From the NCBI GenBank assembly GCA_001664505.1, contig CP011806.1:2969263-3033262 (forward strand): a stretch of 64,000 bases of DNA, given 5' to 3'. A program made the position numbers and the translations under genes. Shown piece after piece: positions 1-64,000 of the stretch. Within the stretch, counting starts at the first letter, position 1. Each line of letters begins with the position of its first letter. Origin of the DNA: Acidobacteria bacterium Mor1. GTDB taxonomy: Bacteria > Acidobacteriota > Polarisedimenticolia > Polarisedimenticolales > Polarisedimenticolaceae. The notes beneath the pieces were generated by a model. That model made no database searches and was not told the origin of the DNA. It saw only the letters and a program-made list of their open reading frames with translations.

Positions 1-62
1 CAACCGGACCGTCCACCGCCCGTCTTCAGGCCCGATTTGAAGTGTCTTTGAGAATGCCCGGA

Positions 63-1127
63 TCAGTCGCCGGAGCGGTCGCCCGAACCGGGCATCTCCG
101 AGGGGCCCAGGGTCTGCATCCGGCGCCTGCGCGCCGCCTCCCGCAGATCGGCGACCTCGTCGAACTCGTCGACGATCTCGGTGCCCAGCACCTCTTCCAG
201 CACGTCCTCCAGGGTCACCACGCCGGCCACCCCGCCGTGTTCGTCGATGACCACGAACAGGTGCTGGCGCCGGTCGATGAAGGACTGCATCAGGTCATGA
301 ACCCGGGCGGTATCGACGACGAAATGGACCGGTTTGATCAGATCGCCGACCGAGACCTCACCCTTGCCGTCGGCGACAGCCGCCAGCAGGTCCCGCCGGT
401 GGACCAGGCCGACCACGTCATCGGGGTTCGAGTCGTAGACCGGCAAACGGCTGTGAGCCATGGTGCCGGGAATACTCCGGGCCTCCTCGGCGGAGAGATT
501 CTGGGGTAGCGAGGCCACCACCGCCCGCGGCGTCATGATCTCCCGGGCCCGCTTCTGGTCCAGATCGAGGATGTTCTCGATCACCTGGGCTTCGTCGGGG
601 CGGATCGATCCGGCCTTGAGGCCCGAGCGGGCCATGAAGATGATCTCCTTTTCCGAAACTTCGTCGCCGTCGCCACCCCGGGAGATCAGAAGGGTCGCCG
701 CCCGGCAGAGCCAGACGAAAGGGGTGAAGACCTTGACCAGCAGGTTGAGCGGACCGGCGACCATCGGCGCCAGCACCCGGCTGTGGACTACGCCGGCGGT
801 CTTGGGGATCACCTCGGAGAAGATCAGGATCATCACGGTGAACACCGCCGAGAACCAGATCAGCTTCTCCTCGCCGAAGACGCTGGCCGCGGCGTAGCCG
901 GCCACGGCGGCGCCGGCAGTGTTGGCGATGGTGTTGAGCGACAGGATCGCGGCGATCGGGCGGTCAACGTTTTCGCGCAACCGGCGCAGCGTCTCCCCCG
1001 CCCCGCGGCCCTGCTGTTTGAGGGCGTCCACGTGGCTGTCGGGCACCGAGTAGAGCACTGCTTCGAACAGGGAACACATGGCCGAGGTCACGATCGCGGC
1101 GGTCACCGACACGACGAGCAGAAGCAA
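63..1127 (-). CDS. CNNM/DUF21 and CBS-pair membrane protein (hemolysin-C/CorC-like)
   Basis: Integral membrane protein of the CNNM (DUF21) plus CBS-pair class, thought to act in Mg/Co transport or its control. The first ~150 residues are hydrophobic helices containing the small-residue segment around NTIANTAGAAVAGY. After them comes a CBS pair (roughly residues 190-310) with the typical REIMTPR and GVVTLEDVLEEVLG motifs. There is no clear C-terminal CorC/HlyC domain, so this is a short version. I chose the TTG start at 1127 because AGGAGG lies six bases upstream; the frame stays open to 1178, directly after the ligD stop. It follows ligD on the same strand with a gap of about 50 bases and is probably co-transcribed. 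The family assignment is firm; the transported ion is unknown. Confidence 0.85.
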   Translation of the reverse strand: MLLLVVSVTAAIVTSAMCSLFEAVLYSVPDSHVDALKQQGRGAGETLRRLRENVDRPIAAILSLNTIANTAGAAVAGYAAASVFGEEKLIWFSAVFTVMILIFSEVIPKTAGVVHSRVLAPMVAGPLNLLVKVFTPFVWLCRAATLLISRGGDGDEVSEKEIIFMARSGLKAGSIRPDEAQVIENILDLDQKRAREIMTPRAVVASLPQNLSAEEARSIPGTMAHSRLPVYDSNPDDVVGLVHRRDLLAAVADGKGEVSVGDLIKPVHFVVDTARVHDLMQSFIDRRQHLFVVIDEHGGVAGVVTLEDVLEEVLGTEIVDEFDEVADLREAARRRRMQTLGPSEMPGSGDRSGD

Positions 1128-1178
1128 GGCAGGCCTCCTGAAACTATTCCGGCACGGAGCATAGCCCAGACCGTCCAC

Positions 1179-3719
1179 TCACCCCATCAACTCCGCCAAC
1201 CTGGCCAACGCTCCCACCAGGTCCGCCTCGACCTCCAGCACCGGGGCCAGCGGGTCTTGCTTCATCCGCTTGAAACGCTTGGGAACGGTGTGGATCGTGT
1301 GCTTGCGCAGATCGAGCTTGCCGTTGACCTCGGACCAGCGCAGCGGCGTGGAGACCGGGGCTCCCGGCAGCGGCCGCACACAGAAGGGGGAGACCAGCAG
1401 CCGGCCGGAGCCGTTCTGCACCCAGTCCAGGTAGACCCTGCCCTTGCGGGCGTTCATCGCCCGGGCGATGGTGGCGATGTCCCGGTGCCGCTGGGAGACG
1501 ATCTGGCTCAGCAGTTGCCCCAACAGGCGGGACTGCTCGTAGGTGCACTGCCCCGCCAACGGAATCAACACGTGCAGCCCGCTCGAACCGCTGGTCTTGA
1601 CGTAGCAGGGCAGCTCGATCTCGTCGCAGAGCTCCTTGCACGCCTTCGCCACGGCGACCACGTCGGAGAACGGCGCCTCCTTGGGGTCCAGATCGAGAAT
1701 GCACCAGTCCGGATGCTGCAGGCTCGAGACCCGGCTGGACCAGACGTGGAGCGGGATCGTCCCCATGTTGGCCAGATACAAGAGGGTTTCGATGTCGTCG
1801 GCGATGAAGTAGCGGATCTCCCGCTGGGCGTGCTCGCTCCACATGGTCTCGAGGCGGATCCAGTCAGGGACGAAGCTCGGTGCATCTTTCTGGAAGAAGT
1901 TCTTGCCTTCGATCCCGTCGGGGTAGCGGGTCAGAACCAGCGGCCGGTCGCGCAGATAGACCAGGAGCCACGGCGCGATCCGGCGATAGAACTCGATCAG
2001 GTCCCCTTTGGTGTAGCCCTCTTCGGGCCAGAAGACCTTGTCCAGGTTGGTGAAGGGCACCACCCGTTCGGCGCCCTGCTCCGCCGCCGCCTCCAGTTCC
2101 TCGTCTTCGGGGATCTCGATCCGCGGGCCGTCGATGGGCACGCAGTCTTTCGGCGACTTGTCATCCCGCAGGCGCAGGAAAACCGGATGACGCAGGTTGC
2201 CCTCGTCGGTCCACTCCTTGTAGCGCACCTCGGCCACCAGCTCCGGCTTGACCCAGACGTGTTCGGCCCCGCCAGGCAACGTGCCGCGCAGGTCCGGTTT
2301 CTCCAACTGCTCGGGGGCGATCCGCTCGTAGATCGTGTGGATGCCCTTGCTGTCGAAGCCGGTGCCGACCCGTCCGCAGTAGACGAAATGATCTCCGTCC
2401 CAGACCGCCAGGTGCAGCGCCCCGAAGCCCTGCCCCTCGCGCACGTCGTCCCCGGCGGTGTAGCCGACGATCACGAACTCCGAGGTGTGATCCGAACGGA
2501 TCTTGAGCCAGTCGGTGGAGCGGCGGGACTGATAGGTCGAGTCCGCCTTCTTGGCCACGATCCCTTCCAGGTTCATGCGACGCACCTGCTCGTACATCGC
2601 CTCTCCCTGGCCTTCGATGTGATCCGAGTAACGAATCGGACCGGCTTGCGGAAGGATCAGGCGCAGGATCTGCTTGCGCGCGGTCAGCGGAAGCTCGCGC
2701 AGGTCGTGCCCCTCGACCGCCAGGACATCGAAGGCGAAGAGCGTCGCCGGCAGCCGTACCGAAGCGCGCTGGATGTCCGGCTTGCGGATCTTCTGCACCC
2801 GCTGCTGGAGTTTCTGGAAGCTGGGCTTGCCCTCACCGTCGAGTACGACCAGCTCGCCGTCGAGCACCAATCCCTCGTAGGGTAGGTTGCGCAGGGCCGT
2901 GGCCAGTTCCGGGAAGCGGGAGGTAACCTCCTGCCCTCGGCGATAGCGCAGGTAGGGTTCGCCACCGTCCCTCGCGGCGATCAAACGGTAGCCGTCGTAC
3001 TTGAGTTCGAACAGCCAGGCGTCATCGCTGAACGCCGATTCCTCGGCAGTGGCCAGCATCGGATCGATCTTCGAGGCGTTGACCGTGCCCTCGGGTGCCT
3101 CGATCTCTTCCAGCGCCTCGAGAACCTTGTCCGCCGGCGCCACCCCCGCCTTCAGCTCCTGAACCGTCAGCCCCGAAAAGATCGAGCCCTCATCCGGCGG
3201 CCGTTCGTTATCCGGGTCGGCGTAGCCGTCGGGCTTCTTGACGATCATCCAGTGGTTGGGACCACCCTGGGTCTTGAACAGGGTCCAACGCCCCCGCAGC
3301 TTGTAGCCGTAGAGATCGAACAGCAGCTTGCCCTGCTCGAGACCGTGCTTGGGATCCTTGACCGGAACCCAGAGCCCCTTGTCCCAGACCACCACCGCCC
3401 CGGCGCCGTAGTTGCCTTCGGGGATGATCCCCTCGAAGTCGGCGTACTCGATGGGGTGGTGCTCCACCTTCATCGCCAGGCGCTTTTCCTCTGGATCCAG
3501 CGACGGCCCCTTGGGCACCGCCCAGGACTGCAGCACTCCGTCCATCTCCAGGCGCAGATCGAAGTGCAGGTGGCTGGCGTCGTGTTTCTGCACGACGAAC
3601 AGGCCGGGGCGCTCGTCGCCGCGGCCCGGATAGGGCTCCGGCGTGGCATCGGCGGAGCGCTTGGCCCGGTAGTCGGCCAGTGGGTCGCGGGGCCCTTGGT
3701 GTTCCTTGTCTTCCGCCAT
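1179..3719 (-). CDS. ligD: ATP-dependent DNA ligase LigD (3'-phosphoesterase, ligase, polymerase)
   Basis: Multifunctional enzyme of bacterial non-homologous end joining, which trims, fills and seals double-strand breaks held by Ku. In numbering from the Met at 3731, the order is phosphoesterase (~42-165, QKHDASHLHFDLRLEM), ligase (~222-540, catalytic Lys244 in ELKYDGYR, second lysine motif IVAKK near 395) and primase-polymerase (~555-850, Asp680/Asp682 in LDLDP, His720, Asp769). This order and length match Pseudomonas-type LigD, not the mycobacterial POL-PE-LIG order. The start at 3719 is preferred over 3731 because a TATGAT hexamer lies seven bases upstream and there is no Shine-Dalgarno, which suggests a leaderless message. 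All catalytic residues are present. The partner ku gene is 6 kb away on the opposite strand. Confidence 0.96.
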   Translation of the reverse strand: MAEDKEHQGPRDPLADYRAKRSADATPEPYPGRGDERPGLFVVQKHDASHLHFDLRLEMDGVLQSWAVPKGPSLDPEEKRLAMKVEHHPIEYADFEGIIPEGNYGAGAVVVWDKGLWVPVKDPKHGLEQGKLLFDLYGYKLRGRWTLFKTQGGPNHWMIVKKPDGYADPDNERPPDEGSIFSGLTVQELKAGVAPADKVLEALEEIEAPEGTVNASKIDPMLATAEESAFSDDAWLFELKYDGYRLIAARDGGEPYLRYRRGQEVTSRFPELATALRNLPYEGLVLDGELVVLDGEGKPSFQKLQQRVQKIRKPDIQRASVRLPATLFAFDVLAVEGHDLRELPLTARKQILRLILPQAGPIRYSDHIEGQGEAMYEQVRRMNLEGIVAKKADSTYQSRRSTDWLKIRSDHTSEFVIVGYTAGDDVREGQGFGALHLAVWDGDHFVYCGRVGTGFDSKGIHTIYERIAPEQLEKPDLRGTLPGGAEHVWVKPELVAEVRYKEWTDEGNLRHPVFLRLRDDKSPKDCVPIDGPRIEIPEDEELEAAAEQGAERVVPFTNLDKVFWPEEGYTKGDLIEFYRRIAPWLLVYLRDRPLVLTRYPDGIEGKNFFQKDAPSFVPDWIRLETMWSEHAQREIRYFIADDIETLLYLANMGTIPLHVWSSRVSSLQHPDWCILDLDPKEAPFSDVVAVAKACKELCDEIELPCYVKTSGSSGLHVLIPLAGQCTYEQSRLLGQLLSQIVSQRHRDIATIARAMNARKGRVYLDWVQNGSGRLLVSPFCVRPLPGAPVSTPLRWSEVNGKLDLRKHTIHTVPKRFKRMKQDPLAPVLEVEADLVGALARLAELMG

Positions 3720-3726
3720 CGCCGCC

Positions 3727-3732
3727 ATCATA
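3727..3732 (-). promoter_or_regulatory. Candidate -10 element for leaderless ligD
   Basis: On the - strand TATGAT lies seven bases before the ATG at 3719, so transcription would begin at or next to the start codon. No clear -35 box is visible. The same hexamer-to-start spacing recurs before other lead genes in this window. Confidence 0.4.
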
Positions 3733-3755
3733 CGGCGTCGGCGGGGCGGTGTTGC

Positions 3756-4643
3756 CTACCAGCGCCGGTTGACCTGATCGAGCACCCGGGCGGGGGTCGA
3801 AATGCCATCTTCCCCTTCGGACTCCTCGTTGCCGCCGATCAGCCAGCTACGGCAAACCTCGTTGTAGCAAGCGCTCACCTCGGTGGCCGAACTGCCGAAG
3901 TGCGCGAGCCAGTCGGCGTAGGCGCGCCCCATGTGGCCGATCAGCGGGTTAGAGAGGTCCATCCGCCCGAAACGCCTGGCGGATAGGCTCGTCCAGATCT
4001 CGGCACTACCGGTGACCGGCAGGTCCGTGACGACGCCGCTCCGGTTGTCGAGGGTCAGGGTCAGGTTCTGGCGGTTCACGTCGTAGAGCAGGACCTCCAT
4101 TCCGCCCCGTTGGCTCAGCTTACCCAGATTCCACAGGTTCAGCCGATCGCGGATTGCCAGCGCGCTGGTGCGGCCGCACTCGCCGTAGTAGCGGCCGGTG
4201 GAGATGGTCAAGCACAGGCTCCGCGCCCCTGGACACTGGTCGAACACCCGCTTGTCGAAGGGATCGTCGCCGGGATCGGTCGGATCGGGATCGTAGGACT
4301 TGGCGGCGGCACAGCCCTTGGTCTCCGGCGAACAGTAAAGATCGTCGGAGAACGTTGCTTCACCGGCAATGGAGAAGTTGTTGTGTGAGTAGAGCGTCTG
4401 AGACCCACTTGCATCTTGTCGTATGAAAGTCAGATTCTCGTCGATCCCATCGGCCTGGACCGTGGCCCATTGGCTGGCGAAAACCAGCTTGGCCTTGCCG
4501 TCGGTCACGATGATCTCCCCCGGACCGCCTGGATCGCCGGTCTGATTGTTGTCGACGATGAGGGCGTAGTTGGTGACGTGGCACCCCACAGAAACTGCGA
4601 GAATCACGACGAATATGGTCGCGAGCGCGATGGAACGAAACAT
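3756..4643 (-). CDS. Exported protein of unknown function, possible lipoprotein
   Basis: Protein of 295 residues not recognised as a known family. The N-terminus is a classical export signal (about 20 residues, hydrophobic core ALATIFVVILAVSVGC). The Cys at its end could be lipidated, but Ser at -3 is a poor lipobox residue. The mature part carries paired cysteines, an acidic stretch near residues 115-130 (DPDPTDPGDDPFDK) and a beta-rich pattern. A run of six Gs just upstream of the ATG serves as ribosome-binding site. It is divergent from the secreted protein gene at 4849 and lies upstream of ligD on the same strand with 24-36 bases between. I assign only an envelope or extracellular location. 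Confidence 0.7.
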   Translation of the reverse strand: MFRSIALATIFVVILAVSVGCHVTNYALIVDNNQTGDPGGPGEIIVTDGKAKLVFASQWATVQADGIDENLTFIRQDASGSQTLYSHNNFSIAGEATFSDDLYCSPETKGCAAAKSYDPDPTDPGDDPFDKRVFDQCPGARSLCLTISTGRYYGECGRTSALAIRDRLNLWNLGKLSQRGGMEVLLYDVNRQNLTLTLDNRSGVVTDLPVTGSAEIWTSLSARRFGRMDLSNPLIGHMGRAYADWLAHFGSSATEVSACYNEVCRSWLIGGNEESEGEDGISTPARVLDQVNRRW

Positions 4644-4713
4644 GGAAGTCCCCCCTGCTGGACTGGGGCGGGCCCGCCGGTTCCCCCAGAGTCCCGAGCC
4701 GCTCCCCGCCCTG

Positions 4714-4743
4714 CTGGAAGGAGCATACCCCGATGCTCGCTCC
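4714..4743. promoter_or_regulatory. Imperfect palindrome in the divergent intergenic region
   Basis: Arms CTGGA..GAGCAT and ATGCTC..CTCCAG face each other across a six-base spacer, with a 2x2 mismatch inside the stem. It sits between the divergent genes starting at 4643 and 4849, so it could be an operator or a leader hairpin. Nothing identifies a regulator. Confidence 0.35.
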
Positions 4744-4848
4744 AGGCCGGTCGCTTCCCTGCCTGGAACGGAGCCGTAGTCCTTGCTCCGGTGACAACTC
4801 GACGTAAGCTACCTTCAGATTGGAACACGCATCGGAGGGGGGATCTCG

Positions 4849-7656
4849 ATGCAGGCACTCTGCCGCGCACTTGTTCTATCGACCGTGACGCTGCTCGCTG
4901 AGTCCTCGCACCTCGTGCCTCCGGAGGTTTGCCCGCTGATCGCCGACACGACCTTCGGCGGAGGCACCCTGGAAGACCTCTACGGCGACTCGGGCTCGAC
5001 CTTCCGCGGTGCCATCGGCTTCCTGGTCGCCGAAGGCACCATCGACGAGGAGCCGGAAACCGGCTTCGGCGCCTCGATCGACGACATGGTTTTCATGTGG
5101 AAAGAGGTCGCCCTCGACCCCGACCTGACCGAGTGCGCCGCCGGGGCCTGCGCCGTCGTGGAACTTCAGAGCACGAATTTCTACGAAGGCAACTCGGTGG
5201 TTACCGTCTCGGTCCTCGACCCGACGCCCTACGGACCCGACGGCGTCAACGACTGCAACGGGAACGGCAGCTTCAGCGACGGCGACGACGACACCGACTG
5301 CGACAACGACGGAACCCCCGATGTCATCGCCCTCGCGACCAGCGACAACGCGTCGGACATCGAACCGCTCGTCCTCAATGCAACCGGCGGCCATTTCTAT
5401 CGCGGAGATCTCAGCGTCTCCGCGGCGATCGACGTGGACGGCACCCTGTTCATCGTGCGGAACGGCAGCCAGCAGCCCACGATCTTCGTAACCTACGACG
5501 ACCTCGACGACGGCAGCGGCCTGCCCTGCGACAACTCCATCGACCCGGCGGAAAGCGGCCGGATCCAGGTCAGCACGTTCGTCTTCGTGCCGACCATCGA
5601 CGTGACGGTCAAGGGCTTTCGGCTGGACGACTCCATGGGTTCGGGAGACGGCGACGGCATCGCCGACCCCAACGAGGAGGTGCACGCCTATCTGACCTTC
5701 GTGAACCACACCGCCGTCGACCTGACCGACACCGTTGCGCGGCTCCAGACCGACGACCCGAACATCGACTGCATCCTGACACCGGTCGTCTCCGTCGGAT
5801 CCATCCCGGCCAACGGCGTCGTCGAAGCGGCAAACCCGTTCGTGTTCCACGTCGACCCGTCCGTTTCCCGAACTTCCCTCGGCGAGGAGGTCACCGCCCA
5901 GTTCCGGGTCACCCTGGCGGGTGATCAGTTCGATGCCGTGCTCGAAGCTCAGAACCTGGTCCTGGACCTCGACCTGGATCTGACCGGCGGGACCGGCCCA
6001 ACGACCTTCAATGAAGGCTTCGAGAACGGACTGGGTGCGTTCGGTGCAATCGATGACAACGACCAGCACGGCAGCAACGCAGTCTCCGACGGATTCCGCT
6101 GCCAGTACAACGACCCGGACTTCATCAACTCGAACAGCTACGGTGAAACCGCCTGCTTCCTTGGGGGCGTCCTGCCTTTTCTCAACGACAGCTACTGGGT
6201 GCTCGACGATCCCACCACCCGGGGCTCGGCGGTCCGCGCCTATTCCGGCAGCGCCTCGCTTCACTGGGGCGAGTTCATTCCTGGAGACCCGACTGGAGGC
6301 ATGGACACCTTCGGAGTCGGTCAATTGGAAACGATCCGCACGTCGGACCCGGTCTACCTGAGCCACGCCTCGGCCGAGGGTGGCTCCGAGGCGGCCCCGG
6401 AACTGAGCTTCAAGCATCAGATCTCGATCAACGGGTTCCGGCCCAACATGCCGGTCGGAGTAGCCGTCGTGCAGGCTCAGGAAGCGGACCCACAGACCGG
6501 GGCCCCTCAGGGTCCCTGGCGCCGGCTCTCCCCGTATCAAAACCGCCATGATGTCCAGGCCCATGACCGGTTCGTCGATTGCTACTTCGATCCCACCGAC
6601 GACGGCAGCACGGAGGATGATTTCTTCGATCCCGCCGACCCGAACCGGCGCGAGGGCCCCTCATCGGTCTGCTACCCCAATTTCGTCTTCGCCGAACAGG
6701 GCAGCACCTGGCCCTTCGACCCGTTCGATCCGGAGGCCCTGGCCGGCGCCGAAGGCCCGGGCCTTCAGGGGGAAACCGGGGCCGGCACGTGGGTCGAGGT
6801 CCGATATGACCTTTCGCGCTATCGTGGGCGCAGCATCCGGCTTCGATTCCTCGCAACGACCATCGAGCTCGACGGCGGCGTCCAGACGTTCCAGGAATGG
6901 TTCGCCGCCAACCCGATCCCGGTCGACGATGGCTGGTGGATCGACGACGTCATCGTGGAACGCGCATTGATCAGTCCCGCAACCCTGGCGGTCGACACGC
7001 GTAGCCTGAGCGAACCGAGCCCCTGTGGCGACATCCCTTGCTCCTCCGTGGATGCGAACCTCGAAGCGGTTCCGCCAGGCGTCCCGGCACCCGGCCATGC
7101 CCTGGAGCTCAACGCTCTGGCCTCGACAGCGGATCGGTGTGTCGGCGGCACGCTGCAGTTCCGCTTCTACGAAGACCGCGACAACGACGGGACCTTTCAA
7201 CCGGGCATCGACGACCTGGTGCGCACCTGGAGCGACAACGCAGTCGCCGTGGTGGCCGCGACCACCGGTGCCCGCTACACCGTGGACGTGCGCTGTTCCT
7301 CGGAGCCCGGCTGCGCCGATTCAGCGACGGTGGCCGATCTGGTCGCGTGTCCCGGCGGGCAGCAACCTGTCGGGCCCTTCCCGGAGGCTGTCCGGTTCCT
7401 ATCGGCAACCCGATTGGACTGGACCAGCGCCCAGCGCGCCGACGTCGTTCGTGGTGACCTGGCCGCGGTGAAGACCAGCGGAGGTTTCTCCGGGACGCCT
7501 GAGCGCCTGGATCGCGAGCCCTTCGTCCCGCGAACCGGGATAGAAGACCTCTCGGTGCCCCTCCCCGGCGATGCCTGGTACTACCTGGTGCGCCGCAATG
7601 CCTGCAATGCCGACGGCACCTGGGGCTCCACGCTACGCGACCAAACCCTCCCCTAG
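4849..7656 (+). CDS. Large secreted multidomain beta-sandwich protein
   Basis: Predicted 935-residue extracellular or cell-surface protein. The start has GGAGGGGG six bases upstream and a hydrophobic signal-like N-terminus. The mature part is rich in Asp, Gly and Thr. Near residues 140-155 it has an acidic calcium-binding-like stretch (NDCNGNGSFSDGDDDTDCDN). At about 260-380 is a CARDB/Ig-like region. At about 390-710 comes a jellyroll-like region ending in WWIDDVIVER, a pattern common in immune-inhibitor-A/MAM-like domains. The C-terminal ~95 residues form an FN3-like module ending in a YYLVRR...DGTWGS motif, which resembles the C-terminus of the next gene. No catalytic motif is visible, so an adhesive or structural role is as likely as an enzymatic one. 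A free-standing transcription unit is plausible. Confidence 0.75.
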   Translation: MQALCRALVLSTVTLLAESSHLVPPEVCPLIADTTFGGGTLEDLYGDSGSTFRGAIGFLVAEGTIDEEPETGFGASIDDMVFMWKEVALDPDLTECAAGACAVVELQSTNFYEGNSVVTVSVLDPTPYGPDGVNDCNGNGSFSDGDDDTDCDNDGTPDVIALATSDNASDIEPLVLNATGGHFYRGDLSVSAAIDVDGTLFIVRNGSQQPTIFVTYDDLDDGSGLPCDNSIDPAESGRIQVSTFVFVPTIDVTVKGFRLDDSMGSGDGDGIADPNEEVHAYLTFVNHTAVDLTDTVARLQTDDPNIDCILTPVVSVGSIPANGVVEAANPFVFHVDPSVSRTSLGEEVTAQFRVTLAGDQFDAVLEAQNLVLDLDLDLTGGTGPTTFNEGFENGLGAFGAIDDNDQHGSNAVSDGFRCQYNDPDFINSNSYGETACFLGGVLPFLNDSYWVLDDPTTRGSAVRAYSGSASLHWGEFIPGDPTGGMDTFGVGQLETIRTSDPVYLSHASAEGGSEAAPELSFKHQISINGFRPNMPVGVAVVQAQEADPQTGAPQGPWRRLSPYQNRHDVQAHDRFVDCYFDPTDDGSTEDDFFDPADPNRREGPSSVCYPNFVFAEQGSTWPFDPFDPEALAGAEGPGLQGETGAGTWVEVRYDLSRYRGRSIRLRFLATTIELDGGVQTFQEWFAANPIPVDDGWWIDDVIVERALISPATLAVDTRSLSEPSPCGDIPCSSVDANLEAVPPGVPAPGHALELNALASTADRCVGGTLQFRFYEDRDNDGTFQPGIDDLVRTWSDNAVAVVAATTGARYTVDVRCSSEPGCADSATVADLVACPGGQQPVGPFPEAVRFLSATRLDWTSAQRADVVRGDLAAVKTSGGFSGTPERLDREPFVPRTGIEDLSVPLPGDAWYYLVRRNACNADGTWGSTLRDQTLP

Positions 7657-7862
7657 GGCTGGGGCGGAACCGATATCGGCCACTACCCCGCGGTCACACT
7701 GTCAGCTTCTTGCAGCCAACGGCCGAACCCCAGTCCAGCCCCCCGCGCAACTCACCCGTTATCAGCAATTTGCGCGATCAGCCAACAATCAGCGGGACAC
7801 CGTTTGATTCATGGTCGGAGTCGCCGCATGGTCCTGCGCCAGAGGGGCAGCAGGAGGAGACC

Positions 7863-9704
7863 ATGCGACTTCTTGTCCGCATCGTCGTCATGTGCGTTGC
7901 GCTGGCCGCCGGGACCGCGGCCGGCGCTCAGACCTTTACCAAGATCACCGACCCGACCAACCCGGTGGTCAGCGGAGTCTCGACCCAGTACCAGGGAGCC
8001 GCCTGGATCGACTTCAACAACGACGGGCACCTGGACCTGTTCGTCGCCACCTCGAACCTGTACCAGGGGGACGGCGCCGGGAACTTCACCACGGTGACCA
8101 CCTCGATCGGCTCGGGTATCCCCCCGGCAACCGGCCAGGGCACCTGCTGGGCGGACTACGACGATGACGGCGACCTGGACGTCTACATCGCCAGCGGCCT
8201 CTCGGTGCTCTACGTCAACGACGGGAGCGGTGTCTTCACGGCAGTTTCCACCGGCGACATCGGCCAGACCCTGACCAACCGTGGCTGGTCCTGCGCCTGG
8301 GCCGACTGGAACGGCGACAACCACCTCGACCTGGTGATCACCCACCCCGCGGGGTTCGTCGGCGCGCCCACGACCAACCACCTGTTCGAGAGTTCGGGGC
8401 CGCCGAACTACGCGCTGGCCCGGGTGACCGACACGCCGATCGACGACCTGATGACATCGTTTACCGTCGGCACCTGGTCGGACCATGACGACGACGGCGA
8501 CATGGACTACTTCATCGGAGCGGGCCCCGCCGACGGCACGACCCAGGCGGACTTCCTCTACCGCAACCTGCTGGCCGAGAACGGCAGCCCCGGCTTCGAA
8601 CGCATCACCGATCCGCCGCTGGGCACCGATCCGCAGGACGGCCAGATCTGGAACTGGATCGACTACGACAACGACGGAGACCAGGACGCCTACCTGACCA
8701 ACTGGGGTAGCCCCCTCGGGGGCCTGGCCAACCGGCTCTACGAAAACGACGGCGGCAACTTCACCGGCGTCGCCACCGGGGCGATCGTGACCGACGTCGC
8801 CGCCTCCCTGGGCTCGATCTGGGGGGACTACGACAACGACGGCGATCTCGATGTGCTGGTCACCAACGACAACCTCAACGAGGACAAGTACTACCGGAAT
8901 GACGGCGGCGGTGTGTTCACGAGCGTCGACAACGTCTTGACCGAGACCCTGCCCCACCGGGGCGGCTCCAACGGCGATTTCGACGGGGACGGTGATCTGG
9001 ATATCTACATGGACGGCCCCGCCGGCTCCCGCAGCCTGTTCCGCAACGACACCGTCAACGGCAACCACTGGCTGGTGTTGGACCTGACCGGCACCACCTC
9101 CAATCGCTCGGCCATCGGCGCCAAGGTCCGGGTCGAGGCGGTGATCGGCGGCAACACCGTGACCCAACGCCGCGAAGTCTCCTCCCAGAACACCTTCAAC
9201 GGCCACAACCAGCTCGATCCCCACTTCGGCCTGGGCGATGCCACCGTCGCCGAGAGCATCCTGGTCGAGTGGCCCTCGGGAAACACCCAACGCCTGAACC
9301 AGGTCGCCGCCGATCAGCGGCTGGCCGTCAGCGAGGTCACGACGACCCCTGCGATCCCCGACGGCAACGGAGTGCCGGGAACCCAGATGACCGCCTCCCG
9401 GGCAGGTACCGACGTGCAGATCAGCTGGGATGACGCGAACTGCGGAACCCCGACCTCGGTCAACATCTACCAGGGCGCCCTGGGTTCTTTCGGGATGTTC
9501 ACCGGCGGTGACTGCGGCCTGCCGCCCACGGGCTCCGCGACGGTCGCCGTGCCCGACGGCAGCTGGTTCCTGGTCGCCTCGGCAGACGGCGATGCCGACG
9601 GCAGCTATGGCCGGGACGGGGGCGGCGGCGAACGGAACATCGACGGAGCCGGCGGGGTCTGCCCGGAGATCACCCAGCACGTCACCCTGGCGGCCTGCCC
9701 GTAA
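7863..9704 (+). CDS. Secreted FG-GAP/VCBS repeat protein with ASPIC/UnbV-type domain
   Basis: Exported beta-propeller-type protein of 613 residues. The start at 7863 is supported by GGAGG five bases upstream and by the signal peptide (MRLLVRIVVMCVALAAG..AGAQ). From about residue 25 to 400 there are repeated calcium-binding FG-GAP/VCBS blades of the form DxNxDGxxDxx, for example DFNNDGHLDLF, DYDDDGDLDVY and DYDNDGDLDVL. They are followed by an ASPIC/UnbV-like domain (~410-500, AIGAKVRVEAV, then ESILVEWPSGNTQ). The last ~110 residues are an FN3-like module with a WFLV...DGSYG motif. Such proteins are common in Acidobacteriota and related phyla and are usually surface or extracellular. A strong hairpin follows the stop codon. 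Confidence 0.88.
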   Translation: MRLLVRIVVMCVALAAGTAAGAQTFTKITDPTNPVVSGVSTQYQGAAWIDFNNDGHLDLFVATSNLYQGDGAGNFTTVTTSIGSGIPPATGQGTCWADYDDDGDLDVYIASGLSVLYVNDGSGVFTAVSTGDIGQTLTNRGWSCAWADWNGDNHLDLVITHPAGFVGAPTTNHLFESSGPPNYALARVTDTPIDDLMTSFTVGTWSDHDDDGDMDYFIGAGPADGTTQADFLYRNLLAENGSPGFERITDPPLGTDPQDGQIWNWIDYDNDGDQDAYLTNWGSPLGGLANRLYENDGGNFTGVATGAIVTDVAASLGSIWGDYDNDGDLDVLVTNDNLNEDKYYRNDGGGVFTSVDNVLTETLPHRGGSNGDFDGDGDLDIYMDGPAGSRSLFRNDTVNGNHWLVLDLTGTTSNRSAIGAKVRVEAVIGGNTVTQRREVSSQNTFNGHNQLDPHFGLGDATVAESILVEWPSGNTQRLNQVAADQRLAVSEVTTTPAIPDGNGVPGTQMTASRAGTDVQISWDDANCGTPTSVNIYQGALGSFGMFTGGDCGLPPTGSATVAVPDGSWFLVASADGDADGSYGRDGGGGERNIDGAGGVCPEITQHVTLAACP

Positions 9705-9741
9705 GCGCTTGCCGGGAGAGCCCGAATCCCCACGAATGATC

Positions 9742-9774
9742 GGCAAAGTGGGCCGGCCAACGGCCTACTTTGCC
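9742..9774 (+). terminator. Strong hairpin downstream of the FG-GAP gene
   Basis: A 14-base arm beginning GGCAAAGT pairs with its complement ending ACTTTGCC across a five-base loop (GCCAA), with a single G-T wobble. No T-tract follows, but the stem lies 38 bases after the stop codon and before the ku promoter, so transcription termination is the simplest role. Confidence 0.65.
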
Positions 9775-9806
9775 CTCCCGGGGCCGAGGCCTTATGTTAG
9801 GCTAAC
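9770..9806 (+). promoter_or_regulatory. Candidate ku promoter with an 11-base palindrome
   Basis: TTGCCC (9770-9775) and TATGTT (9794-9799) are separated by 18 bases. A shifted reading, TAGGCT at 9798-9803, lies six bases before the ATG. GTTAGGCTAAC (9796-9806) is a perfect odd palindrome that overlaps the -10 region and could bind a regulator. No Shine-Dalgarno is present, so the message is probably leaderless. Confidence 0.4.
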
Positions 9807-9809
9807 CCT

Positions 9810-10655
9810 ATGAGCGCACGAGCGATAGCGTCGGCGATGGTTTCTTTCGGGCTCGTCTCGATCCCGGTGAAGCTCTTTTCTGCCGGAGAGTCCGCCTCCT
9901 CGGTGCGCTTCAACATGCTCGACAAGAAGACCGGCTCCCGGGTCAAGCAGCAGTACGTCAACAGCAAGAACGGCGAGCAGGTCGAGCGCAAGGACATCGT
10001 CAAGGGCTACGAGTTCACCAAGGGCCAATACGTCATGTTCGAGGATGACGAGTACAAGGCCCTGCTCGAGAAGTCGACTCAGTCCATCGAGTTGACCGAG
10101 TTCGTGCCCCTGGATTCGATCGACCCGATCTACTTCAGCAAGAGCTACTACCTGGGTCCGGACAAGGGGGGCGCCCGGCCCTACAAGCTCCTGTCGAAGG
10201 CGCTGCAAAAAAGCGGCCGCGCGGCACTGGCGAAATACGCTGCGCGCGGCAAGATGTATCTCGTGATGCTGAGACCGATGGGCGACGGCCTGGTCATGCA
10301 GCAGCTCTACTACGCCGACGAGGTGCGCGCCATCGGCGACATCCCGGTGGGCGAGGCGGAGATCAAGGACGCCGAACTGGATCTGGCGATGCAGATCGTC
10401 AATCAGGCGGTGTCGGACAAGTTCGAGCCGCAGAAGTACGAGGACGAGGTACGCAAGCGCATGCTGGCCGCGATCGAGCGCAAGGTCGAAGGCCAGGAGA
10501 TCACCGAAGCCCCCGAAGAGCCTCAGGCTCAGGTCATCGATCTTATGGAGGCGCTCAAGGCCAGCCTCGCCAAGGGCGATCGCAAGCCTGCGAAGAAGGC
10601 AGCCTCGAGCAACAAGAAGAAGACCACGACGCGCAAGAAGGCGAAACGCGCCTGA
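9810..10655 (+). CDS. ku: Non-homologous end-joining protein Ku
   Basis: Bacterial Ku forms a homodimeric ring that binds DNA double-strand ends and recruits LigD. The 281-residue product has the family opening (AIASAMVSFGLVSIPVKLFSA), the central beta-barrel segment with VKGYEF and LTEFVPLDSIDPIYF, and a lysine-rich C-terminal tail (KKAASSNKKKTTTRKKAKRA) expected to contact DNA. Length and core are normal for the family. The start codon has no visible ribosome-binding site and sits just behind a -10-like hexamer. The MerR/TPR gene follows after 26 bases on the same strand and may be co-transcribed. With ligD this gives a complete two-component NHEJ set, encoded on opposite strands. Confidence 0.96.
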   Translation: MSARAIASAMVSFGLVSIPVKLFSAGESASSVRFNMLDKKTGSRVKQQYVNSKNGEQVERKDIVKGYEFTKGQYVMFEDDEYKALLEKSTQSIELTEFVPLDSIDPIYFSKSYYLGPDKGGARPYKLLSKALQKSGRAALAKYAARGKMYLVMLRPMGDGLVMQQLYYADEVRAIGDIPVGEAEIKDAELDLAMQIVNQAVSDKFEPQKYEDEVRKRMLAAIERKVEGQEITEAPEEPQAQVIDLMEALKASLAKGDRKPAKKAASSNKKKTTTRKKAKRA

Positions 10656-10681
10656 TCCCAGCGCGGTCGGCCAAGGGTGGA

Positions 10682-11515
10682 ATGAGCGGCTTTTCCGTTC
10701 GCGACGTAGCCCGCATGGTGGAGCTTCCCGTCGGCCGGGTCCGATCCCTGGTCCGTGACGGGATCCTCGCGCCCCAGGAGAGCGACGAGGGCGAGGCCCG
10801 CTTCGACTTCCAGGACGTTGCGCTGCTGCGCACCGCCAAGGGCCTACTCGAAAAGAAGATCCCGGCTCGCAGGGTCCAGGCCGCGTTGCGGCAACTGCGG
10901 GCGCAATTGCCCGGCGACCTGCCGTTGACCTCGGTTCAGATCGGCGCCGCCGGCAAGCGGGTCTTCGTCCACCGGGGCGGCCGCACCTGGGAGCCCGAGA
11001 CCGGCCAGACCCTGTTGAACTTCGAGGGGGAGAAGCTGACCCGGGTGGCCAGCTACGAAACTCATCGGGCCAACCGCGAGGCGACCCGCGAACTGACCGC
11101 CGAGGAGTGGTACGAGATCGGCGTCGAACTCGAGCCCAACGATCCCGAGCGGGCCCGGCAGGCCTACCTCGAGGCGCTGTTCATCGATCCGGACATGGCC
11201 GAGGCCCACACCGACCTGGGGCGCTCGCTCCACGAAGCGGGCGAGCCCGAGGAGGCCCTGGAGCACTACCGCTCGGCCGCGGATCTGCGCCCCGAGGACC
11301 ACATCGCCGCGTTCAACCTGGGAGTCTGCTACCAGGACCTCAACTGCGTCGACGAGGCGATCGAGGCGTACAAACTCGCGATCCGGGCCAACGCCCGCTT
11401 CCCCGACGCCCACTTCAACCTGGGGCGGCTCTACGAAAAGCGGGGCGAGCGGCTCCTCGCGCTGCGGCACCTGGCGACCTATCGCCGCCTCACGTCCCAA
11501 CAAGAAGACGGCTAG
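10682..11515 (+). CDS. MerR-type winged-helix and TPR protein
   Basis: 277-residue protein joining a DNA-binding-like domain to protein-protein interaction repeats. Residues 1-70 resemble a MerR-family helix-turn-helix (FSVRDVARMVELPVGRVRSL, then LVRDGILAP). Residues ~75-130 form a linker. Residues ~135-270 contain about four TPR units (for example GRSLHEAGEPEEALEHYRSA, then LRPEDHIAAFNLGVCYQDL). GGGTGGA lies upstream of the ATG. The gene follows ku closely, so it may share a transcript with it; whether it regulates NHEJ is unproven. Its target is unknown, and the TPR part suggests it is controlled by, or assembles with, another protein. Confidence 0.8.
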   Translation: MSGFSVRDVARMVELPVGRVRSLVRDGILAPQESDEGEARFDFQDVALLRTAKGLLEKKIPARRVQAALRQLRAQLPGDLPLTSVQIGAAGKRVFVHRGGRTWEPETGQTLLNFEGEKLTRVASYETHRANREATRELTAEEWYEIGVELEPNDPERARQAYLEALFIDPDMAEAHTDLGRSLHEAGEPEEALEHYRSAADLRPEDHIAAFNLGVCYQDLNCVDEAIEAYKLAIRANARFPDAHFNLGRLYEKRGERLLALRHLATYRRLTSQQEDG

Positions 11516-11549
11516 CCCGTAAACCCCGCTCCACAGCTCGGAATCACGG

Positions 11550-11587
11550 TATGATTCAGTCAACCTCGAGGGGGACTGAGGAGGGCC
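11550..11587 (+). promoter_or_regulatory. Promoter/leader of the first tandem paralogue
   Basis: TATGAT (11550-11555) is followed by TCGAGGGGGA and a GAGGAGGG ribosome-binding site directly before the GTG start. Spacing and sequence closely match the leader at 12252-12290 of the neighbouring paralogue, which supports both as real transcription and translation starts. Confidence 0.5.
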
Positions 11588-12097
11588 GTGAGACATCTCA
11601 CTCTTTTGCTAGCCGCCGTGTGCCTTTGCGTTCCGGCAGTCGCCGAACAGGGCATGGAACAATCGGTGACCGCCCTGCTGCTCACCGAGCAGTCGGAAGC
11701 CCGGGCCGCCACCATGTGGCTGGGGTTCGACCCTGACGAGCGCCGGACCGGCGCCCGTGGAGTCTGGGGCTCCGATTCCGGGCCGAATCACGATGCGTCC
11801 ACCGCGATACCCAGGGGCTGGGTCCGGCTGGGAGGCACCACCTCTCTGTGGAGGCAACCCTTCGCCAGCTCGGCCTGCTCCCCGATCGAGGTTCGCGGGC
11901 CGCGCTCCTATTCGCGCTCTGCGGGCGCTGCCGCCGTGGCGGGCCTGACCACCGCGATCCGGCCGCGGGGACTCGAAGGTGAAATCTTCAGCCCCGGAAG
12001 CACACCGTCCCGGCTCGTGCCGCTGCCCAGGGCTACCGTGGCCGGAAAGCAGACCCCGCCCAGGAAGGCGGCGCCGCCGAAGAAAGCTTCGAAGTAG
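11588..12097 (+). CDS. Small secreted protein, tandem paralogue 1
   Basis: Exported protein of 169 residues without a recognisable family. It begins with a GTG start and a signal peptide (MRHLTLLLAAVCLCVPAVAEQ). The best conserved part is the mature N-terminus, SVTALLLTEQSEARAATMWLGFDPDE. Next come a TSLWRQPFASS segment and an EVRGPRSYS segment. All three recur in the gene at 12291. The C-terminus is Pro/Lys-rich. The gene has its own promoter-like element and a perfect intrinsic terminator. It stands next to its paralogue and a CHAT lipoprotein gene. A role in the envelope or as an exported factor is all that can be inferred. Confidence 0.75.
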   Translation: MRHLTLLLAAVCLCVPAVAEQGMEQSVTALLLTEQSEARAATMWLGFDPDERRTGARGVWGSDSGPNHDASTAIPRGWVRLGGTTSLWRQPFASSACSPIEVRGPRSYSRSAGAAAVAGLTTAIRPRGLEGEIFSPGSTPSRLVPLPRATVAGKQTPPRKAAPPKKASK

Positions 12098-12126
12098 CGC
12101 ACAAACATCTCAACCGAGACTCGCAA

Positions 12127-12156
12127 GGGCGCTCTCCTCGGAGAGCGCCCTTTTTT
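12127..12156 (+). terminator. Intrinsic terminator of paralogue 1
   Basis: A perfect 10-bp stem (GGGCGCTCTC with GAGAGCGCCC) with a CTCG loop is followed by six Ts, 30 bases after the stop codon. Confidence 0.92.
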
Positions 12157-12251
12157 GCGACTGGTCACCTGACCAGCCATCCACCCGCCCGGGCCCTGCA
12201 CCGACGCTGCATGCAAACCGCAAAAATCTAAAGACGTCTCGTGGATCGCGA

Positions 12252-12290
12252 TATGATTCCGCCAGATCGAGGGGGATTCGGAGGAGGCCC
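12252..12290 (+). promoter_or_regulatory. Promoter/leader of the second tandem paralogue
   Basis: TATGAT (12252-12257) is followed by TCGAGGGGGATT and GGAGGAGG just before the ATG at 12291. It is nearly the same as the leader at 11550-11587. Confidence 0.5.
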
Positions 12291-12818
12291 ATGAGACATC
12301 TCGCACTTGTGACGATTGCCGTCTGCCTGTGTGCTCCGGTCCTGGCCGGACCGGCCGACGCACAGGAGTCGGTGACGAGCCTGCTGCTCAGCGAGCAGTC
12401 GGAAGCTCGCGCCGCCAGCATGTGGTTGGGACACGATCCCGACGAACCGCGTACCGCGATCCTCGCCAGCTGGAGCGAGGATGCCGTTCCGTCGAACGAG
12501 GCCCCCGCCGGTTGGCATACCGTCGGTGCGGACACCTCGCTCTGGCGGCATCCCTTCGCGGGATCGCTCCGCGTCGCAAGCACCATCGATCCACCGCGGG
12601 AAATTCGCGGACCCCGGGCCGGTGGCCGTTTGGCCTCCATCGGCGGGCTCTACAAGGCACCCCGTCCCGTGCGGCTCGGGGAAACCCCGTTCTCGGTCCC
12701 CGGGATCGCACCGACGTTCATCACCCCGCTGCCTCTCGCCAGGGTCAGCGGTGGCCGCCCGGTGCCGGGCGACCTGACGACCGCTCCGCGGACCACCGCG
12801 ACGGTCCCCAACAAGTAG
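12291..12818 (+). CDS. Small secreted protein, tandem paralogue 2
   Basis: 175-residue exported protein homologous to the preceding gene. It has a signal peptide (MRHLALVTIAVCLCAPVLAG). It shares SVTSLLLSEQSEARAASMWLGHDPDE, TSLWRHPFAGS and EIRGPRAGG with its neighbour, plus a Pro-rich C-terminus. GGAGGAGG lies four bases before the ATG, which fixes the start even though the frame is open further upstream. It has its own promoter-like hexamer and terminator. Sequence divergence between the copies is substantial, so the duplication is not recent and both are probably maintained. Function unknown. Confidence 0.75.
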   Translation: MRHLALVTIAVCLCAPVLAGPADAQESVTSLLLSEQSEARAASMWLGHDPDEPRTAILASWSEDAVPSNEAPAGWHTVGADTSLWRHPFAGSLRVASTIDPPREIRGPRAGGRLASIGGLYKAPRPVRLGETPFSVPGIAPTFITPLPLARVSGGRPVPGDLTTAPRTTATVPNK

Positions 12819-12844
12819 CTTTCACAGTTCATCCCGAACTCTAA

Positions 12845-12875
12845 GGCGCTCTCCCCGGAGGGCGCCTTTCTTTTT
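12845..12875 (+). terminator. Intrinsic terminator of paralogue 2
   Basis: GGCGCTCTCC pairs with GGAGGGCGCC (one T-G wobble), followed by TTTCTTTTT. It resembles the terminator of paralogue 1. Confidence 0.88.
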
Positions 12876-12901
12876 GGGCAGATGCGCTAAGCTCGGGCCC
12901 G

Positions 12902-15298
12902 ATGAGGCACTCGACTCAACGACGAAATCGACGGTTTCGCCCGATCGCGCTCTGCCTTTGCCTGGCGCTTCTGGTTCTCGCCGGGTGTGGAGACAGGCCC
13001 GAGGCCCCCGCGGAACCGGCGGCGCTGGAAGACTGTCCCGAAGGGGACGCGCCCTGGCGCGCGGCCATCGCCGAGGCCGGGAAGGCCGGCGCCTTCGACG
13101 CCCTGGAAGAGCGTGCCCGGGCCATCGCCGCATCCTGCCCCGATCGCTGGGAGCCGATGTGGACCGTCGGCGAGGCGCACTTCTACCGGCGCCAGGCGGA
13201 ACCGGCTACCGAGGCCTACCGCGAAGCGCTGCGCCGCGCCCGGGCCGCAGGCGACGACACCGGCATCGCCAACTGCACCAACATTCTCGGCTGGCTGGCC
13301 CAGCGCCGGGGAGCCTTTGACGAAGCGGGTGAGCTCTACGCCGAATCGCTGGAACGAGCCCGGGCGGTGGAGCGCCGGGATGTCGAGGCGTTCGCGCTGA
13401 ACAACCTGGCCGGACTCCAGCTCTACACCGGCGACCTGGCCCAGGCCAGCGTGCTGCTCGATCGAGCCGCGACGTCGCTGCGAGAACTCGGCCGCGAAGA
13501 CGCGGCGCGAACCTGCGACTACAACCGCGGCATCGTCCTGGTGGAACTGGGGGACGCCGACGGCGCCCAGGCGCTGCTGGAGCAGGTCCACGCCGACTAC
13601 CTCACCGCGCAGCAAGCCGATGACGCCGCAAGAGCGGCGGTGACCCTGGGGCGGCTGCACCTGTTGATGGGGCGCACCGATGAAGCCCGGGAGTGGCTGA
13701 CCCGGGTCGGCGACGAGGCACCGGAGCAGGCGGCACGGGCCCGCCTATACCTCGGGCGCGAACGGATGGCTGCCGGTGACCTGGATGCCGCCGCCGAACA
13801 CTTCTCTGCGGCGGAAGAAGAATCAGGCACCCGCCTACGGGTGCTGTTCGCCAAGACCTTCGGTGCCCGGGTCGAACTTGAGCGCGGGCGTACCGAAGCC
13901 GCGACGAGTCGACTCGAAGAGACGTTGATAGAAGTCCAGGAACTGGAAGCCCGCTCGCTGGAGTGGATGATTCGTTGGCTGCTGGGCCGGGCCGCGGTAC
14001 GCGGCGGCGACCTGGAGCAGGGCATCGCCCAGTTCGAAACGGCGGTTGCGCTGGTGGACGGCATGGGAGATGCCCTGGACCCCTCTTCGGAGGGGCTGCG
14101 CTTCCTGCGGGAGCGGGCCGAGCCCTACGTCGATCTGGCGGCGTCGCTGATTCGGCAGGGACGGGGAAGTGAAGAGATCTTCCGGGTGGTCGAGAAGGCC
14201 CACGCCCGGGCGCTGCGGCGCAGCGGAGGCCCCGGCGGGACGGCGATCGACGCCAATGACCTGGCTGCGGTACAGCGCTCCCTGGCCGGCAACGAAGTGA
14301 TGCTCGACTACCTCCTCGGCGAAGACCGAGGCATCCTCCTGGCTGTCGGCGGAGACTCGTTCAAGGCCGAGATCATTCCGGGCGGCAGAGCGTTACGCGA
14401 GCCCCTGCTCGAGCACCTGGAGAGAATTCGCAAAGTACCCAGCGACCGCCGCACCCCGCTGAGCGACGAGTCTCTTGCTGCAGGCGCCCCGCTGGCGGAC
14501 GCGCTCTTTCCCGCCCCCGTTCGGAATCGGATTCGTGGCGGGAGCACGATCTACCTGGTTCCGGATCGCGAACTCGCCGCTTTGCCTCCGGCGGGCCTCC
14601 CCTGGCGTGACGCCGATGGGAGTATCGATCTGTTGGGAAACCACGCGATCACCGCGGTGATGCCGATGGCGGCACCGGTACCGCGCTGGAACCGCGATGC
14701 CGAACCGAGTCTACTGCTCGGAGGCGACCCGCTAGCCGATAGCGGGAACCGTTTTCCGGAACTCCCCTACTCCGCAGGGGAACTGGCCCGCATCGGCGAG
14801 ATTTGGAAGGGTGGCGCCCCGCCGAAGACACTGACCCGGGAGGGCTTCACCAAGGAGGCCTTCCTGGCCCAGCCGCTCGAGGAGTTCGACACCATTCACC
14901 TTGCGACCCACGCAGTCGCCTCCCACCGCTCGCCGGATGAATGCGCCATCGTGTTCTCCGACGGAGAGCGTTTGTCCTTTGACGAGATCGCCGAGATGCA
15001 GTTCGGGCCGGCGCTGGTCGTTCTCTCGGCGTGCCGCACCGGCGAGGGAGAGATCGTACCCGGCGAGGGGGTCATCGGTCTGAGCTGGGCGTTCCTGCGG
15101 GCTGGCGCCAGAGGTGTCGCGGTGAGTCAATGGCGGGTAGCCGACGCAGCAACGGCTGACTTGATGGCTTCGTTCCATCTGCGACTCGAGGCGGGTGCAT
15201 CCCCCGAAGAAGCACTACACGGGGCGCAACTCGCACTCCGCGGTCGCTATGCCCACCCGAGCTACTGGTCTGCGTTTACGGTGGTGGTGCGTCCCTAG
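12902..15298 (+). CDS. TPR-CHAT (caspase-like) lipoprotein
   Basis: Predicted lipid-anchored protein of 798 residues with a CHAT domain, a caspase-clan cysteine peptidase fold. The N-terminal signal ends in the lipobox VLAGC. Residues ~60-430 are a string of TPR-like helical repeats (for example NCTNILGWLAQRRGAFDEAG). Residues ~440-798 form the CHAT domain, with the catalytic dyad His670 (IHLATHAVAS) and Cys711 (VVLSACRTGEG), then the GVIGLSWAFLRAGARGVAVSQW strand-helix. All hallmarks of an active peptidase are present. The start has no ribosome-binding site; a TAAGCT hexamer lies eight bases upstream. It sits between the tandem secreted paralogues and a convergent sigma/anti-sigma operon. 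Cleavage targets are unknown; the TPRs probably select a partner. Confidence 0.9.
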   Translation: MRHSTQRRNRRFRPIALCLCLALLVLAGCGDRPEAPAEPAALEDCPEGDAPWRAAIAEAGKAGAFDALEERARAIAASCPDRWEPMWTVGEAHFYRRQAEPATEAYREALRRARAAGDDTGIANCTNILGWLAQRRGAFDEAGELYAESLERARAVERRDVEAFALNNLAGLQLYTGDLAQASVLLDRAATSLRELGREDAARTCDYNRGIVLVELGDADGAQALLEQVHADYLTAQQADDAARAAVTLGRLHLLMGRTDEAREWLTRVGDEAPEQAARARLYLGRERMAAGDLDAAAEHFSAAEEESGTRLRVLFAKTFGARVELERGRTEAATSRLEETLIEVQELEARSLEWMIRWLLGRAAVRGGDLEQGIAQFETAVALVDGMGDALDPSSEGLRFLRERAEPYVDLAASLIRQGRGSEEIFRVVEKAHARALRRSGGPGGTAIDANDLAAVQRSLAGNEVMLDYLLGEDRGILLAVGGDSFKAEIIPGGRALREPLLEHLERIRKVPSDRRTPLSDESLAAGAPLADALFPAPVRNRIRGGSTIYLVPDRELAALPPAGLPWRDADGSIDLLGNHAITAVMPMAAPVPRWNRDAEPSLLLGGDPLADSGNRFPELPYSAGELARIGEIWKGGAPPKTLTREGFTKEAFLAQPLEEFDTIHLATHAVASHRSPDECAIVFSDGERLSFDEIAEMQFGPALVVLSACRTGEGEIVPGEGVIGLSWAFLRAGARGVAVSQWRVADAATADLMASFHLRLEAGASPEEALHGAQLALRGRYAHPSYWSAFTVVVRP

Positions 15299-15346
15299 AG
15301 CATCCTCGCCACGCCCGCGATCGACGTCGAGCCGATTTCGAGGCAA

Positions 15347-16288
15347 CTACCGCGCCTCGACCTCGAGACCGCGGCGGTAGAGCACCCGCCCGTCCATGGC
15401 GTGTCCGGCGGCGCGCAGGCGCAGGCGCAACTCGGTGACCTGATCGACGGGCAGCCGGTCCGGGAACAACAGCACCCGTACGGTTCCGTCCACGTCGACC
15501 TCGGATACCGGGATCGAGAGCAGCCCCGTTTCATCGGCGCCGAGTTCCAGATCTAACGACGCGTTCTCGGTGGAACGGATCCAGTCGTCGATATCGGTCT
15601 GAAGCGCCACCCATTGCGGGCCGCCCGCCGGGAGCTTGGCCGGCTCCGGCGCGGGTACTTCACCGGGAGCATCGCGCAAGCGGGTCTCGCCGGGCAGCAC
15701 CAGAACCGGGCCCGGGAGCGCCGCAGCGGGACCTGTGGCCGCGGCGGGTTCGCCGACCGGCGGCGTGGTCACCTGTTCGGGGGTTGCATCCTGAAAAGTT
15801 CGCAGCGTCGGAACCAGCAGCACGCCGGCGACCAGCAGGTACGCCAGCGCAGGCGCCGGCCGCAGGATCGTGGAACCGAGGAACTCCCAGACCCGTGCGG
15901 CGAGGGAAGGCTGCTCCGACGGCGAGTCCGCCCTCACGTCGCGAACCACCGGCTCGACCTCGGGGGAGCTGACCGCTGCGGGAATCTCCCGGACGATCGC
16001 GGCGGCCTCACGGCTGGCGGCGGCACCTTCGAGATGTTCGCGGATCGCGCGACGCACCGACGGATCGAGCTCCTCTTCCCGCTCGACGTACTCCAGCAGC
16101 AGCTGGGCCTGAACGTCATCCTTCTCGAGGCTGCGGTCGGCGTGGGCGGCACAGGCCTGGGCGTGGGCCAGCAACTCCCGGGACTCGGCGTTGAAGCGTA
16201 AGTACTCCTCGAGTTGCTTCCGCTCCTCGGCGCCGAGGGTGCCGTTGACGTACCAGGGAATCAGCTCGGCCATGCGGTCCCGGTTCAT
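15347..16288 (-). CDS. Membrane anti-sigma factor, partner of the ECF sigma factor
   Basis: 313-residue single-pass membrane protein encoded directly after the sigma factor gene. The cytoplasmic N-terminus (MNRDRMAELIPWYVNGTLGAEERKQLEEYL) matches anti-sigma regulators with a degenerate zinc-finger-like domain. One transmembrane helix lies near residues 140-160 (LAYLLVAGVLLVPTL). The remainder, Ala/Pro-rich then beta-rich, would be periplasmic and could sense the signal. Its ATG overlaps the sigma stop codon by one base (TGATG), with AAGGAGG inside the end of the sigma gene, so the two are translationally coupled. It would hold the sigma factor inactive until the periplasmic part is perturbed; the signal is unknown. 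Confidence 0.85.
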   Translation of the reverse strand: MNRDRMAELIPWYVNGTLGAEERKQLEEYLRFNAESRELLAHAQACAAHADRSLEKDDVQAQLLLEYVEREEELDPSVRRAIREHLEGAAASREAAAIVREIPAAVSSPEVEPVVRDVRADSPSEQPSLAARVWEFLGSTILRPAPALAYLLVAGVLLVPTLRTFQDATPEQVTTPPVGEPAAATGPAAALPGPVLVLPGETRLRDAPGEVPAPEPAKLPAGGPQWVALQTDIDDWIRSTENASLDLELGADETGLLSIPVSEVDVDGTVRVLLFPDRLPVDQVTELRLRLRAAGHAMDGRVLYRRGLEVEAR

Positions 16289-16923
16289 CAGCGCACCTCC
16301 TTCGGCGGGATGCCCTCGAAGCCTTTGCCGTACTTGCGCGCTTTTTCCAGGCAGCGATGGACCCGCACCCGGACGTTGGCGGCGCTGATCCCCAGGCGTT
16401 CACCGATGGTGGCCGCCGACTCGTGATCGCAGTAGACCCAGCGCCACAGCCGCTTGCACTCGTCGGGCAGCTTCTGGAACACGTACTTGACGTATTCGAT
16501 GCGCTCATCCTGTTCGATCTGCGCGTGGGGATGCGGTCCCGACGGCCCGGCGTGAACCGGCTCGAGGTCTTCGGGCGGGATGTTCGAACGGAACTTCTCC
16601 CGGCGGTAGACGTCGATGCAGGTGTGTTTGGCCACCGAGAAGACGAAGGTCTTGAACTTGGACTGGCCGCTGAAGGCGCCGCCGCGAACGATCTTGAGCA
16701 GCTTCATCAGGACCTCCTGGGCGATGCCCTCGGAGTCCTCGAAACGCCAGTTGCCCAGGTAGACGACGCCGTCGACCCAGCCCTGAACCAGCTTGACGGC
16801 CGCCGAATCCCCGTCGAGAAACGCCTGCACCAGGTCCCGATCGTCCACGAACTCCTGATCGAGATCCGGCAACCGCTCACTCCTTCGGACAGGTCTGAAC
16901 GGAAGAATGTTAGGTCGGTTCAT
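16288..16923 (-). CDS. ECF-type RNA polymerase sigma factor
   Basis: 211-residue sigma-70-family factor of the extracytoplasmic-function class. Region 2 (~residues 30-115) contains SEGIAQEVLMKLLKI and KFKTFVFSVAKHTCIDVYRR. Region 4 (~145-200) carries the helix-turn-helix ESAATIGERLGISAANVRVR with the following RCLEKARK. GGAG lies seven bases before the ATG. It forms a coupled pair with the membrane anti-sigma gene. The upstream region is a 546-bp structured intergenic stretch that must contain its promoter, possibly autoregulated as is usual for ECF factors. The regulon cannot be read from this window. Confidence 0.92.
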   Translation of the reverse strand: MNRPNILPFRPVRRSERLPDLDQEFVDDRDLVQAFLDGDSAAVKLVQGWVDGVVYLGNWRFEDSEGIAQEVLMKLLKIVRGGAFSGQSKFKTFVFSVAKHTCIDVYRREKFRSNIPPEDLEPVHAGPSGPHPHAQIEQDERIEYVKYVFQKLPDECKRLWRWVYCDHESAATIGERLGISAANVRVRVHRCLEKARKYGKGFEGIPPKEVR

Positions 16924-17099
16924 TGCATCTCCGCAATCCGGAAGCCTTCTTCGGGCCTTGGGAAGAGCTTCGTCGGGACCGGCCGCAGGCCGTTACAGCT
17001 TTTTGAGGAAAACCGGGCCTCCCGGCCGGCGGGATCGGGAAGAGCCGCCCCGGGGAGAGCCTGAGAGGGCCGTCCTCTGGGGTGTCGGGGGTGAGGAGA

Positions 17100-17127
17100 G
17101 GGGGACCGGCCGGGGTGCCGGTCCCCC
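17100..17127. other. Perfect 11-bp hairpin
   Basis: GGGGGACCGGC and GCCGGTCCCCC are separated by a six-base loop (CGGGGT). It is very stable in either strand. No T-tract follows, so it is probably not an ordinary terminator; it could be a structured RNA element or a protein-binding site. Confidence 0.5.
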
Positions 17128-17313
17128 CCGAGAGAGGGTCCGAGGGGCGGGCAAAGGCGGTAGCCCGCTCCGCGGCTCTGGCTGTCGGCTTGTCCGGCCC
17201 CGTTCGTTGTCCACCGCTCGGGTTGCCCGGATCCACCGCCAGCCGGCGGGTTCACGGTACGAATCGACTCTCAGCACGGTTTCCGATTCGCGAGGAGTCT
17301 GTCGGGGCTCCCG

Positions 17314-17346
17314 GGTGGGCGTTACGCCGGCCGGCCTCTTTTTTTT
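17314..17346 (+). terminator. Terminator-like hairpin with a T8 tract
   Basis: GGCG-TTA-CGCC, extended by a wobble and two G-C pairs with one mismatch, is followed within ten bases by eight Ts. No annotated + strand gene lies upstream, so it would end a short noncoding transcript or act as an attenuator of the gene at 17470. Confidence 0.45.
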
Positions 17347-17469
17347 GACCTGCAACGTTTTCGGGGCCGAACCGACAGAGTCCTCATGGGTAGGGCTCCA
17401 GGAGAAACGGGCGGCACCCGCCGAGTGGCGGTACATAGAAGTGCGAACCCGACGCTCGTCGAGGGAACG

Positions 17470-19017
17470 ATGGCCGAATCCACCAGATTGATCCGCTGCG
17501 CACTGGCGCTGCTCGGGCTGCTGTTTGCTGCCGCCGGCCCCGCTGTGGCCAACGAGATCTGGGTCGTCAACGAGAACTCCCGGGACATCGTCATCCTGGA
17601 GGCCAACACCGAGTCGATCATCGACTTCATCGACCTGACCGCGGTCCAGGACGATCCCTACGACGTCGCGTTCACCACCGTGCCCGGCATCGACGGCAAC
17701 ATCGCCTTCGTCACCCAGGGGGAGTTGGTCGTCCTCGTCGACGTGCCCTCCCGCACGCCGTTCAATCAGGTCGACGTGAGCAACCTCCTCGGCCTGACCG
17801 CCCAGGTTCGCGGCGCAGCCGCCGCGCGGCCGCGGGCCTTTCTCGACGGAGGCGGCGGCGAGGTGACCCGCAACCTGCTTTACGTCGCCGCGCAGGTGAT
17901 CAACGCAGCGGGATTCTCCGAACCCTGGTTCGTGGTCCTGGATCAGGACGTGATGGTCGCCGACCCGTCGGACCCTGCAGTGCTGGTGCAGGCCGGCCCG
18001 CTGGAGACGACCCAGCCCGGCCAGGTGCTCGAGGTGATGGACGTCGATGTACTGTCGACCCCCGCCGGCGACCGCTTCCAGCGCGCCTGGTTCACCCATC
18101 TTGAGGAGGCCCCTTCGATCCGGCTGGTGGCGACCCTGGTTGCCGCCAAGCGTGATATCGCCGCGCCGATTCAACCGGTCGAGGTCCGCGACGAGCAGCT
18201 CGGGCTGCCGAGCCTTCCCGACAGTGTGACCGTCGGCGTGCCCTACGACCGTGAGCTGCCCGCCCTGCCCCTGGCCGAAGAGGGCCGGGTGGTCAACCTG
18301 GACACCGGCGGCGACTGCGAGATCCCCAGCTCCAACCTGCGCGATGTCGCCACCGCCGGGCTCGGCCCCGGGTCTCACACCGTGCTGCTGGCCAACGACG
18401 GCGCCCCCGGCCGCATCGAGTGGCTCGATCCGTCGACCTGCGCCTCGATCAGCTTTCCGGCCCAGGACGAGCCGGTGGATATCGCCTTCGACAACCCGAT
18501 CGAATGGAACCGGGCTTTCGTCGCCAACCGCAACTCCGACAGCATCACGCTGCTGCGGGTCGATCAGAGCCAGACCACGATTCCCCTGCCCGGCGGCACC
18601 TCTCCCTGCACCCTTTGCCCTCGCTCGGTCGTGGCCAACCTGGGGCTCCAGGGAAGCTGTACGGTGCGGGACTTCGAGGTCAATCCGGACCCGACCTCCG
18701 GCGGGGCCGACTCGATCATCAGCTGGAACCTGACCGGCTGTGACTCGGAGCCGGAGTACCTCGTTGCCTGCGTCTGCGAAGATCCGTCATCGCCGCTCTG
18801 TCCGCCCGGTTGCGGCCAGTCGACCCTGACCCCCGGCGCTAATGCCGTCTCGTCGATCGAGACCCTCGATCTGGCGCTGGAAGCCGGGGGGCCGCTCTGC
18901 GACGGTGAATGGAAACCGCTGCACAGTACCGGCCCGGGCGACACCGACTACACGGTGCCCGGCGGCGGAACCGGTCTCGGAGTCTGCTACAGCGTCACAC
19001 CGCGCCAAGGGCCCTAG
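17470..19017 (+). CDS. Secreted beta-propeller (YVTN-like) protein
   Basis: 515-residue exported protein. The start at 17470 is supported by GAGGG five bases upstream and by a signal peptide (ALALLGLLFAAAGPAVA). The mature part opens with NEIWVVNENSRDIVILEANT, typical of YVTN/40-residue beta-propeller blades. Related blades follow (ITLLRVDQSQTTIPLPGG, and AFVANRNSDSITLLR). The C-terminal ~130 residues are Cys-rich and FN3-like, with the core DSIISWNLTGCDSEPEYLV. Such propellers bind partners or ligands on the cell surface. No catalytic residues are identified. It stands alone, divergent from the sigma operon and convergent with folA. Confidence 0.78.
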   Translation: MAESTRLIRCALALLGLLFAAAGPAVANEIWVVNENSRDIVILEANTESIIDFIDLTAVQDDPYDVAFTTVPGIDGNIAFVTQGELVVLVDVPSRTPFNQVDVSNLLGLTAQVRGAAAARPRAFLDGGGGEVTRNLLYVAAQVINAAGFSEPWFVVLDQDVMVADPSDPAVLVQAGPLETTQPGQVLEVMDVDVLSTPAGDRFQRAWFTHLEEAPSIRLVATLVAAKRDIAAPIQPVEVRDEQLGLPSLPDSVTVGVPYDRELPALPLAEEGRVVNLDTGGDCEIPSSNLRDVATAGLGPGSHTVLLANDGAPGRIEWLDPSTCASISFPAQDEPVDIAFDNPIEWNRAFVANRNSDSITLLRVDQSQTTIPLPGGTSPCTLCPRSVVANLGLQGSCTVRDFEVNPDPTSGGADSIISWNLTGCDSEPEYLVACVCEDPSSPLCPPGCGQSTLTPGANAVSSIETLDLALEAGGPLCDGEWKPLHSTGPGDTDYTVPGGGTGLGVCYSVTPRQGP

Positions 19018-19057
19018 AGCCCGTCGCGTACGCGGCCACCCCCGGCTACGAACGAAG

Positions 19058-19549
19058 CTAGCGGGGCTCGAGGGTAATGAAGCTGTAGCGGTGCGGGTTG
19101 CGCTCGTCGGGCTCCCGGTCCTCCCGCTCGACCTCTTGCCAGCGGCCGGCGTCGAACTCGGGGAAGAAGGCATCCCCCTCGATGTCCTCGTCGATGCGGG
19201 TCAGGTAGATCCGGTCGGCCAACGCCAGGGTCTGGCGGTAGATCTCACCGCCGCCACCGATGAACGCCTCGGTTTCGCCCCCGTCCTGGGCCAGCCGCAG
19301 GGCGGCGTCGACCGAATGCACCACCTGGACACCCTCGCGCTGCCAGGTCCGGTCCCGGGTGACCACCACCATGGTTCGGCCGGGAAGCGGGCGCCCGATG
19401 GAGTCGTAGGTCTTGCGGCCGACCAGCAGGTGGTGCCCCATGGTCAGACGCTTGAAACGGGCCAGGTCGGCGCGCAGCCGCCAGGGAAGGGCGTTATCCC
19501 TGCCGATCACCCGGTTGCGGGCCATCGCCACGATCAGCGAGATCTGCAT
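19058..19549 (-). CDS. folA: Dihydrofolate reductase
   Basis: Reduces dihydrofolate to tetrahydrofolate with NADPH, regenerating the cofactor spent by thymidylate synthase. The 163-residue product has the family hallmarks: ISLIVAMARNRVIGRDNALPW at the N-terminus with the folate-site Trp, HHLLVGRKTYDSIGRPLPGR, and the NADPH-binding FIGGGGEIYRQTL. Length matches the E. coli enzyme. The ATG at 19549 lies 17 bases after the thyA stop on the same strand, giving the common thyA-folA operon order. Assignment is firm. Confidence 0.96.
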   Translation of the reverse strand: MQISLIVAMARNRVIGRDNALPWRLRADLARFKRLTMGHHLLVGRKTYDSIGRPLPGRTMVVVTRDRTWQREGVQVVHSVDAALRLAQDGGETEAFIGGGGEIYRQTLALADRIYLTRIDEDIEGDAFFPEFDAGRWQEVEREDREPDERNPHRYSFITLEPR

Positions 19550-19566
19550 CTCAGCCTCGGACCATC

Positions 19567-20361
19567 TCAGACCGAAACCGGTGCCTTGATGTGCGGATGG
19601 GGCTCGTAGGCTTCGAGCTGGAAGTCCTCGTAGCGGAAGTCGAAGATCGAACGCACCTCGGGGTTGAGGCGCATCTTGGGCAACGGCCGGGGCTCGCGGC
19701 CGAGCTGTAGCCGGGTCTGCTCCAGGTGATTGCGGTACAGGTGCGCGTCGCCGAAGGTGTGTACGAAGTCGCCGGGCTCCAGGTCGCAGACCTGGGCCAC
19801 CATCAGCGTCAGCAGCGCGTAGGAGGCGATGTTGAACGGCACGCCGAGGAACACGTCGGCGCTGCGCTGGTAGAGCTGGCAAGAGAGCCTGCCCTCGGCC
19901 ACATAGAACTGGAACAGCAGGTGACAGGGGGGCAAGGCCATCTGCTCGACCTGGGCCACGTTCCAGGCGCAGACGATGTGGCGCCGGGAATCCGGGTTGT
20001 CGCAGATCTGATCGATCACCTGCCGGATCTGGTCGTGCTTTTCGCCGTCGGGCCCGGGCCACGAGCGCCACTGGTACCCGTACACCGGCCCGAGGTCTCC
20101 ATCGGGGCCGGCCCACTCGTCCCAGATCGACACCTTGTTTTCGCGCAGGTAGCGCACGTTGGTGTCGCCGGAGAGGAACCACAAGAGCTCGTGAATGATC
20201 GACCGCAGGTGCAGCTTCTTGGTGGTCAGGAGCGGGAATCCCTGGGACAAGTCGAAGCGCATCTGGTGGCCGAACACGCTGCGGGTGCCGGTTCCGGTGC
20301 GGTCGTCCTTGTCGACCCCTTCGTCGAGAATCCGCTGCATCAGATCGAGGTACGCTCGCAT
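19567..20361 (-). CDS. thyA: Thymidylate synthase
   Basis: Methylates dUMP to dTMP using methylene-tetrahydrofolate. Starting from [15 protein letters not shown] at 20361 the protein has 264 residues, the same length as E. coli ThyA, and the catalytic Cys falls at position 146 ([12 protein letters not shown]). Other motifs are [49 protein letters not shown] and the C-terminal [10 protein letters not shown]. The frame stays open to 20370, but the internal Met aligns better with the family. First gene of the thyA-folA operon, divergent from the aldo/keto reductase. Confidence 0.97.
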
Positions 20362-20425
20362 GCCGAGCATTAGACCACATGGCGGGGCCTTTCACCGCCC
20401 GCCGGTACCCGGCGCGGATTTCCCC

Positions 20426-20431
20426 TAGAAT
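20426..20431 (+). promoter_or_regulatory. Candidate -10 box upstream of the aldo/keto reductase
   Basis: TAGAAT lies about 65 bases before the ATG at 20496, within the divergent spacer. No matching -35 was seen. Confidence 0.3.
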
Positions 20432-20495
20432 AGGCGATTCGATCCGCAGTACGCGTTCGCACGCAATCGATCCAACCACGCACAGGAGTCGCGCG

Positions 20496-21488
20496 ATGGA
20501 ATATCAACGACTGGGTAAATCCGGGCTGCATTTGAGCCGCCTGTCCTTCGGTTCGTGGGTCACCTTCTCCTTCCAGGTCGACGACAACCCTGCCGCCGAG
20601 TTGATGGCCAAGGCCTACGACGCCGGCGTCAACTTCTTCGACAACGCCGAGGTCTACGCCGCCGGCAAGTCCGAGGAGATCATGGGGCGGGCGCTCGGGT
20701 CCCTGGGCTGGACCCGGGACAGCTACTGCGTCTCGAGCAAGGTGTACTGGGGTGGAGACAAACCGACCCAGCGCGGGCTGAGCCGCAAGCACATCCACGA
20801 TGCCTGCCACGCGGCGATGAAGCGACTGCGGGTCGACTACCTGGATCTGTACTTCTGTCACAGGCCCGACGTCGAGACGCCGATCGAGGAAACCGTGCGC
20901 GCGATGCACGACCTGATCCAGCAGGGCAAGGTGCTCTACTGGGGCACCTCGGAGTGGAACGCCCAGCAGATCACCGAGGCCTACAGCGTGGCACGCCAGT
21001 TCGGCCTGACTCCGCCGACGATGGAGCAGCCCGAATACAACATGTTCAACCGGGAGAAGGTCGAACGGGAGTTCCACCCGCTCTACGACCTGGTCGGCCT
21101 GGGCACCACGATCTGGTCCCCGCTGGCCTCGGGGGTGCTGACCGGCAAGTACCGGGACGGCGTGCCCCAGGGCAGCCGCATCGACCTCGAGGAGTACGCC
21201 TGGCTCAAGGAGCGGCTGATCGATTCTCCCGAGGGGCAGGCCAACATCGAAAAAGCCCGGCAACTGGAGAAGATCGCCGACGGCGCCGGCATGTCTCTGG
21301 CCCGCATGGCGGTAGCCTGGTGCATGAAGAACCCCAACGTCAGCACGGTGATCCTCGGCGCGTCGAAGGTCTCCCAGCTCGAGGAGAACCTCAAGGCGGT
21401 AGACGACGCCGCCAAGCTGGACGACTCGATGATGAACGCCATCGAAGAGGTCCTTCGGAACAAACCGGAACTTCCGCCGCGGTTCTAG
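20496..21488 (+). CDS. Aldo/keto reductase (Kv-beta/YghZ-like)
   Basis: NADPH-dependent carbonyl reductase of 330 residues with an (alpha/beta)8 barrel. The catalytic tetrad is visible: Asp49 and Tyr54 (NFFDNAEVYAAGKSE), Lys82 (SSKVYW) and His122 (YFCHRPD). Other family signatures are YWGTSEWNAQQI, MEQPEYNMFNR and TVILGASKVSQLEENL. The closest subfamily by motif is the voltage-gated K-channel beta subunit/YghZ group. AGGAGT sits six to seven bases before the ATG, which selects 20496 although the frame opens earlier. It heads a + strand series with CPBP and GlsB-like genes. The physiological substrate is unknown; aldehyde detoxification is a reasonable guess. Confidence 0.93.
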   Translation: MEYQRLGKSGLHLSRLSFGSWVTFSFQVDDNPAAELMAKAYDAGVNFFDNAEVYAAGKSEEIMGRALGSLGWTRDSYCVSSKVYWGGDKPTQRGLSRKHIHDACHAAMKRLRVDYLDLYFCHRPDVETPIEETVRAMHDLIQQGKVLYWGTSEWNAQQITEAYSVARQFGLTPPTMEQPEYNMFNREKVEREFHPLYDLVGLGTTIWSPLASGVLTGKYRDGVPQGSRIDLEEYAWLKERLIDSPEGQANIEKARQLEKIADGAGMSLARMAVAWCMKNPNVSTVILGASKVSQLEENLKAVDDAAKLDDSMMNAIEEVLRNKPELPPRF

Positions 21489-21498
21489 AGGGCAGTTC

Positions 21499-22407
21499 TT
21501 GAGTTTCGGAGCACGCTTCGGGCTGTTGATCGGCGGGATCTTCCTGGTCTCGGCGCTCACCGGCCCGCTGGTCAAGGTGGGGCTCGACGCCTGGATCGCT
21601 GCCGATCCCGGCGTCGTCGAAACCCTGCACCTGCGGCCCGACGGCGACACCTACGACTTCGGTCGCGCCTTCCGCCGCTGGTTCATGCTGGTCGCCCTGG
21701 CGGCGATCCTGATCTTCCGCAAGAAGTTGGGGGGCGCGGCGATGCTCGGCATGCGCCCCCCTGCGCCGCGGCTCCGCTGGTTCGCCAAGGGGCTCGCCGC
21801 CGGATTGATCACCTGGAGCACCCTGCTGGCGCTGATGGTGGTTCTCGGCCGGCGCACCGTCGCCGTCGAGATCCCCGGCGACTGGCTGGCCGCCGTCGCC
21901 GGCGCGGCGCTGGCCGGACTGATCGTCGGTTGGCTCGAGGAGGCGATCACCCGCGGCTATCTGGTCGGCGGCCTGCGCACCCACCAACCGGCCTGGCTCG
22001 CGATCCTGATCAGCGGCGCCTTCTACTCGATCCTGCACTTCATGAAGGGCAGCTTGCGGGTCGGGCCGGGGTTCCAGCCCGCCGTCGGCTTCGAGGCGCT
22101 CTGGGCCCATTTCACCCCGATCGCCGAGCCGGGGGTGCTGCTGCCCTTCATCGGGTTGACCTTGGTCGGCCTGCTGCTGGGCTACGGCTACGTCTGGAGC
22201 GAGTCCCTGCCCTTCGTCGTCGGCGTCCACACCGGCTGGGTCTTTCTCGCCGGCATCGACAAGTTCGTGCTGGCCGGTCCCAGCGGCACCGGTGCGCTCT
22301 ACGGCCCGCAGGGTATCCTGGCCACACCCTGGAGTTGGCTGGCGATCCTGGGGTTCCTGGGGGTCTTCCGCTTCTGGTTGCGCCCCGGAGCCTCACGACC
22401 GGCCTAG
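21499..22407 (+). CDS. CPBP family intramembrane glutamic protease
   Basis: 302-residue polytopic membrane protein of the CPBP (CAAX protease/Abi, Rce1-like) family. Motif 1 is Glu147-Glu148 with Arg152 (WLEEAITRGYLVG), motif 2 is FYSILHF with His180, and motif 3 is GVHTGWVF with His244, so all presumed catalytic residues are present. The predicted start is TTG at 21499, ten bases after the stop of the aldo/keto reductase, with a GAGGG-like site before it. Family members cleave or bind membrane-associated substrates and some act in peptide maturation or stress response. The substrate here is not indicated. Confidence 0.9.
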   Translation: MSFGARFGLLIGGIFLVSALTGPLVKVGLDAWIAADPGVVETLHLRPDGDTYDFGRAFRRWFMLVALAAILIFRKKLGGAAMLGMRPPAPRLRWFAKGLAAGLITWSTLLALMVVLGRRTVAVEIPGDWLAAVAGAALAGLIVGWLEEAITRGYLVGGLRTHQPAWLAILISGAFYSILHFMKGSLRVGPGFQPAVGFEALWAHFTPIAEPGVLLPFIGLTLVGLLLGYGYVWSESLPFVVGVHTGWVFLAGIDKFVLAGPSGTGALYGPQGILATPWSWLAILGFLGVFRFWLRPGASRPA

Positions 22408-22431
22408 CTCCGGAATCGCCTGGAGGGCGCC

Positions 22432-22710
22432 ATGATCGATCTGTTGTTCCTGCTGATCGTCGCCGGAATCTCCGGAGGCATCGCCCAGCGCCTCGCCGGC
22501 CGCGGCGGCGCCGGCTGCATCGGCTCGGTGGTCCTCGGCTTCATCGGCGCGCTGTTCGGCAGCTACCTGGCCCGGCTGCTCGGCCTGCCGATTCTGTTCT
22601 CGGTAGGGCCCTCGGGCTTTCCGGTGATCTGGGCGGTCATCGGCGCGGCCCTGTTCGTCTCCATCCTGGGCTTCCTGACCGGCTCCGGGCGCAAGCACAA
22701 GAAGAAATAG
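22432..22710 (+). CDS. GlsB/YeaQ/YmgE family small membrane protein
   Basis: 92-residue inner-membrane protein with three hydrophobic helices. It has the family pattern GGIAQRLAGRGGAGCIGSVV, followed by a glycine-rich helix and IGAALFVSILGFLTG near a basic tail (RKHKKK). These 'transglycosylase-associated' proteins are stress-induced in several bacteria; their biochemical role is unknown. GGAGG is six bases before the ATG, and the gene follows the CPBP protease after 24 bases. Confidence 0.88.
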   Translation: MIDLLFLLIVAGISGGIAQRLAGRGGAGCIGSVVLGFIGALFGSYLARLLGLPILFSVGPSGFPVIWAVIGAALFVSILGFLTGSGRKHKKK

Positions 22711-22762
22711 TTCACCGGGAGTTCCCACGGCTGCGGCCTTCCCGATCCGCCTTTCGCGGAAA

Positions 22763-22796
22763 CATCATTCAATATTTCTCGTAGTATTGAATGATG
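22763..22796. promoter_or_regulatory. Perfect 12-bp inverted repeat overlapping the regulator start (operator)
   Basis: CATCATTCAATA and TATTGAATGATG are separated by ten bases (TTTCTCGTAG). The right arm contains the regulator's first ATG codons. It is an AT-rich island in GC-rich DNA. The spacing suits a dimeric winged-helix repressor, so autoregulation of the downstream gene is likely. A TAGTAT hexamer (22782-22787) inside the spacer may be the -10 box. Confidence 0.7.
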
Positions 22797-23390
22797 AAAC
22801 GCACATCCCGCTACGAAATCCGGTCGGAACGCCAATTGAAGGCGCTGGTTCTACCCTTGCGCGCCGAGATCGTCGAACTCGTCGCCTCCCTCGGCCCGAT
22901 GTCGGCGTCGGACATTGCCGAGCTGCTGGGCCGCCGACGGCCGGCCATTCATTACCAACTCAACAAGTTGACCGAGGTCGGGCTACTTCGGCCTGCGGGG
23001 AGCCGCGGCGAAGGGCGCGAAGCCCAGGCCCTTTACGCGACTCCGGGAAAACCGATGGGCGTGGTCTTCCAACCGGAGAAGCCTCGAGTGGTCGAGCTGA
23101 TCGCCGGCTACGCCAGCAGTCTGCTCAAGCGGAGCCAGCGGGTGCTCTCCCAGGCGCTGCGCCGTCCCGACGCCGTGACCAGCGGCAAACGGCGCAACAC
23201 CCACGCCGCCCAGTTCACCTGCCGACTCGATCGAGCGCAGCTCGCGGAACTCAACGCCCATCTCGATGCGATCCGCCGGTTGTGCGCGCCGAGCAAACAA
23301 AAGAGCGAGGGGGCGTTGCATCTGGTCACCCTCACTCTGGCCCCGCTCGACACGCCGGCCGGCCGGAACCCCGTTTCGGACACGCCCTGA
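22791..23390 (+). CDS. Winged-helix (ArsR-like) transcriptional regulator
   Basis: 199-residue DNA-binding protein. Residues ~10-80 form a winged helix: LVLPLRAEIVELVASLGPMS, then the recognition-helix region ASDIAELLGRRRPAIHYQLNKL and the wing VGLLRPAGSRGEGREAQALY. The C-terminal ~110 residues have no recognised ligand or metal motif. They contain helices and a LHLVTLTLAPL strand, and may mediate dimerisation. The start codon lies within a perfect palindrome, so the protein probably represses its own promoter. The retropepsin-like gene follows after 16 bases, so it is likely under the same control. The inducing signal cannot be inferred. Confidence 0.82.
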   Translation: MMKRTSRYEIRSERQLKALVLPLRAEIVELVASLGPMSASDIAELLGRRRPAIHYQLNKLTEVGLLRPAGSRGEGREAQALYATPGKPMGVVFQPEKPRVVELIAGYASSLLKRSQRVLSQALRRPDAVTSGKRRNTHAAQFTCRLDRAQLAELNAHLDAIRRLCAPSKQKSEGALHLVTLTLAPLDTPAGRNPVSDTP

Positions 23391-23406
23391 CCGAAGGAGT
23401 CTCGCC

Positions 23407-24606
23407 ATGCCCGTGCGTTCCGTACCGTTGCTGACTGCCCTGACGGCGCTGATCCTGGCGACACTGCCGGTGCTTTCGGCCTCTGCCGGCGACCCGGCAC
23501 CCGAGACACCCCCACCCCTGGGCTACCGGCTCGCGTCGGCTGACGTCCAGGTGCCGTTCAATCATGTGGATGCGCATGTCAACGTATCCGCCACGGTCAA
23601 CGGCAAGGGGCCCTTCCGCTTCCACGTCGACACCTACAACAGCTTTCCCGCATCGATCGACGACGACCTCGCGCGGGAACTCGGGCTCGAGCCGGTGGCC
23701 AAGGTCCCCAACAGCGACGGCACCGAGATCAAGATGCGAGATGTCGTCCGCCTCGACGAGGTCTCCATCGGCGGGGTGACCTTCACCAACGTGATGGCGC
23801 TGGTCGGAGACTACGACTACGTACCCACGCCCGACGGGGGCAGCCTTCAGGGTTTGATCGGGTTCACCTCGTTGAAGCAGCTTCTCGTGACCTTCGACTA
23901 CCCGGCGAGCGTCCTGCGCTTCCGGGAGGGCAAACTGCCTGCAGACGCGTCCCACACGGCACCGTTCAAGCTCTGGACCGGCTCGCCGGACCTGATGATC
24001 GAACTCGGCGGCAAGGAAATCCCCATCGGGATCGACACCGGCTCCGGCGCTGCCTGGCTGCTGGACCACTCCCAGGCGGAACGCCTCGCGATCGAGGACA
24101 CGCTGGAGACCGTCGGTGAGGTCCGCACCGTCCACGGCAGTCAACCGCTGCTCCGTGGCGCCCTGCCCCACCCGCTCTCCCTGGCCGACCACGAGATCCA
24201 TCCCGCCGTCGGCCATTTCATGAAGCTGGGGATGCCCCGTGGGCTGGTGGGCTATGGCGTGTTGAGGTCCTTCGCGGTGACCTTCGACGGCAAGCGCCGT
24301 GTGGTCCGGTTCGAACGGGAACCGGAGCCCGAAGCGGTGACGCTGAGCCCCGAAGAACTCGAGGATTGGGTCGGCAGCTTTCATCACGACGACCGAACCT
24401 TCGTTCTGCGGCTCGAGGGCAAGGAACTCATGTTCCACGAAGCCGGGCTTCCCGGTCAGAGGGCGATTCCGCTTTCGGCCGACGAACTCAAGCTGCGCGG
24501 ATCGCCGACGCGAATCCGCCGCCGGCTCGGGCCCGGCGGGGAGCCGGTTCTCGAGATCCGGCTGCACCCCGGCCGCCCACCGCTGGTGGCACCCCGCAGC
24601 AGCTAG
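23407..24606 (+). CDS. Exported retropepsin-like aspartic protease family protein
   Basis: 399-residue protein with a signal peptide (ALTALILATLPVLSASAG) and two aspartyl-protease-like lobes. Lobe 1 carries FHVDTYNSF (Asp75), where the usual DTG glycine is replaced. Lobe 2 has the intact IGIDTGSGAAWL (Asp210). Both lobes end in a strand such as GLIGFTSLKQLLVTFDY or GLVGYGVLRSFAVTFDG. A C-terminal beta domain (~310-399) follows. AAGGAG is seven bases before the ATG. The gene is co-transcribed with the winged-helix regulator. It is probably periplasmic; activity may need dimerisation or may be lost because of the altered first motif. Confidence 0.8.
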   Translation: MPVRSVPLLTALTALILATLPVLSASAGDPAPETPPPLGYRLASADVQVPFNHVDAHVNVSATVNGKGPFRFHVDTYNSFPASIDDDLARELGLEPVAKVPNSDGTEIKMRDVVRLDEVSIGGVTFTNVMALVGDYDYVPTPDGGSLQGLIGFTSLKQLLVTFDYPASVLRFREGKLPADASHTAPFKLWTGSPDLMIELGGKEIPIGIDTGSGAAWLLDHSQAERLAIEDTLETVGEVRTVHGSQPLLRGALPHPLSLADHEIHPAVGHFMKLGMPRGLVGYGVLRSFAVTFDGKRRVVRFEREPEPEAVTLSPEELEDWVGSFHHDDRTFVLRLEGKELMFHEAGLPGQRAIPLSADELKLRGSPTRIRRRLGPGGEPVLEIRLHPGRPPLVAPRSS

Positions 24607-24654
24607 TGTCCGGTGCGGGACACCAGGCCCCGGTCGAAAAAAGCGGTGCATGGT

Positions 24655-24704
24655 GGTGACCTCCGCCCTCCTCAGGCGTTGTGCATGTGGAGAGGAGGGT
24701 CACC
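24655..24704 (+). promoter_or_regulatory. Hairpin that sequesters the ribosome-binding site
   Basis: GGTGA (24655-24659) pairs with TCACC (24700-24704), and CCCTCCTC (24666-24673) pairs with GAGGAGGG (24692-24699), leaving a six-base bulge and an 18-base loop. The paired strand includes the GAGGAGG ribosome-binding site and ends at the ATG. Translation of the downstream gene should therefore depend on opening this hairpin. Confidence 0.55.
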
Positions 24705-25907
24705 ATGTCGAAGCTTCTTGTCGCCTGGGTTCTCACTGCGTTGATCGCCGGACCGGGGACCTCGCACAGGGAGGACGAATCGTCCCCCGACCATGTGGCT
24801 GCTCCCGCGATCGGAGACCGGTTGCCGGACCTGGGCAGGCTTCAGCCCCTTCGCGGCGAACCAGCCATCGAACAGATCGGCGAGATATCCGGGACAACCC
24901 ACCTCCTCGTGTTCTGGACGTCGTGGTGCTATGCGTGCCGGGAGTCCGTCGAACAGCTCAACCGGCTCCAGGCCGCAGTCGGCAATACCGCTTCGGTCGT
25001 GCTGGTCGTCCACGAATCCTCCGAACAGATCGAGCCGGTCCTGGAGGAGCTCGGAGTTCGGACCCAGGTGGTGCGCGACGACCATGGCTTCGCCTTCGAG
25101 CGAATGGCGGTACGCGGGGTCCCGCTGGGGGCCCTCGTCGGGCCCACGGGCCGGATCGAAGCGATCACCCACCCCGGCGAGGTGACTGTCGAGGCGCTCC
25201 TGGCCACGTCTCGCGGCGAAGCGGTGACCCTCCCGGGAACCGAGATGCAGGCAGCCTACGCCTTCAGCACCAATTGGGATCTCCGGGCACTCGAAGCCGA
25301 GGGCACCGAGCCCCTGGTGCGACTGACGGATGCCGAGGTCCAGGGCCAGTTCGCCCGCTTCGACCCGGAATCGGGGCAGATCCGGGCGCCTGGCCGGCGC
25401 CTGCGCTCCCTGGTGGCCGATGCCTGGGACACTCCCCACGAACGCATCGAAAGCCGGCTCGGCGCCGAACTCGACCGGCGCCTTCTGGACGTGACCATCG
25501 TTCCGCCGGACGGGTCGCTGGACACCAGTCGGCGACTGCTTCGGAACGCCCTCGGGGAACTCTACGGAGTACAGGTTCGGCGCGAGCAACAACCCAGGGA
25601 TGCAGCTGTCCTGCTCCTCGCCCCGGACAACACCGGCCCGACGCCATCGACGGCGAGTCGCCCATCGCTGAGTACCCTGGGACCGACCCTGAGTGGCGCC
25701 ACGACACTCTCCGAGGTTGCCAAGTGGATCGGCGGACTGCTGGACCGGCCGGGAATCGACGGAACCGGACTGGGGCGCCGACTCTACGAACTGGAACTCG
25801 ACGGTCGAAACATGGAAGAGCTCCGAACGTCGCTATCGCACTACGGCCTGGATCTGCGCCTCCAGCGCCGAAGCGTGGAGGTGCTGCTTGTGGAGCATGC
25901 GCGCTGA
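24705..25907 (+). CDS. Thioredoxin-like (TlpA/redoxin) protein fused to a DUF3738-like domain
   Basis: 400-residue exported protein. After a signal sequence, residues ~40-165 form a thioredoxin fold with the redox motif Cys75-Tyr-Ala-Cys78 (WTSWCYACRESVEQL). Residues ~185-395 resemble the DUF3738/TIGR03435 'soil-associated' domain known mainly from Acidobacteria: LRSLVADAWDTPHERI, WIGGLLDRPGIDGTGL and a closing LRLQRRSVEVLLVEHA. GGAGGG before the ATG at 24705 fixes the start. It likely works in the periplasm, in disulfide exchange or heme/copper protein maturation, though no partner gene is nearby. The leader can fold to hide the ribosome-binding site. Confidence 0.82.
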   Translation: MSKLLVAWVLTALIAGPGTSHREDESSPDHVAAPAIGDRLPDLGRLQPLRGEPAIEQIGEISGTTHLLVFWTSWCYACRESVEQLNRLQAAVGNTASVVLVVHESSEQIEPVLEELGVRTQVVRDDHGFAFERMAVRGVPLGALVGPTGRIEAITHPGEVTVEALLATSRGEAVTLPGTEMQAAYAFSTNWDLRALEAEGTEPLVRLTDAEVQGQFARFDPESGQIRAPGRRLRSLVADAWDTPHERIESRLGAELDRRLLDVTIVPPDGSLDTSRRLLRNALGELYGVQVRREQQPRDAAVLLLAPDNTGPTPSTASRPSLSTLGPTLSGATTLSEVAKWIGGLLDRPGIDGTGLGRRLYELELDGRNMEELRTSLSHYGLDLRLQRRSVEVLLVEHAR

Positions 25908-25936
25908 GGGGAAGCCAGGCTTGGGGTGCGAACGCC

Positions 25937-27385
25937 TCAGGGAACTACGCCAGGATCCAACCCTTCGACAATTTCACGATCCGTCAACCAGCCGCGAACC
26001 TTGCCCTCGGGAGTGCCGTCCTCGGTCACGAAAACATCCTCGGCGCGCTCGGTCTCTGCCATACGCTTGCGGGCATCCTCGAGGGTCTCTTCCTCGCTGA
26101 CCGTGGCGAAGGTGTTCTCGAACATCTCGCGCATCTCCTGCACGTCGAGAATGTCCTGGAGCGTCAGCTTGGAAACATCCTGTCCGCCAAGAGCCTGCCG
26201 CGTCATGAAGCGGTCGATCATGCTGGCGTGAATGATGTAGACCGCCCTGCCTCCCTTGAGCAACGGAATCCGGGTCCAGCTCCGATCATCGAGCTCTTGC
26301 AACAGATCCTTGAGCAGCAACTCGTCGGGGCGCTTCTTGTCGAGGTCGTAGTAGAACATCCGGTCCGTCCGGGTCATACGCGTCCCCACCGAGTTGACCC
26401 GGCTGTGGCGCATGAAGCAAAAGTCGAAGGTCAGTTCGCCGTTGAGTCGTGACACCCAGCTAACCAGCGGAATGAACTCGTCGTCGCCGTTGATTTCACG
26501 GAATCGGCTCCAGCAAGGAATCTGGGGATCACGTTTCCCCATGCTGTCGAGCATCTGCTGAACGATCGTCTCCCACCAATCCAGGGATCGACCGGGGTAT
26601 GCTGCTTCCCACTCGCCGATCAGCTTTTCGAAGTGCGACGGCTTGTTCACGGCGGCCCGGGCGAACAGCCCAGGGAAGCCTGGTGAATGGTCGACCACCT
26701 TGACCTTTTCACGGATCTTCTGTCGACCCTCCTCGTCGTTCCGGACCCCGTCCAGGTCGGCCTCGGGGATCTCCAACTGCAAGTGTGTCCAGGCGGACCA
26801 CCCTTCGCGGGCTCCGGGCTCCTTGATGGCCTCTCTCAGTTCACGAAGAAGCTCTTCGGCCCTTTCGTCGATTTCTCTCTCACTCAGACCGGTCAGCGGG
26901 CCGGGGGCAATAGTCTTGGACTCCCCCGTCTTCTCATCCATCACCTCGTAGGCGGGATAGAAATCGGGTTCGCGGAAACGCCGGGCGAATGAGATCACGC
27001 TATCGCGTTCCCATGCCAACACCTGGAGCTTGCCCTGGAAGACAATCGGCTTGTCGGGGAGACACTGCAGTACCAGCACCTCCGTCCGAGCGGAGTTCGG
27101 CTCCTCGGCCAACCCACACTCCCACATGCAGTAGTCCCAGTCCTTGTACTCCCCGTTCTGATCGATACGAGACGTATAGATGAGAATGACCAACCCCGTT
27201 CGGCTCAGGGCCGTCCGGAGCTCATCGTTGATCTTCTTTCCTACCCGAGGTCCCTCATAGTTCGGGTCGCTCGAGAGGTGGACGTCTACGTTGCCGCCGG
27301 AGATGTTGCGCACGAAGCGTGCGATCGCACCTCCGATGTCGGTGTCCGAGTGCTTGTGACTGATGAATACCAGGGGCTTCGACAT
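25937..27385 (-). CDS. TIR-domain effector with C-terminal CBS-like pair
   Basis: 482-residue protein, last gene of a four-gene operon. Residues 1-~130 form a TIR domain. It has the opening strand KPLVFISHKHSDTD, then GLVILIYTSRI, and the likely catalytic Glu89 in DYCMWECGLA, the position used by NAD-cleaving bacterial TIRs. Residues ~130-370 are not recognised. The C-terminus has two CBS-like halves: TRIPLLKGGRAVYIIHASMI (~385-405) and EDVFVTEDGTPEGKVRGWLT (~450-470), the usual adenosine-nucleotide-binding fold. Inference: an NADase whose activity is gated by a nucleotide. GGAGG lies seven bases before the ATG, 13 bases after the protease gene. GC is visibly lower than in flanking genes, which suggests acquisition. 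Confidence 0.82.
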   Translation of the reverse strand: MSKPLVFISHKHSDTDIGGAIARFVRNISGGNVDVHLSSDPNYEGPRVGKKINDELRTALSRTGLVILIYTSRIDQNGEYKDWDYCMWECGLAEEPNSARTEVLVLQCLPDKPIVFQGKLQVLAWERDSVISFARRFREPDFYPAYEVMDEKTGESKTIAPGPLTGLSEREIDERAEELLRELREAIKEPGAREGWSAWTHLQLEIPEADLDGVRNDEEGRQKIREKVKVVDHSPGFPGLFARAAVNKPSHFEKLIGEWEAAYPGRSLDWWETIVQQMLDSMGKRDPQIPCWSRFREINGDDEFIPLVSWVSRLNGELTFDFCFMRHSRVNSVGTRMTRTDRMFYYDLDKKRPDELLLKDLLQELDDRSWTRIPLLKGGRAVYIIHASMIDRFMTRQALGGQDVSKLTLQDILDVQEMREMFENTFATVSEEETLEDARKRMAETERAEDVFVTEDGTPEGKVRGWLTDREIVEGLDPGVVP

Positions 27386-27398
27386 CTCTATCCTCCGC

Positions 27399-29117
27399 TC
27401 ATTCCTCTCCGACAGCCTTGCGTTTGGCGAGGTCCGCTTCGATACCCGCCCGTATGGCCCCGATCTGAACACCCTCGTTGGCCTTGTAGGTCCCCTCGAC
27501 TCCGTTGAGCCGGGGCATCTTGCGCAGACCACGATGGTGCAGCCCGATGAGCTCCCATTCGCGATTGAATACGGGGCTCCCGGAGCTCCCGGGCTCGGTG
27601 GGCGAGCGGTAGTGCAGGAAACGGTCATCTCGATCGAGCAAGTGGTTGTCGTGGATCGAGAATGACAGTTTTCGCCCCTGCGGGTGCCCGATGATGTAGG
27701 CTCGCTGCCCCTCACCCACCGGGAGGCGATCAGCGACCGCAACCGGCTGCGGAGCAGACGCATCCTCATCTGGATCCGGAAGCCCTTTGACCCGCAAGAG
27801 TGTCGTATCGAACTCATCGGGCGGGGAGGTCCAGAGTTCTTCGACTTCGAGCGCCTTCTCGGAACCGCCCGCCCAAAGATCGAAGCGTGCGCGAGCCTTC
27901 GACGGACGCAACGCCTGCCGCACCGACTCGTCGTCACTGACGACGTGACTATTGGTCATCAGCAGGAATTCCCCGGCCCATTCGGGGTGTAGATCTCCAG
28001 CGCGGAGCAAGAACCCGGTCCCGACGGACTCTTCGTTGACGTCTTCGATTCGCGCCACGCCGGCGGCGCAGGACATGGCTTTCTCCAACCACCTCACCGA
28101 CGTAAAACCGTCTCGGCCGAAGACTCTCTCGAACCCGGAGTCTGCCAACAACTCCGCGTACGACTCCCCGCGCGCTTCTGCGCTGCCAAGCCGGATGTCG
28201 GCACCCGGTTGGTCCAGGAGCCTTGCCTTCAGCGCAGGCAGAATCTTGTCACCCGGCGCCTTGTCGGCCGTAAGCCGCCAGACCATGGTCAGCTGCCGAT
28301 AGGTGCTACCCAACTCGAATGCATCGGTATCGCGACTGTCCAGGTAATCGTGGAGCCACACCAGGGCTTCCTCGTAGTATTCGGACTCGTAGCGCCCCAA
28401 CCCGACACAGGCTTCGAGACCTGTCGCATGGTCCCAGGTGTCGGCGTCCTTGTTCTGACGGCGCTCCTTTACCTCCTCGAGAATATCCTTGGCTCTGCTT
28501 TGTGCCGAGAGTGAAAGATCTCCAATGCCGTCGAGTTCGAGGCCATCGTCGTCGGCTCGCTGCCACAGCGCAACGCTGTTGATTCCTTGCCAGACCTTGC
28601 GCTTCTTCAGCACCGGATGGTTCCTGTACTCCTCGTAAACTCCGGAATAGAACTCCAGGGCCTTCTGAATGAAGCCCCTATTGCGACTCCGCGCCGGGTT
28701 CGCGCCGAGCGTGTAGAGGTCCTTATAGGCCCGCCCCAGCAATCCTCGCGCCTCGGCGTTCTCGTCGGGATCCGCGTCTGGACCATGCTCGGCGGACCGA
28801 GCTGCCAACCCTTCGAGTACAGAGATTCCACTGGTCAGCTTGCCCTGGTCGAGTAACGCCTGGGCGTACATACGCAAGACCTTGGATGCTTGCTGGCCGT
28901 TCTGGAGCAAGGCATCCGCGACGTTCTCCATCAACACGAAGTAGCGTTGCCTGCGAAGCAGCTCGAGAGCGGTCTTCGCCTTGTCTGCGGGATACTTGTC
29001 GTCGCGGTCACGAACATGTTCGATCAACTCATCGCACAGCGTGGCCGCAGCGTCGTGGTCGAACGCCTTGACCGCCTTCTCCAGCTTGTCGTTGAACTCC
29101 GACGGCTTGAAGATCAT
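27399..29117 (-). CDS. TPR-S-like and trypsin-like serine protease
   Basis: 572-residue protein without a signal peptide. Residues ~15-300 are helical repeats resembling the TPR-S/TRAFs-binding (ASK1-type) domain, with the characteristic EARGLLGRAYKDLY and KVWQGINSVALWQR segments. Residues ~355-555 are a trypsin-like protease with a full triad: His391 (LMTNSHVVSDDE), Asp437 (EFDTTLLRV) and Ser512 (EPGSSGSPVF). The ATG overlaps the hydrolase stop by four bases (ATGA), so the two are translationally coupled. Cytoplasmic TPR-trypsin proteins of this type are predicted conflict-system components in which the protease is activated by its sensor repeats. The target is unknown; the neighbouring TIR or hydrolase proteins are candidates. 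Confidence 0.85.
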   Translation of the reverse strand: MIFKPSEFNDKLEKAVKAFDHDAAATLCDELIEHVRDRDDKYPADKAKTALELLRRQRYFVLMENVADALLQNGQQASKVLRMYAQALLDQGKLTSGISVLEGLAARSAEHGPDADPDENAEARGLLGRAYKDLYTLGANPARSRNRGFIQKALEFYSGVYEEYRNHPVLKKRKVWQGINSVALWQRADDDGLELDGIGDLSLSAQSRAKDILEEVKERRQNKDADTWDHATGLEACVGLGRYESEYYEEALVWLHDYLDSRDTDAFELGSTYRQLTMVWRLTADKAPGDKILPALKARLLDQPGADIRLGSAEARGESYAELLADSGFERVFGRDGFTSVRWLEKAMSCAAGVARIEDVNEESVGTGFLLRAGDLHPEWAGEFLLMTNSHVVSDDESVRQALRPSKARARFDLWAGGSEKALEVEELWTSPPDEFDTTLLRVKGLPDPDEDASAPQPVAVADRLPVGEGQRAYIIGHPQGRKLSFSIHDNHLLDRDDRFLHYRSPTEPGSSGSPVFNREWELIGLHHRGLRKMPRLNGVEGTYKANEGVQIGAIRAGIEADLAKRKAVGEE

Positions 29118-30055
29118 GGCCAGGAAATCCCGAGCTGCCTCGCGAGATGCGTTCGCAGCTCTCCCTTCGAAAGATACTTCGCGATATCGTGGCGCCACTT
29201 TCCGCCATTGACCTGCAACTGGTCGATGACCACGCGGGTCCCGTTGCGCAAGTAGTCGTTTTGCAAGCGAGTATCCAGGGATACCGGGTCCAGCCGATCT
29301 GCGATATTCACCCAACTGTGAGTCACTCGGCCCGCGGGGAAACCATCCTGGCGTGAATACTCGGGCTTGAGCTTGTCCTGGATCTCGTCGATACCCAGCG
29401 GTGATCCGATCGTCATGAGGCCATCGACGGCAGGACACTCCGGGACTCGCTTCAAGCAATCGTAAGCAATCACGGTACCCATGCTGTGACTCACGACGAC
29501 GTGCGGCCCATTGCCGCTGCGGGCCGCCCCCTCCTTGATCGCTTCCACGAACCGTCGACGAATCTCCGTCTGCACCTGATAGGTCTCCCCAGGGCGAGGG
29601 CTGTGTTCCACGTTGAACAAGTAGTGGTGAACGTCACGCAACAGGGCCTTCATCAGGCGCCGTTTTATGAACCATGGCAGCGGAATCCGCTCGAAACCCG
29701 GCTGATCGCTGGGCTCCGGCGCGTACTCATCCCCTTCAGGTGATGGCTCTTCGTAACCCAGCTTTCCGGTCAGACCCTGGACGAAGCGCTGCTGCTCCTC
29801 GGAAAGGCTGTCCTTCCAAGCATCGCGATCGTCCAGTTCTTGGGTCGCGACGTCGGAACCGACTCGTTCCGGACCCCCTTCGTCATCGTCCGGCTCGGCG
29901 TACATGACATCGGCCCAATAGACCATGCGGGTATCGATACTTCTGTTGTGGAGATCGATCCCTTCATCTTCTCTCAAGGCGCGCAGCCACATGTTGTGCA
30001 GCTCTTCCGGTTCCGGCTTGTTGCAGATACCGTGAATAAACGTTACGTGTGCCAC
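29114..30055 (-). CDS. Alpha/beta-hydrolase fold protein (lipase/esterase-like)
   Basis: 313-residue cytoplasmic protein. The N-terminus VTFIHGICNKP gives the HG oxyanion-hole turn. The nucleophile elbow is VVVSHSMGTVIAYD with Ser191, the likely acid is Asp256 (NIADRLDPVS) and the histidine is His289 (GGKWRHDIAKYL), so the triad is complete. An insert of about 100 mainly acidic residues (PDDDEGG, EEPSPEGDE) separates the first strand from the elbow and may form a lid. It is second in the operon, 43 bases after the unknown gene, and overlaps the protease gene. In conflict systems such hydrolases often attack membrane lipids; that role is inferred here. Confidence 0.82.
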   Translation of the reverse strand: MAHVTFIHGICNKPEPEELHNMWLRALREDEGIDLHNRSIDTRMVYWADVMYAEPDDDEGGPERVGSDVATQELDDRDAWKDSLSEEQQRFVQGLTGKLGYEEPSPEGDEYAPEPSDQPGFERIPLPWFIKRRLMKALLRDVHHYLFNVEHSPRPGETYQVQTEIRRRFVEAIKEGAARSGNGPHVVVSHSMGTVIAYDCLKRVPECPAVDGLMTIGSPLGIDEIQDKLKPEYSRQDGFPAGRVTHSWVNIADRLDPVSLDTRLQNDYLRNGTRVVIDQLQVNGGKWRHDIAKYLSKGELRTHLARQLGISWP

Positions 30056-30098
30056 GTCCTGCCACCTCCAGGGACCCTCATCCGGGCCCTAATCTCGA

Positions 30099-31115
30099 TC
30101 AGCTGAAATCGACCTCACGGGAGAGCTTCGTCTCATTGAGGCCGACCCGGATTACCGCATAGGTCATGTGTTGAAACGGGTCGTGGTAGTTACCCGCCAG
30201 CATGTCTTGCCTCGAAACCCCAGACGGGACGAGCTTCTTGAAGTGCGGAAAGAAGATCGGATCGTTCTCGATCAGGCTACCGTAGTCCCGGCCACGGGCC
30301 AGTAGGCAGAATCCCTTGTCCATCGAGCCGAGCTCGATGCTGGCCATGCCCCCGGTGAAGTCGGTCTTGGCCTTTTCCGTCAAAGCGAGCGTCATGGGAC
30401 GGCTCTTGAACAAGTAGTCGGGGGAGTCGTCGTGCAGCCGCCCGACGAGTTCGTCGATGAACCCGACCGCCTTTCCGGTGATCGCAGGGAAACCGATCGC
30501 GGATGTGAGCGCCGTTCCCGTGCCGGACTGAAGGAACTTGAACACCCGCTGCCACCAGCGCGGCTCGCGATGCTTGACAACCTCGAAGGACAACTCGGCA
30601 AGTCCTCCGGGAATCTCAATGGGGCGATTGGAGAACGCAGCACTCAGATCGGTAGTCAGCTCATCCGGCGCTGCCTTGGCGTCCTTGGCCTCGTTGTAGA
30701 GATTCAGCCCGGCAGACAGGGACCAGAACAGGGTGTCCAACGGGGAGTTGGAGCTCTTGTCCTTCCCCATGTCGATCCGAAGAGTTGCCTTGGTTCCTTT
30801 GTCGACATCATCGTCCCCCGCCTGAAAGGAGACCATTTGAAGTTTGGCCAGAACATCGGGCTTCTCATCGGAGCCCTTGAGCGACGGCTTCACGTCGGTC
30901 GAGTCCAAGATGGTGTCCCCTTGGTCCTCCTTGTTGAACTGGAAGATGAGGAACTGGTCCGCTAGGTCTCCGGAACTCAGGCTGCGGTTGGCGGTCGTCG
31001 CACGCGCACGGGTACGTCGCTCCAATCCCTCGTTCCCGAGGTTGTCCCGATCCGGCAATACCAGTCGGATCGGTTCGTCACGCAAAGTGCCAAAGACAGA
31101 ATCGCTGGTAGACAT
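30099..31115 (-). CDS. Unknown protein, first gene of the TIR/protease operon
   Basis: 338-residue protein not recognised as any family. The N-terminal ~60 residues are charged and probably disordered. Residues ~70-175 look beta-rich (LAKLQMVSFQAGDDD). A segment near 200-225 (TALTSAIGFPAITGKAVGFI) is hydrophobic and glycine-rich, so membrane insertion or a buried core is possible. The C-terminal ~100 residues (SIELGSMDKGFCLLARGRDY, then PFQHMTYAVIRVGL) are again beta-rich. TGGAGT is seven bases before the ATG. As first gene of a defence-like operon it may be the sensor, an adaptor or a protease substrate. Sequence search and structure prediction are needed. Confidence 0.7.
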   Translation of the reverse strand: MSTSDSVFGTLRDEPIRLVLPDRDNLGNEGLERRTRARATTANRSLSSGDLADQFLIFQFNKEDQGDTILDSTDVKPSLKGSDEKPDVLAKLQMVSFQAGDDDVDKGTKATLRIDMGKDKSSNSPLDTLFWSLSAGLNLYNEAKDAKAAPDELTTDLSAAFSNRPIEIPGGLAELSFEVVKHREPRWWQRVFKFLQSGTGTALTSAIGFPAITGKAVGFIDELVGRLHDDSPDYLFKSRPMTLALTEKAKTDFTGGMASIELGSMDKGFCLLARGRDYGSLIENDPIFFPHFKKLVPSGVSRQDMLAGNYHDPFQHMTYAVIRVGLNETKLSREVDFS

Positions 31116-31621
31116 GGGTGACTCCAGGTAGAGAGGTGAGACGCGTTTCGAGAATTTGAACTCAGTCTAACCCGAGACGATGCGAAGGAGAGGCCGTCGT
31201 GCCCGGATCACACGATTCCGGGACCGCCGCACCGGTGATCGCAGCAGCGAAAACTCTAATTTCTCTACGCGCAAAACCTTCACATCCCACATGTGGGAAG
31301 CGCGCCCCGTCCGCGAGGTATGAATCTGCAGTGCCTACCTGGGTTCCGCCCCGACTCCCCGACCTTCGATCACTTCCTTTTCGTTCCGACACGGCCACTC
31401 AAGTCCAGCTGCCCGCAGGAAGGGTCCGGTACCCGGCCGGCGGACTCTGAGAGTTGCCCTGCCGGGCTCCCGCATCGCTCCGCGATCCAAACCTTGAAGT
31501 GCGTGTCTCCATTTACGTTTCTTTACGAAAACAGCCGTGCGCAAGCCCGTAGACATCCCCTGACAGCAGCCCTTCGCCGCCTCCGGCGAAGAACCGTGGA
31601 ACGCGGTAGGATGAGCCAATC
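31116..31621. other. 506-bp divergent intergenic region with two palindromes
   Basis: Spacer between the lower-GC TIR operon (-) and the RND efflux operon (+). It contains a 14-base perfect palindrome at 31285-31298 (TCCCACATGTGGGA) and an 8-bp perfect hairpin at 31572-31591 (CTTCGCCG-CCTC-CGGCGAAG). TAGGAT at 31607-31612 lies nine bases before the RND adaptor ATG. Base composition changes across it and no coding frame with a start signal was found. Promoters of both operons must lie here. Confidence 0.5.
31285..31298. promoter_or_regulatory. 14-base perfect palindrome, candidate operator
   Basis: TCCCACATGTGGGA has full dyad symmetry and no T-tract. It lies 170 bases upstream of the TIR operon start and 324 bases upstream of the RND adaptor. 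A regulator gene is not adjacent. Confidence 0.4.
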
Positions 31622-32734
31622 ATGTGGTGGCGGGTTCTGTTGGCGTTGTTGGTGGTTGCCGTGGCGTTCGTGGCGCTGGCGGGCACCAAAGTGCTCCAGA
31701 TCGGCGCCATGATCGAGGCGGGTGAGTCTTTCGTGCCCCCGCCGGTTGCGGTCGGAATCGCCGCAGCCGAAACCGAAGAATGGGTGGAGACCCTCGGGAC
31801 CGTCGGCAGCGTCGCTGCCGTCGAGGGCATCACCGTCCGCAACGAAATCCCCGGGGTGGTGCAACGCATCGCGTTCCAACCCGGAGGGCGGGTTTCCAGG
31901 GGCGACCTGCTGGTCGAACTGGACAGCCTGGTCGAGCAGGCGAACCTCAAGCAGGCCCAGGCGGATCTGGCCCTGGCCGAGCGCCAGATCAAGCGCGCCC
32001 GGGAACTCTTCGCCACCCAGACCATTCCCGAATCGGATCTCGACCAGGCGATCGCTTCCGAAGCGGAAGCCCGTGCCCGGGTAGCTTCCCTTCAGGCGAC
32101 CTTGCTGAAGAAGACCATCCGCGCCCCGTTTGCCGGCCGGCTGGGCATCAAGCAGATCAGCACCGGGCAATACCTCGACCCGGGCGACCCGATCGTCGAG
32201 CTGCAGGCCATCGACCGGGTGTTCGTCGAGTTCTCCCTGCCCCAGCAGGCCCTGGTAGACGTCGAGCCCGGCTTGCCGGTTCGCGTGCAGGGGGATGCCT
32301 TTGACGGGGAGCTCCTGGGCAAGATCACGGCGATCAATCCCCAGATTGACAGCGCCTCGCGCAACCTGCGTCTACAGGCGACCTTCGTCAATCGGGACGC
32401 AGTGTTGCGCCCGGGGATGTACGTCAACGTCGACGTGATCCTGCCCCGAAAGCGTGAGGTGGTGATCGTGCCGACCACCTCGGTAATGTTCGCCCCCTTC
32501 GGCAACACCGTGTTCATCGTCGAGGAAGCCGACGAAGGCGGGCTCGTGGCCCGGCAACAGATCGTGCGCCTGGGCGACACCCAGGGTGACTTCATCGAGA
32601 TCACCGAGGGGCTGGCCGGAGGCGAGCGGGTGGTCTCCGCCGGCGCGTTCAAACTGCGCAACGGGCAGGCCATCGTCGAATCCGACCTGGGCCTGATTCC
32701 CCCGAGCAAGACTCCGACCCCTCCGGACTCCTGA
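31622..32734 (+). CDS. RND efflux periplasmic adaptor (membrane fusion protein)
   Basis: 370-residue HlyD/AcrA-type adaptor linking an RND pump to an outer-membrane channel. It has an N-terminal membrane anchor (VLLALLVVAVAFVALAGTK) and the lipoyl/barrel halves EIPGVVQRIAFQPGGRVSRG and TIRAPFAGRLGIKQISTGQ. Between them is a helical hairpin (ANLKQAQADLALAERQIKRA). The C-terminus carries beta-barrel and membrane-proximal segments (GMYVNVDVILPRKREVVIVP). There is no Shine-Dalgarno; a TAGGAT hexamer lies nine bases before the ATG. The pump gene follows after ten bases. No outer-membrane factor gene is seen nearby. Confidence 0.93.
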   Translation: MWWRVLLALLVVAVAFVALAGTKVLQIGAMIEAGESFVPPPVAVGIAAAETEEWVETLGTVGSVAAVEGITVRNEIPGVVQRIAFQPGGRVSRGDLLVELDSLVEQANLKQAQADLALAERQIKRARELFATQTIPESDLDQAIASEAEARARVASLQATLLKKTIRAPFAGRLGIKQISTGQYLDPGDPIVELQAIDRVFVEFSLPQQALVDVEPGLPVRVQGDAFDGELLGKITAINPQIDSASRNLRLQATFVNRDAVLRPGMYVNVDVILPRKREVVIVPTTSVMFAPFGNTVFIVEEADEGGLVARQQIVRLGDTQGDFIEITEGLAGGERVVSAGAFKLRNGQAIVESDLGLIPPSKTPTPPDS

Positions 32735-32744
32735 CGGCGGCGCC

Positions 32745-35700
32745 ATGGGGATCACCGATATCTTCATCCGCCGCCCGGTGCTGGCGATCGTGGTCAACCT
32801 GCTGATCATCATCGCCGGACTGCAGGCCATCGGCTCGCTGACCGTCCGCCAGTACCCGCGCAACGAGAACGCTTCGATCACCATCAGCACCGTCTACGTC
32901 GGCGCCGATGCCGAGCTGGTGAGGGGCTTCGTCACCGTGCCGCTGGAGCGAGCGATCGCCGCCGCCGACGGAATCGACTACCTGCAGTCCAGTAGCTCCC
33001 GGGGTATCTCCACGATCACCGCCCGGCTTGAACTGAACTACGACAGCACCAAGGCGCTGGCCGAGATCGGTTCCAAGGTCGACCAGGTCCGGGGCGATCT
33101 GCCTCCCGAGGCCGAGGTGCCGACCATCAACATCGCCACCGCCGACTCGGAGTTCGCCGCGGCGTACCTCAGCTTCAACTCCGACATCCTCCAGCAGAAC
33201 GAGATCACCGACTATCTGGTGCGCGCCGTTCAGCCGCGGCTCTCGGCCCTGCCCGGAGTGCAGCGGGCGGACGTGCTGGGCGCCCGCAACTTCGCCATGC
33301 GCATCTGGCTCAAGCCCAACCGGATGGCGGCCTACAACATCAGCCCGGCGGAGGTGCGTGCCGCCGTCGAGGGCAACAACTACCTGGGCGCCATCGGCCA
33401 GACCAAGGGTGCGTTGATCCAGGTCAACCTGGCGGCCAACACCGACCTGCGCTCGGTCCAGGAGTTCAAGGACCTGGTGCTGCGGGAGTCCGGCGGCGCG
33501 CTGGTGCGGTTGAGCGACGTGGCGGACGTGGTACTCGGCGCCGAGGACTACACCACCGAGGTCCGCTTCTCCGGGCAGACCGCGACCTTCATGGGTGTGT
33601 GGGTGCTGCCCAACGCCAACTCCATCGACGTGATCCGTTCGGTGCGCGAAGAGATCGAGGCGCTGCAGCGGGATCTCCCCAGCGGCCTGAGCGCCTCGAT
33701 GGCCTACGATTCGACCAGCTACATCAACGACGCTCTGGCCGAGGTGGTCAAGACCCTCTCCGAGACCCTCTTGATCGTCGTGGTCGTGATCTTCCTGTTC
33801 CTCGGTTCCCTGCGCTCGGTGCTGGTGCCGGTGGTGGCGATCCCGGTTTCGCTGATCGGCGCCGTGTTCCTCATGCAGCTGTTCGGCTTCACCATCAACC
33901 TGCTGACGTTGCTCGCCATCGTGCTCTCGGTCGGCCTGGTGGTCGACGACGCCATCGTGATGGTCGAGAACATCGAGCGCAATCTGCGGCGCGGGCTGAA
34001 GCCCTTCGATGCCGCCATCGCCGGAGCGCGGGAACTGACCGGACCGGTGATCTCGATCACCATCACCCTGGCCGCGGTCTACGCACCGATCGGCCTGCAG
34101 AGCGGGCTGACCGGTTCGCTGTTCCGCGAGTTCGCCTTCACCCTGGCCGGCGCGGTGCTGATCTCCGGCGTCGTCGCGCTTACGCTTTCACCGGTGATGT
34201 CGGCGAGCCTGCTCAAGGTGGAACAGGGAGCGCTCCAGAAACGAGTGTCCGGCGGCTTCGAACGGCTGCGGCGGTTCTACCGGCGCCTGCTCGACGCGTC
34301 GCTCAACGCCCGGCCGGCGATGTACGTGCTGTGGATCGGCCTCTCGCTGCTGGCGGTGGCGATGTACACCCAGTCCCCCAACGAACTGGCGCCCACCGAG
34401 GACCAGGGGGTGGTCTTCGGCATTCTCGAAACCCCGTCGAACGCAACGCTGGAGTTCACCGGAGCGGCCTCGGACGCGGCCAACGAGATCTTCATGGGCA
34501 CGCCGGAGGCGGCCTACACCTTCCAGCTGACCAATCCCGGCGGCGGCTTCGGCGGCTTGGTGCTGGATCCCTGGAGCGAACGCGACCGCCATGTGTTCGA
34601 GGTCCAGGCGGAACTCCAGGCGCAGTTGGAGAAACTGCCCTCGGTCAATCTGTTCCCGATCACGCCCCCTCCCCTGCCCGGCGGCGGCCAATTCCCGGTG
34701 GAATTCGTGGTGGCCTCGACCGCCGACCCGGAGCGGATCCTCGAAGTCGCCCAGCAGCTGCAGCTGAAGGCGATCGAGAGCGGCATGTTCGCCTTCCCGC
34801 CGATCCTCGACACCAAGATCGATCAACCGTTGACCGAGGTGGTGCTCGACCGGGACAAGATCTCGTCGATGGGTCTCGACCTGCGCACCGTCGGCGCCGA
34901 CCTGGCGGCGATGGTCGGGGGCAACTTCGTCAACCGCTTCAACATCGACGGCCGCAGCTACAAGGTCATTCCCCAGATCAAGCGCCCCCAGCGGCTCAAT
35001 CCCGATCAGCTGCAGCGGATCTACATCACCGGCCCCGACGGCGGCCTGATCTCGTTGAGCGCCGTCGCCGAGCTACGCCGTGAGGTCCAGCCCCGGGCGC
35101 TCAATCGCTTCCAACAGCTCAACGCCGTCAAGATCAGCGGCGTCGCGATCCAACCCCTCGACGCGACCCTGCGCTTTCTCGAGGACGAGGCCCGGGCGCT
35201 GATGCCCCAGGGTTTCGTGATCGACTACACCGGCGAATCCCGGCAGCTCCGGGAAGAGGGACAGGGGTTCCTGATCACCATCGCGCTCTCGGTGATCCTG
35301 ATCTACCTGGTGCTGGCCGCCCAGTTCAACAGCTTCCGCGACCCCTTCGTGATCCTGGCCGGCTCGGTGCCGCTGGCGATGTTCGGCGCGCTGATCTTCA
35401 CCTTCCTCAAGATGCCCAACGCCCAGATGCCCTTCTGGACCGACGGCTGGACCACGACCCTGAACATCTACTCCCAGGTCGGACTGGTCACGCTGGTCGG
35501 GCTGGTCTCGAAGAACGGGATCCTGATCGTCGAGTTCGCCAACGTGCTGCAAGGCCAGGGTATGTCCAAGCTGGAGGCGGTGCGCGAGGCGGCGACGGTG
35601 CGGCTGCGCCCGGTGCTGATGACCACCGTCGCTACGGTGCTCGGCCATTTCCCGCTGGTGCTGGTCAGCGGCCCCGGCGCCGAGGCGCGCAACAGCATCG

Positions 35701-35813
35701 GCCTGGTGCTGGTCTCGGGCATGGCCATCGGGACGTTGTTCACGCTGTTCGTGGTGCCGTCGATCTACGTGTTCTTCGCCCGGGATCATCGACCGGCGGT
35801 CGCAACCAGCTAG
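32745..35813 (+). CDS. RND multidrug efflux permease (AcrB/MexW-like)
   Basis: 1022-residue inner-membrane proton-driven pump with twelve transmembrane helices and two large periplasmic loops. The N-terminus DIFIRRPVLAIVVNLLIIIAG is typical. The proton-relay aspartates Asp401-Asp402 occur in GLVVDDAIVMVEN of helix 4, and the matching lysine occurs in GLVSKNGILIVEF of helix 10. Length matches the HAE-1 group. It forms an operon with the preceding adaptor and is expected to export hydrophobic compounds, using a TolC-like channel encoded elsewhere. Substrates cannot be deduced from this sequence alone. Confidence 0.95.
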   Translation: MGITDIFIRRPVLAIVVNLLIIIAGLQAIGSLTVRQYPRNENASITISTVYVGADAELVRGFVTVPLERAIAAADGIDYLQSSSSRGISTITARLELNYDSTKALAEIGSKVDQVRGDLPPEAEVPTINIATADSEFAAAYLSFNSDILQQNEITDYLVRAVQPRLSALPGVQRADVLGARNFAMRIWLKPNRMAAYNISPAEVRAAVEGNNYLGAIGQTKGALIQVNLAANTDLRSVQEFKDLVLRESGGALVRLSDVADVVLGAEDYTTEVRFSGQTATFMGVWVLPNANSIDVIRSVREEIEALQRDLPSGLSASMAYDSTSYINDALAEVVKTLSETLLIVVVVIFLFLGSLRSVLVPVVAIPVSLIGAVFLMQLFGFTINLLTLLAIVLSVGLVVDDAIVMVENIERNLRRGLKPFDAAIAGARELTGPVISITITLAAVYAPIGLQSGLTGSLFREFAFTLAGAVLISGVVALTLSPVMSASLLKVEQGALQKRVSGGFERLRRFYRRLLDASLNARPAMYVLWIGLSLLAVAMYTQSPNELAPTEDQGVVFGILETPSNATLEFTGAASDAANEIFMGTPEAAYTFQLTNPGGGFGGLVLDPWSERDRHVFEVQAELQAQLEKLPSVNLFPITPPPLPGGGQFPVEFVVASTADPERILEVAQQLQLKAIESGMFAFPPILDTKIDQPLTEVVLDRDKISSMGLDLRTVGADLAAMVGGNFVNRFNIDGRSYKVIPQIKRPQRLNPDQLQRIYITGPDGGLISLSAVAELRREVQPRALNRFQQLNAVKISGVAIQPLDATLRFLEDEARALMPQGFVIDYTGESRQLREEGQGFLITIALSVILIYLVLAAQFNSFRDPFVILAGSVPLAMFGALIFTFLKMPNAQMPFWTDGWTTTLNIYSQVGLVTLVGLVSKNGILIVEFANVLQGQGMSKLEAVREAATVRLRPVLMTTVATVLGHFPLVLVSGPGAEARNSIGLVLVSGMAIGTLFTLFVVPSIYVFFARDHRPAVATS

Positions 35814-35868
35814 ACGTCAGTACGCGCGACCGGCGCAGTCTTGCCAAGCCCGCGACGTCCTGCGCGAA

Positions 35869-36189
35869 TCAGGACTGCTCGCGCTGACCGAACAGCTCGT
35901 AGTGGGCCGAGCGCTCATCCCAACGCTTCAACACCTTGCGGGCCACCTCGGGAACGTGGGCCACCTCGTAGTCCTCGCCGACGAAGGCCTTGATCGCGTC
36001 GATACTCTCGAACCACATGATCGTGGCGAACTCCACCTCGTCGCCCAGCTCCCGGCGCATCATGTCGATGCGGCGGAATCCGGGAATGCGGCGGGACTCG
36101 ATCATCGGGATGACCTGCTCGGTCAGCACGCTCTGATAGGCATCGGCGTTTTGCGGCGTGGTCCAACCCCGCCAGTAGCGACAGATCAC
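35869..36189 (-). CDS. ABM-like dimeric alpha-beta barrel protein
   Basis: 106-residue protein of the antibiotic-biosynthesis-monooxygenase-like fold (ferredoxin-like alpha-beta barrel). The pattern ICRYWRGWTTPQNADAYQ, then PGFRRIDMMRRELGDEVEF and IMWFESIDAIKAFVGEDYE is typical. The GTG start at 36189 is preferred because GAGAGGA lies eight bases upstream; this also avoids overlap with the DUF2161 gene. Family members act as small oxygenases or heme-binding proteins, or have no known activity. Convergent with the RND pump gene. Confidence 0.8.
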   Translation of the reverse strand: MICRYWRGWTTPQNADAYQSVLTEQVIPMIESRRIPGFRRIDMMRRELGDEVEFATIMWFESIDAIKAFVGEDYEVAHVPEVARKVLKRWDERSAHYELFGQREQS

Positions 36190-36223
36190 GTTGGTATCCT
36201 CTCTTGCGGCGCGGCGCGCCGGC

Positions 36224-36898
36224 TCAACGACTCCATTCCTCGACACCCCGTGGCGTCAGCGCATAGATACCGGTCCGCACCCGCTCGAACCAGCCGTAGT
36301 GATCGTCGGCCATCAGCCGGGTCGCCCGGGTGACCCCGGTGGCCGCGGCGACGTGGGCTCCCTTGCTCGGCCCATGTTCGGCCAAATGCGCCGCGCAACG
36401 CTGGGCGTCCTGGCGGTATGCGGTGACGATCCGGGTGCGGGTCGAACCCCCGATGTTGGGATCCCCCACCCTCCGGTCGAACTCCCGGAGCAGGCGGCCG
36501 GTCCGCGCCTTGGATTTCCGGGGCCGGTAGGGCGCCGGATCGAGATGCACCTCGACGAACCCGTCGGTGGCGCGCACGGTGATCAGGCCGAACCCCAGCC
36601 GGCGGCAGAGGGTCTTCTGCTCGGCGTGGGCCCGCTGCCAGGCCTTGCCCCGTCCCCGGGGGACCGCCAGATAGACCGCGTCGGTCACCGCTTGCCGGGC
36701 GACCCCCTGGTGCACCAGCGACAAGGTGAACGCGGTCTTGAGTTCGACGATCACCGGCGGCTCGTCCCCCCGCCGGGCCATCACGTCACAGGGGCCGATC
36801 TCGGCCTTGACCGTGTAGCCCTGGGATTCGAGGTGCGCCTTGACCGGAGCGTAGAGCTCGGTCTCCGCCTTCACCCGCGGGTTGGCTTTCTTCGCCAT
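36224..36898 (-). CDS. DUF2161 (PD-(D/E)XK nuclease-like) protein
   Basis: 224-residue protein with a nuclease-fold core at residues 10-75. ETELYAPVKAHLESQGY is followed by the acidic residue in GPCDVMARRGD and by the PVIVELKTAF motif, which gives the PD-(D/E)XK signature. Residues ~80-130 continue the fold (KTLCRRLGFGLITVR), and a C-terminal winged-helix-like part (GATGVTRATRLMADD, FERVRTGIYALTPRG) could bind DNA. Length fits the DUF2161 family, whose role is unknown, possibly DNA repair or restriction. It precedes the ABM-like gene on the same strand by 34 bases. Confidence 0.8.
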   Translation of the reverse strand: MAKKANPRVKAETELYAPVKAHLESQGYTVKAEIGPCDVMARRGDEPPVIVELKTAFTLSLVHQGVARQAVTDAVYLAVPRGRGKAWQRAHAEQKTLCRRLGFGLITVRATDGFVEVHLDPAPYRPRKSKARTGRLLREFDRRVGDPNIGGSTRTRIVTAYRQDAQRCAAHLAEHGPSKGAHVAAATGVTRATRLMADDHYGWFERVRTGIYALTPRGVEEWSR

Positions 36899-36943
36899 CG
36901 CCGGAATTGTAGCGGGTCCCGAGCTCTCGCGAACGACCCGGCC

Positions 36944-37888
36944 CTAGCTCGCTCGTCCGGCCCGGGTGCGCATCAGCCGCACGCTCCACCATCCCAGCGC
37001 CGCCAGCGCCATCCAGGGAGCGACTGCGACGATCAGGTAGACCAGGAGCGCCGTCGAATGCTCCAGGGTCTTGACCGCGTCCCGCACCGCCTCGACGATC
37101 GGCCCCGGCGCCGCGGCAACCAACGGCTCTTCCACGGTCTCCCGCAGTTTCACCGAGATCGTGGAGACCGCCACCTTGCTCTCGTAGTAGCGGCGCTCCC
37201 CCTTCATGCGCTCCATCTCGACGATCAGGCGCTCGAGCTCCCGCTCGACCTTGAGCACGTCGGCGAGTTCGCCGGTGCGGTTGCTCAGGAGCTCCCGCAA
37301 GCGGTCGGCGGTGCGTTCCTTGGCCTCGAGGCGTGTGCCCAGATCGGCGTAGGCCTTGGTCACGTCGTCGGTCTTGACCTGCTCGACGTGGACCACACCG
37401 AGAGTGCGGAACTCGGCCAGGAGTTCCTGGAAGCCCTCGGGGGCGACCTGGACGTTGAGCCAGGCCTCCCGGGTTTCATCTTCACCACGGCGAACCTGGG
37501 TGTCCGAGATCAGCGCGCCGTGACGGTCGACCAGGTTCTCGACCTCCCAGACGCCCGCATCGATGTCGTCGACCTCGACCACCATGTCCGCACGGCGAAT
37601 CAACATCCGGTCGTTCCATCGGAGGCCGTGGGTCGATGCGGGGAGCACCTCTCCGTCTGCGCCGGGCTCGGCGGATGCCCCGGCACCCTGGCCGCCGTCG
37701 GGAAAGGAGATGTAGCCGAGGGAAGCCATCTTCCCGGACGCCGCATCGGCATCCTTCTCGTAGGCCTCCCTTTGGGCGACCTCGCGATCGAATGCCCCCT
37801 GATCCGCTCTGCCGCATCCGGACAACGTCAGGCAGATGAGCGTCAGGCAAACGAGGGTCAGCGCGAGCTGGGGTAGGTATCGAGCCAT
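36944..37888 (-). CDS. DUF4349 lipoprotein with coiled coil and C-terminal membrane helix
   Basis: 314-residue envelope protein. The signal peptide ends in the lipobox LTLSGC. Residues ~90-180 carry the DUF4349 core (RMLIRRADMVVEVDDIDAG, then GALISDTQVRRGEDE). Residues ~180-255 are a coiled coil (RLEAKERTADRLRELL). A C-terminal transmembrane helix (LLVYLIVAVAPWMALAAL) and a short basic tail follow. GAGGAGG before the ATG at 37888 fixes the start. The family is common in Gram-negative and Gram-positive bacteria and its function is not known. It appears to be a single-gene unit, or the end of the operon from 40094. Confidence 0.87.
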   Translation of the reverse strand: MARYLPQLALTLVCLTLICLTLSGCGRADQGAFDREVAQREAYEKDADAASGKMASLGYISFPDGGQGAGASAEPGADGEVLPASTHGLRWNDRMLIRRADMVVEVDDIDAGVWEVENLVDRHGALISDTQVRRGEDETREAWLNVQVAPEGFQELLAEFRTLGVVHVEQVKTDDVTKAYADLGTRLEAKERTADRLRELLSNRTGELADVLKVERELERLIVEMERMKGERRYYESKVAVSTISVKLRETVEEPLVAAAPGPIVEAVRDAVKTLEHSTALLVYLIVAVAPWMALAALGWWSVRLMRTRAGRAS

Positions 37889-37960
37889 GGTCCCTCCTCG
37901 ATGATGTCGGGTGAGTGATTCGCTCAAGCCTACGCCAGCTCTTTGTTGCGCGCGAATTGC

Positions 37961-39091
37961 CTACTCCAGGGTCGCCATCGATTCGATCGTGGGCGGATTA
38001 CGCCGCAGATCGTCGATCAGGTCGGCGACCATCGGATCTCCTTGCTCCTCCAGTTCGGCCAGCACGGTCTCCGCAGCCTCGGCCTGCTCCGGAACCGCGA
38101 AACGGGACACGATATGGAGCCCCAACACCGCTTCCATCAGGAAACGTCGTTCAGGCATGGCCCGCACCAGCTTGATCAACTGGTTGAAGGACTCCCGCTC
38201 CAGCCGTACCGGGACCTGGTCGGGCCGATCGATCACGCCGAAGGCCCGCAACAGAAGCGTATTTCGCCGCGCCGTCTGATGGCGGATGGCGTCCATGTCG
38301 GCGAGAACCCTTGATGCCACCAGCATCGTCGCCGCGTCTCCTTGCTCCCGAGCGTCCTCGTAGATCGCTTCCGCGCCAAAACGAATCGCCGCGATGGCGA
38401 CCATGTCCTGGATCAGGGTCACGTTGTCCTGGCGCATGAGCCGGCCAAGTCGGATGGCCCGGCGATAATCGGCGAGGGCTTGCTCCCGATCGTCGGCAGC
38501 CTTGCCCCGAAGGACCCACGAACGGGCCAGGTCCATCACGAACAGCAGATTGGTGATCTTCGTATCCGGCCCTTCCACCGGCCAGATCTCGGGATAGAAG
38601 CGGCAGGTTGCCTGATCGACCCAGCCTTCGGCCTCGAGCAGCAACGGATGATCGCCGTCGAAGTACATCCAGGTCTTGCCCTCGACCTTCAACTCGCGAC
38701 GCCCCTTGTCGCGCGGCATGATGCTGTCGAAGCGGGCGCCGCCGCGCACGAAGTGCCGGAACCACTCTGCGGCATTCCCGGGGCCGTCGCCCAGGGGCGC
38801 CAGCAGGTCGAGATCGACGGTGAATTCCAGCGGAGCGTTCCAGTTCCAGGAACAACCCCAGCAGAAGGGAGTCGGGAGATCGGCGAGAACGATCTCAGCC
38901 GGTTTCGCCACCTGGGCGGCAGGTGCCGGCGGCATGCCGCCGGGCGCTGGCAGGGGCACGGAGCGCGCGATCCCGGCCGGTTCTGCATTCGGAGTCCCGC
39001 CCACCCGGGCCGCCAGGGAACCTGCCAGTAGAAGAACGAACGCCGCGGCGCCGATGACGGCAACGGCACGGTACTTGGTCTTGAGCATCAT
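37961..39091 (-). CDS. Membrane-anchored protein of unknown function (sigma operon)
   Basis: 376-residue protein with a single N-terminal membrane anchor (VAVIGAAAFVLLLAGSLAA), a proline-rich linker to ~residue 65 and a largely helical periplasmic domain. A WGCSWNW cluster near residue 80 could form part of a ligand site. The remainder resembles TPR-like alpha hairpins (REQALADYRRAIRLGRLM), but no named family was recognised. The ATG overlaps the anti-sigma stop codon by four bases, so it is the third coupled gene of an ECF operon. It is thus a likely target or signal component of the sigma/anti-sigma pair. GC and codon use match its neighbours. Confidence 0.78.
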   Translation of the reverse strand: MMLKTKYRAVAVIGAAAFVLLLAGSLAARVGGTPNAEPAGIARSVPLPAPGGMPPAPAAQVAKPAEIVLADLPTPFCWGCSWNWNAPLEFTVDLDLLAPLGDGPGNAAEWFRHFVRGGARFDSIMPRDKGRRELKVEGKTWMYFDGDHPLLLEAEGWVDQATCRFYPEIWPVEGPDTKITNLLFVMDLARSWVLRGKAADDREQALADYRRAIRLGRLMRQDNVTLIQDMVAIAAIRFGAEAIYEDAREQGDAATMLVASRVLADMDAIRHQTARRNTLLLRAFGVIDRPDQVPVRLERESFNQLIKLVRAMPERRFLMEAVLGLHIVSRFAVPEQAEAAETVLAELEEQGDPMVADLIDDLRRNPPTIESMATLE

Positions 39092-39519
39092 GAGGAAACC
39101 TCGGAGTCTTCCGGCTGACGCCGGTCTTGTGATTCGGATGGATCGGGCCCGGAAAGCGGTTCCGGGTTCTCCGGCGCCATACCGGCGGCGCTCGGACTGA
39201 TATCGAACGGGGGAAGGTCGACGATCTGCCGGAACTCCTCGTCGACCGAGGCCTCGGTTTCAGCCACGACCGCCGTCGTTCCGGCGACGCCGTGTCGAGA
39301 CTGCAAACTGAGGGCAGTGTGAGCGGTCAATAGAGCGACCACCGAAAAGGTCCACGCAAGTCGCAAACCCGGGTGGGTCCAGAGACGATCCCAGTAGGTA
39401 ATCTGCGGCGCGGCCCTCAACGCGTCCCGGGCGGAATCGAGCACGCGCTCGCGGAGCGCCGCGGGAGGAGCGGGTACCCGGGTGCCCTTCAACGGATCCT
39501 GAAGTTCGCGACGACTCAT
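39088..39519 (-). CDS. Short membrane protein, probable anti-sigma factor
   Basis: 143-residue protein with a small cytoplasmic part (residues 1-50), one transmembrane helix (LAWTFSVVALLTAHTAL) and an acidic C-terminal tail. It has no zinc-finger motif, so the anti-sigma role is inferred mainly from its place: its ATG overlaps the sigma-factor stop by four bases (ATGA), and its stop overlaps the following ATG. The short form and the single membrane span are typical of regulators in such pairs. Confidence 0.65.
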   Translation of the reverse strand: MSRRELQDPLKGTRVPAPPAALRERVLDSARDALRAAPQITYWDRLWTHPGLRLAWTFSVVALLTAHTALSLQSRHGVAGTTAVVAETEASVDEEFRQIVDLPPFDISPSAAGMAPENPEPLSGPDPSESQDRRQPEDSEVSS

Positions 39520-40094
39520 GACTTTACTCCCAGCTGTTTGCGCAGTCGCTCGATGCCCAGCCGGTAGCGGCTGGCGGCGGTGAACGTGGGCACTCCGGTG
39601 GCGCGGCCGATCTCGGCAAAGGAGCAGGCCGCGTAGTGACGCAGATAGATCGCCTCTCGCTGAGCCGGCGGCAGCTCCGCCAGCAGCTCCGAGGCCCGCC
39701 GGGCGTCGAGCTGCTGGTCGGCGTCGCCCGAGGGTTCCGGTTCGACGAAGGCCACGGCGTCGAGGGAATCCTCCCGCCGGCGGCGGCGCCGGCGATGGAC
39801 GTCGATCGAGGCCCGATGAACCATGCGCCGGATGTAGGCCAGCGGATCCCGGGCTGCGGCGACCCGCTGCCGGGACTCGACCAGCCGGACGAAGGTCTCC
39901 TGGAGCACGTCGGCGGCATCCTCCGCCGAGGCGGTACGCCACAGAGCCAGACCGTAGAGCTGCCCGGAGAGTGCGCCGTAGAGACCGTCCAGGGCGGCTT
40001 CCCGCCCCTCGGCCAGGTCCCGCACCAGGGCCCGGATCCGCTCCGGATCGGGAGCGGCCGGGGTGGCGGAGCCGCCGCGGTCGGATTCGTTCAT
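39516..40094 (-). CDS. ECF-type RNA polymerase sigma factor
   Basis: 192-residue sigma-70-family factor. Region 2 contains ASAEDAADVLQETFVRLVES and DPLAYIRRMVHRASIDVHRR, followed by a very Arg-rich stretch. Region 4 carries AACSFAEIGRATGVPTFTAA and SRYRLGIERLRKQLG. The start at 40094 is chosen because TACGAT (40107-40102) lies seven bases before the ATG and no Shine-Dalgarno is visible. It heads a tight operon with an anti-sigma-like gene and a membrane-anchored protein. An envelope signal is probable. Confidence 0.9.
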   Translation of the reverse strand: MNESDRGGSATPAAPDPERIRALVRDLAEGREAALDGLYGALSGQLYGLALWRTASAEDAADVLQETFVRLVESRQRVAAARDPLAYIRRMVHRASIDVHRRRRRRREDSLDAVAFVEPEPSGDADQQLDARRASELLAELPPAQREAIYLRHYAACSFAEIGRATGVPTFTAASRYRLGIERLRKQLGVKS

Positions 40095-40101
40095 CGCTCG
40101 C

Positions 40102-40107
40102 ATCGTA
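40102..40107 (-). promoter_or_regulatory. Candidate -10 of the leaderless sigma operon
   Basis: TACGAT on the - strand, seven bases before the ATG at 40094, the same layout as ligD. No clear -35 box. Confidence 0.35.
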
Positions 40108-40213
40108 CGGGATAGACGCGCGAGCCCGTGAGTCTTGTCAGAAGAATCTGCGACTCCCGTTGGAGCCCCTCGGCGCCCCGGCCACCCTCGCCGCCGCCGT
40201 GTACCATGTCGCC

Positions 40214-41593
40214 GTGAACACCTGCATCGACACCCTGCGCAACGAACTCCCTGCCGACGTGCTCCACACCGGCGCCGAGGTCGGCGACCGCCACGCCTCG
40301 GACTGGTCGGGCAGCCACTCCCTGCTCCCCGAGGTGCTGTTCCGTCCGGAGACCACCGAACAGGTCTCGCGAATCCTGAAGCGGTGCAACGAGGCGCGTC
40401 AGCCTCTGGTCCTCCAGGGCGGGCTGACCGGCCTGTCCGGCGGCGCCACGCCCGGCCGGGGAGAATGGGCGCTTTCCCTCGATCGCATGACCGGCATCGT
40501 CGAACTGGATGTCGACGCGTTGACGGTCACGGTGCGGGCGGGAACACCGCTGCAGGTCATCCAGCAGGCCGCCGCCGAGCGCGACCTGATGCTCCCGCTG
40601 GACCTGGGCGCCCGCGGCTCCTGTCAGATCGGCGGCAACGTGGCGACCAACGCCGGCGGCAATCAGGTGATCCAGTACGGCATGGCCCGCAACCTGGTGC
40701 TGGGGCTCGAGGCGGTGCTGGCCGACGGGACGGTGATCCCCGCCCACAACAAGCTGCTCAAGAACAACGCAGGCTACGACCTCAAGCATCTGTTCATCGG
40801 CTCCGAGGGCACCCTGGGCGTGATCACCGAGGTGGTGCTGCGGCTCTACCCGCGCACCCGCACCCGCCAGTCGGCGCTCTGCGGACTCTCTTCCTACGAC
40901 CACGTGGTGCGGCTGCTCAACCGCATGCGCACCCTGCTGCCCTCGGTCAGCGCCTTCGAGGTCATGTGGCGCAGCTACTACCGCTACTGCACCGAGACCG
41001 TCGACTTGGCCCGGGACCCCTTCGATGAGACCCACCCCTTCTACGTGCTGTTGGAATCCGACGGCCGCGACCCGGGACGAGATGCGGACCGCTTTCAGCA
41101 GGCGCTGTTCGACGAGATGGAGGCGGGGCTGATCGCCGATTGCGTGGTCGCCCAGTCCCACAAGGAACGTGAGGGTTTCTGGGAGATTCGCGACGGCATC
41201 GGCGAGATCCTCTCTCGCTTCCGCCATACCGCCAACTTCGACATCGGGATCCCGATCGGCGACACCGGACGCTTCGTCGAACAGATGGAGGCGCGGCTAA
41301 GGGAACGGCAGCCCGACATCCCTCCGCTGGTCTTCGGCCACCTGGGTGACGGCAATCTCCACGTGGTGGCGAACTCGGGCACCCCGGAGCGGCAGGCGGA
41401 CATCGAAGACGCCGTCTACGGATTGGTCCGCGAGTACCGCGCCTGCATCACCGCCGAGCATGGCGTGGGCAAACACAAGAAGCCCTGGCTCGACTGCTCC
41501 CGCTCGACCGAGGAGCTGGCGCTGATGAAGATGCTCAAGCGCAGCATGGACCCCAACGGGATCCTCAATCCCGGCCGCATCTTCGACCTGTAG
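40214..41593 (+). CDS. FAD-linked D-2-hydroxyacid dehydrogenase (GlcD/D2HGDH-like)
   Basis: Flavoenzyme of 459 residues oxidising a D-2-hydroxyacid such as 2-hydroxyglutarate, glycolate or lactate. The N-terminal FAD-binding PCMH domain includes LVLQGGLTGLSGGATP, IGGNVATNAGGNQVIQYG and LKHLFIGSEGTLGVITE. The C-terminal cap has the metal-binding FGHLGDGNLHVV and AEHGVGKHKKPWL, and closes in ILNPGRIF. The GTG at 40214 is the best start: TACCAT (40202-40207) lies six bases upstream and no ribosome-binding site is visible. An alternative GTG is at 40199. It diverges from the sigma operon and converges on the GAF gene. Substrate uncertain; D2HGDH-like motifs are closest. Confidence 0.88.
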   Translation: MNTCIDTLRNELPADVLHTGAEVGDRHASDWSGSHSLLPEVLFRPETTEQVSRILKRCNEARQPLVLQGGLTGLSGGATPGRGEWALSLDRMTGIVELDVDALTVTVRAGTPLQVIQQAAAERDLMLPLDLGARGSCQIGGNVATNAGGNQVIQYGMARNLVLGLEAVLADGTVIPAHNKLLKNNAGYDLKHLFIGSEGTLGVITEVVLRLYPRTRTRQSALCGLSSYDHVVRLLNRMRTLLPSVSAFEVMWRSYYRYCTETVDLARDPFDETHPFYVLLESDGRDPGRDADRFQQALFDEMEAGLIADCVVAQSHKEREGFWEIRDGIGEILSRFRHTANFDIGIPIGDTGRFVEQMEARLRERQPDIPPLVFGHLGDGNLHVVANSGTPERQADIEDAVYGLVREYRACITAEHGVGKHKKPWLDCSRSTEELALMKMLKRSMDPNGILNPGRIFDL

Positions 41594-41608
41594 GGAACTC
41601 GCCGGAGC

Positions 41609-42124
41609 TCAGGCGCTGAGCAGCCGGGGGCAGCGGTCGAGAGGTTCCAGGTCGCGAGCCTCGAAGCGGTCGGCCAACCACTGGGCCACCTCTTCGAACT
41701 GGGCGCGCACCGGACCCTCGAAGGCGTCGACCTCGACGCTCTGCAGGTCGAGCACACCGAAGACCTGCTCCGGATTCATCACCGGGACGACAAGCTCCGA
41801 GCGGGTCTCGGGGATCCCGGCCAGGTATCCGTCGAAGCCGCGGACATCGGGCACGTAGATCGTCTGCTGGCTGCGCATCGCCTGGCCGCAGATGCCTCGC
41901 CCCGCCGGTACGAAAACGTGATCGGTCGGTTTCCCGGCGAACGGGCCGAGGTGCAGGCTCCCGTCGAACCGCGCTTCGTAGAGCCCGATCCAGCCGAAGC
42001 GGGCGTTGTGCTCGAGGAGCTGGCTCACGAGCCGGTAGACGGTCTGGTCGAAGGAGCCTTCCTCGGCGCCCATGCGCTCGAGTTCGGCTCCAAGACCTGC
42101 GGCAGCCTGTAGAAAGTCACTCAT
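41609..42124 (-). CDS. GAF-domain protein related to free methionine-R-sulfoxide reductase
   Basis: 171-residue single GAF-domain protein. The motifs LGPFAGKPTDHVFVPAGRGICGQAM, ETRSELVVPVM and VFGVLDLQSVEVDAFEG follow the fRMsr/YebR layout. That enzyme uses three cysteines; here only the one in GRGICG remains. The position of the catalytic Cys (before the ETRSE motif) is Gly in YLAGIPETRSE. It is therefore more likely a ligand-binding sensor than an active reductase. It converges with the FAD dehydrogenase gene, whose stop is 15 bases away. Confidence 0.82.
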   Translation of the reverse strand: MSDFLQAAAGLGAELERMGAEEGSFDQTVYRLVSQLLEHNARFGWIGLYEARFDGSLHLGPFAGKPTDHVFVPAGRGICGQAMRSQQTIYVPDVRGFDGYLAGIPETRSELVVPVMNPEQVFGVLDLQSVEVDAFEGPVRAQFEEVAQWLADRFEARDLEPLDRCPRLLSA

Positions 42125-42165
42125 CCAGGCCGAATATGGTCCTCCCCCGCCGCGGTTCAAGGGAA

Positions 42166-42207
42166 CCGGGCGGGAGTGGCCCGATCCCCGCCCGGAGCCC
42201 ATTTTTT
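42166..42207 (+). terminator. Intrinsic terminator just before a start codon (possible attenuator)
   Basis: A 9-bp stem (CCGGGCGGG with CCCGCCCGG, 12-base loop) is followed six bases later by six Ts. It lies on the + strand only nine bases before the ATG of the membrane gene at 42216, so it may act as an attenuator of that gene instead of ending a transcript from 41593. Confidence 0.7.
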
Positions 42208-42215
42208 GTCGTGAG

Positions 42216-43223
42216 ATGACCCTACCGAAGAAGCACGACCGCTCCCGCAGTTTGACGCTCCTGGGCCTGCTGGCGCTGATCAGCAGCGCGGGGAGCGGAC
42301 TGCTGGCCCTGCTGATGCTGGCGTCACCCTGGCTCGCCTCCACCGTCGCCCCGGACGAGGCGGCAACCGTCCAGATCGACATGCGCTCTGCGGCGATTCA
42401 GGCGTTCCTGTTCCTGTCCGCCGCCGCCGCCCTGGCTCTGATGGGCTTCGGTTCCTTGCGCTTCCGCCGCTGGGTGCGTCCGTTGATGCTGGTCTTCGCC
42501 TGGACCTGGCTGCTCACCGGCCTGGCCGTGATGGCCTTCCTCTTCGCCTCCCTCGAGACCATCGTCGCCGCGAGTTCGGCGGAACCGCTGCCTCCGGCGA
42601 TGGCCATGTTCGTCAAGGCCTTCGTGGTGACCGTGATGGCGGTCGGCTGGGTGCTTCTGCCGCTGGTCTTCGTGCTCGGCTACACCTCGAAGAAGATCGC
42701 CGAGACATGCGCCCACCACCATCCCTCGCCCTGCTGGACCGACCGCTGCCCGACCCCGGTTCTGGGGCTCAGCCTCGGCTTCGCTGCAGGCGCGTACCTG
42801 GCCCCTGTCGGCGCGGTTTACGGCGTGGTGCCCTTCTTCGGCTGGATGCTCGGAGGCACCCCGGCGCTGCTGCTGCACATCGCCGGCGCCGCGACCTGTC
42901 TCTACCTGGCCTGGGCGACCTATCGGCGCCGGCCCGACGGCTGGTGGGGCTCGCTGCTGTTGTTGACCCTGCTCGGTGTCTCGGTGGCCTTGACCCTCTT
43001 GCGGGTCGGGGCGACGGGCATGTACGCTGCGTTCGGTTATCCCGAGGCGCAGCTCGAAGCGCTGCGCGGTATCGAACCGGTGTTGAATCGGTTCGGGCTC
43101 TGGATGACGGCGGCGATGACCGCCGGTAGTGCGCTGTACCTTTGGGTTTTGCGGAAAGGGTTCGGTGTCGGCCTTCCCGGCGATCGACCCGACCCGCTGA
43201 TCGCGAGAGATTCCCGGGTTTGA
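42216..43223 (+). CDS. Polytopic membrane protein of unknown function
   Basis: 335-residue integral membrane protein with about eight hydrophobic helices, beginning LTLLGLLALISSAGSGLLAL. A cytoplasmic or periplasmic loop near residues 165-180 carries a Cys/His-rich CAHHHPSPCWTDRC segment that could bind a metal or heme. No family was recognised. The ATG at 42216 follows directly behind a terminator-like hairpin. The last codons overlap the start of the nitrilase gene (TTGA), indicating translational coupling. Confidence 0.72.
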   Translation: MTLPKKHDRSRSLTLLGLLALISSAGSGLLALLMLASPWLASTVAPDEAATVQIDMRSAAIQAFLFLSAAAALALMGFGSLRFRRWVRPLMLVFAWTWLLTGLAVMAFLFASLETIVAASSAEPLPPAMAMFVKAFVVTVMAVGWVLLPLVFVLGYTSKKIAETCAHHHPSPCWTDRCPTPVLGLSLGFAAGAYLAPVGAVYGVVPFFGWMLGGTPALLLHIAGAATCLYLAWATYRRRPDGWWGSLLLLTLLGVSVALTLLRVGATGMYAAFGYPEAQLEALRGIEPVLNRFGLWMTAAMTAGSALYLWVLRKGFGVGLPGDRPDPLIARDSRV

Positions 43224-44050
43224 GTCACACCCTTCGACTTGCGCTGATCACCGATGTTTTCCCGTCCCCGGTGGACTACCCCCGGCTCGACGAGCGGCTC
43301 GCCGCGGCGGTCGAGCAGGGTGCCACCCTCGCCGCGCTCCCCGAACTTCCCATGCACCGCTGGGTGCCGGCGACCAAGAACGCCCGGGACGAAGACGCCG
43401 AGGAGCCGGGCGGCCCGCGCCTGCGCGCTCTCTGCGAGGCAGCCCAACGCCACGGCATCGCGTTGCTCGGTGGGTCGATCGAGAAGGACACCGCGGGGCG
43501 CAGGGTCAACGCCGCCCTTCTGGTCGACGCCGAGGGCAAACTCGCGGCGCGCTACCACAAGATCCATCTGCCCGCCGAGGAAGGTTTCTGGGAAACCAGC
43601 CACTACGAAGCGGGGACCCTGCCTCCCGAGGTCGTCGAGCTCGATGCCTGGAAGCTCGGCATGCAGATCTGCTCGGACATCAACCGGCCGACGGCGAGCC
43701 AGTTGCTGGCCGCTCAGGGGGTCGAGCTCCTGCTCCACCCCAGGGCTACGCCTCCCAACAGCTATCGCCGTTGGAAGCGGGTGCTGGGCGCCACCGCGAT
43801 CATGTCCGGCTGCTACCTGGCCTCGATCAACCGGCCCGGCGGACGGGTCGGCGAAGACACCGGCGCCCCGTCGCTGGTGTTCGACCCCTTCGGCGAGGTG
43901 GTCGCCGAAACCGACGAACCGCTGGTGGTGGTACCGATCGAACGGGACACCCTGCGCACCGCGCGCAAGGAGTACCCCGGCTACCTGGACTTCCACGACG
44001 GGCTCTACGCCCGCGGCTGGCAGGCGATGAGGCGTTCGGGAGAGGACTGA
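43220..44050 (+). CDS. Carbon-nitrogen hydrolase (nitrilase superfamily)
   Basis: 276-residue amidase/nitrilase-family enzyme that hydrolyses a C-N bond with a cysteine nucleophile. The catalytic triad is clear: Glu42 (LAALPELPMH), Lys114 (ARYHKIHLPAEEG) and Cys151 (KLGMQICSDINRP). C-terminal strands include APSLVFDPFGEVVAET. The predicted TTG start overlaps the upstream stop by four bases, so expression is coupled to the membrane protein gene. The substrate is unknown; the family ranges from omega-amidase to N-carbamoyl hydrolases. Confidence 0.9.
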   Translation: MSHTLRLALITDVFPSPVDYPRLDERLAAAVEQGATLAALPELPMHRWVPATKNARDEDAEEPGGPRLRALCEAAQRHGIALLGGSIEKDTAGRRVNAALLVDAEGKLAARYHKIHLPAEEGFWETSHYEAGTLPPEVVELDAWKLGMQICSDINRPTASQLLAAQGVELLLHPRATPPNSYRRWKRVLGATAIMSGCYLASINRPGGRVGEDTGAPSLVFDPFGEVVAETDEPLVVVPIERDTLRTARKEYPGYLDFHDGLYARGWQAMRRSGED

Positions 44051-44069
44051 CCGGCGGCGCCCGCTACGG

Positions 44070-46601
<2,532 letters not shown>

Positions 46602-46953
46602 GCGAATCCCTCCAGGTCCGGGGACCTTCGGGATTCCATCGGACGGCGGTGGGCTCCCTTGAGTGGGCAAAGGGCCCTCGTTCGGTCCTGTCTGGGCGCC
46701 CGGGGCGGCCCCGACGCAACCTGGACAGGCAGGGACAGATCCGTATCAGGCGCCACTAGCCCGGCGCCCCCGGGGCTGTCAATGCAACCTGTTTGCGGCT
46801 TTTCTGGGCAGGATATCCACAGCGTTTTTCACAGCCGCCCCATGCTCGATCGGGCCTATTCGGGCCGGAATCGCGGCGTGAGGGGGATGGCTCGACGGGA
46901 AATCCACAGGCGCCCGGCCAACCTGTGGAAAACCCCGAGGCCCGGTTTCGCCC
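46602..46953. other. 352-bp intergenic region with DnaA-box-like motifs
   Basis: Spacer between the histidine kinase start and the flavoprotein gene end (both -). It contains four DnaA-box-like nonamers in 120 bases (see the next entry) and a GC-rich stretch near 46750-46780. No coding frame with convincing start signals was found. The histidine kinase promoter must lie here. Confidence 0.5.
46813..46932. other. Cluster of four DnaA-box-like nonamers
   Basis: Matches or near matches to TTWTNCACA: ATATCCACA (46813-46821, one mismatch), TTTTTCACA (46825-46833), AAATCCACA (46900-46908, two mismatches) and, on the - strand, TTTTCCACA (46924-46932). This density in 120 bases is unusual for GC-rich DNA. 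A replication origin or a DnaA-titrating or regulated site is possible; no dnaA, dnaN or other typical origin genes flank it. Confidence 0.4.
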
Positions 46954-48135
46954 TTATTTCGTTTCGGGAGGCCGGCGGGCCTGCTCGATTCGCTCCCGGC
47001 CCTTCTCACGCCAGCGGAAGCGGCGCGCCACCGGATTCTCCCGGCCCTCCAGGACGTCGGCGATGAGCTCGCCCAGGAGCGGCACGAACTTGAAGCCGTG
47101 GCCGTTCCCGCCGGCGGCGACCAGGAGCCCCTTGCGGGCCGGGTGGCGGTCGATCCAGAAGTCCCCGTCGAAGGTGTCGCAATAGAGGCAGAGTCGGGTG
47201 GATTCGAGCTCCGCGACGGCCAGTCCAGGCAGAGAGCCGGCCAGGAACTCCCGGCAGGCGTCGATGATCTGCGGCGCGACCTCCCCCGGGTCGCCGGCCT
47301 CGAGTCGAACGCCCGGACCGTGGTTGCCGATCTTGATCGTGCCGTTGGAGTGCACTGGAAAGCCGTACCAGCCGGTCGTCGAGATGTCGGCCCCCCAGAC
47401 CGGGAAACGGTCGGCCTCGTAGGGCTGACGGTCCGTGGGCCGGAAGTGCATCACCGGCTGACCGGTCGCCCACATCACCGGCTGCAGTTCGGGGACCAGC
47501 TGCGGCGTCCAGGCGCCGGCGGCGACGATGGTCTCGTCGGCGCGCATCTCGCTCCCGTCATCGAAGCGCGCGCCGGCGACACCGGCGTCGGAATCGAGCA
47601 ACTCGACGCAGCGCAGGCCAGGCCGGACGTCGACACCCAGTTCCTGGGCCTCGGCGATCAGCAGGCTCATCACCCGGGCGCTCTCGGCGTACCCTGCACG
47701 CGGGTTCCAGTAGCCGTCGACGTAGGGCCCACCTGCCCAGGCGGGATAGCGTTCGAGGGTATCGGTGTCGATGCGCGACACCGGCCAACCATGTTCACGC
47801 AGCGTGGTGAAGCCGTCGTACTCGTAGTCGCCCGGACGCAGTTCCCGGGAACGCAGCAGCAGGAACCCGGTGCGATGAAAGAGCGGCCGGGACCAACCGG
47901 CCTGCCATCGTTCCCAGGCGTCGAGGGCGTGGTCGGCGAGTTCCGCGTAGAAACCGTCGGCGCCGTAGTCGGCGCGAATGATCTTGGAGATATCGGTGGA
48001 GGATGCGTCGGGATGGGGCAGCGGCCCCGGATCGGTCAACACCACGGTGTGACCGCGACGACGCAAGCTGAGCGCGGCGGAGATGCCGAAGGCTCCGGCG
48101 CCGACGATCAGGACCTGTCGTGCACGAGGCGCCAT
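46954..48135 (-). CDS. FAD-dependent oxidoreductase, sarcosine-oxidase-like
   Basis: 393-residue flavoprotein of the DAO/monomeric sarcosine oxidase group, which oxidises N-methyl or D-amino compounds with H2O2 formation. The N-terminal dinucleotide-binding motif is VLIVGAGAFGISAALSLRRRG. Residues ~310-325 carry RLCLYCDTFDGDFWIDRHP, where MSOX enzymes covalently bind FAD to a Cys. The C-terminal VAAGGNGHGFKFVPLLGE closes the FAD site. It lies 13 bases downstream of the polyphosphate kinase gene, probably in one operon. The exact substrate is uncertain. Confidence 0.88.
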   Translation of the reverse strand: MAPRARQVLIVGAGAFGISAALSLRRRGHTVVLTDPGPLPHPDASSTDISKIIRADYGADGFYAELADHALDAWERWQAGWSRPLFHRTGFLLLRSRELRPGDYEYDGFTTLREHGWPVSRIDTDTLERYPAWAGGPYVDGYWNPRAGYAESARVMSLLIAEAQELGVDVRPGLRCVELLDSDAGVAGARFDDGSEMRADETIVAAGAWTPQLVPELQPVMWATGQPVMHFRPTDRQPYEADRFPVWGADISTTGWYGFPVHSNGTIKIGNHGPGVRLEAGDPGEVAPQIIDACREFLAGSLPGLAVAELESTRLCLYCDTFDGDFWIDRHPARKGLLVAAGGNGHGFKFVPLLGELIADVLEGRENPVARRFRWREKGRERIEQARRPPETK

Positions 48136-48148
48136 CAGTTCGACGCCA

Positions 48149-50248
48149 TCAATCCCGGGGATCTTCGGGCTCTGCCAGGCTCTCCAGCAGGTGGCGCTGG
48201 GCGTTGAACGGCTTCTCGTCGCCGGAAGAGACCTTCATGTAGTCACCGTCGGGCTGCATGACCCAGGCGTTGCAGGAATCGCGCACGTAGGCCTCGAGAC
48301 CTTCCTCGATCACCCGCTGGCGCAGCTCGGGATGTTCGATGGGAAACGCGGTCTCGACCCGGCGGAACAGGTTGCGCGGCATCCAGTCGGCACTGCTGCA
48401 GAGCGTCACTCCCTCACCCCCCGCATGGAAGTGATAGGTGCGGCTGTGCTCGAGGAAACGCCCCACGACGGAGACGACCCGGATGTTCTCGGAGATTCCC
48501 GGGACGCCCGGCCGCAGGCAGCATACCCCGCGCACCACCAGATCGATCTGCACACCATCCTGGGAAGCGCGATAGAGCGCCCGGATGATCTGCGGTTCGA
48601 TCAGCGAGTTCATCTTGGCCATGATCCGCGCCGGACGGCCTTCACGGGCGTTGCGCGCTTCCTCGTCGATCAACTTCAGCAGCCGGTCGTGGAGGCCGAA
48701 GGGGGTCTGCACCAGCTTGCGCAGTTCGCCCACCGCGCCGAGGCCGGTGAGCTGCTGGAAGATCGCGTGGACGTCTTCACCGATCTGGGGATCGGTGGTC
48801 ATCAAACTGAAGTCGGTGTAGGCCCGGGCGGTCTTGGGATTGTAGTTCCCTGTGCCCAGGTGCACGTAGCGCCGCAGGGTCTCCCCTTCCCGGCGCACGA
48901 TCATCAGCATCTTGGCGTGGGCCTTGAAGCCGACGATGCCGTAGACGACCTTGGCCCCCTCTTCCTGCAGCCGCGTGGCCAGATCGATATTGGCCGCCTC
49001 GTCGAAACGGGCGCGCAACTCGATCACCGCGGTGACCTCCTTGCCGTTGCGCGCCGCGTCGAACAGCGCCCGGGCCACCGGCGAGTCGGAGCCGGTGCGG
49101 TAGACGGTCTGACGGATAGCCAGCACGTCGGGATCGGCCGCGGCCTGACGCAACAGTTCGACCACCGGAGAGAACCCCTCGAAGGGATGGTGCAGCAGGA
49201 TGTCTCCGTCGCGCATGGCGGCGAACAGGTCCTGGCCCGGCTCCAGAGAACGGGGCACGCCGGGAGCGAAGGGGGCGTACTTGAGTTCCGGGCGGTCAGC
49301 CAGGTGGTAGAGCGCCTCCAGCCGGTGCAGGTTGACCGGACCGTTGACCCGGTAGAGGTCATCGGCCGTCAGGTCGAACTGTTCCAGCAGGAAGTCGACG
49401 GTGGCCGGGTCGGCGGTATCGCTGACCTCGAGACGCACGGCGCGTCCGAAGTGCCTCCGCGGCAGTTCGCCCTTGAGCGCGTGAAGCAGGTTTTCGGTCT
49501 CTTCCTCGTCGATGAACAGGTCGCTGTTGCGGGTGACCCGGAACTGATCGCAACCGCTGACCCGCATGCCCGGGAACAGGTCGTCGACATGCGCATGAAT
49601 CACCGAGGAGAGCAGCACCGATCCGTTGTCCCCGCCGGTGATCTCCGCCGGCAGCGGAATCAGGCGGGGAAGCACCCGGGGGGCCTGCACCACGGCGCCA
49701 CGGCTGCGGCGACCGAAGGCGTCGTTGCCGTCCATGGTCACGATGAAGTTGAGACTCTTGTTGAGGATCGTCGGGAACGGATGCGCCGGATCGAGACCCA
49801 CCGGCGTCAGCACCGGGAAGACCTTCTCGACGAAGTAGCGGCGGATCCAGCGCGCCTGCTCGGGAGTCCACTCGCTGCGGCGGTAGATGTGGATGCCGCG
49901 CTCGGCCAGGGAGGGCAGCAGGACCTCGTTGAGTTCCCGGTACTGCACCTCGACCAGCTCCAGAACCTCATCGCGAACCCGGGCCAACATCTCCTGGGCG
50001 CCGAGACCGTCGGGGCCCGGCGAGGAGAAACCCAGGGCGACCTGCTCCCGCAGACCGCCGACGCGGATCTCGAAGAACTCGTCGAGAATCGAGCTGAAGA
50101 TCGAGAGGAAGCGCAGGCGCTCGAGCAGCGGAACGTCCGGATCCTGGGCCTGGGAAAGCACCCGGCGGTGGAAGCGGACCAGACCCAGCTCGCGGTTGAC
50201 GTAGAGCGAGGGGTCGTTGAGGCTGCGGTTCTCGCGGATCGTACTCAT
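48149..50248 (-). CDS. ppk: Polyphosphate kinase 1
   Basis: Synthesises and degrades polyphosphate reversibly from ATP; it influences stress tolerance, motility and phosphate storage. The 699-residue length is normal. Features: N-terminal SLYVNRELGLVRFHRRVLSQ, the tunnel helix EVTAVIELRARFDEAANIDLA, the first active-site His in GFKAHAKMLMI and the second near RYVHLGTGNYNPKTARAYTDFSL. The C-terminus includes DLVVRGVCCLRPGVPGISEN. An imperfect ribosome-binding site lies in a hairpin just before the ATG. Operon order: MutS-like gene, ppk, flavoprotein. Confidence 0.97.
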   Translation of the reverse strand: MSTIRENRSLNDPSLYVNRELGLVRFHRRVLSQAQDPDVPLLERLRFLSIFSSILDEFFEIRVGGLREQVALGFSSPGPDGLGAQEMLARVRDEVLELVEVQYRELNEVLLPSLAERGIHIYRRSEWTPEQARWIRRYFVEKVFPVLTPVGLDPAHPFPTILNKSLNFIVTMDGNDAFGRRSRGAVVQAPRVLPRLIPLPAEITGGDNGSVLLSSVIHAHVDDLFPGMRVSGCDQFRVTRNSDLFIDEEETENLLHALKGELPRRHFGRAVRLEVSDTADPATVDFLLEQFDLTADDLYRVNGPVNLHRLEALYHLADRPELKYAPFAPGVPRSLEPGQDLFAAMRDGDILLHHPFEGFSPVVELLRQAAADPDVLAIRQTVYRTGSDSPVARALFDAARNGKEVTAVIELRARFDEAANIDLATRLQEEGAKVVYGIVGFKAHAKMLMIVRREGETLRRYVHLGTGNYNPKTARAYTDFSLMTTDPQIGEDVHAIFQQLTGLGAVGELRKLVQTPFGLHDRLLKLIDEEARNAREGRPARIMAKMNSLIEPQIIRALYRASQDGVQIDLVVRGVCCLRPGVPGISENIRVVSVVGRFLEHSRTYHFHAGGEGVTLCSSADWMPRNLFRRVETAFPIEHPELRQRVIEEGLEAYVRDSCNAWVMQPDGDYMKVSSGDEKPFNAQRHLLESLAEPEDPRD

Positions 50249-50269
50249 CGGCCTTTCAATTTAGGCCGA
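50248..50269 (-). promoter_or_regulatory. Hairpin ending at the ppk start codon
   Basis: TCGGCCT and AGGCCGA form a perfect 7-bp stem with an eight-base AT-rich loop; the last paired base is the A of the ppk ATG. The AAAGG ribosome-binding site is partly in the loop and partly in the stem, so the hairpin could limit ppk translation or mark the end of the MutS-like message. Confidence 0.5.
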
Positions 50270-50304
50270 AACCGAGGCGTGTACCAGCGACAGCCGGGAG
50301 ACGA

Positions 50305-52134
50305 TCAGTCTCTTTGGGAATCGGGTACTTCCAGGCCGATCGCCCGCATCAATTCCAGGGCGTTGCTGCGCTCGACCACCCCCTCGCGGAGCCGGTAGTC
50401 GAACTGAAGCTCCCCGTCGATCAGCCGGTCCTCGAAATGCTTGTTGACCGCCCGGTCCCCCAGGCCCTCGGCAACCCGGGTCAACGCGAGATCGTGGGTC
50501 GTGATCAAGCCGATGGCGCCGCGGCGCACCATCTGCTCCAGCACGTTCTCGGCGCCGATCCGCCGGTCGTGTGAGTTGGTGCCTTGCAGCATCTCGTCGA
50601 TCATGAACAGGAGCGGCGGGCGTTCGGCGATCAGATCCATCAGCTGACGCAACCGCAGGATCTCCGCGTAGAAACGGGAGCGGCCGTCACGCAGGGAGTC
50701 GCCGACCCGGATCGACGCGCCGGGGGACAAAAACGAGACTCGCAGCCCATCGGCGCGCACGTTGGCCCCTGCAAGGGCCAGCACGGTGTTGATCCCCACC
50801 GAACGCAGCAGCGTGCTCTTGCCCGACATGTTGGAGCCGCTGACGATCAGCATGTTGGCGCCCTCGGCCAACCGCACGTCGTTGTGCACGCAACCCTCAC
50901 GGGAGAGCAGCGGATGCCCCAGCCCCCGGGCCTCGAACAGCGGCCCCTCGTCGACGATCTCGGGCACCGGGTAGGACGGATTCTCGTACCCGAAGCAGGC
51001 CAGGGAGGAGAGCGCTTCCCACTCCCCCGCCGCATCCAACCAGACCGCCACGTGGGCGCCGTGCCGACGCCGCCAGGCTTCGATCGAGGCGGTGACGTGC
51101 AGGCGCCAACAGAGCAGGATCCCGATCGGCGCGAAGACCTGATTGCGCATGAACTCGAGCCGGTCGACCTTGCGGCTCAGTTCGCGGATCGCCACCGAAG
51201 GAGACGTTCCGCCGACGGCCACCTTCGACTCCAGGTCGCGTAGCCGCTCCGAACCGAAGGACTCCCGTTCGAAGCGGCCGAGAACGCCGGCGAGGATCTC
51301 CAGTTCCCGGCCCGGGGCGTCCACCCGCTGGGCGATCTCCGCCTCGCGGCGCGCCGTGAACCACATCTGAAGAATGTGCAGGATTGCGGCCGCAAGGAAG
51401 GGGGCCACTCCGTAGCCCATGCCCCACGCCACCAGTCCGGCGGTCGTCAACAACGAGACCAGGACCGCCGTGATACGGGTCCAGCCGGGAAGCTCTACCG
51501 GCTCCCCCTTGCCCCACGCGGCCAGGCTCCCGGGATGCACTTCGTCCCGCACCCGTTCGGCGAGAATCGCCAGGTCTTCACGCAGGTCCAGCCGCTCGCG
51601 GAGTTCCGCGACCGCTTGCTGCCGCGAGCGCACTTCCGCCACGGGTGAGGTGGCCAGCAACCAGTCGGCGAGCATGCGGCGGCCGGCGCTGGTTCGAGCC
51701 TGACAGAGCAGCTCGAACAGCGAGCCTTCGCCGAAGAGGTCCAGGTCCGAGGCGTAGGGATGGTCGGCAGGTGCCAGTCCCGCGCCGTCGATCCCCTTGC
51801 CCGCCCAACGCTCTTCGATCCGCGCGATCCCGTCTTCGTAGAACTTCGCGGCCCGTTCGGCGTGCTCCCGGCGGTTGCTCACCCTGCCGTGGACGACGAC
51901 CAGAACGATGAACAGAGACAGCGGCAACAGCAGCCAGGGGAAGGGGATCGTTTTGATCATCAACGCCGGCCAGGCGGTGATCAAACCGGCCAGGAAAACC
52001 AACAGGCGCGCGCGAGAAAGCGCCAGTTCACGACGCTTCTCCAGTGCCACAACTTTGAAGCGCAACTCGAATCGCTGCGCGTAAGTTTTACGTGGGTCGC
52101 TGTTGTCGCGACTTTCTTGCGGCCCCGGGTTCAT
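50305..52134 (-). CDS. Membrane-anchored MutS-family ATPase
   Basis: 609-residue protein. The C-terminal half is a MutS-type ATPase: Walker A with Lys439 (VSGSNMSGKSTLLRSVG), Walker B and D-loop LLFMIDEMLQGTNSHDR and the switch ITTHDLAL. The core (~100-400) is the lever/clamp-like helical part of MutS relatives, without the mismatch-recognition N-terminal domain. Unusually, two hydrophobic segments are present: ~50-80 (FLAGLITAWPALMIK, LLLPLSLFIVLVVVH) and ~220-250. The protein should be tied to the membrane. The family (MutS-like, sometimes called MutS7) is not known to function in mismatch repair. It precedes ppk in an operon. Confidence 0.85.
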   Translation of the reverse strand: MNPGPQESRDNSDPRKTYAQRFELRFKVVALEKRRELALSRARLLVFLAGLITAWPALMIKTIPFPWLLLPLSLFIVLVVVHGRVSNRREHAERAAKFYEDGIARIEERWAGKGIDGAGLAPADHPYASDLDLFGEGSLFELLCQARTSAGRRMLADWLLATSPVAEVRSRQQAVAELRERLDLREDLAILAERVRDEVHPGSLAAWGKGEPVELPGWTRITAVLVSLLTTAGLVAWGMGYGVAPFLAAAILHILQMWFTARREAEIAQRVDAPGRELEILAGVLGRFERESFGSERLRDLESKVAVGGTSPSVAIRELSRKVDRLEFMRNQVFAPIGILLCWRLHVTASIEAWRRRHGAHVAVWLDAAGEWEALSSLACFGYENPSYPVPEIVDEGPLFEARGLGHPLLSREGCVHNDVRLAEGANMLIVSGSNMSGKSTLLRSVGINTVLALAGANVRADGLRVSFLSPGASIRVGDSLRDGRSRFYAEILRLRQLMDLIAERPPLLFMIDEMLQGTNSHDRRIGAENVLEQMVRRGAIGLITTHDLALTRVAEGLGDRAVNKHFEDRLIDGELQFDYRLREGVVERSNALELMRAIGLEVPDSQRD

Positions 52135-52331
52135 CGGCGTGGAGGATAGCCGCCTTCGCCGTCACCGCCAACCCATACATCCACGACAATGGGGACGCAC
52201 CAATTCTCCGTTGAATGGGCAGGAGTTGCACGGTACTTTTCCTCGTGAAGTGGGCACATCTGGGTTATGCGACCAAGCGCCGCGGACCTATCGAGCCGGG
52301 CACCTCGTGGCCGGTTGCTTGGGAGACTGTG

Positions 52332-52586
52332 ATGGCTGAACCGAACAAAAACGATAACGAGCGCTCCCATGCAAGCCGTGGCCGCCGTGCGCTGATCAAG
52401 GGCGGCCTCGTCGCCGTGCCTGCGATGATCACCCTTCGCGGACGCCCGCTCTTCGCCGGTACCGGCGGTGGCACTCTCGGGGACTACACCGACTACACCC
52501 CCGGGCAGCACAACGAACCCGAGCGGAACCCCTACGACGATCCGTCGATCGGCGATCCGAACGCACCGGATACCTTCAGCCGGTAG
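52332..52586 (+). CDS. Small Tat-like leader peptide, candidate substrate of the HPr-rel-A cassette
   Basis: 84-residue peptide. The N-terminus is charged and includes a twin-arginine-like leader (RGRRALIKGGLVAVPAMITL). Next come RGRPLFA and a Gly/Asp/Tyr/Pro-rich tail (GTGGGTLGDYTDYTPG) with many acidic residues and several Ser/Thr/Tyr. GGGAG lies seven bases before the ATG. It directly precedes PqqD-like, HprK-like and nucleotidyltransferase genes, and small proteins of this type occur beside such cassettes. Thus it is probably the modified precursor; nothing shows the final product. It is divergent from the MutS-like gene across 197 bases. Confidence 0.7.
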   Translation: MAEPNKNDNERSHASRGRRALIKGGLVAVPAMITLRGRPLFAGTGGGTLGDYTDYTPGQHNEPERNPYDDPSIGDPNAPDTFSR

Positions 52587-52637
52587 CGAAGACCGTTACC
52601 CCTGACCTCGGACCACATCGATCCATCTCTCGCCTGG

Positions 52638-52919
52638 GTGTTGCGCGCCGATGCCGACCTGCACTGGCGCGCATGGGACGACCAGTACGTCGTGTTCCAT
52701 CCCCCTTCAGGCGATACTCATCTGCTGAATGAAGCGGCGGCTCGCCTGTTGCGGCGGCTGCACGAAGGACCGGCAACCATCGCCGACCTGGTGGCTGCCG
52801 TCGAGGGCATCGGCGACGAGGCGGTGCCGGACATGCCGAAACGTGTGGCAGGCTACCTGCTGTGGTTTGACGACCTGGGACTGATCGAAGCCGCCGATGC
52901 ACCTTCAACAGCTAGCTGA
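52638..52919 (+). CDS. PqqD-like protein of the HPr-rel-A type cassette
   Basis: 93-residue winged-helix-like protein of the PqqD family, which binds leader peptides of modified precursors. The core VLRADADLHWRAWDDQYVVF, HPPSGDTHLLNEAAARLLRRL and GYLLWFDDLGLIEAA matches the HPr-rel-A PqqD subfamily. The annotated start is GTG at 52638; the same frame continues upstream to the peptide's TAG stop with a CTG at 52602, so the true N-terminus may be longer. The end overlaps the kinase gene by 23 bases, showing translational coupling. Confidence 0.8.
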   Translation: MLRADADLHWRAWDDQYVVFHPPSGDTHLLNEAAARLLRRLHEGPATIADLVAAVEGIGDEAVPDMPKRVAGYLLWFDDLGLIEAADAPSTAS

Positions 52920-53802
52920 AGCGGATCTCCGCGCGAAGCTCACCGGACCGGGCCTGCCGCTGCGAGTCGGCCCCTTCGCCATCCGGCTGGGCACCGACCT
53001 GCCTGAGCTGGTCGAACCGCTGCGGCTGCTCTACGCCGACTACGAGATCGCCGACGACCCGATCGAGGACTTTCACGTCCGCGCGGCGCCGGCCCCCGGG
53101 TTCTCCCGGTTCGGCTGGGCCATCACTACTGTCGACGGGCGGCCGCGGGCCAAGCCCTTCCGGCGCAGCGTCGCGCTGCCGATGCTGGAGTGGACCCTCA
53201 ACTGGTGCGTCTTCACCCGGCCGCAGCACTGCCTGGTGCTCCACGCCGCGGTGGTGGAACGGGAAGGCCGGGCGTTGATCCTCTCGGGTGCCGCCGGCGC
53301 GGGCAAGAGCACCCTGGCCACCGCACTGGCCGTGCGGGGCTGGCGGCTGCTGTCCGACGAGGTCGCGACCTTCCCCGGCACCCGCCGGGACGAGCGGAGC
53401 CGCCGGGTGATTCCGGTGCCCCTGCCGATCTCCCTCAAGAACGAATCGATCCAACGGATGCGCGCCTTCGGCCCCGAACTGACCATGGGGCCCGCCGTGC
53501 CCGGGACGCGCAAGGGCACCGTGGCTCACGTGAGCCCGCCGGGCGATGCGTTGCCCCGCAGCAGTGAACCTGCCGAGCCGGTCGGGATCATCTTCCCGCG
53601 CTACACGCCGGGGGCCGGTTGTCAGTTTGAAGAGGTCCCTCGGGGCGAGACGCTGATGCGGCTGGCCGACGAGTCCTTCAACTACAGCGTGCTCGGCCTC
53701 GACGGTTTCGAAACGTTGGCCGAAGCGGTCGAGCCCTGCCGCTGCATCGACCTGATCTACGACGATCTGGAAACCGCCCTGACGCGGCTGGGGGAGCTAT
53801 GA
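52897..53802 (+). CDS. HprK-related kinase A
   Basis: 301-residue P-loop protein of the HprK-related kinase A family (HPr kinase/phosphorylase-like fold). It lacks the N-terminal HPr-kinase domain of true HprK and is not linked to a PTS. Walker A is LSGAAGAGKSTLATAL near residue 130, followed by the LLSDEVATFPG segment. A beta-rich N-terminus and a C-terminal part (EAVEPCRCIDLIYDDLE) complete it. It overlaps both neighbours and is translated with them. It likely phosphorylates a peptide or another protein in the cassette; the target is not known. Confidence 0.87.
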   Translation: MHLQQLAEADLRAKLTGPGLPLRVGPFAIRLGTDLPELVEPLRLLYADYEIADDPIEDFHVRAAPAPGFSRFGWAITTVDGRPRAKPFRRSVALPMLEWTLNWCVFTRPQHCLVLHAAVVEREGRALILSGAAGAGKSTLATALAVRGWRLLSDEVATFPGTRRDERSRRVIPVPLPISLKNESIQRMRAFGPELTMGPAVPGTRKGTVAHVSPPGDALPRSSEPAEPVGIIFPRYTPGAGCQFEEVPRGETLMRLADESFNYSVLGLDGFETLAEAVEPCRCIDLIYDDLETALTRLGEL

Positions 53803-54902
53803 GCGGCAGCAACCCACAGCCGCTGTTGCTGCGGGCGCTGCTCGATCCGCAGTCGGTTGCGGAGTTCGAACCGGCGGACTGGAATCGTCTGTTGCCCACG
53901 GCGCGTGCCGCCGGGTTGCTGCCGCGGTTGGCCAACCTGCTCGGCGAAGCGCCGCAGGGAACGCCGCTTCCCGGGAAGGTCCGGGACCACCTGCGCGGCG
54001 CGACGAACATGGCGGCGCAACACGAACGGATCGTGCGCTGGGAGGTCGACCGGGTGCTCCACGCCCTGGCCGGCCTCGGCATCGACGTGGTGCTGCTCAA
54101 GGGTGCGGCCTACCTGATGGCCGGCCTGCCTGCGTCCCGCGGACGCCTGGTTTCCGACGTCGACATCATGGTGCCCAAGGCCCGGATCGAACAGGTCGAA
54201 CAGGCGCTGCTGGAAGAGGGTTGGGAGGCCACCAAGCTCGACCCCTACGACCAGCGCTACTACCGGCAGTGGATGCACGAGCTGCCGCCGCTGCAGCACG
54301 GCGCCCGGCAGTCGAGCCTCGATGTGCACCACACGATCCTCCCCGAGTCAGGCCGGCTGCATCCCGATCCGGAGAAGCTGTTCGCGTCGGCGCGCCCCCT
54401 CGAGTTGCCGGGGCTACGGGTGCTCTGCCCCGAGGACATGGTCTTGCACTCGGCGGCGCACCTGTTCCAGGACGGCGATCTCGCCGGTGGTTTGCGCGAC
54501 CTCTGCGATCTGGATGCGCTGATGCGCGACTTCGCCGCCGGCGACGGGGAGTTCTGGGAGCGCCTGGCCCGGCGCGCGGTGGAGATGGATCTGTCCCGCC
54601 CCGCCTTCTATGCCCTGCGCCACACCTCGCGTATCCTCGCCACGCCGGTTCCCGGCGGGCTGCTTGAACAATCGGCGGCATGGGGTCCGCCGGCGCCGGT
54701 GCGGGCGCTGATGGACCGGCTGGTCGACCGGGCGCTCTTGGGCGATCTCGACCGCGCGTCGAGCCGCTCCCAGGCCGCGCGGCTGGCGCTCTACGTGCGG
54801 TCCCACTATCTGCGCATGCCGCCGGGCCTCCTGGTGCAGCACCTGTCGCGCAAGGCATGGCAGAGCTTCGAGAAGGACGACCCCGAGCGGGACGCGGCGT
54901 AG
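53799..54902 (+). CDS. Nucleotidyltransferase family protein (NTP_transf_5-like)
   Basis: 367-residue protein with a Pol-beta-type nucleotidyltransferase core: VVLLKGAAYLMAGLPASRGR followed by the metal-binding VSDVDIMVPK, then LDVHHTILPE and CPEDMVLHSAAHLFQDGDL. This matches the PF14907-like family, which accompanies HprK-related kinases. The C-terminus is helical. Its ATG overlaps the kinase stop by four bases (ATGA). A role in transferring a nucleotide onto the peptide or a partner is inferred. Last gene of the cassette. Confidence 0.85.
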   Translation: MSGSNPQPLLLRALLDPQSVAEFEPADWNRLLPTARAAGLLPRLANLLGEAPQGTPLPGKVRDHLRGATNMAAQHERIVRWEVDRVLHALAGLGIDVVLLKGAAYLMAGLPASRGRLVSDVDIMVPKARIEQVEQALLEEGWEATKLDPYDQRYYRQWMHELPPLQHGARQSSLDVHHTILPESGRLHPDPEKLFASARPLELPGLRVLCPEDMVLHSAAHLFQDGDLAGGLRDLCDLDALMRDFAAGDGEFWERLARRAVEMDLSRPAFYALRHTSRILATPVPGGLLEQSAAWGPPAPVRALMDRLVDRALLGDLDRASSRSQAARLALYVRSHYLRMPPGLLVQHLSRKAWQSFEKDDPERDAA

Positions 54903-54955
54903 CCCGGTAGGATCGAGACCCAGCTGGGCTCGGATTGCAGGAACGAGGAGACCGC

Positions 54956-55369
54956 ATGGAACAACCGGTACGCTACTGCCCCAACCCGGACTGCCCCGAG
55001 GAGCAGGACAGCGACTCCCCGTCGGAGTACCGCGCCGACATCGAACGCTGTCCGGGTTGCGAAACCGAGTTGGTCGAGCAGCTTCCCTGGGATTCCGCCG
55101 CCGATCCGCCGGCCGCACCTGCCGAGGCGCCGCCCAGCGACTACGAAACCTTCGTACCGGTGCGCAGCGTGCCCAACCAGGCGCTGATCCCCCTGGCCAA
55201 GTCGATCCTGCAGGCGGCGGGGATCCGCTACTACGTGCGCAACGAGCGGCTGGGTTCGATGATCCCGCTACCGGCGGTGGGGGTGTTCTCGCCGTTCCGC
55301 TTCCCCGAGGTCACCGTGGAGCCCGGCCGGGCCGACGAGGCCCGGGAGCTGCTGGCCGACCTGGAGTAA
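54956..55369 (+). CDS. DUF2007-like protein with N-terminal zinc ribbon
   Basis: 137-residue small cytoplasmic protein. Residues 1-40 carry two CxxC-like pairs (YCPNPDCP and RCPGCETELV) that would hold a zinc ion. Residues ~65-137 match DUF2007 (putative prokaryotic signal-transducing domain), with ETFVPVRSVPNQALIPLAKS, YYVRNERLG and the closing EPGRADEARELLADLE. GAGGAG is six bases before the ATG. Function unknown. Confidence 0.78.
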   Translation: MEQPVRYCPNPDCPEEQDSDSPSEYRADIERCPGCETELVEQLPWDSAADPPAAPAEAPPSDYETFVPVRSVPNQALIPLAKSILQAAGIRYYVRNERLGSMIPLPAVGVFSPFRFPEVTVEPGRADEARELLADLE

Positions 55370-55370
55370 G

Positions 55371-55400
55371 CGTGGCGTGGCGTGGCGTGGCGCGGCGTAG
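55371..55400 (+). repeat. CGTGG short tandem repeat, plus downstream hairpin
   Basis: CGTGG is repeated four times, then CGCGG and CGTAG, directly after the DUF2007 stop. The last units form a 7-bp hairpin with following bases (CGCGGCG-TAG-CGCCGCG, 55391-55407), which may terminate transcription of both convergent genes. Confidence 0.6.
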
Positions 55401-55422
55401 CGCCGCGAGTGGAGCGCGGGCG

Positions 55423-55902
55423 TCAGTCCTTCTTGTCGTCGGCCCCGCGGATCACTGCGCCGAGAATGACCACCGCGCCGATAACGACCAGTACCAGCGG
55501 CCAGTTGCCCTGCATGAACTGCCACCATTCCTCGAGGTAGTCGAAGGCCACCGCCATCAACAACACACCGGGAATCAGCGGCCACCAGGTCGCCTTGCGC
55601 TCGTAAGCCAGGCGAATGGCGAACATGCCGAGGAACGCGGCGCCCAACGGCAAGAAATCGCCTCGGTCCGGTGAGAAGAATGATCGATCACCGACGGACC
55701 CGACCGATAACCCCAGGGTCAAACAGCCGATGATCAGAAGGCCGAAGTTCTTGGTGTAGAAGTACCCGGCGACGAAGGCGCCGCCGATCACCGTGAACAT
55801 GATGTACCACTTGCCCGGATCGATCTCTCGCAAGAAGTACAGGCTCAACCCCAGCACGATCAGCGCGATTCCCGCGACGATCCCTCGATTCCGCTTGGTC
55901 AT
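55423..55902 (-). CDS. Small polytopic membrane protein (LiaF/DUF5668-like)
   Basis: 159-residue membrane protein with about five short hydrophobic helices (GIVAGIALIVLGLSLYFL, YIMFTVIGGAFVAGYFY, and a WPLIPGVLLMAVAFDYLEEWWQ region). The motif pattern resembles LiaF-type/DUF5668 membrane domains but lacks a cytoplasmic domain. The tail is charged (RGADDKKD). Convergent with the DUF2007 gene. A role in envelope stress is possible but not shown. Confidence 0.7.
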   Translation of the reverse strand: MTKRNRGIVAGIALIVLGLSLYFLREIDPGKWYIMFTVIGGAFVAGYFYTKNFGLLIIGCLTLGLSVGSVGDRSFFSPDRGDFLPLGAAFLGMFAIRLAYERKATWWPLIPGVLLMAVAFDYLEEWWQFMQGNWPLVLVVIGAVVILGAVIRGADDKKD

Positions 55903-56079
55903 GAACTCTCTCCTCGACCCGAGGGCCGGCTGTGCTGGGGTGCAGGTTGCGGGGCGAGCGATCGGATCGCCGCTCCAGCGTCGGGGAGACTACCATTGGG
56001 CAGCGAATCGGCACAACGCGGGTGCGACCGGGCCACTCGGAAGGTGTCGACAGAACCGCCTGAACCCGCGGAGGCAAGA

Positions 56080-56697
56080 GTGTCAAGAACTGCAGCCGAT
56101 CTCGCTCTGCTGATGCTCCTGGCCTGCACGACGCATTCGGCACAAACGACTGTCGAGGTCCGGGTCCACGATGCGACGGACGGCGAGCGACTACCCGGCG
56201 TCCGAATCGAGCTCGCCATGAATGGCGATATCAAGGAGTGCTTCGTCGGTGCTGAGGGATTGTGTGGCTGGCAGGGCATCAGGGCGGGAAGCTACACACT
56301 GCGCGCATCGATGGCAGGGTTTCAAACGCAGGAACGGACGATTGACCTCGTTGCGGGCAGCAACAAACTGGATCTGGATCTCGAACCCTACCGCGTCGTG
56401 TCACTCATTGAGCTGCTCGGCTCCCCTGAAGACTTCGATGGCTTGCCTGTGGTGATCGAGGGATTCTGCAGCAATGTATTCGAGGATCAGGCTCTCTACC
56501 TGGACCGAGAGCATTGGCGTCAAGGCCTGAACAGCAACTCGTTGCGGTTGGATGCGGATCCATCGATCCTGCGCGACAGACACCACAAGCGGTACGTCAC
56601 CGTGCGCGGGGTTTTCGCGGCGCCTCGCCCGGTGGACCTACGCTCCGGTAGAGTCCACTCGATTGCGCAAGTCAGCTTGAACGAGCGAAGGCGGTGA
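56080..56697 (+). CDS. Secreted protein with carboxypeptidase-regulatory-like (CnaB/PEGA) domain
   Basis: 205-residue exported protein. GTG start with GGAGG six bases upstream, then a signal-like segment (AADLALLMLLACTTHSA). Residues ~28-100 form a beta-sandwich with EVRVHDATDGERLPGVRIEL and GSYTLRASMAGFQTQERTI, typical of regulatory-like domains. The C-terminal ~100 residues (LIELLGSPEDFDGLPVVIEG and GVFAAPRPVDLRSGRV) resemble OB-fold-type segments. The lower GC and looser codon use differ a little from its neighbours. Ligand and role unknown. Confidence 0.7.
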   Translation: MSRTAADLALLMLLACTTHSAQTTVEVRVHDATDGERLPGVRIELAMNGDIKECFVGAEGLCGWQGIRAGSYTLRASMAGFQTQERTIDLVAGSNKLDLDLEPYRVVSLIELLGSPEDFDGLPVVIEGFCSNVFEDQALYLDREHWRQGLNSNSLRLDADPSILRDRHHKRYVTVRGVFAAPRPVDLRSGRVHSIAQVSLNERRR

Positions 56698-56737
56698 TGG
56701 GTCCCCGATCGGCCGGAGCTGCCAACGGTGGGCGGTT

Positions 56738-58237
56738 TCAGGGTGCGGTTGCGTTCAGGTCGGCCGAACCGAGGGCGTAGACATTCCAACGCCCGGAGCG
56801 GTGCAGCAACGGAAGGTCGCGTTCAGCGTCGACGACCCACACGGTGGCGCCGTAGCGCCGGGCCAGCTCCCTGGCCTGCTCGATGGACATCGCCCGGTAG
56901 CGATCGGGCAGCGCGCGCCTGTCGGCGGGTAGCTCGCCGCCCAGCAAGCCGCGCATCCGCGCTTCCCAGCCGGGCAGGTCGTCGTAGCGGATCGCCTTCC
57001 AGCTTCCTACCGAGGAGCGGCGAGCTTCCAGGGCCCAGCGGGCCTCGAAGGGAGGAGCGATCGCTACCGCATCGGCGGGAGTGTTGCCTGCGACCCAGCC
57101 CATTACCTCATGGAGTGGGTCGGGGCGCCGCTCCGCCCGCCACTCCTGGGTGATGCCGTGGGCCCGGGTCATCCAACCGAGGAACGGGTTGGGCAACCAC
57201 AAGAGCGCCACGATACCGGCGGCGACCACCGCAGGTGTGAAACGCGGGCGCGCGACGGTCAGGCGCCGGGCCAGCCAGAAGGCGAACAGTAGCGGCGTGA
57301 ACACGGCGAACAGGCGGAACGGGAACAGCCGCAGCAGGTCCCAGGCTTCGACGGCGCGGCAGAGCAAGCCGCCCATGAACGCCGAGGCCAGGGCAGTTTC
57401 GAAGGCGGCCAGTCCGCGGAACACCTCGCGGTCCCGTTCGGACCAGGCGCAGAGCAGGTTGAAAGCGAACAGGCTGAAGAGCCCGATGATGTAGCGCAGC
57501 GGCCAGCTGGCCGGATCCAGATGATGAGGCATGCGCACGGTGACCTGGTAGCCCCAGTCCGCCGCGCCTGCGCCGCCGCCGGCCATCGAGAGCATCAGCG
57601 GCAGGCTGCCGGGGAGCGAAACCGCCACGGTCAGCGCCGCCATGGTGAGTAGGCGGGTGACCGGCAGCCGCTGGGTCAGGAGCAGCGCCGCGATCGCGAC
57701 CCCACCCCAGAGCCCCACCGCGGCGTGAAACGCCGCGACACCGCCGAGCAATGCGGCTCCGCGCATGTGGCGCCGATCCAACATGTCGCACATGGAGAAC
57801 AGCAGCAGCGCGTAGGCCACGCATTTGGACTCGAAGCCGCCGACCATCCAGCTTCCGGCGACGAAGGACTGGCCGATGGCGAGCCAACCGGTGAGCCCGA
57901 CGGCCGCCACAAGCGGCGAGAGCTCCAGCTTGCGCGCCAGCCGGAAGGCGCCGGCGCAGACCGCGAGCCAGCAGGCGAAACGCCCGAGCCAGGCCAGCGC
58001 CTCGATCGGGATGAGCCGGGTCAGCGGCGCGAAGATCAGATTGAACAGGAAGTGTTCGGCGTCGTGGGCCGCGAAGGTCCAGTCGCCGGGCAGGAATCCG
58101 GGGTTGCCGTCGGCGACCAGCCGCGCGAGATAGACCGGCTCGTTGACCGAAGGCACGGGACGGCCTTCCAGCAGCGCCGCCTGCAGCAGCACGAAGCCCA
58201 GGGCCAGTCCCCAGGCCCAGCGGGACCGCAGATTCAC
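56738..58237 (-). CDS. Polytopic membrane protein, probable lipid-linked glycosyltransferase-like
   Basis: 499-residue membrane protein with ten or more hydrophobic helices after the GTG start at 58237. A loop near residues 20-50 (PVPSVNEPVYLARLV) resembles the first periplasmic loop of PMT-like enzymes, and the C-terminal part (GNTPADAVAIAPPFEARWAL) is soluble, as in DUF6798-like proteins. The start overlaps the flavoprotein stop by four bases (GTGA). It is the last gene of the polysaccharide operon, so a transfer or flipping role in glycan assembly is likely but unproven. Confidence 0.75.
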   Translation of the reverse strand: MNLRSRWAWGLALGFVLLQAALLEGRPVPSVNEPVYLARLVADGNPGFLPGDWTFAAHDAEHFLFNLIFAPLTRLIPIEALAWLGRFACWLAVCAGAFRLARKLELSPLVAAVGLTGWLAIGQSFVAGSWMVGGFESKCVAYALLLFSMCDMLDRRHMRGAALLGGVAAFHAAVGLWGGVAIAALLLTQRLPVTRLLTMAALTVAVSLPGSLPLMLSMAGGGAGAADWGYQVTVRMPHHLDPASWPLRYIIGLFSLFAFNLLCAWSERDREVFRGLAAFETALASAFMGGLLCRAVEAWDLLRLFPFRLFAVFTPLLFAFWLARRLTVARPRFTPAVVAAGIVALLWLPNPFLGWMTRAHGITQEWRAERRPDPLHEVMGWVAGNTPADAVAIAPPFEARWALEARRSSVGSWKAIRYDDLPGWEARMRGLLGGELPADRRALPDRYRAMSIEQARELARRYGATVWVVDAERDLPLLHRSGRWNVYALGSADLNATAP

Positions 58238-59592
58238 GCGGCCGCCGAGCCGCCTGCGTCGGCCTGGGTCTCGCCGAGGCCGTTCCCCTCGAGGAACGCA
58301 TCGGCCAGGGCGATCACCTCGTTGTTGTTCAAGGTGGTGCAGCGCAGCATCGAGGTGTTGACCCACTGGAAGGGATCGGCGTCACGGGGCAGGCCGGGGT
58401 CGGCCACCGGCTCGTCGGCGCCCCGCACCAGCGGCAGAGGCTGGACGTAGCGGGCGCGATGGATCTCGGCGTTCTCGATGGTGTTCAGGTCGAAGGCCGG
58501 GAACAGCCGGCCGAGGCCGGCGAGGAACATTTCACGCAGCTTCTCGTCGGACCAGGACAGCCTCGGATCTTCGCTGTCGAGATAGAGCGGCAGATAGACC
58601 AGGCGGCGTCCGGCGGTCTCGACGGGGTCGACCAGGTTGGTCATCTCGATCACGCCGGTCAGACCCACGTCCTGGCCGAGGTTCAAGACATAGTACGGAG
58701 TCAGCGGCTCGGGCAGTACCAGCGCCATGCAGATCACGCCCAGGTAGCTCGACGCCGTCGGGTACTGTGCCGCCAGCTTCTCGACTTCGGGCTTGAGCCG
58801 CTCGTCGGCCGCTTTCGCCGCGATCCGCGCCGGGGCGGTGAACAGCACCCGGTCGAACTCACGGTTCTCGCCGTCGCCGGCGAGCCTCAGGCTGCAGGTG
58901 TCGTCGCTACGGGCCAGGTGTTCCACGGTCCGGCCGAGATGAAGTTCGGCGCCACGATCGAGCAGCGAACGCTCCAACACCTCGAACACGCCGGTGTAGC
59001 CGCCGCCGATGTAGCCGAGCTGCTCCTTGGCGCCGGTGCTGCTCCGCGCCCGCATCAGCCGGGTCAGCGTGGCCCAGATGAAGACCGCAGAGACCCGGTC
59101 GTGATACTCCCCGAACTTGGCCCGCAGCATCGGCAGCCAGAACACCTCGAAGGTGCGCTTGCCGCAGATACGGGTCAGCCACTCCTGGGCCGAGACCCGA
59201 TGCAGCTTCTCGGGATCGGCGAAGCGGGTGGCCCAGATTACCGACCAGGCCAGCCGGCCCTTGTCGATCAGGTTGAGCAGTGGAAAGCGCGCGAAATCGG
59301 CGTTGCCGCTCATCTCGTAGAAGGTGTCGCCGGCCCAGTACCCGGTGCGGGTCGACTTCCAGCGCAGCCGGTTCTCGAGCCCCAGCTCCTGCAGCAGCCC
59401 GACGGTGCGTTGATCCTGGGGCAGCACGCAGTGGTAGTAGCGATCCCAGGTGAAGGGGCCGTAGTCGTGCCCCGCGCTCAGCCCACCGAGCTGCGGCGCG
59501 GCCTCGAACAGCGAGACCTGGTGCCGCGGGCCGGCCAGGCGATGAGCCATGGTCAGACCGAGCAGTCCTCCTCCGACGATCGCGATTCTCAT
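58234..59592 (-). CDS. FAD-dependent oxidoreductase (amine-oxidase/UGM-like)
   Basis: 452-residue flavoprotein. The N-terminal Rossmann motif is IAIVGGGLLGLTMAHRLAG with LGGLSAGHDYGPFTWDRYYH, typical of protoporphyrinogen-oxidase/UDP-galactopyranose-mutase relatives. Other segments are GYIGGGYTGVFEVLERSLLD and VNTSMLRCTTLNNNEVIALAD at the C-terminal FAD site. Such enzymes are found beside glycan-polymerisation genes, possibly acting on polyprenyl-linked sugars. Start/stop overlaps with both neighbours (ATGA and GTGA) show it belongs to the operon. Substrate unknown. Confidence 0.85.
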   Translation of the reverse strand: MRIAIVGGGLLGLTMAHRLAGPRHQVSLFEAAPQLGGLSAGHDYGPFTWDRYYHCVLPQDQRTVGLLQELGLENRLRWKSTRTGYWAGDTFYEMSGNADFARFPLLNLIDKGRLAWSVIWATRFADPEKLHRVSAQEWLTRICGKRTFEVFWLPMLRAKFGEYHDRVSAVFIWATLTRLMRARSSTGAKEQLGYIGGGYTGVFEVLERSLLDRGAELHLGRTVEHLARSDDTCSLRLAGDGENREFDRVLFTAPARIAAKAADERLKPEVEKLAAQYPTASSYLGVICMALVLPEPLTPYYVLNLGQDVGLTGVIEMTNLVDPVETAGRRLVYLPLYLDSEDPRLSWSDEKLREMFLAGLGRLFPAFDLNTIENAEIHRARYVQPLPLVRGADEPVADPGLPRDADPFQWVNTSMLRCTTLNNNEVIALADAFLEGNGLGETQADAGGSAAA

Positions 59593-60212
59593 CCGGCGCG
59601 GCGCTCCCGATCGATCTCGGTGATGCCCGAATCGGTGCGGTGGTAGCGCCGGGAGCAGCGCCCGCAGGTTTCCTCGGTCGCCGAGCCGCCGCGGAAAAGC
59701 GGTTCGCCGCAGGCGCAGACCCAGCCCACCTGGCGGGCCGGGTTGCCGATCACCAGCCCGTGAGCCGGTACATCCCTGGTCACCACCGCGCCCATGCCGA
59801 TCATCGAGAACTCACCCAGGGTCAGCCCCGGGCCGATGGTGGCGTTGGCGCCGATGGTGGTGCCGCGGCAGACCCGGGTCGGCAGGGTGTGTTCGTCGGG
59901 ATCCGACGAAGCCAACCCGGTCAGCTCCAGGTTGCCCGCCCGGGGAAAGCGGTCGTTGGTGAACACCACGTGAGCCGAGACCATGCAGAAGTCCTCGAGG
60001 GTGACCTCGGCGCAGACGTAGACCGCGGTGTTCAGCTTGCAGTAGTCGCCAATGCGCACGTCGTAGGCGATGTAGCTCTTGTCCCCGACGATGCAGTGCT
60101 TGCCGATGCGGGCACCGTGGCGGACATGGGCGTTGTCCCAGACCTTGGTGCCCTCGCCCAGTTCGACGTCCGCCTCGAGGATCGCCGTGGGATGAGCCCA
60201 GGCGTTGCTCAT
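59589..60212 (-). CDS. Left-handed beta-helix acetyltransferase (WbpD/WlbB-like)
   Basis: 207-residue N-acetyltransferase of the hexapeptide-repeat class. Repeats run from ILEADVELGEGTKVWDNAHV to IGANATIGPGLTLGEFSMIG. The sequence matches enzymes that acetylate the 3-amino group of UDP-2-acetamido-3-amino-glucuronate in Pseudomonas-type O-antigen pathways. A C-terminal Cys cluster (CACGEPL and CGRCSRR) looks like a zinc ribbon, unusual in the short family members. One-base overlap with the dehydrogenase gene and a four-base overlap with the flavoprotein gene. Confidence 0.86.
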   Translation of the reverse strand: MSNAWAHPTAILEADVELGEGTKVWDNAHVRHGARIGKHCIVGDKSYIAYDVRIGDYCKLNTAVYVCAEVTLEDFCMVSAHVVFTNDRFPRAGNLELTGLASSDPDEHTLPTRVCRGTTIGANATIGPGLTLGEFSMIGMGAVVTRDVPAHGLVIGNPARQVGWVCACGEPLFRGGSATEETCGRCSRRYHRTDSGITEIDRERRAG

Positions 60213-61195
60213 CAGGCCACCTCGACCGCAGCCGACGCGTCGTGACGCACGCTCTGGTAGGCCTTCTCGATGATCTCCACCGCGGCGACGGCGTCCTCGG
60301 GCCGGATCAGCGGCTCGGCCTCATCCCGCTGCACGGCGATGAAGTTCTTGAGCTGGGCCTGGAACGCGGCGTTCTTGTCGTAGCCGCTGCCGAAGGGGTT
60401 CCACTCCGCGCCCTGGCGGCGGAAACGGGATCCCTTCCAGCCGACCTGCAGCTCCCCTTCGGAGCCGTAGATGCGGATGTAGTAGTCGGTGTCCTTGGTC
60501 AGGCTCCAGCTCAGATCGACGGAGCCGAGCACGCCGCCGGCGCTGCGGAAGCGCAGGCGGATGGTGTCCTCCACCGGCAGACCCTGGATCGACAGCGCCG
60601 CATCCGCCTTGACGTCGACGAAGGGGCCGAGCAGGTAGCGGGCGATGTCCACCGAGTGAGAGCCGTTGTCGATCAGCACGCCGCCGCCGGAGACCGCGGG
60701 ATTGGCGTTCCAGCGGCCGGCCATCTGGACCGGCGCGCAGAACCCGTTCTCGTAGAGCACCACCGTGCCCAGGGCGCCGGACTCGAGCAGCGCCTTGGCC
60801 TCGACCACGTCTTCCACGTAGCGGAACTTCGAGGCCATCATCAGCGTGCACTGATGGCGCTCGGCGAGATCGCTCAGTTCCCGCGCGCGCTCGGCGCGAA
60901 TGGTCAACGGCTTTTCGCAGAGCACGTGCTTGCCCCGGGTGATCAGCTCGCCGGCGATCTCACGGTGGGTGTTGGGCGGCGAACAGACGACCGCCGCGTC
61001 GAAGCAGTCCCAGAAGGTCGCGTCGTTGATGTCCGGATACCAGGGGCAACCGTGCTTCTCGGCGAAGGCGCGGCCCGCCGACTCTCGGGGCTCGACGACG
61101 GCGGCGACCACCGCCTCATCGCATGCTTCGATCGCGTCGAAATGAGCCTGGGCGATGCGCCCGCAACCGATAACCGCGAAACGGACCGGATCCAT
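60212..61195 (-). CDS. Gfo/Idh/MocA family sugar dehydrogenase (WbpB-like)
   Basis: 327-residue NAD(P)-dependent oxidoreductase. The N-terminal Rossmann motif is RFAVIGCGRIAQAHFDAI, with the family's conserved HVLCEKPLTI containing the catalytic Lys and the sugar-binding GGGVLIDNGSHSVDIARYLLG. In the WbpB/E/D pathway it oxidises the 3-position of the UDP-sugar. It is directly coupled (one-base overlaps) to the aminotransferase before it and the acetyltransferase after it, giving the three steps that build a 2,3-diacetamido sugar acid. A WbpA-like gene is not in the window. Confidence 0.9.
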   Translation of the reverse strand: MDPVRFAVIGCGRIAQAHFDAIEACDEAVVAAVVEPRESAGRAFAEKHGCPWYPDINDATFWDCFDAAVVCSPPNTHREIAGELITRGKHVLCEKPLTIRAERARELSDLAERHQCTLMMASKFRYVEDVVEAKALLESGALGTVVLYENGFCAPVQMAGRWNANPAVSGGGVLIDNGSHSVDIARYLLGPFVDVKADAALSIQGLPVEDTIRLRFRSAGGVLGSVDLSWSLTKDTDYYIRIYGSEGELQVGWKGSRFRRQGAEWNPFGSGYDKNAAFQAQLKNFIAVQRDEAEPLIRPEDAVAAVEIIEKAYQSVRHDASAAVEVA

Positions 61196-62454
61196 CACGA
61201 CCTCCCTTCGCCGGCGGCGGCAGGAATCGCCAACCGCTGGGCCGCCGCGGCGATCACCGACGCGACGTAGTCCACGTGTTCTTCCGTGTAGCGTTCGTTC
61301 CAGGGCAGCACGACCACCCGCTCCAGCGCCTCGATGGTGCCGGGGGTATCGGCACGGTCGTAGCGGATCTCCGGCTCCCCTTCCCGCTGGGGCCCGACGA
61401 AGGGGAAGCGGCTGTTGCCGAAGGTCACCTGGTCCCGCAGGACCTGGCATTCGAAGGCGGGCTTCTGGATGTAGCGGGGAGCGCAGAAGACGCCGCGCTC
61501 GCGGAGCAGATCGCCCAGGGCCACCGCTCCGCCGCGAATCACCGCCGGATCGACGTGCAGGGCGTAGCGCCAGTAGCTGTTGACCGCGTGATGCGCCACC
61601 TCGGGCGCGTCGACGCCGGGGACGTTTTGCAGCGCCGCGGTAAGGCGATCCGCCATGTCCACGCGTTGCTTGACGTTGCCGTCCAGCTTGCCGAGCTGGG
61701 CCAGGGCCACCGCGCCGACCAGTTCGGTCATGCGGTAGTTGAGCGCCAGGAAGTAGTGGTCGGGGTTCGGATCGCCGTAGCCCCAGGCCTTGTCGATGAA
61801 CAGGCGGATGCGGCGGGTGTAGTGCTCGCTCTGGGAGACCACCAGGCCGCCCTCGCCGGCGGTGATGTGCTTGCCCTGCTGCAGGCTGAAGCAGCCGATA
61901 TCCCCCAGGGTGCCCACCGGGCGGCCGCGATAGGAGGCACCGTAGGCCTGGGCGCAGTCCTCGATCACCGGAATGCCGCGACCGCGGCAGAGCTCGAGAA
62001 TCTCGTCCATTTCGCAGGGGTTGCCGAAGAGATGCGTGACCATCACCGCCTTGGTGCGGCGGGTCAGCTTCGGCTCGATGGTCGCCGCGGTCACGTTGTA
62101 GGTCCGCGGGTCGACGTCGGCAAACACCGGAATGGCGCTCTGGTAGAGGATCGGGGTGATCGCGCCCATGTCGGTGATCGGCGTGGTCACGATCTCATCG
62201 CCCGGAGCGGGATCGATCGCCGCGACCGCCGCGTGGAGCGCAGCCGTCCCCGAGGCCGCGGCGCGGCAGCGGTCGACGCCCAGTCGTTCGGCGAAGGACT
62301 GCTCCAACTCGCGCACCCGGGAACCCTTGGTGCAGGTCAGCGTGCCCGAATCGAGCACCATACGGAGCTGTTCCAGCTCCTCGTGGTCGAACGAACGCCC
62401 GGAAGCGTCCTGGTCGTTGGGGAGCGTCATGCTCCGCTCCGCTGCATCACTCAT
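61195..62454 (-). CDS. DegT/DnrJ/EryC1/StrS aminotransferase (WbpE-like)
   Basis: 419-residue PLP-dependent sugar aminotransferase. The PLP lysine lies in CFSLQQGKHITAGEGG. Other motifs are AAASGTAALHAAVAAI, PVIEDCAQAYGASYRGRPVG and NYRMTELVGAVALAQL. It would place the 3-amino group on the UDP-sugar produced by the adjacent dehydrogenase. The ATG overlaps the upstream stop by four bases (ATGA). An alternative start is MTLPNDQ at 62430. Confidence 0.92.
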   Translation of the reverse strand: MSDAAERSMTLPNDQDASGRSFDHEELEQLRMVLDSGTLTCTKGSRVRELEQSFAERLGVDRCRAAASGTAALHAAVAAIDPAPGDEIVTTPITDMGAITPILYQSAIPVFADVDPRTYNVTAATIEPKLTRRTKAVMVTHLFGNPCEMDEILELCRGRGIPVIEDCAQAYGASYRGRPVGTLGDIGCFSLQQGKHITAGEGGLVVSQSEHYTRRIRLFIDKAWGYGDPNPDHYFLALNYRMTELVGAVALAQLGKLDGNVKQRVDMADRLTAALQNVPGVDAPEVAHHAVNSYWRYALHVDPAVIRGGAVALGDLLRERGVFCAPRYIQKPAFECQVLRDQVTFGNSRFPFVGPQREGEPEIRYDRADTPGTIEALERVVVLPWNERYTEEHVDYVASVIAAAAQRLAIPAAAGEGRS

Positions 62455-64000
62455 GGCTTCACTCCGCGCGCGCCCGATCTCCGGGCCGCTTCCTGGGTGG
62501 AATCACCGCCGGGACCCGATGCGCGCATCCGGCCCGTCAATCTTCGTTTCAACAATGTTCCGAGCAGACCGAGGTGCTTCCCGATCACCCGGAGGGTTTT
62601 CATCTTGGAACTGCCGAAGAGGCGCGACTCGAGCAGCGTCGGGTGCTCGATCACCGTGCCCCCGGCGGACTGCAGCTCGACCAGCATCTCGGCCACGCCG
62701 AGGAACCCGTCGTGGCGGGCCGGCAGCGGCAACACCGCCGAGCGGCGCAGCACACGGAAGCAGCTCGTCACCGTGTGCAGCCGGCGCCCGAGAACCAGGG
62801 AGTAGAGCCGCGACAGGGTGCGCGACAGGAACAACCGCCAACCCGGGACGTGGAACACCGCGCCGTCGGGGTGATAGGGAGAGGCGGTGACCATGTCCGC
62901 CTGGTCGATGCGGGGCAGCATCCCCTCGAGCTCGTTGGGGTCGTAGGAACAATCGCAGTCGAGGGTGCAGACGATCTCAGTTTCCGCGTGGCCGATACCG
63001 GTGCGGATCGCGGCGGCGACGCCGCGGTTTTGTTCGTGGCGGAAGAGCCGGGTATCCGGCAGATCCCCGAACTCCTGCTCCATCGCCTCCCAGGTGCCGT
63101 CGTCACTGCCGTCGTCGACCAGCACGAAGCGCAGGGTTGTCTTCTGGGCCAGGCGCTCGCGCAGGATGGTCAGCGCGCGGCGCAGGTAGGCGACGTTGAC
63201 CCGTTCTCGATAGAGCGGAACCACCACCGTGGCTTCACGGGGCGCCTCGCCGCCGGCGTCGTCGGTTCCCGGCGATTCGATCTGTTCGAAAGCGCCCGTC
63301 AGGGCGGATCCGATCACCGCGCTGTGCCCTGAAGCCACCGTGGATGCCCGGTCAGCCGCAGGTCCGGGGCCGGCCGCGGGCGCTTCATGCCGAGCGCCGC
63401 CCAGCTCCCGGGTCTCCTTCCAGTCCAGGCCGAGATGCTCGGCGACCGGCGTGAACGGCGTGTCGTGGAGGTAGTCCTCGAAGACCCAGCGGGTCTTCTC
63501 GAGGTTGCGGTAGTGGCGTAGCTGCTGCACGCGGGAGAGCGCGGCCACCTGGGGCTGATGGCGATCCAGCTCCCAGCTGACGAAGTAGAAGACCAGCGGT
63601 TGCTCCCGCTGCTTGCCCCAACGCGCGGTCAGGCGACGCAGCAGCGTGTGAGGCAACTGCCGCACGTAGTTGCCGCCGGAGATGGCAAAGCGCAGCCCGA
63701 GGAACGAGGCGGTGGAGATCGGCGCGACCCACAGCTCGCCGGCGCCCTCGGAGTGGGTGTGGCGATGAAGCTCGTGGCGTCGGGGTTCCGCGGCGAAGTG
63801 ACGCAGCACCGGGTTGATGCTGGAGTCGTAGCGGAAACCCTCCTCGATCAACACGTCGAGGATCCAGAGCTGCTCGGGACGCATCCAGCTACGGGCCAGC
63901 CGGTGGCCGAAGACCTGGCGGCCCGCCGCGGCCTCCAGCGCCGCGCGGCTGCGCACCACGTCCTCGCGAAACTCGTCGGGGACCATCAGCGAAGCGTCGC
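62451..64000 (-). CDS. Polysaccharide deacetylase fused to a family-2 glycosyltransferase (partial)
   Basis: The frame is open to the window edge, so the N-terminus is missing. The visible ~515 residues have two parts. The first ~190 match the C-terminal half of the PEP-CTERM/XrtA-type NodB-like deacetylase (VLIEEGFRYDSSINPV, FAISGGNYVRQLPHTLLRRL, LVFYFVSWELDRHQP, LEKTRWVFEDYLHDT). After a linker of ~60 residues comes a GT2 domain: TVVVPLYRERVNVAYLRRAL, FVLVDDGSDDGTWEAM and LDCDCSYDPNELEGML. Fusion suggests deacetylation and sugar transfer in one enzyme. It heads the part of the operon seen here; the start lies outside the window. Confidence 0.85.
   Translation of the reverse strand, partial: DASLMVPDEFREDVVRSRAALEAAAGRQVFGHRLARSWMRPEQLWILDVLIEEGFRYDSSINPVLRHFAAEPRRHELHRHTHSEGAGELWVAPISTASFLGLRFAISGGNYVRQLPHTLLRRLTARWGKQREQPLVFYFVSWELDRHQPQVAALSRVQQLRHYRNLEKTRWVFEDYLHDTPFTPVAEHLGLDWKETRELGGARHEAPAAGPGPAADRASTVASGHSAVIGSALTGAFEQIESPGTDDAGGEAPREATVVVPLYRERVNVAYLRRALTILRERLAQKTTLRFVLVDDGSDDGTWEAMEQEFGDLPDTRLFRHEQNRGVAAAIRTGIGHAETEIVCTLDCDCSYDPNELEGMLPRIDQADMVTASPYHPDGAVFHVPGWRLFLSRTLSRLYSLVLGRRLHTVTSCFRVLRRSAVLPLPARHDGFLGVAEMLVELQSAGGTVIEHPTLLESRLFGSSKMKTLRVIGKHLGLLGTLLKRRLTGRMRASGPGGDSTQEAARRSGARGVKP

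Follow-up and report, generated by a model that had tools for sequence, protein, structure and literature searches.

A stretch of 64,000 nucleotides from the genome of Acidobacteria bacterium Mor1 (termed here the window) carries four closely spaced genes of the type that NCBIfam calls the HPr-rel-A system, and they raise a simple question: on what do the enzymes of this system act? Such enzymes occur at no fewer than 587 loci, yet no family model describes their substrate, and the open-access literature searched has no name for the system. The answer suggested here is that they act on the leader-bearing peptide at the head of the cassette, which would make it the hitherto unrecognised substrate of a bacterial system that is widespread but has gone unstudied. 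The cassette is accordingly read as a small peptide-modification pathway, the core of which, namely the RRE-guided phosphorylation of an exported peptide, is given a probability of roughly 0.6.

The preliminary description of this DNA had assigned coordinates to peptide, PqqD-like, kinase and nucleotidyltransferase reading frames, all four of which are borne out (Table 1); the kinase and the PqqD-family protein both score over the cut-offs of the HPr-rel-A models, and none of the three enzymes has a match in a library of defence systems. It had also described the genes as packed with overlaps, which holds for the PqqD and kinase genes (23 nt, 52897-52919) and for the kinase and nucleotidyltransferase genes (ATGA, 53799-53802) but not for the peptide and PqqD reading frames, which are separated by 51 nt if the GTG at 52638 is taken as the PqqD start. 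The true PqqD start probably lies upstream of this GTG (the CTG at 52602 is one candidate), because the N-terminal strand (AWVL) of the predicted structure begins just 5' of it, with high confidence. The peptide's reading frame likewise stays open 5' to position 52215, where there is another ATG; the start at 52332 is favoured by a GGGAG 6 nt before it and by the conserved leader, which begins shortly after. Directly 3' of the cassette lies a gene for a DUF2007 protein with a zinc-ribbon-like start (54935-55369, forward strand).

Table 1. Features of the cassette, in coordinates of the window.
Feature	Coordinates	Strand	Basis
Precursor peptide gene, 84 aa	52332..52586	+	ORF; leader profile E = 5.9e-8; own-genome match 1.8e-10
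Conserved leader RRALIKGGLVAVPAMITLRGRPLFA, residues 18-42	52383..52457	+	Alignment; Tat-like twin arginine, TL motif, putative signal-peptidase site
I33-T34-L35, proposed PqqD-docking strand at TL motif	52428..52436	+	Sole strand predicted in peptide part
Acidic tail (core) GTGGGTLGDYTDYT...TFSR	52458..52583	+	TGGGTLGDY[TS] part common with paralogue elsewhere in genome
PqqD-family peptide-binding protein (predicted RRE)	52638..52919	+	TIGR04353, 66.6 bits (cut-off 35); PF05402; AlphaFold model against TbiB1, B1, PqqD
HprK-related kinase A	52897..53802	+	TIGR04352, 280.3 bits (cut-off 200); profile matches solved HPr kinase weakly
Kinase catalytic region: H116, P-loop G134-T139, D154-E155	53242..53361	+	At least 95% conserved in 80 kinases
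PF14907 nucleotidyltransferase-like protein	53799..54902	+	PF14907, 216 bits (cut-off 31); K101-G102, D120, D122, D175 conserved

Homologous cassettes were sought by a profile scan of genome contigs based on a six-sequence kinase alignment; at least 587 relatives were confirmed and the best 80 loci were analysed, most of them from beta- and gammaproteobacteria and the others from Phycisphaerae/Planctomycetes, alphaproteobacteria and one member of the Polarisedimenticolaceae. The preliminary description had proposed that a conserved peptide be looked for beside such cassettes, and this check was run: an adjoining ORF with the leader pattern RRx[FL]xK...TLxSRPxxA is present at 77 of the 80 loci, nearly always directly upstream of the PqqD gene (at L045 it lies downstream of the cassette). 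No leader was found at the remaining three loci, L043 (where a transposase-like ORF stands instead), L046 and L066. The suggestion that the peptide is a plausible substrate thus gains support. Because the upstream ORFs were initially chosen by a twin-arginine-plus-hydrophobic rule, which is satisfied at 10.6% of random positions, the occurrence of RRx[FLIMW] in 80 of 81 leader sequences is no independent evidence; the TLxSRP segment, in contrast, is conserved without having been a selection criterion, and within it the T of the TL motif is nearly invariant.

To the extent that the leader can be recognised from other loci, the window's peptide is recognised beyond chance: a profile of 47 non-redundant leaders, from which the window was excluded, ranks it first among the window's 566 ORFs (E = 5.9e-8, the next ORF scoring 0.69). 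When the profile was tested by split halves, 46 of 47 held-out loci matched at the expected place and there was no true off-site match in 6698 ORFs (five off-site listings trace to kinase ORFs whose start had been placed early). Within the window's phylum, the kinase exceeds its cut-off in 4 of 297 sampled genomes, and leader matches below 1e-6 occur in just three, each of them among those four. Neither the peptide itself (against Pfam and NCBIfam) nor 53 leader-bearing proteins (against Pfam, NCBIfam and PDB sequences) gave any relevant match. That the leader-bearing peptide is the substrate of the cassette is judged very probable.

The leader's form invites a more ordinary interpretation, namely that it is a conventional Tat signal on a secreted protein that goes unmodified, and that the enzymes are merely co-transcribed and act on a sugar, an HPr-like protein or some other peptide. 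The twin-arginine-like character noted in the preliminary description is indeed confirmed by the RRx[FL]xK pattern, the hydrophobic stretch and the AxA-like site, all of which fit such a signal, and the adjacency of some loci to XrtA/PEP-CTERM polysaccharide genes would fit enzymes that act elsewhere. An ordinary Tat signal, however, should yield several matches per genome, whereas exactly one (E ≤ 1e-5) is found in 27 of 30 cassette-bearing genomes, its coordinates being those of the cassette's own leader in the six of these 27 that were compared; since scoring was confined to the 150 best candidates of each genome, additional copies with weaker scores may have escaped. The association of leader and cassette moreover spans several phyla, and in one type of tail two serines that follow the leader are invariant, so that this interpretation is considered unlikely. 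Rather improbable, too, is the idea that the hydrophobic segment serves as an uncleaved membrane anchor and the tail as a regulatory domain whose phosphorylation the cell senses: although arginines flank the segment and the n-region is acidic, an AxA-like site (by a loose pattern) is present in 81 of 81 leaders, and some tails contain conserved Cys and Trp, which would be in keeping with secreted proteins.

A tail conserved across all cassettes, which the preliminary description had suggested looking for, was not found among the homologous peptides: tails are hypervariable, with lengths between 9 and about 212 aa, and it is the leader rather than the tail that is conserved. About half of the tails, however, form a single type, recognisable by a TPGYW-like motif. 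Among 41 aligned sequences of this type (median pairwise identity 32%), Ser53 and Ser57 are invariant (41/41) and Ser61 nearly so (38/41), and all three sit directly after the leader and ahead of a folded domain; the invariant serines suggest the kinase's target within this tail type. For this domain the prediction is good (pLDDT exceeds 90 for much of the stretches 70-90 and 145-220), and a fold search of the PDB returned no match for it; L101:6986-7648 and its relatives, for example, encode this well-predicted secreted domain, with its TPGYW motif and with no Pfam, NCBIfam or PDB-fold match. The window's own tail, which is short and acidic, is of another type and lacks the invariant-serine motif; no residue is conserved across tail types, and the Thr and Ser sites of the window's tail are conserved only with one paralogue. 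Such hypervariability in both length and sequence also counts against consumption of the peptide for the making of a small molecule, as PqqA is consumed for PQQ. That possibility is raised by the presence of a PqqD-family protein, yet no radical-SAM or other cofactor-forming enzyme was recognised among the frequent neighbours (the survey covered the most frequent neighbour clusters of the 80 loci, with ten neighbour types identified by profile), and it appears highly improbable.

The paralogue just mentioned, at 1.83 Mb of the window's genome (leader at C1:1830046-1830132; leader-profile E = 5.9e-10), is the second gene there that bears the leader. It matches the window's peptide by BLASTP at 58% over 67 aa and has the core TGGGTLGDY[ST]xY in common with it. 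The gene is solitary: within the region C1:1822000-1840000 no kinase or PqqD gene was noticed nearby, and its neighbours, named by eye, are a PepT-like and an SCO1/CRTAC1-like ORF. The same genome encodes a second HprK-like protein (379 aa; C1, about 4624840-4625058; L002, L041), which scores 45 bits against TIGR04352, below the cut-off, and whose setting resembles an exopolysaccharide cluster, with sugar transferase-like and Wzz-like ORFs (likewise named by eye).

Structural prediction bears on how the peptide might be recognised. The best PDB matches of the PqqD-like protein's AlphaFold model, as found by Foldseek, are the lasso RREs TbiB1 and B1, both solved with leader, and PqqD, with TbiB1 ranking first; on this model the protein is an RRE. 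Because the peptide and PqqD ORFs share a frame, the two could be modelled as a single chain by translating through the TAG codon, using an alignment of 28 rows that included 27 similar in-frame loci; this is a modelling device, and no readthrough is claimed. Within its peptide part, the fused model has a single strand, I33-T34-L35, at the TL motif, with a pLDDT of about 64. Since the peptide part shows no other predicted strand, the partner of this one should lie in the PqqD sheet, an assignment made with low confidence. As to the enzymes, the window's kinase retains the catalytic residues given in Table 1, and those listed there for the PF14907 protein are at least 95% conserved in 67 proteins and present in the window's copy; a comparison of that protein with PDB sequences gave no match, and a search of viral contigs with the kinase gave no relatives.

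From these observations the following mechanism may be proposed. The N-terminal leader of the precursor would have two roles: it would direct export in the manner of a Tat signal, and it would be the element to which, on the models, the PqqD-like RRE docks. The docked precursor would then be presented to the HprK-related kinase, which would phosphorylate one or more Ser or Thr residues of the tail, a step that is reasonably probable by analogy with the kinases discussed below. For the subsequent attachment of a further group (a hexose or a nucleotide) to the phosphate by the PF14907 enzyme, which rests on a similar analogy, the odds are about even. Export of the product by the Tat pathway is likely, to judge from the leader's form, which combines the twin-arginine signal RRx[FL]xK with a hydrophobic region and a signal-peptidase site at which the leader may be cleaved; TatC is encoded in the window's genome (PF00902, 214.9 bits). 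Because no dedicated peptidase or transporter was recognised among the most frequent neighbour clusters of the 80 loci, the housekeeping Tat machinery and a housekeeping signal peptidase are proposed for these last steps.

More generally, the cassette shares two features with RRE-dependent RiPP systems, in that a protein of predicted RRE fold stands beside a precursor with a conserved leader (77/80 loci). It may tentatively be regarded, at somewhat less than even odds, as representing an RRE-guided, phosphate-modified class that is widespread in Gram-negative phyla, whose leader doubles as RRE dock and Tat signal, whose cargo extends from 9-residue tails to whole folded domains without known fold match, and for which the genome of the window would encode one or more substrates in trans. 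If docking and Tat export do share one segment, this would be a new way of coupling peptide modification to secretion. Because the leader supplies a candidate substrate, a docking motif and, for one tail type, candidate serines, the system is directly testable.

Comparison with known systems makes the chemistry less blank than the preliminary description implied in calling the product essentially uncharacterised, although the product itself is still a predicted one. No paper on HPr-rel-A, TIGR04352 or TIGR04353 in the relevant sense was found in the open-access literature; the NCBIfam models name the enzymes only, and the 53 leader-bearing partners fall outside all Pfam and NCBIfam models. Precedents do exist for the enzymes: kinases of the paeninodin and pseudomycoidin kind phosphorylate Ser, and the nucleotidyltransferase-like PsmN adds hexoses to the phosphate (PMC9266682). 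The likeness to these clusters, which extends to an HprK-like kinase, a nucleotidyltransferase-like enzyme and a B1-type RRE, might indicate a lasso peptide pathway. This reading is disfavoured to the point of being barely credible, however: neither the cassette nor the scanned flanking proteins include a macrolactam synthetase, the B2 leader peptidase family PF13471 is absent from the whole genome, and the YxxP/WxxP leader motif ([YW]xxP) occurs in 0 of 81 leaders, which places the cassette, by leader motif, outside both lasso tailoring and the linear polyphosphorylated peptides (LPP).

The latter, described in 2026 and reported as restricted to Bacillota, have an RRE and an NTP transferase in the same cluster as LppK, which polyphosphorylates Ser3, whereas LppN displayed no visible activity (PMC13381572). 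Like the cassette, they combine a discrete RRE, an HprK-like kinase and an NTP transferase without a macrolactam synthetase, and their precursors likewise pair a conserved N-terminus with a highly variable C-terminus. LPP clusters lie near capsule genes, and some homologous cassettes similarly lie near polysaccharide loci. Three of the cassettes (L100, L075 and L098) are near XrtA/PEP-CTERM exopolysaccharide genes (TIGR03027, TIGR02917, TIGR03013), a link that does not apply to the window's genome because exosortase (PF09721) is absent from it. There are also differences: the LPP leader reads YxxPxVLxHQxIxFETxxS, whereas that of the cassette is of Tat type with TLxSRP; LPP clusters possess a dedicated SipW-like peptidase and an MsbA-like exporter, neither of which was recognised among the cassette's frequent neighbours; and LPP occur in Bacillota, whereas the cassette occurs in Pseudomonadota, Planctomycetota and others. 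An RRE-linked precursor that carries an export signal is also found in the DUF2282 precursors with DUF2063-associated RREs (PMC12710340), where, however, the signal is of Sec type and the enzyme set is another. By analogy, the best reading of the cassette is a RiPP-like pathway related to those of paeninodin, pseudomycoidin and LPP, from which its Tat-type leader sets it apart.
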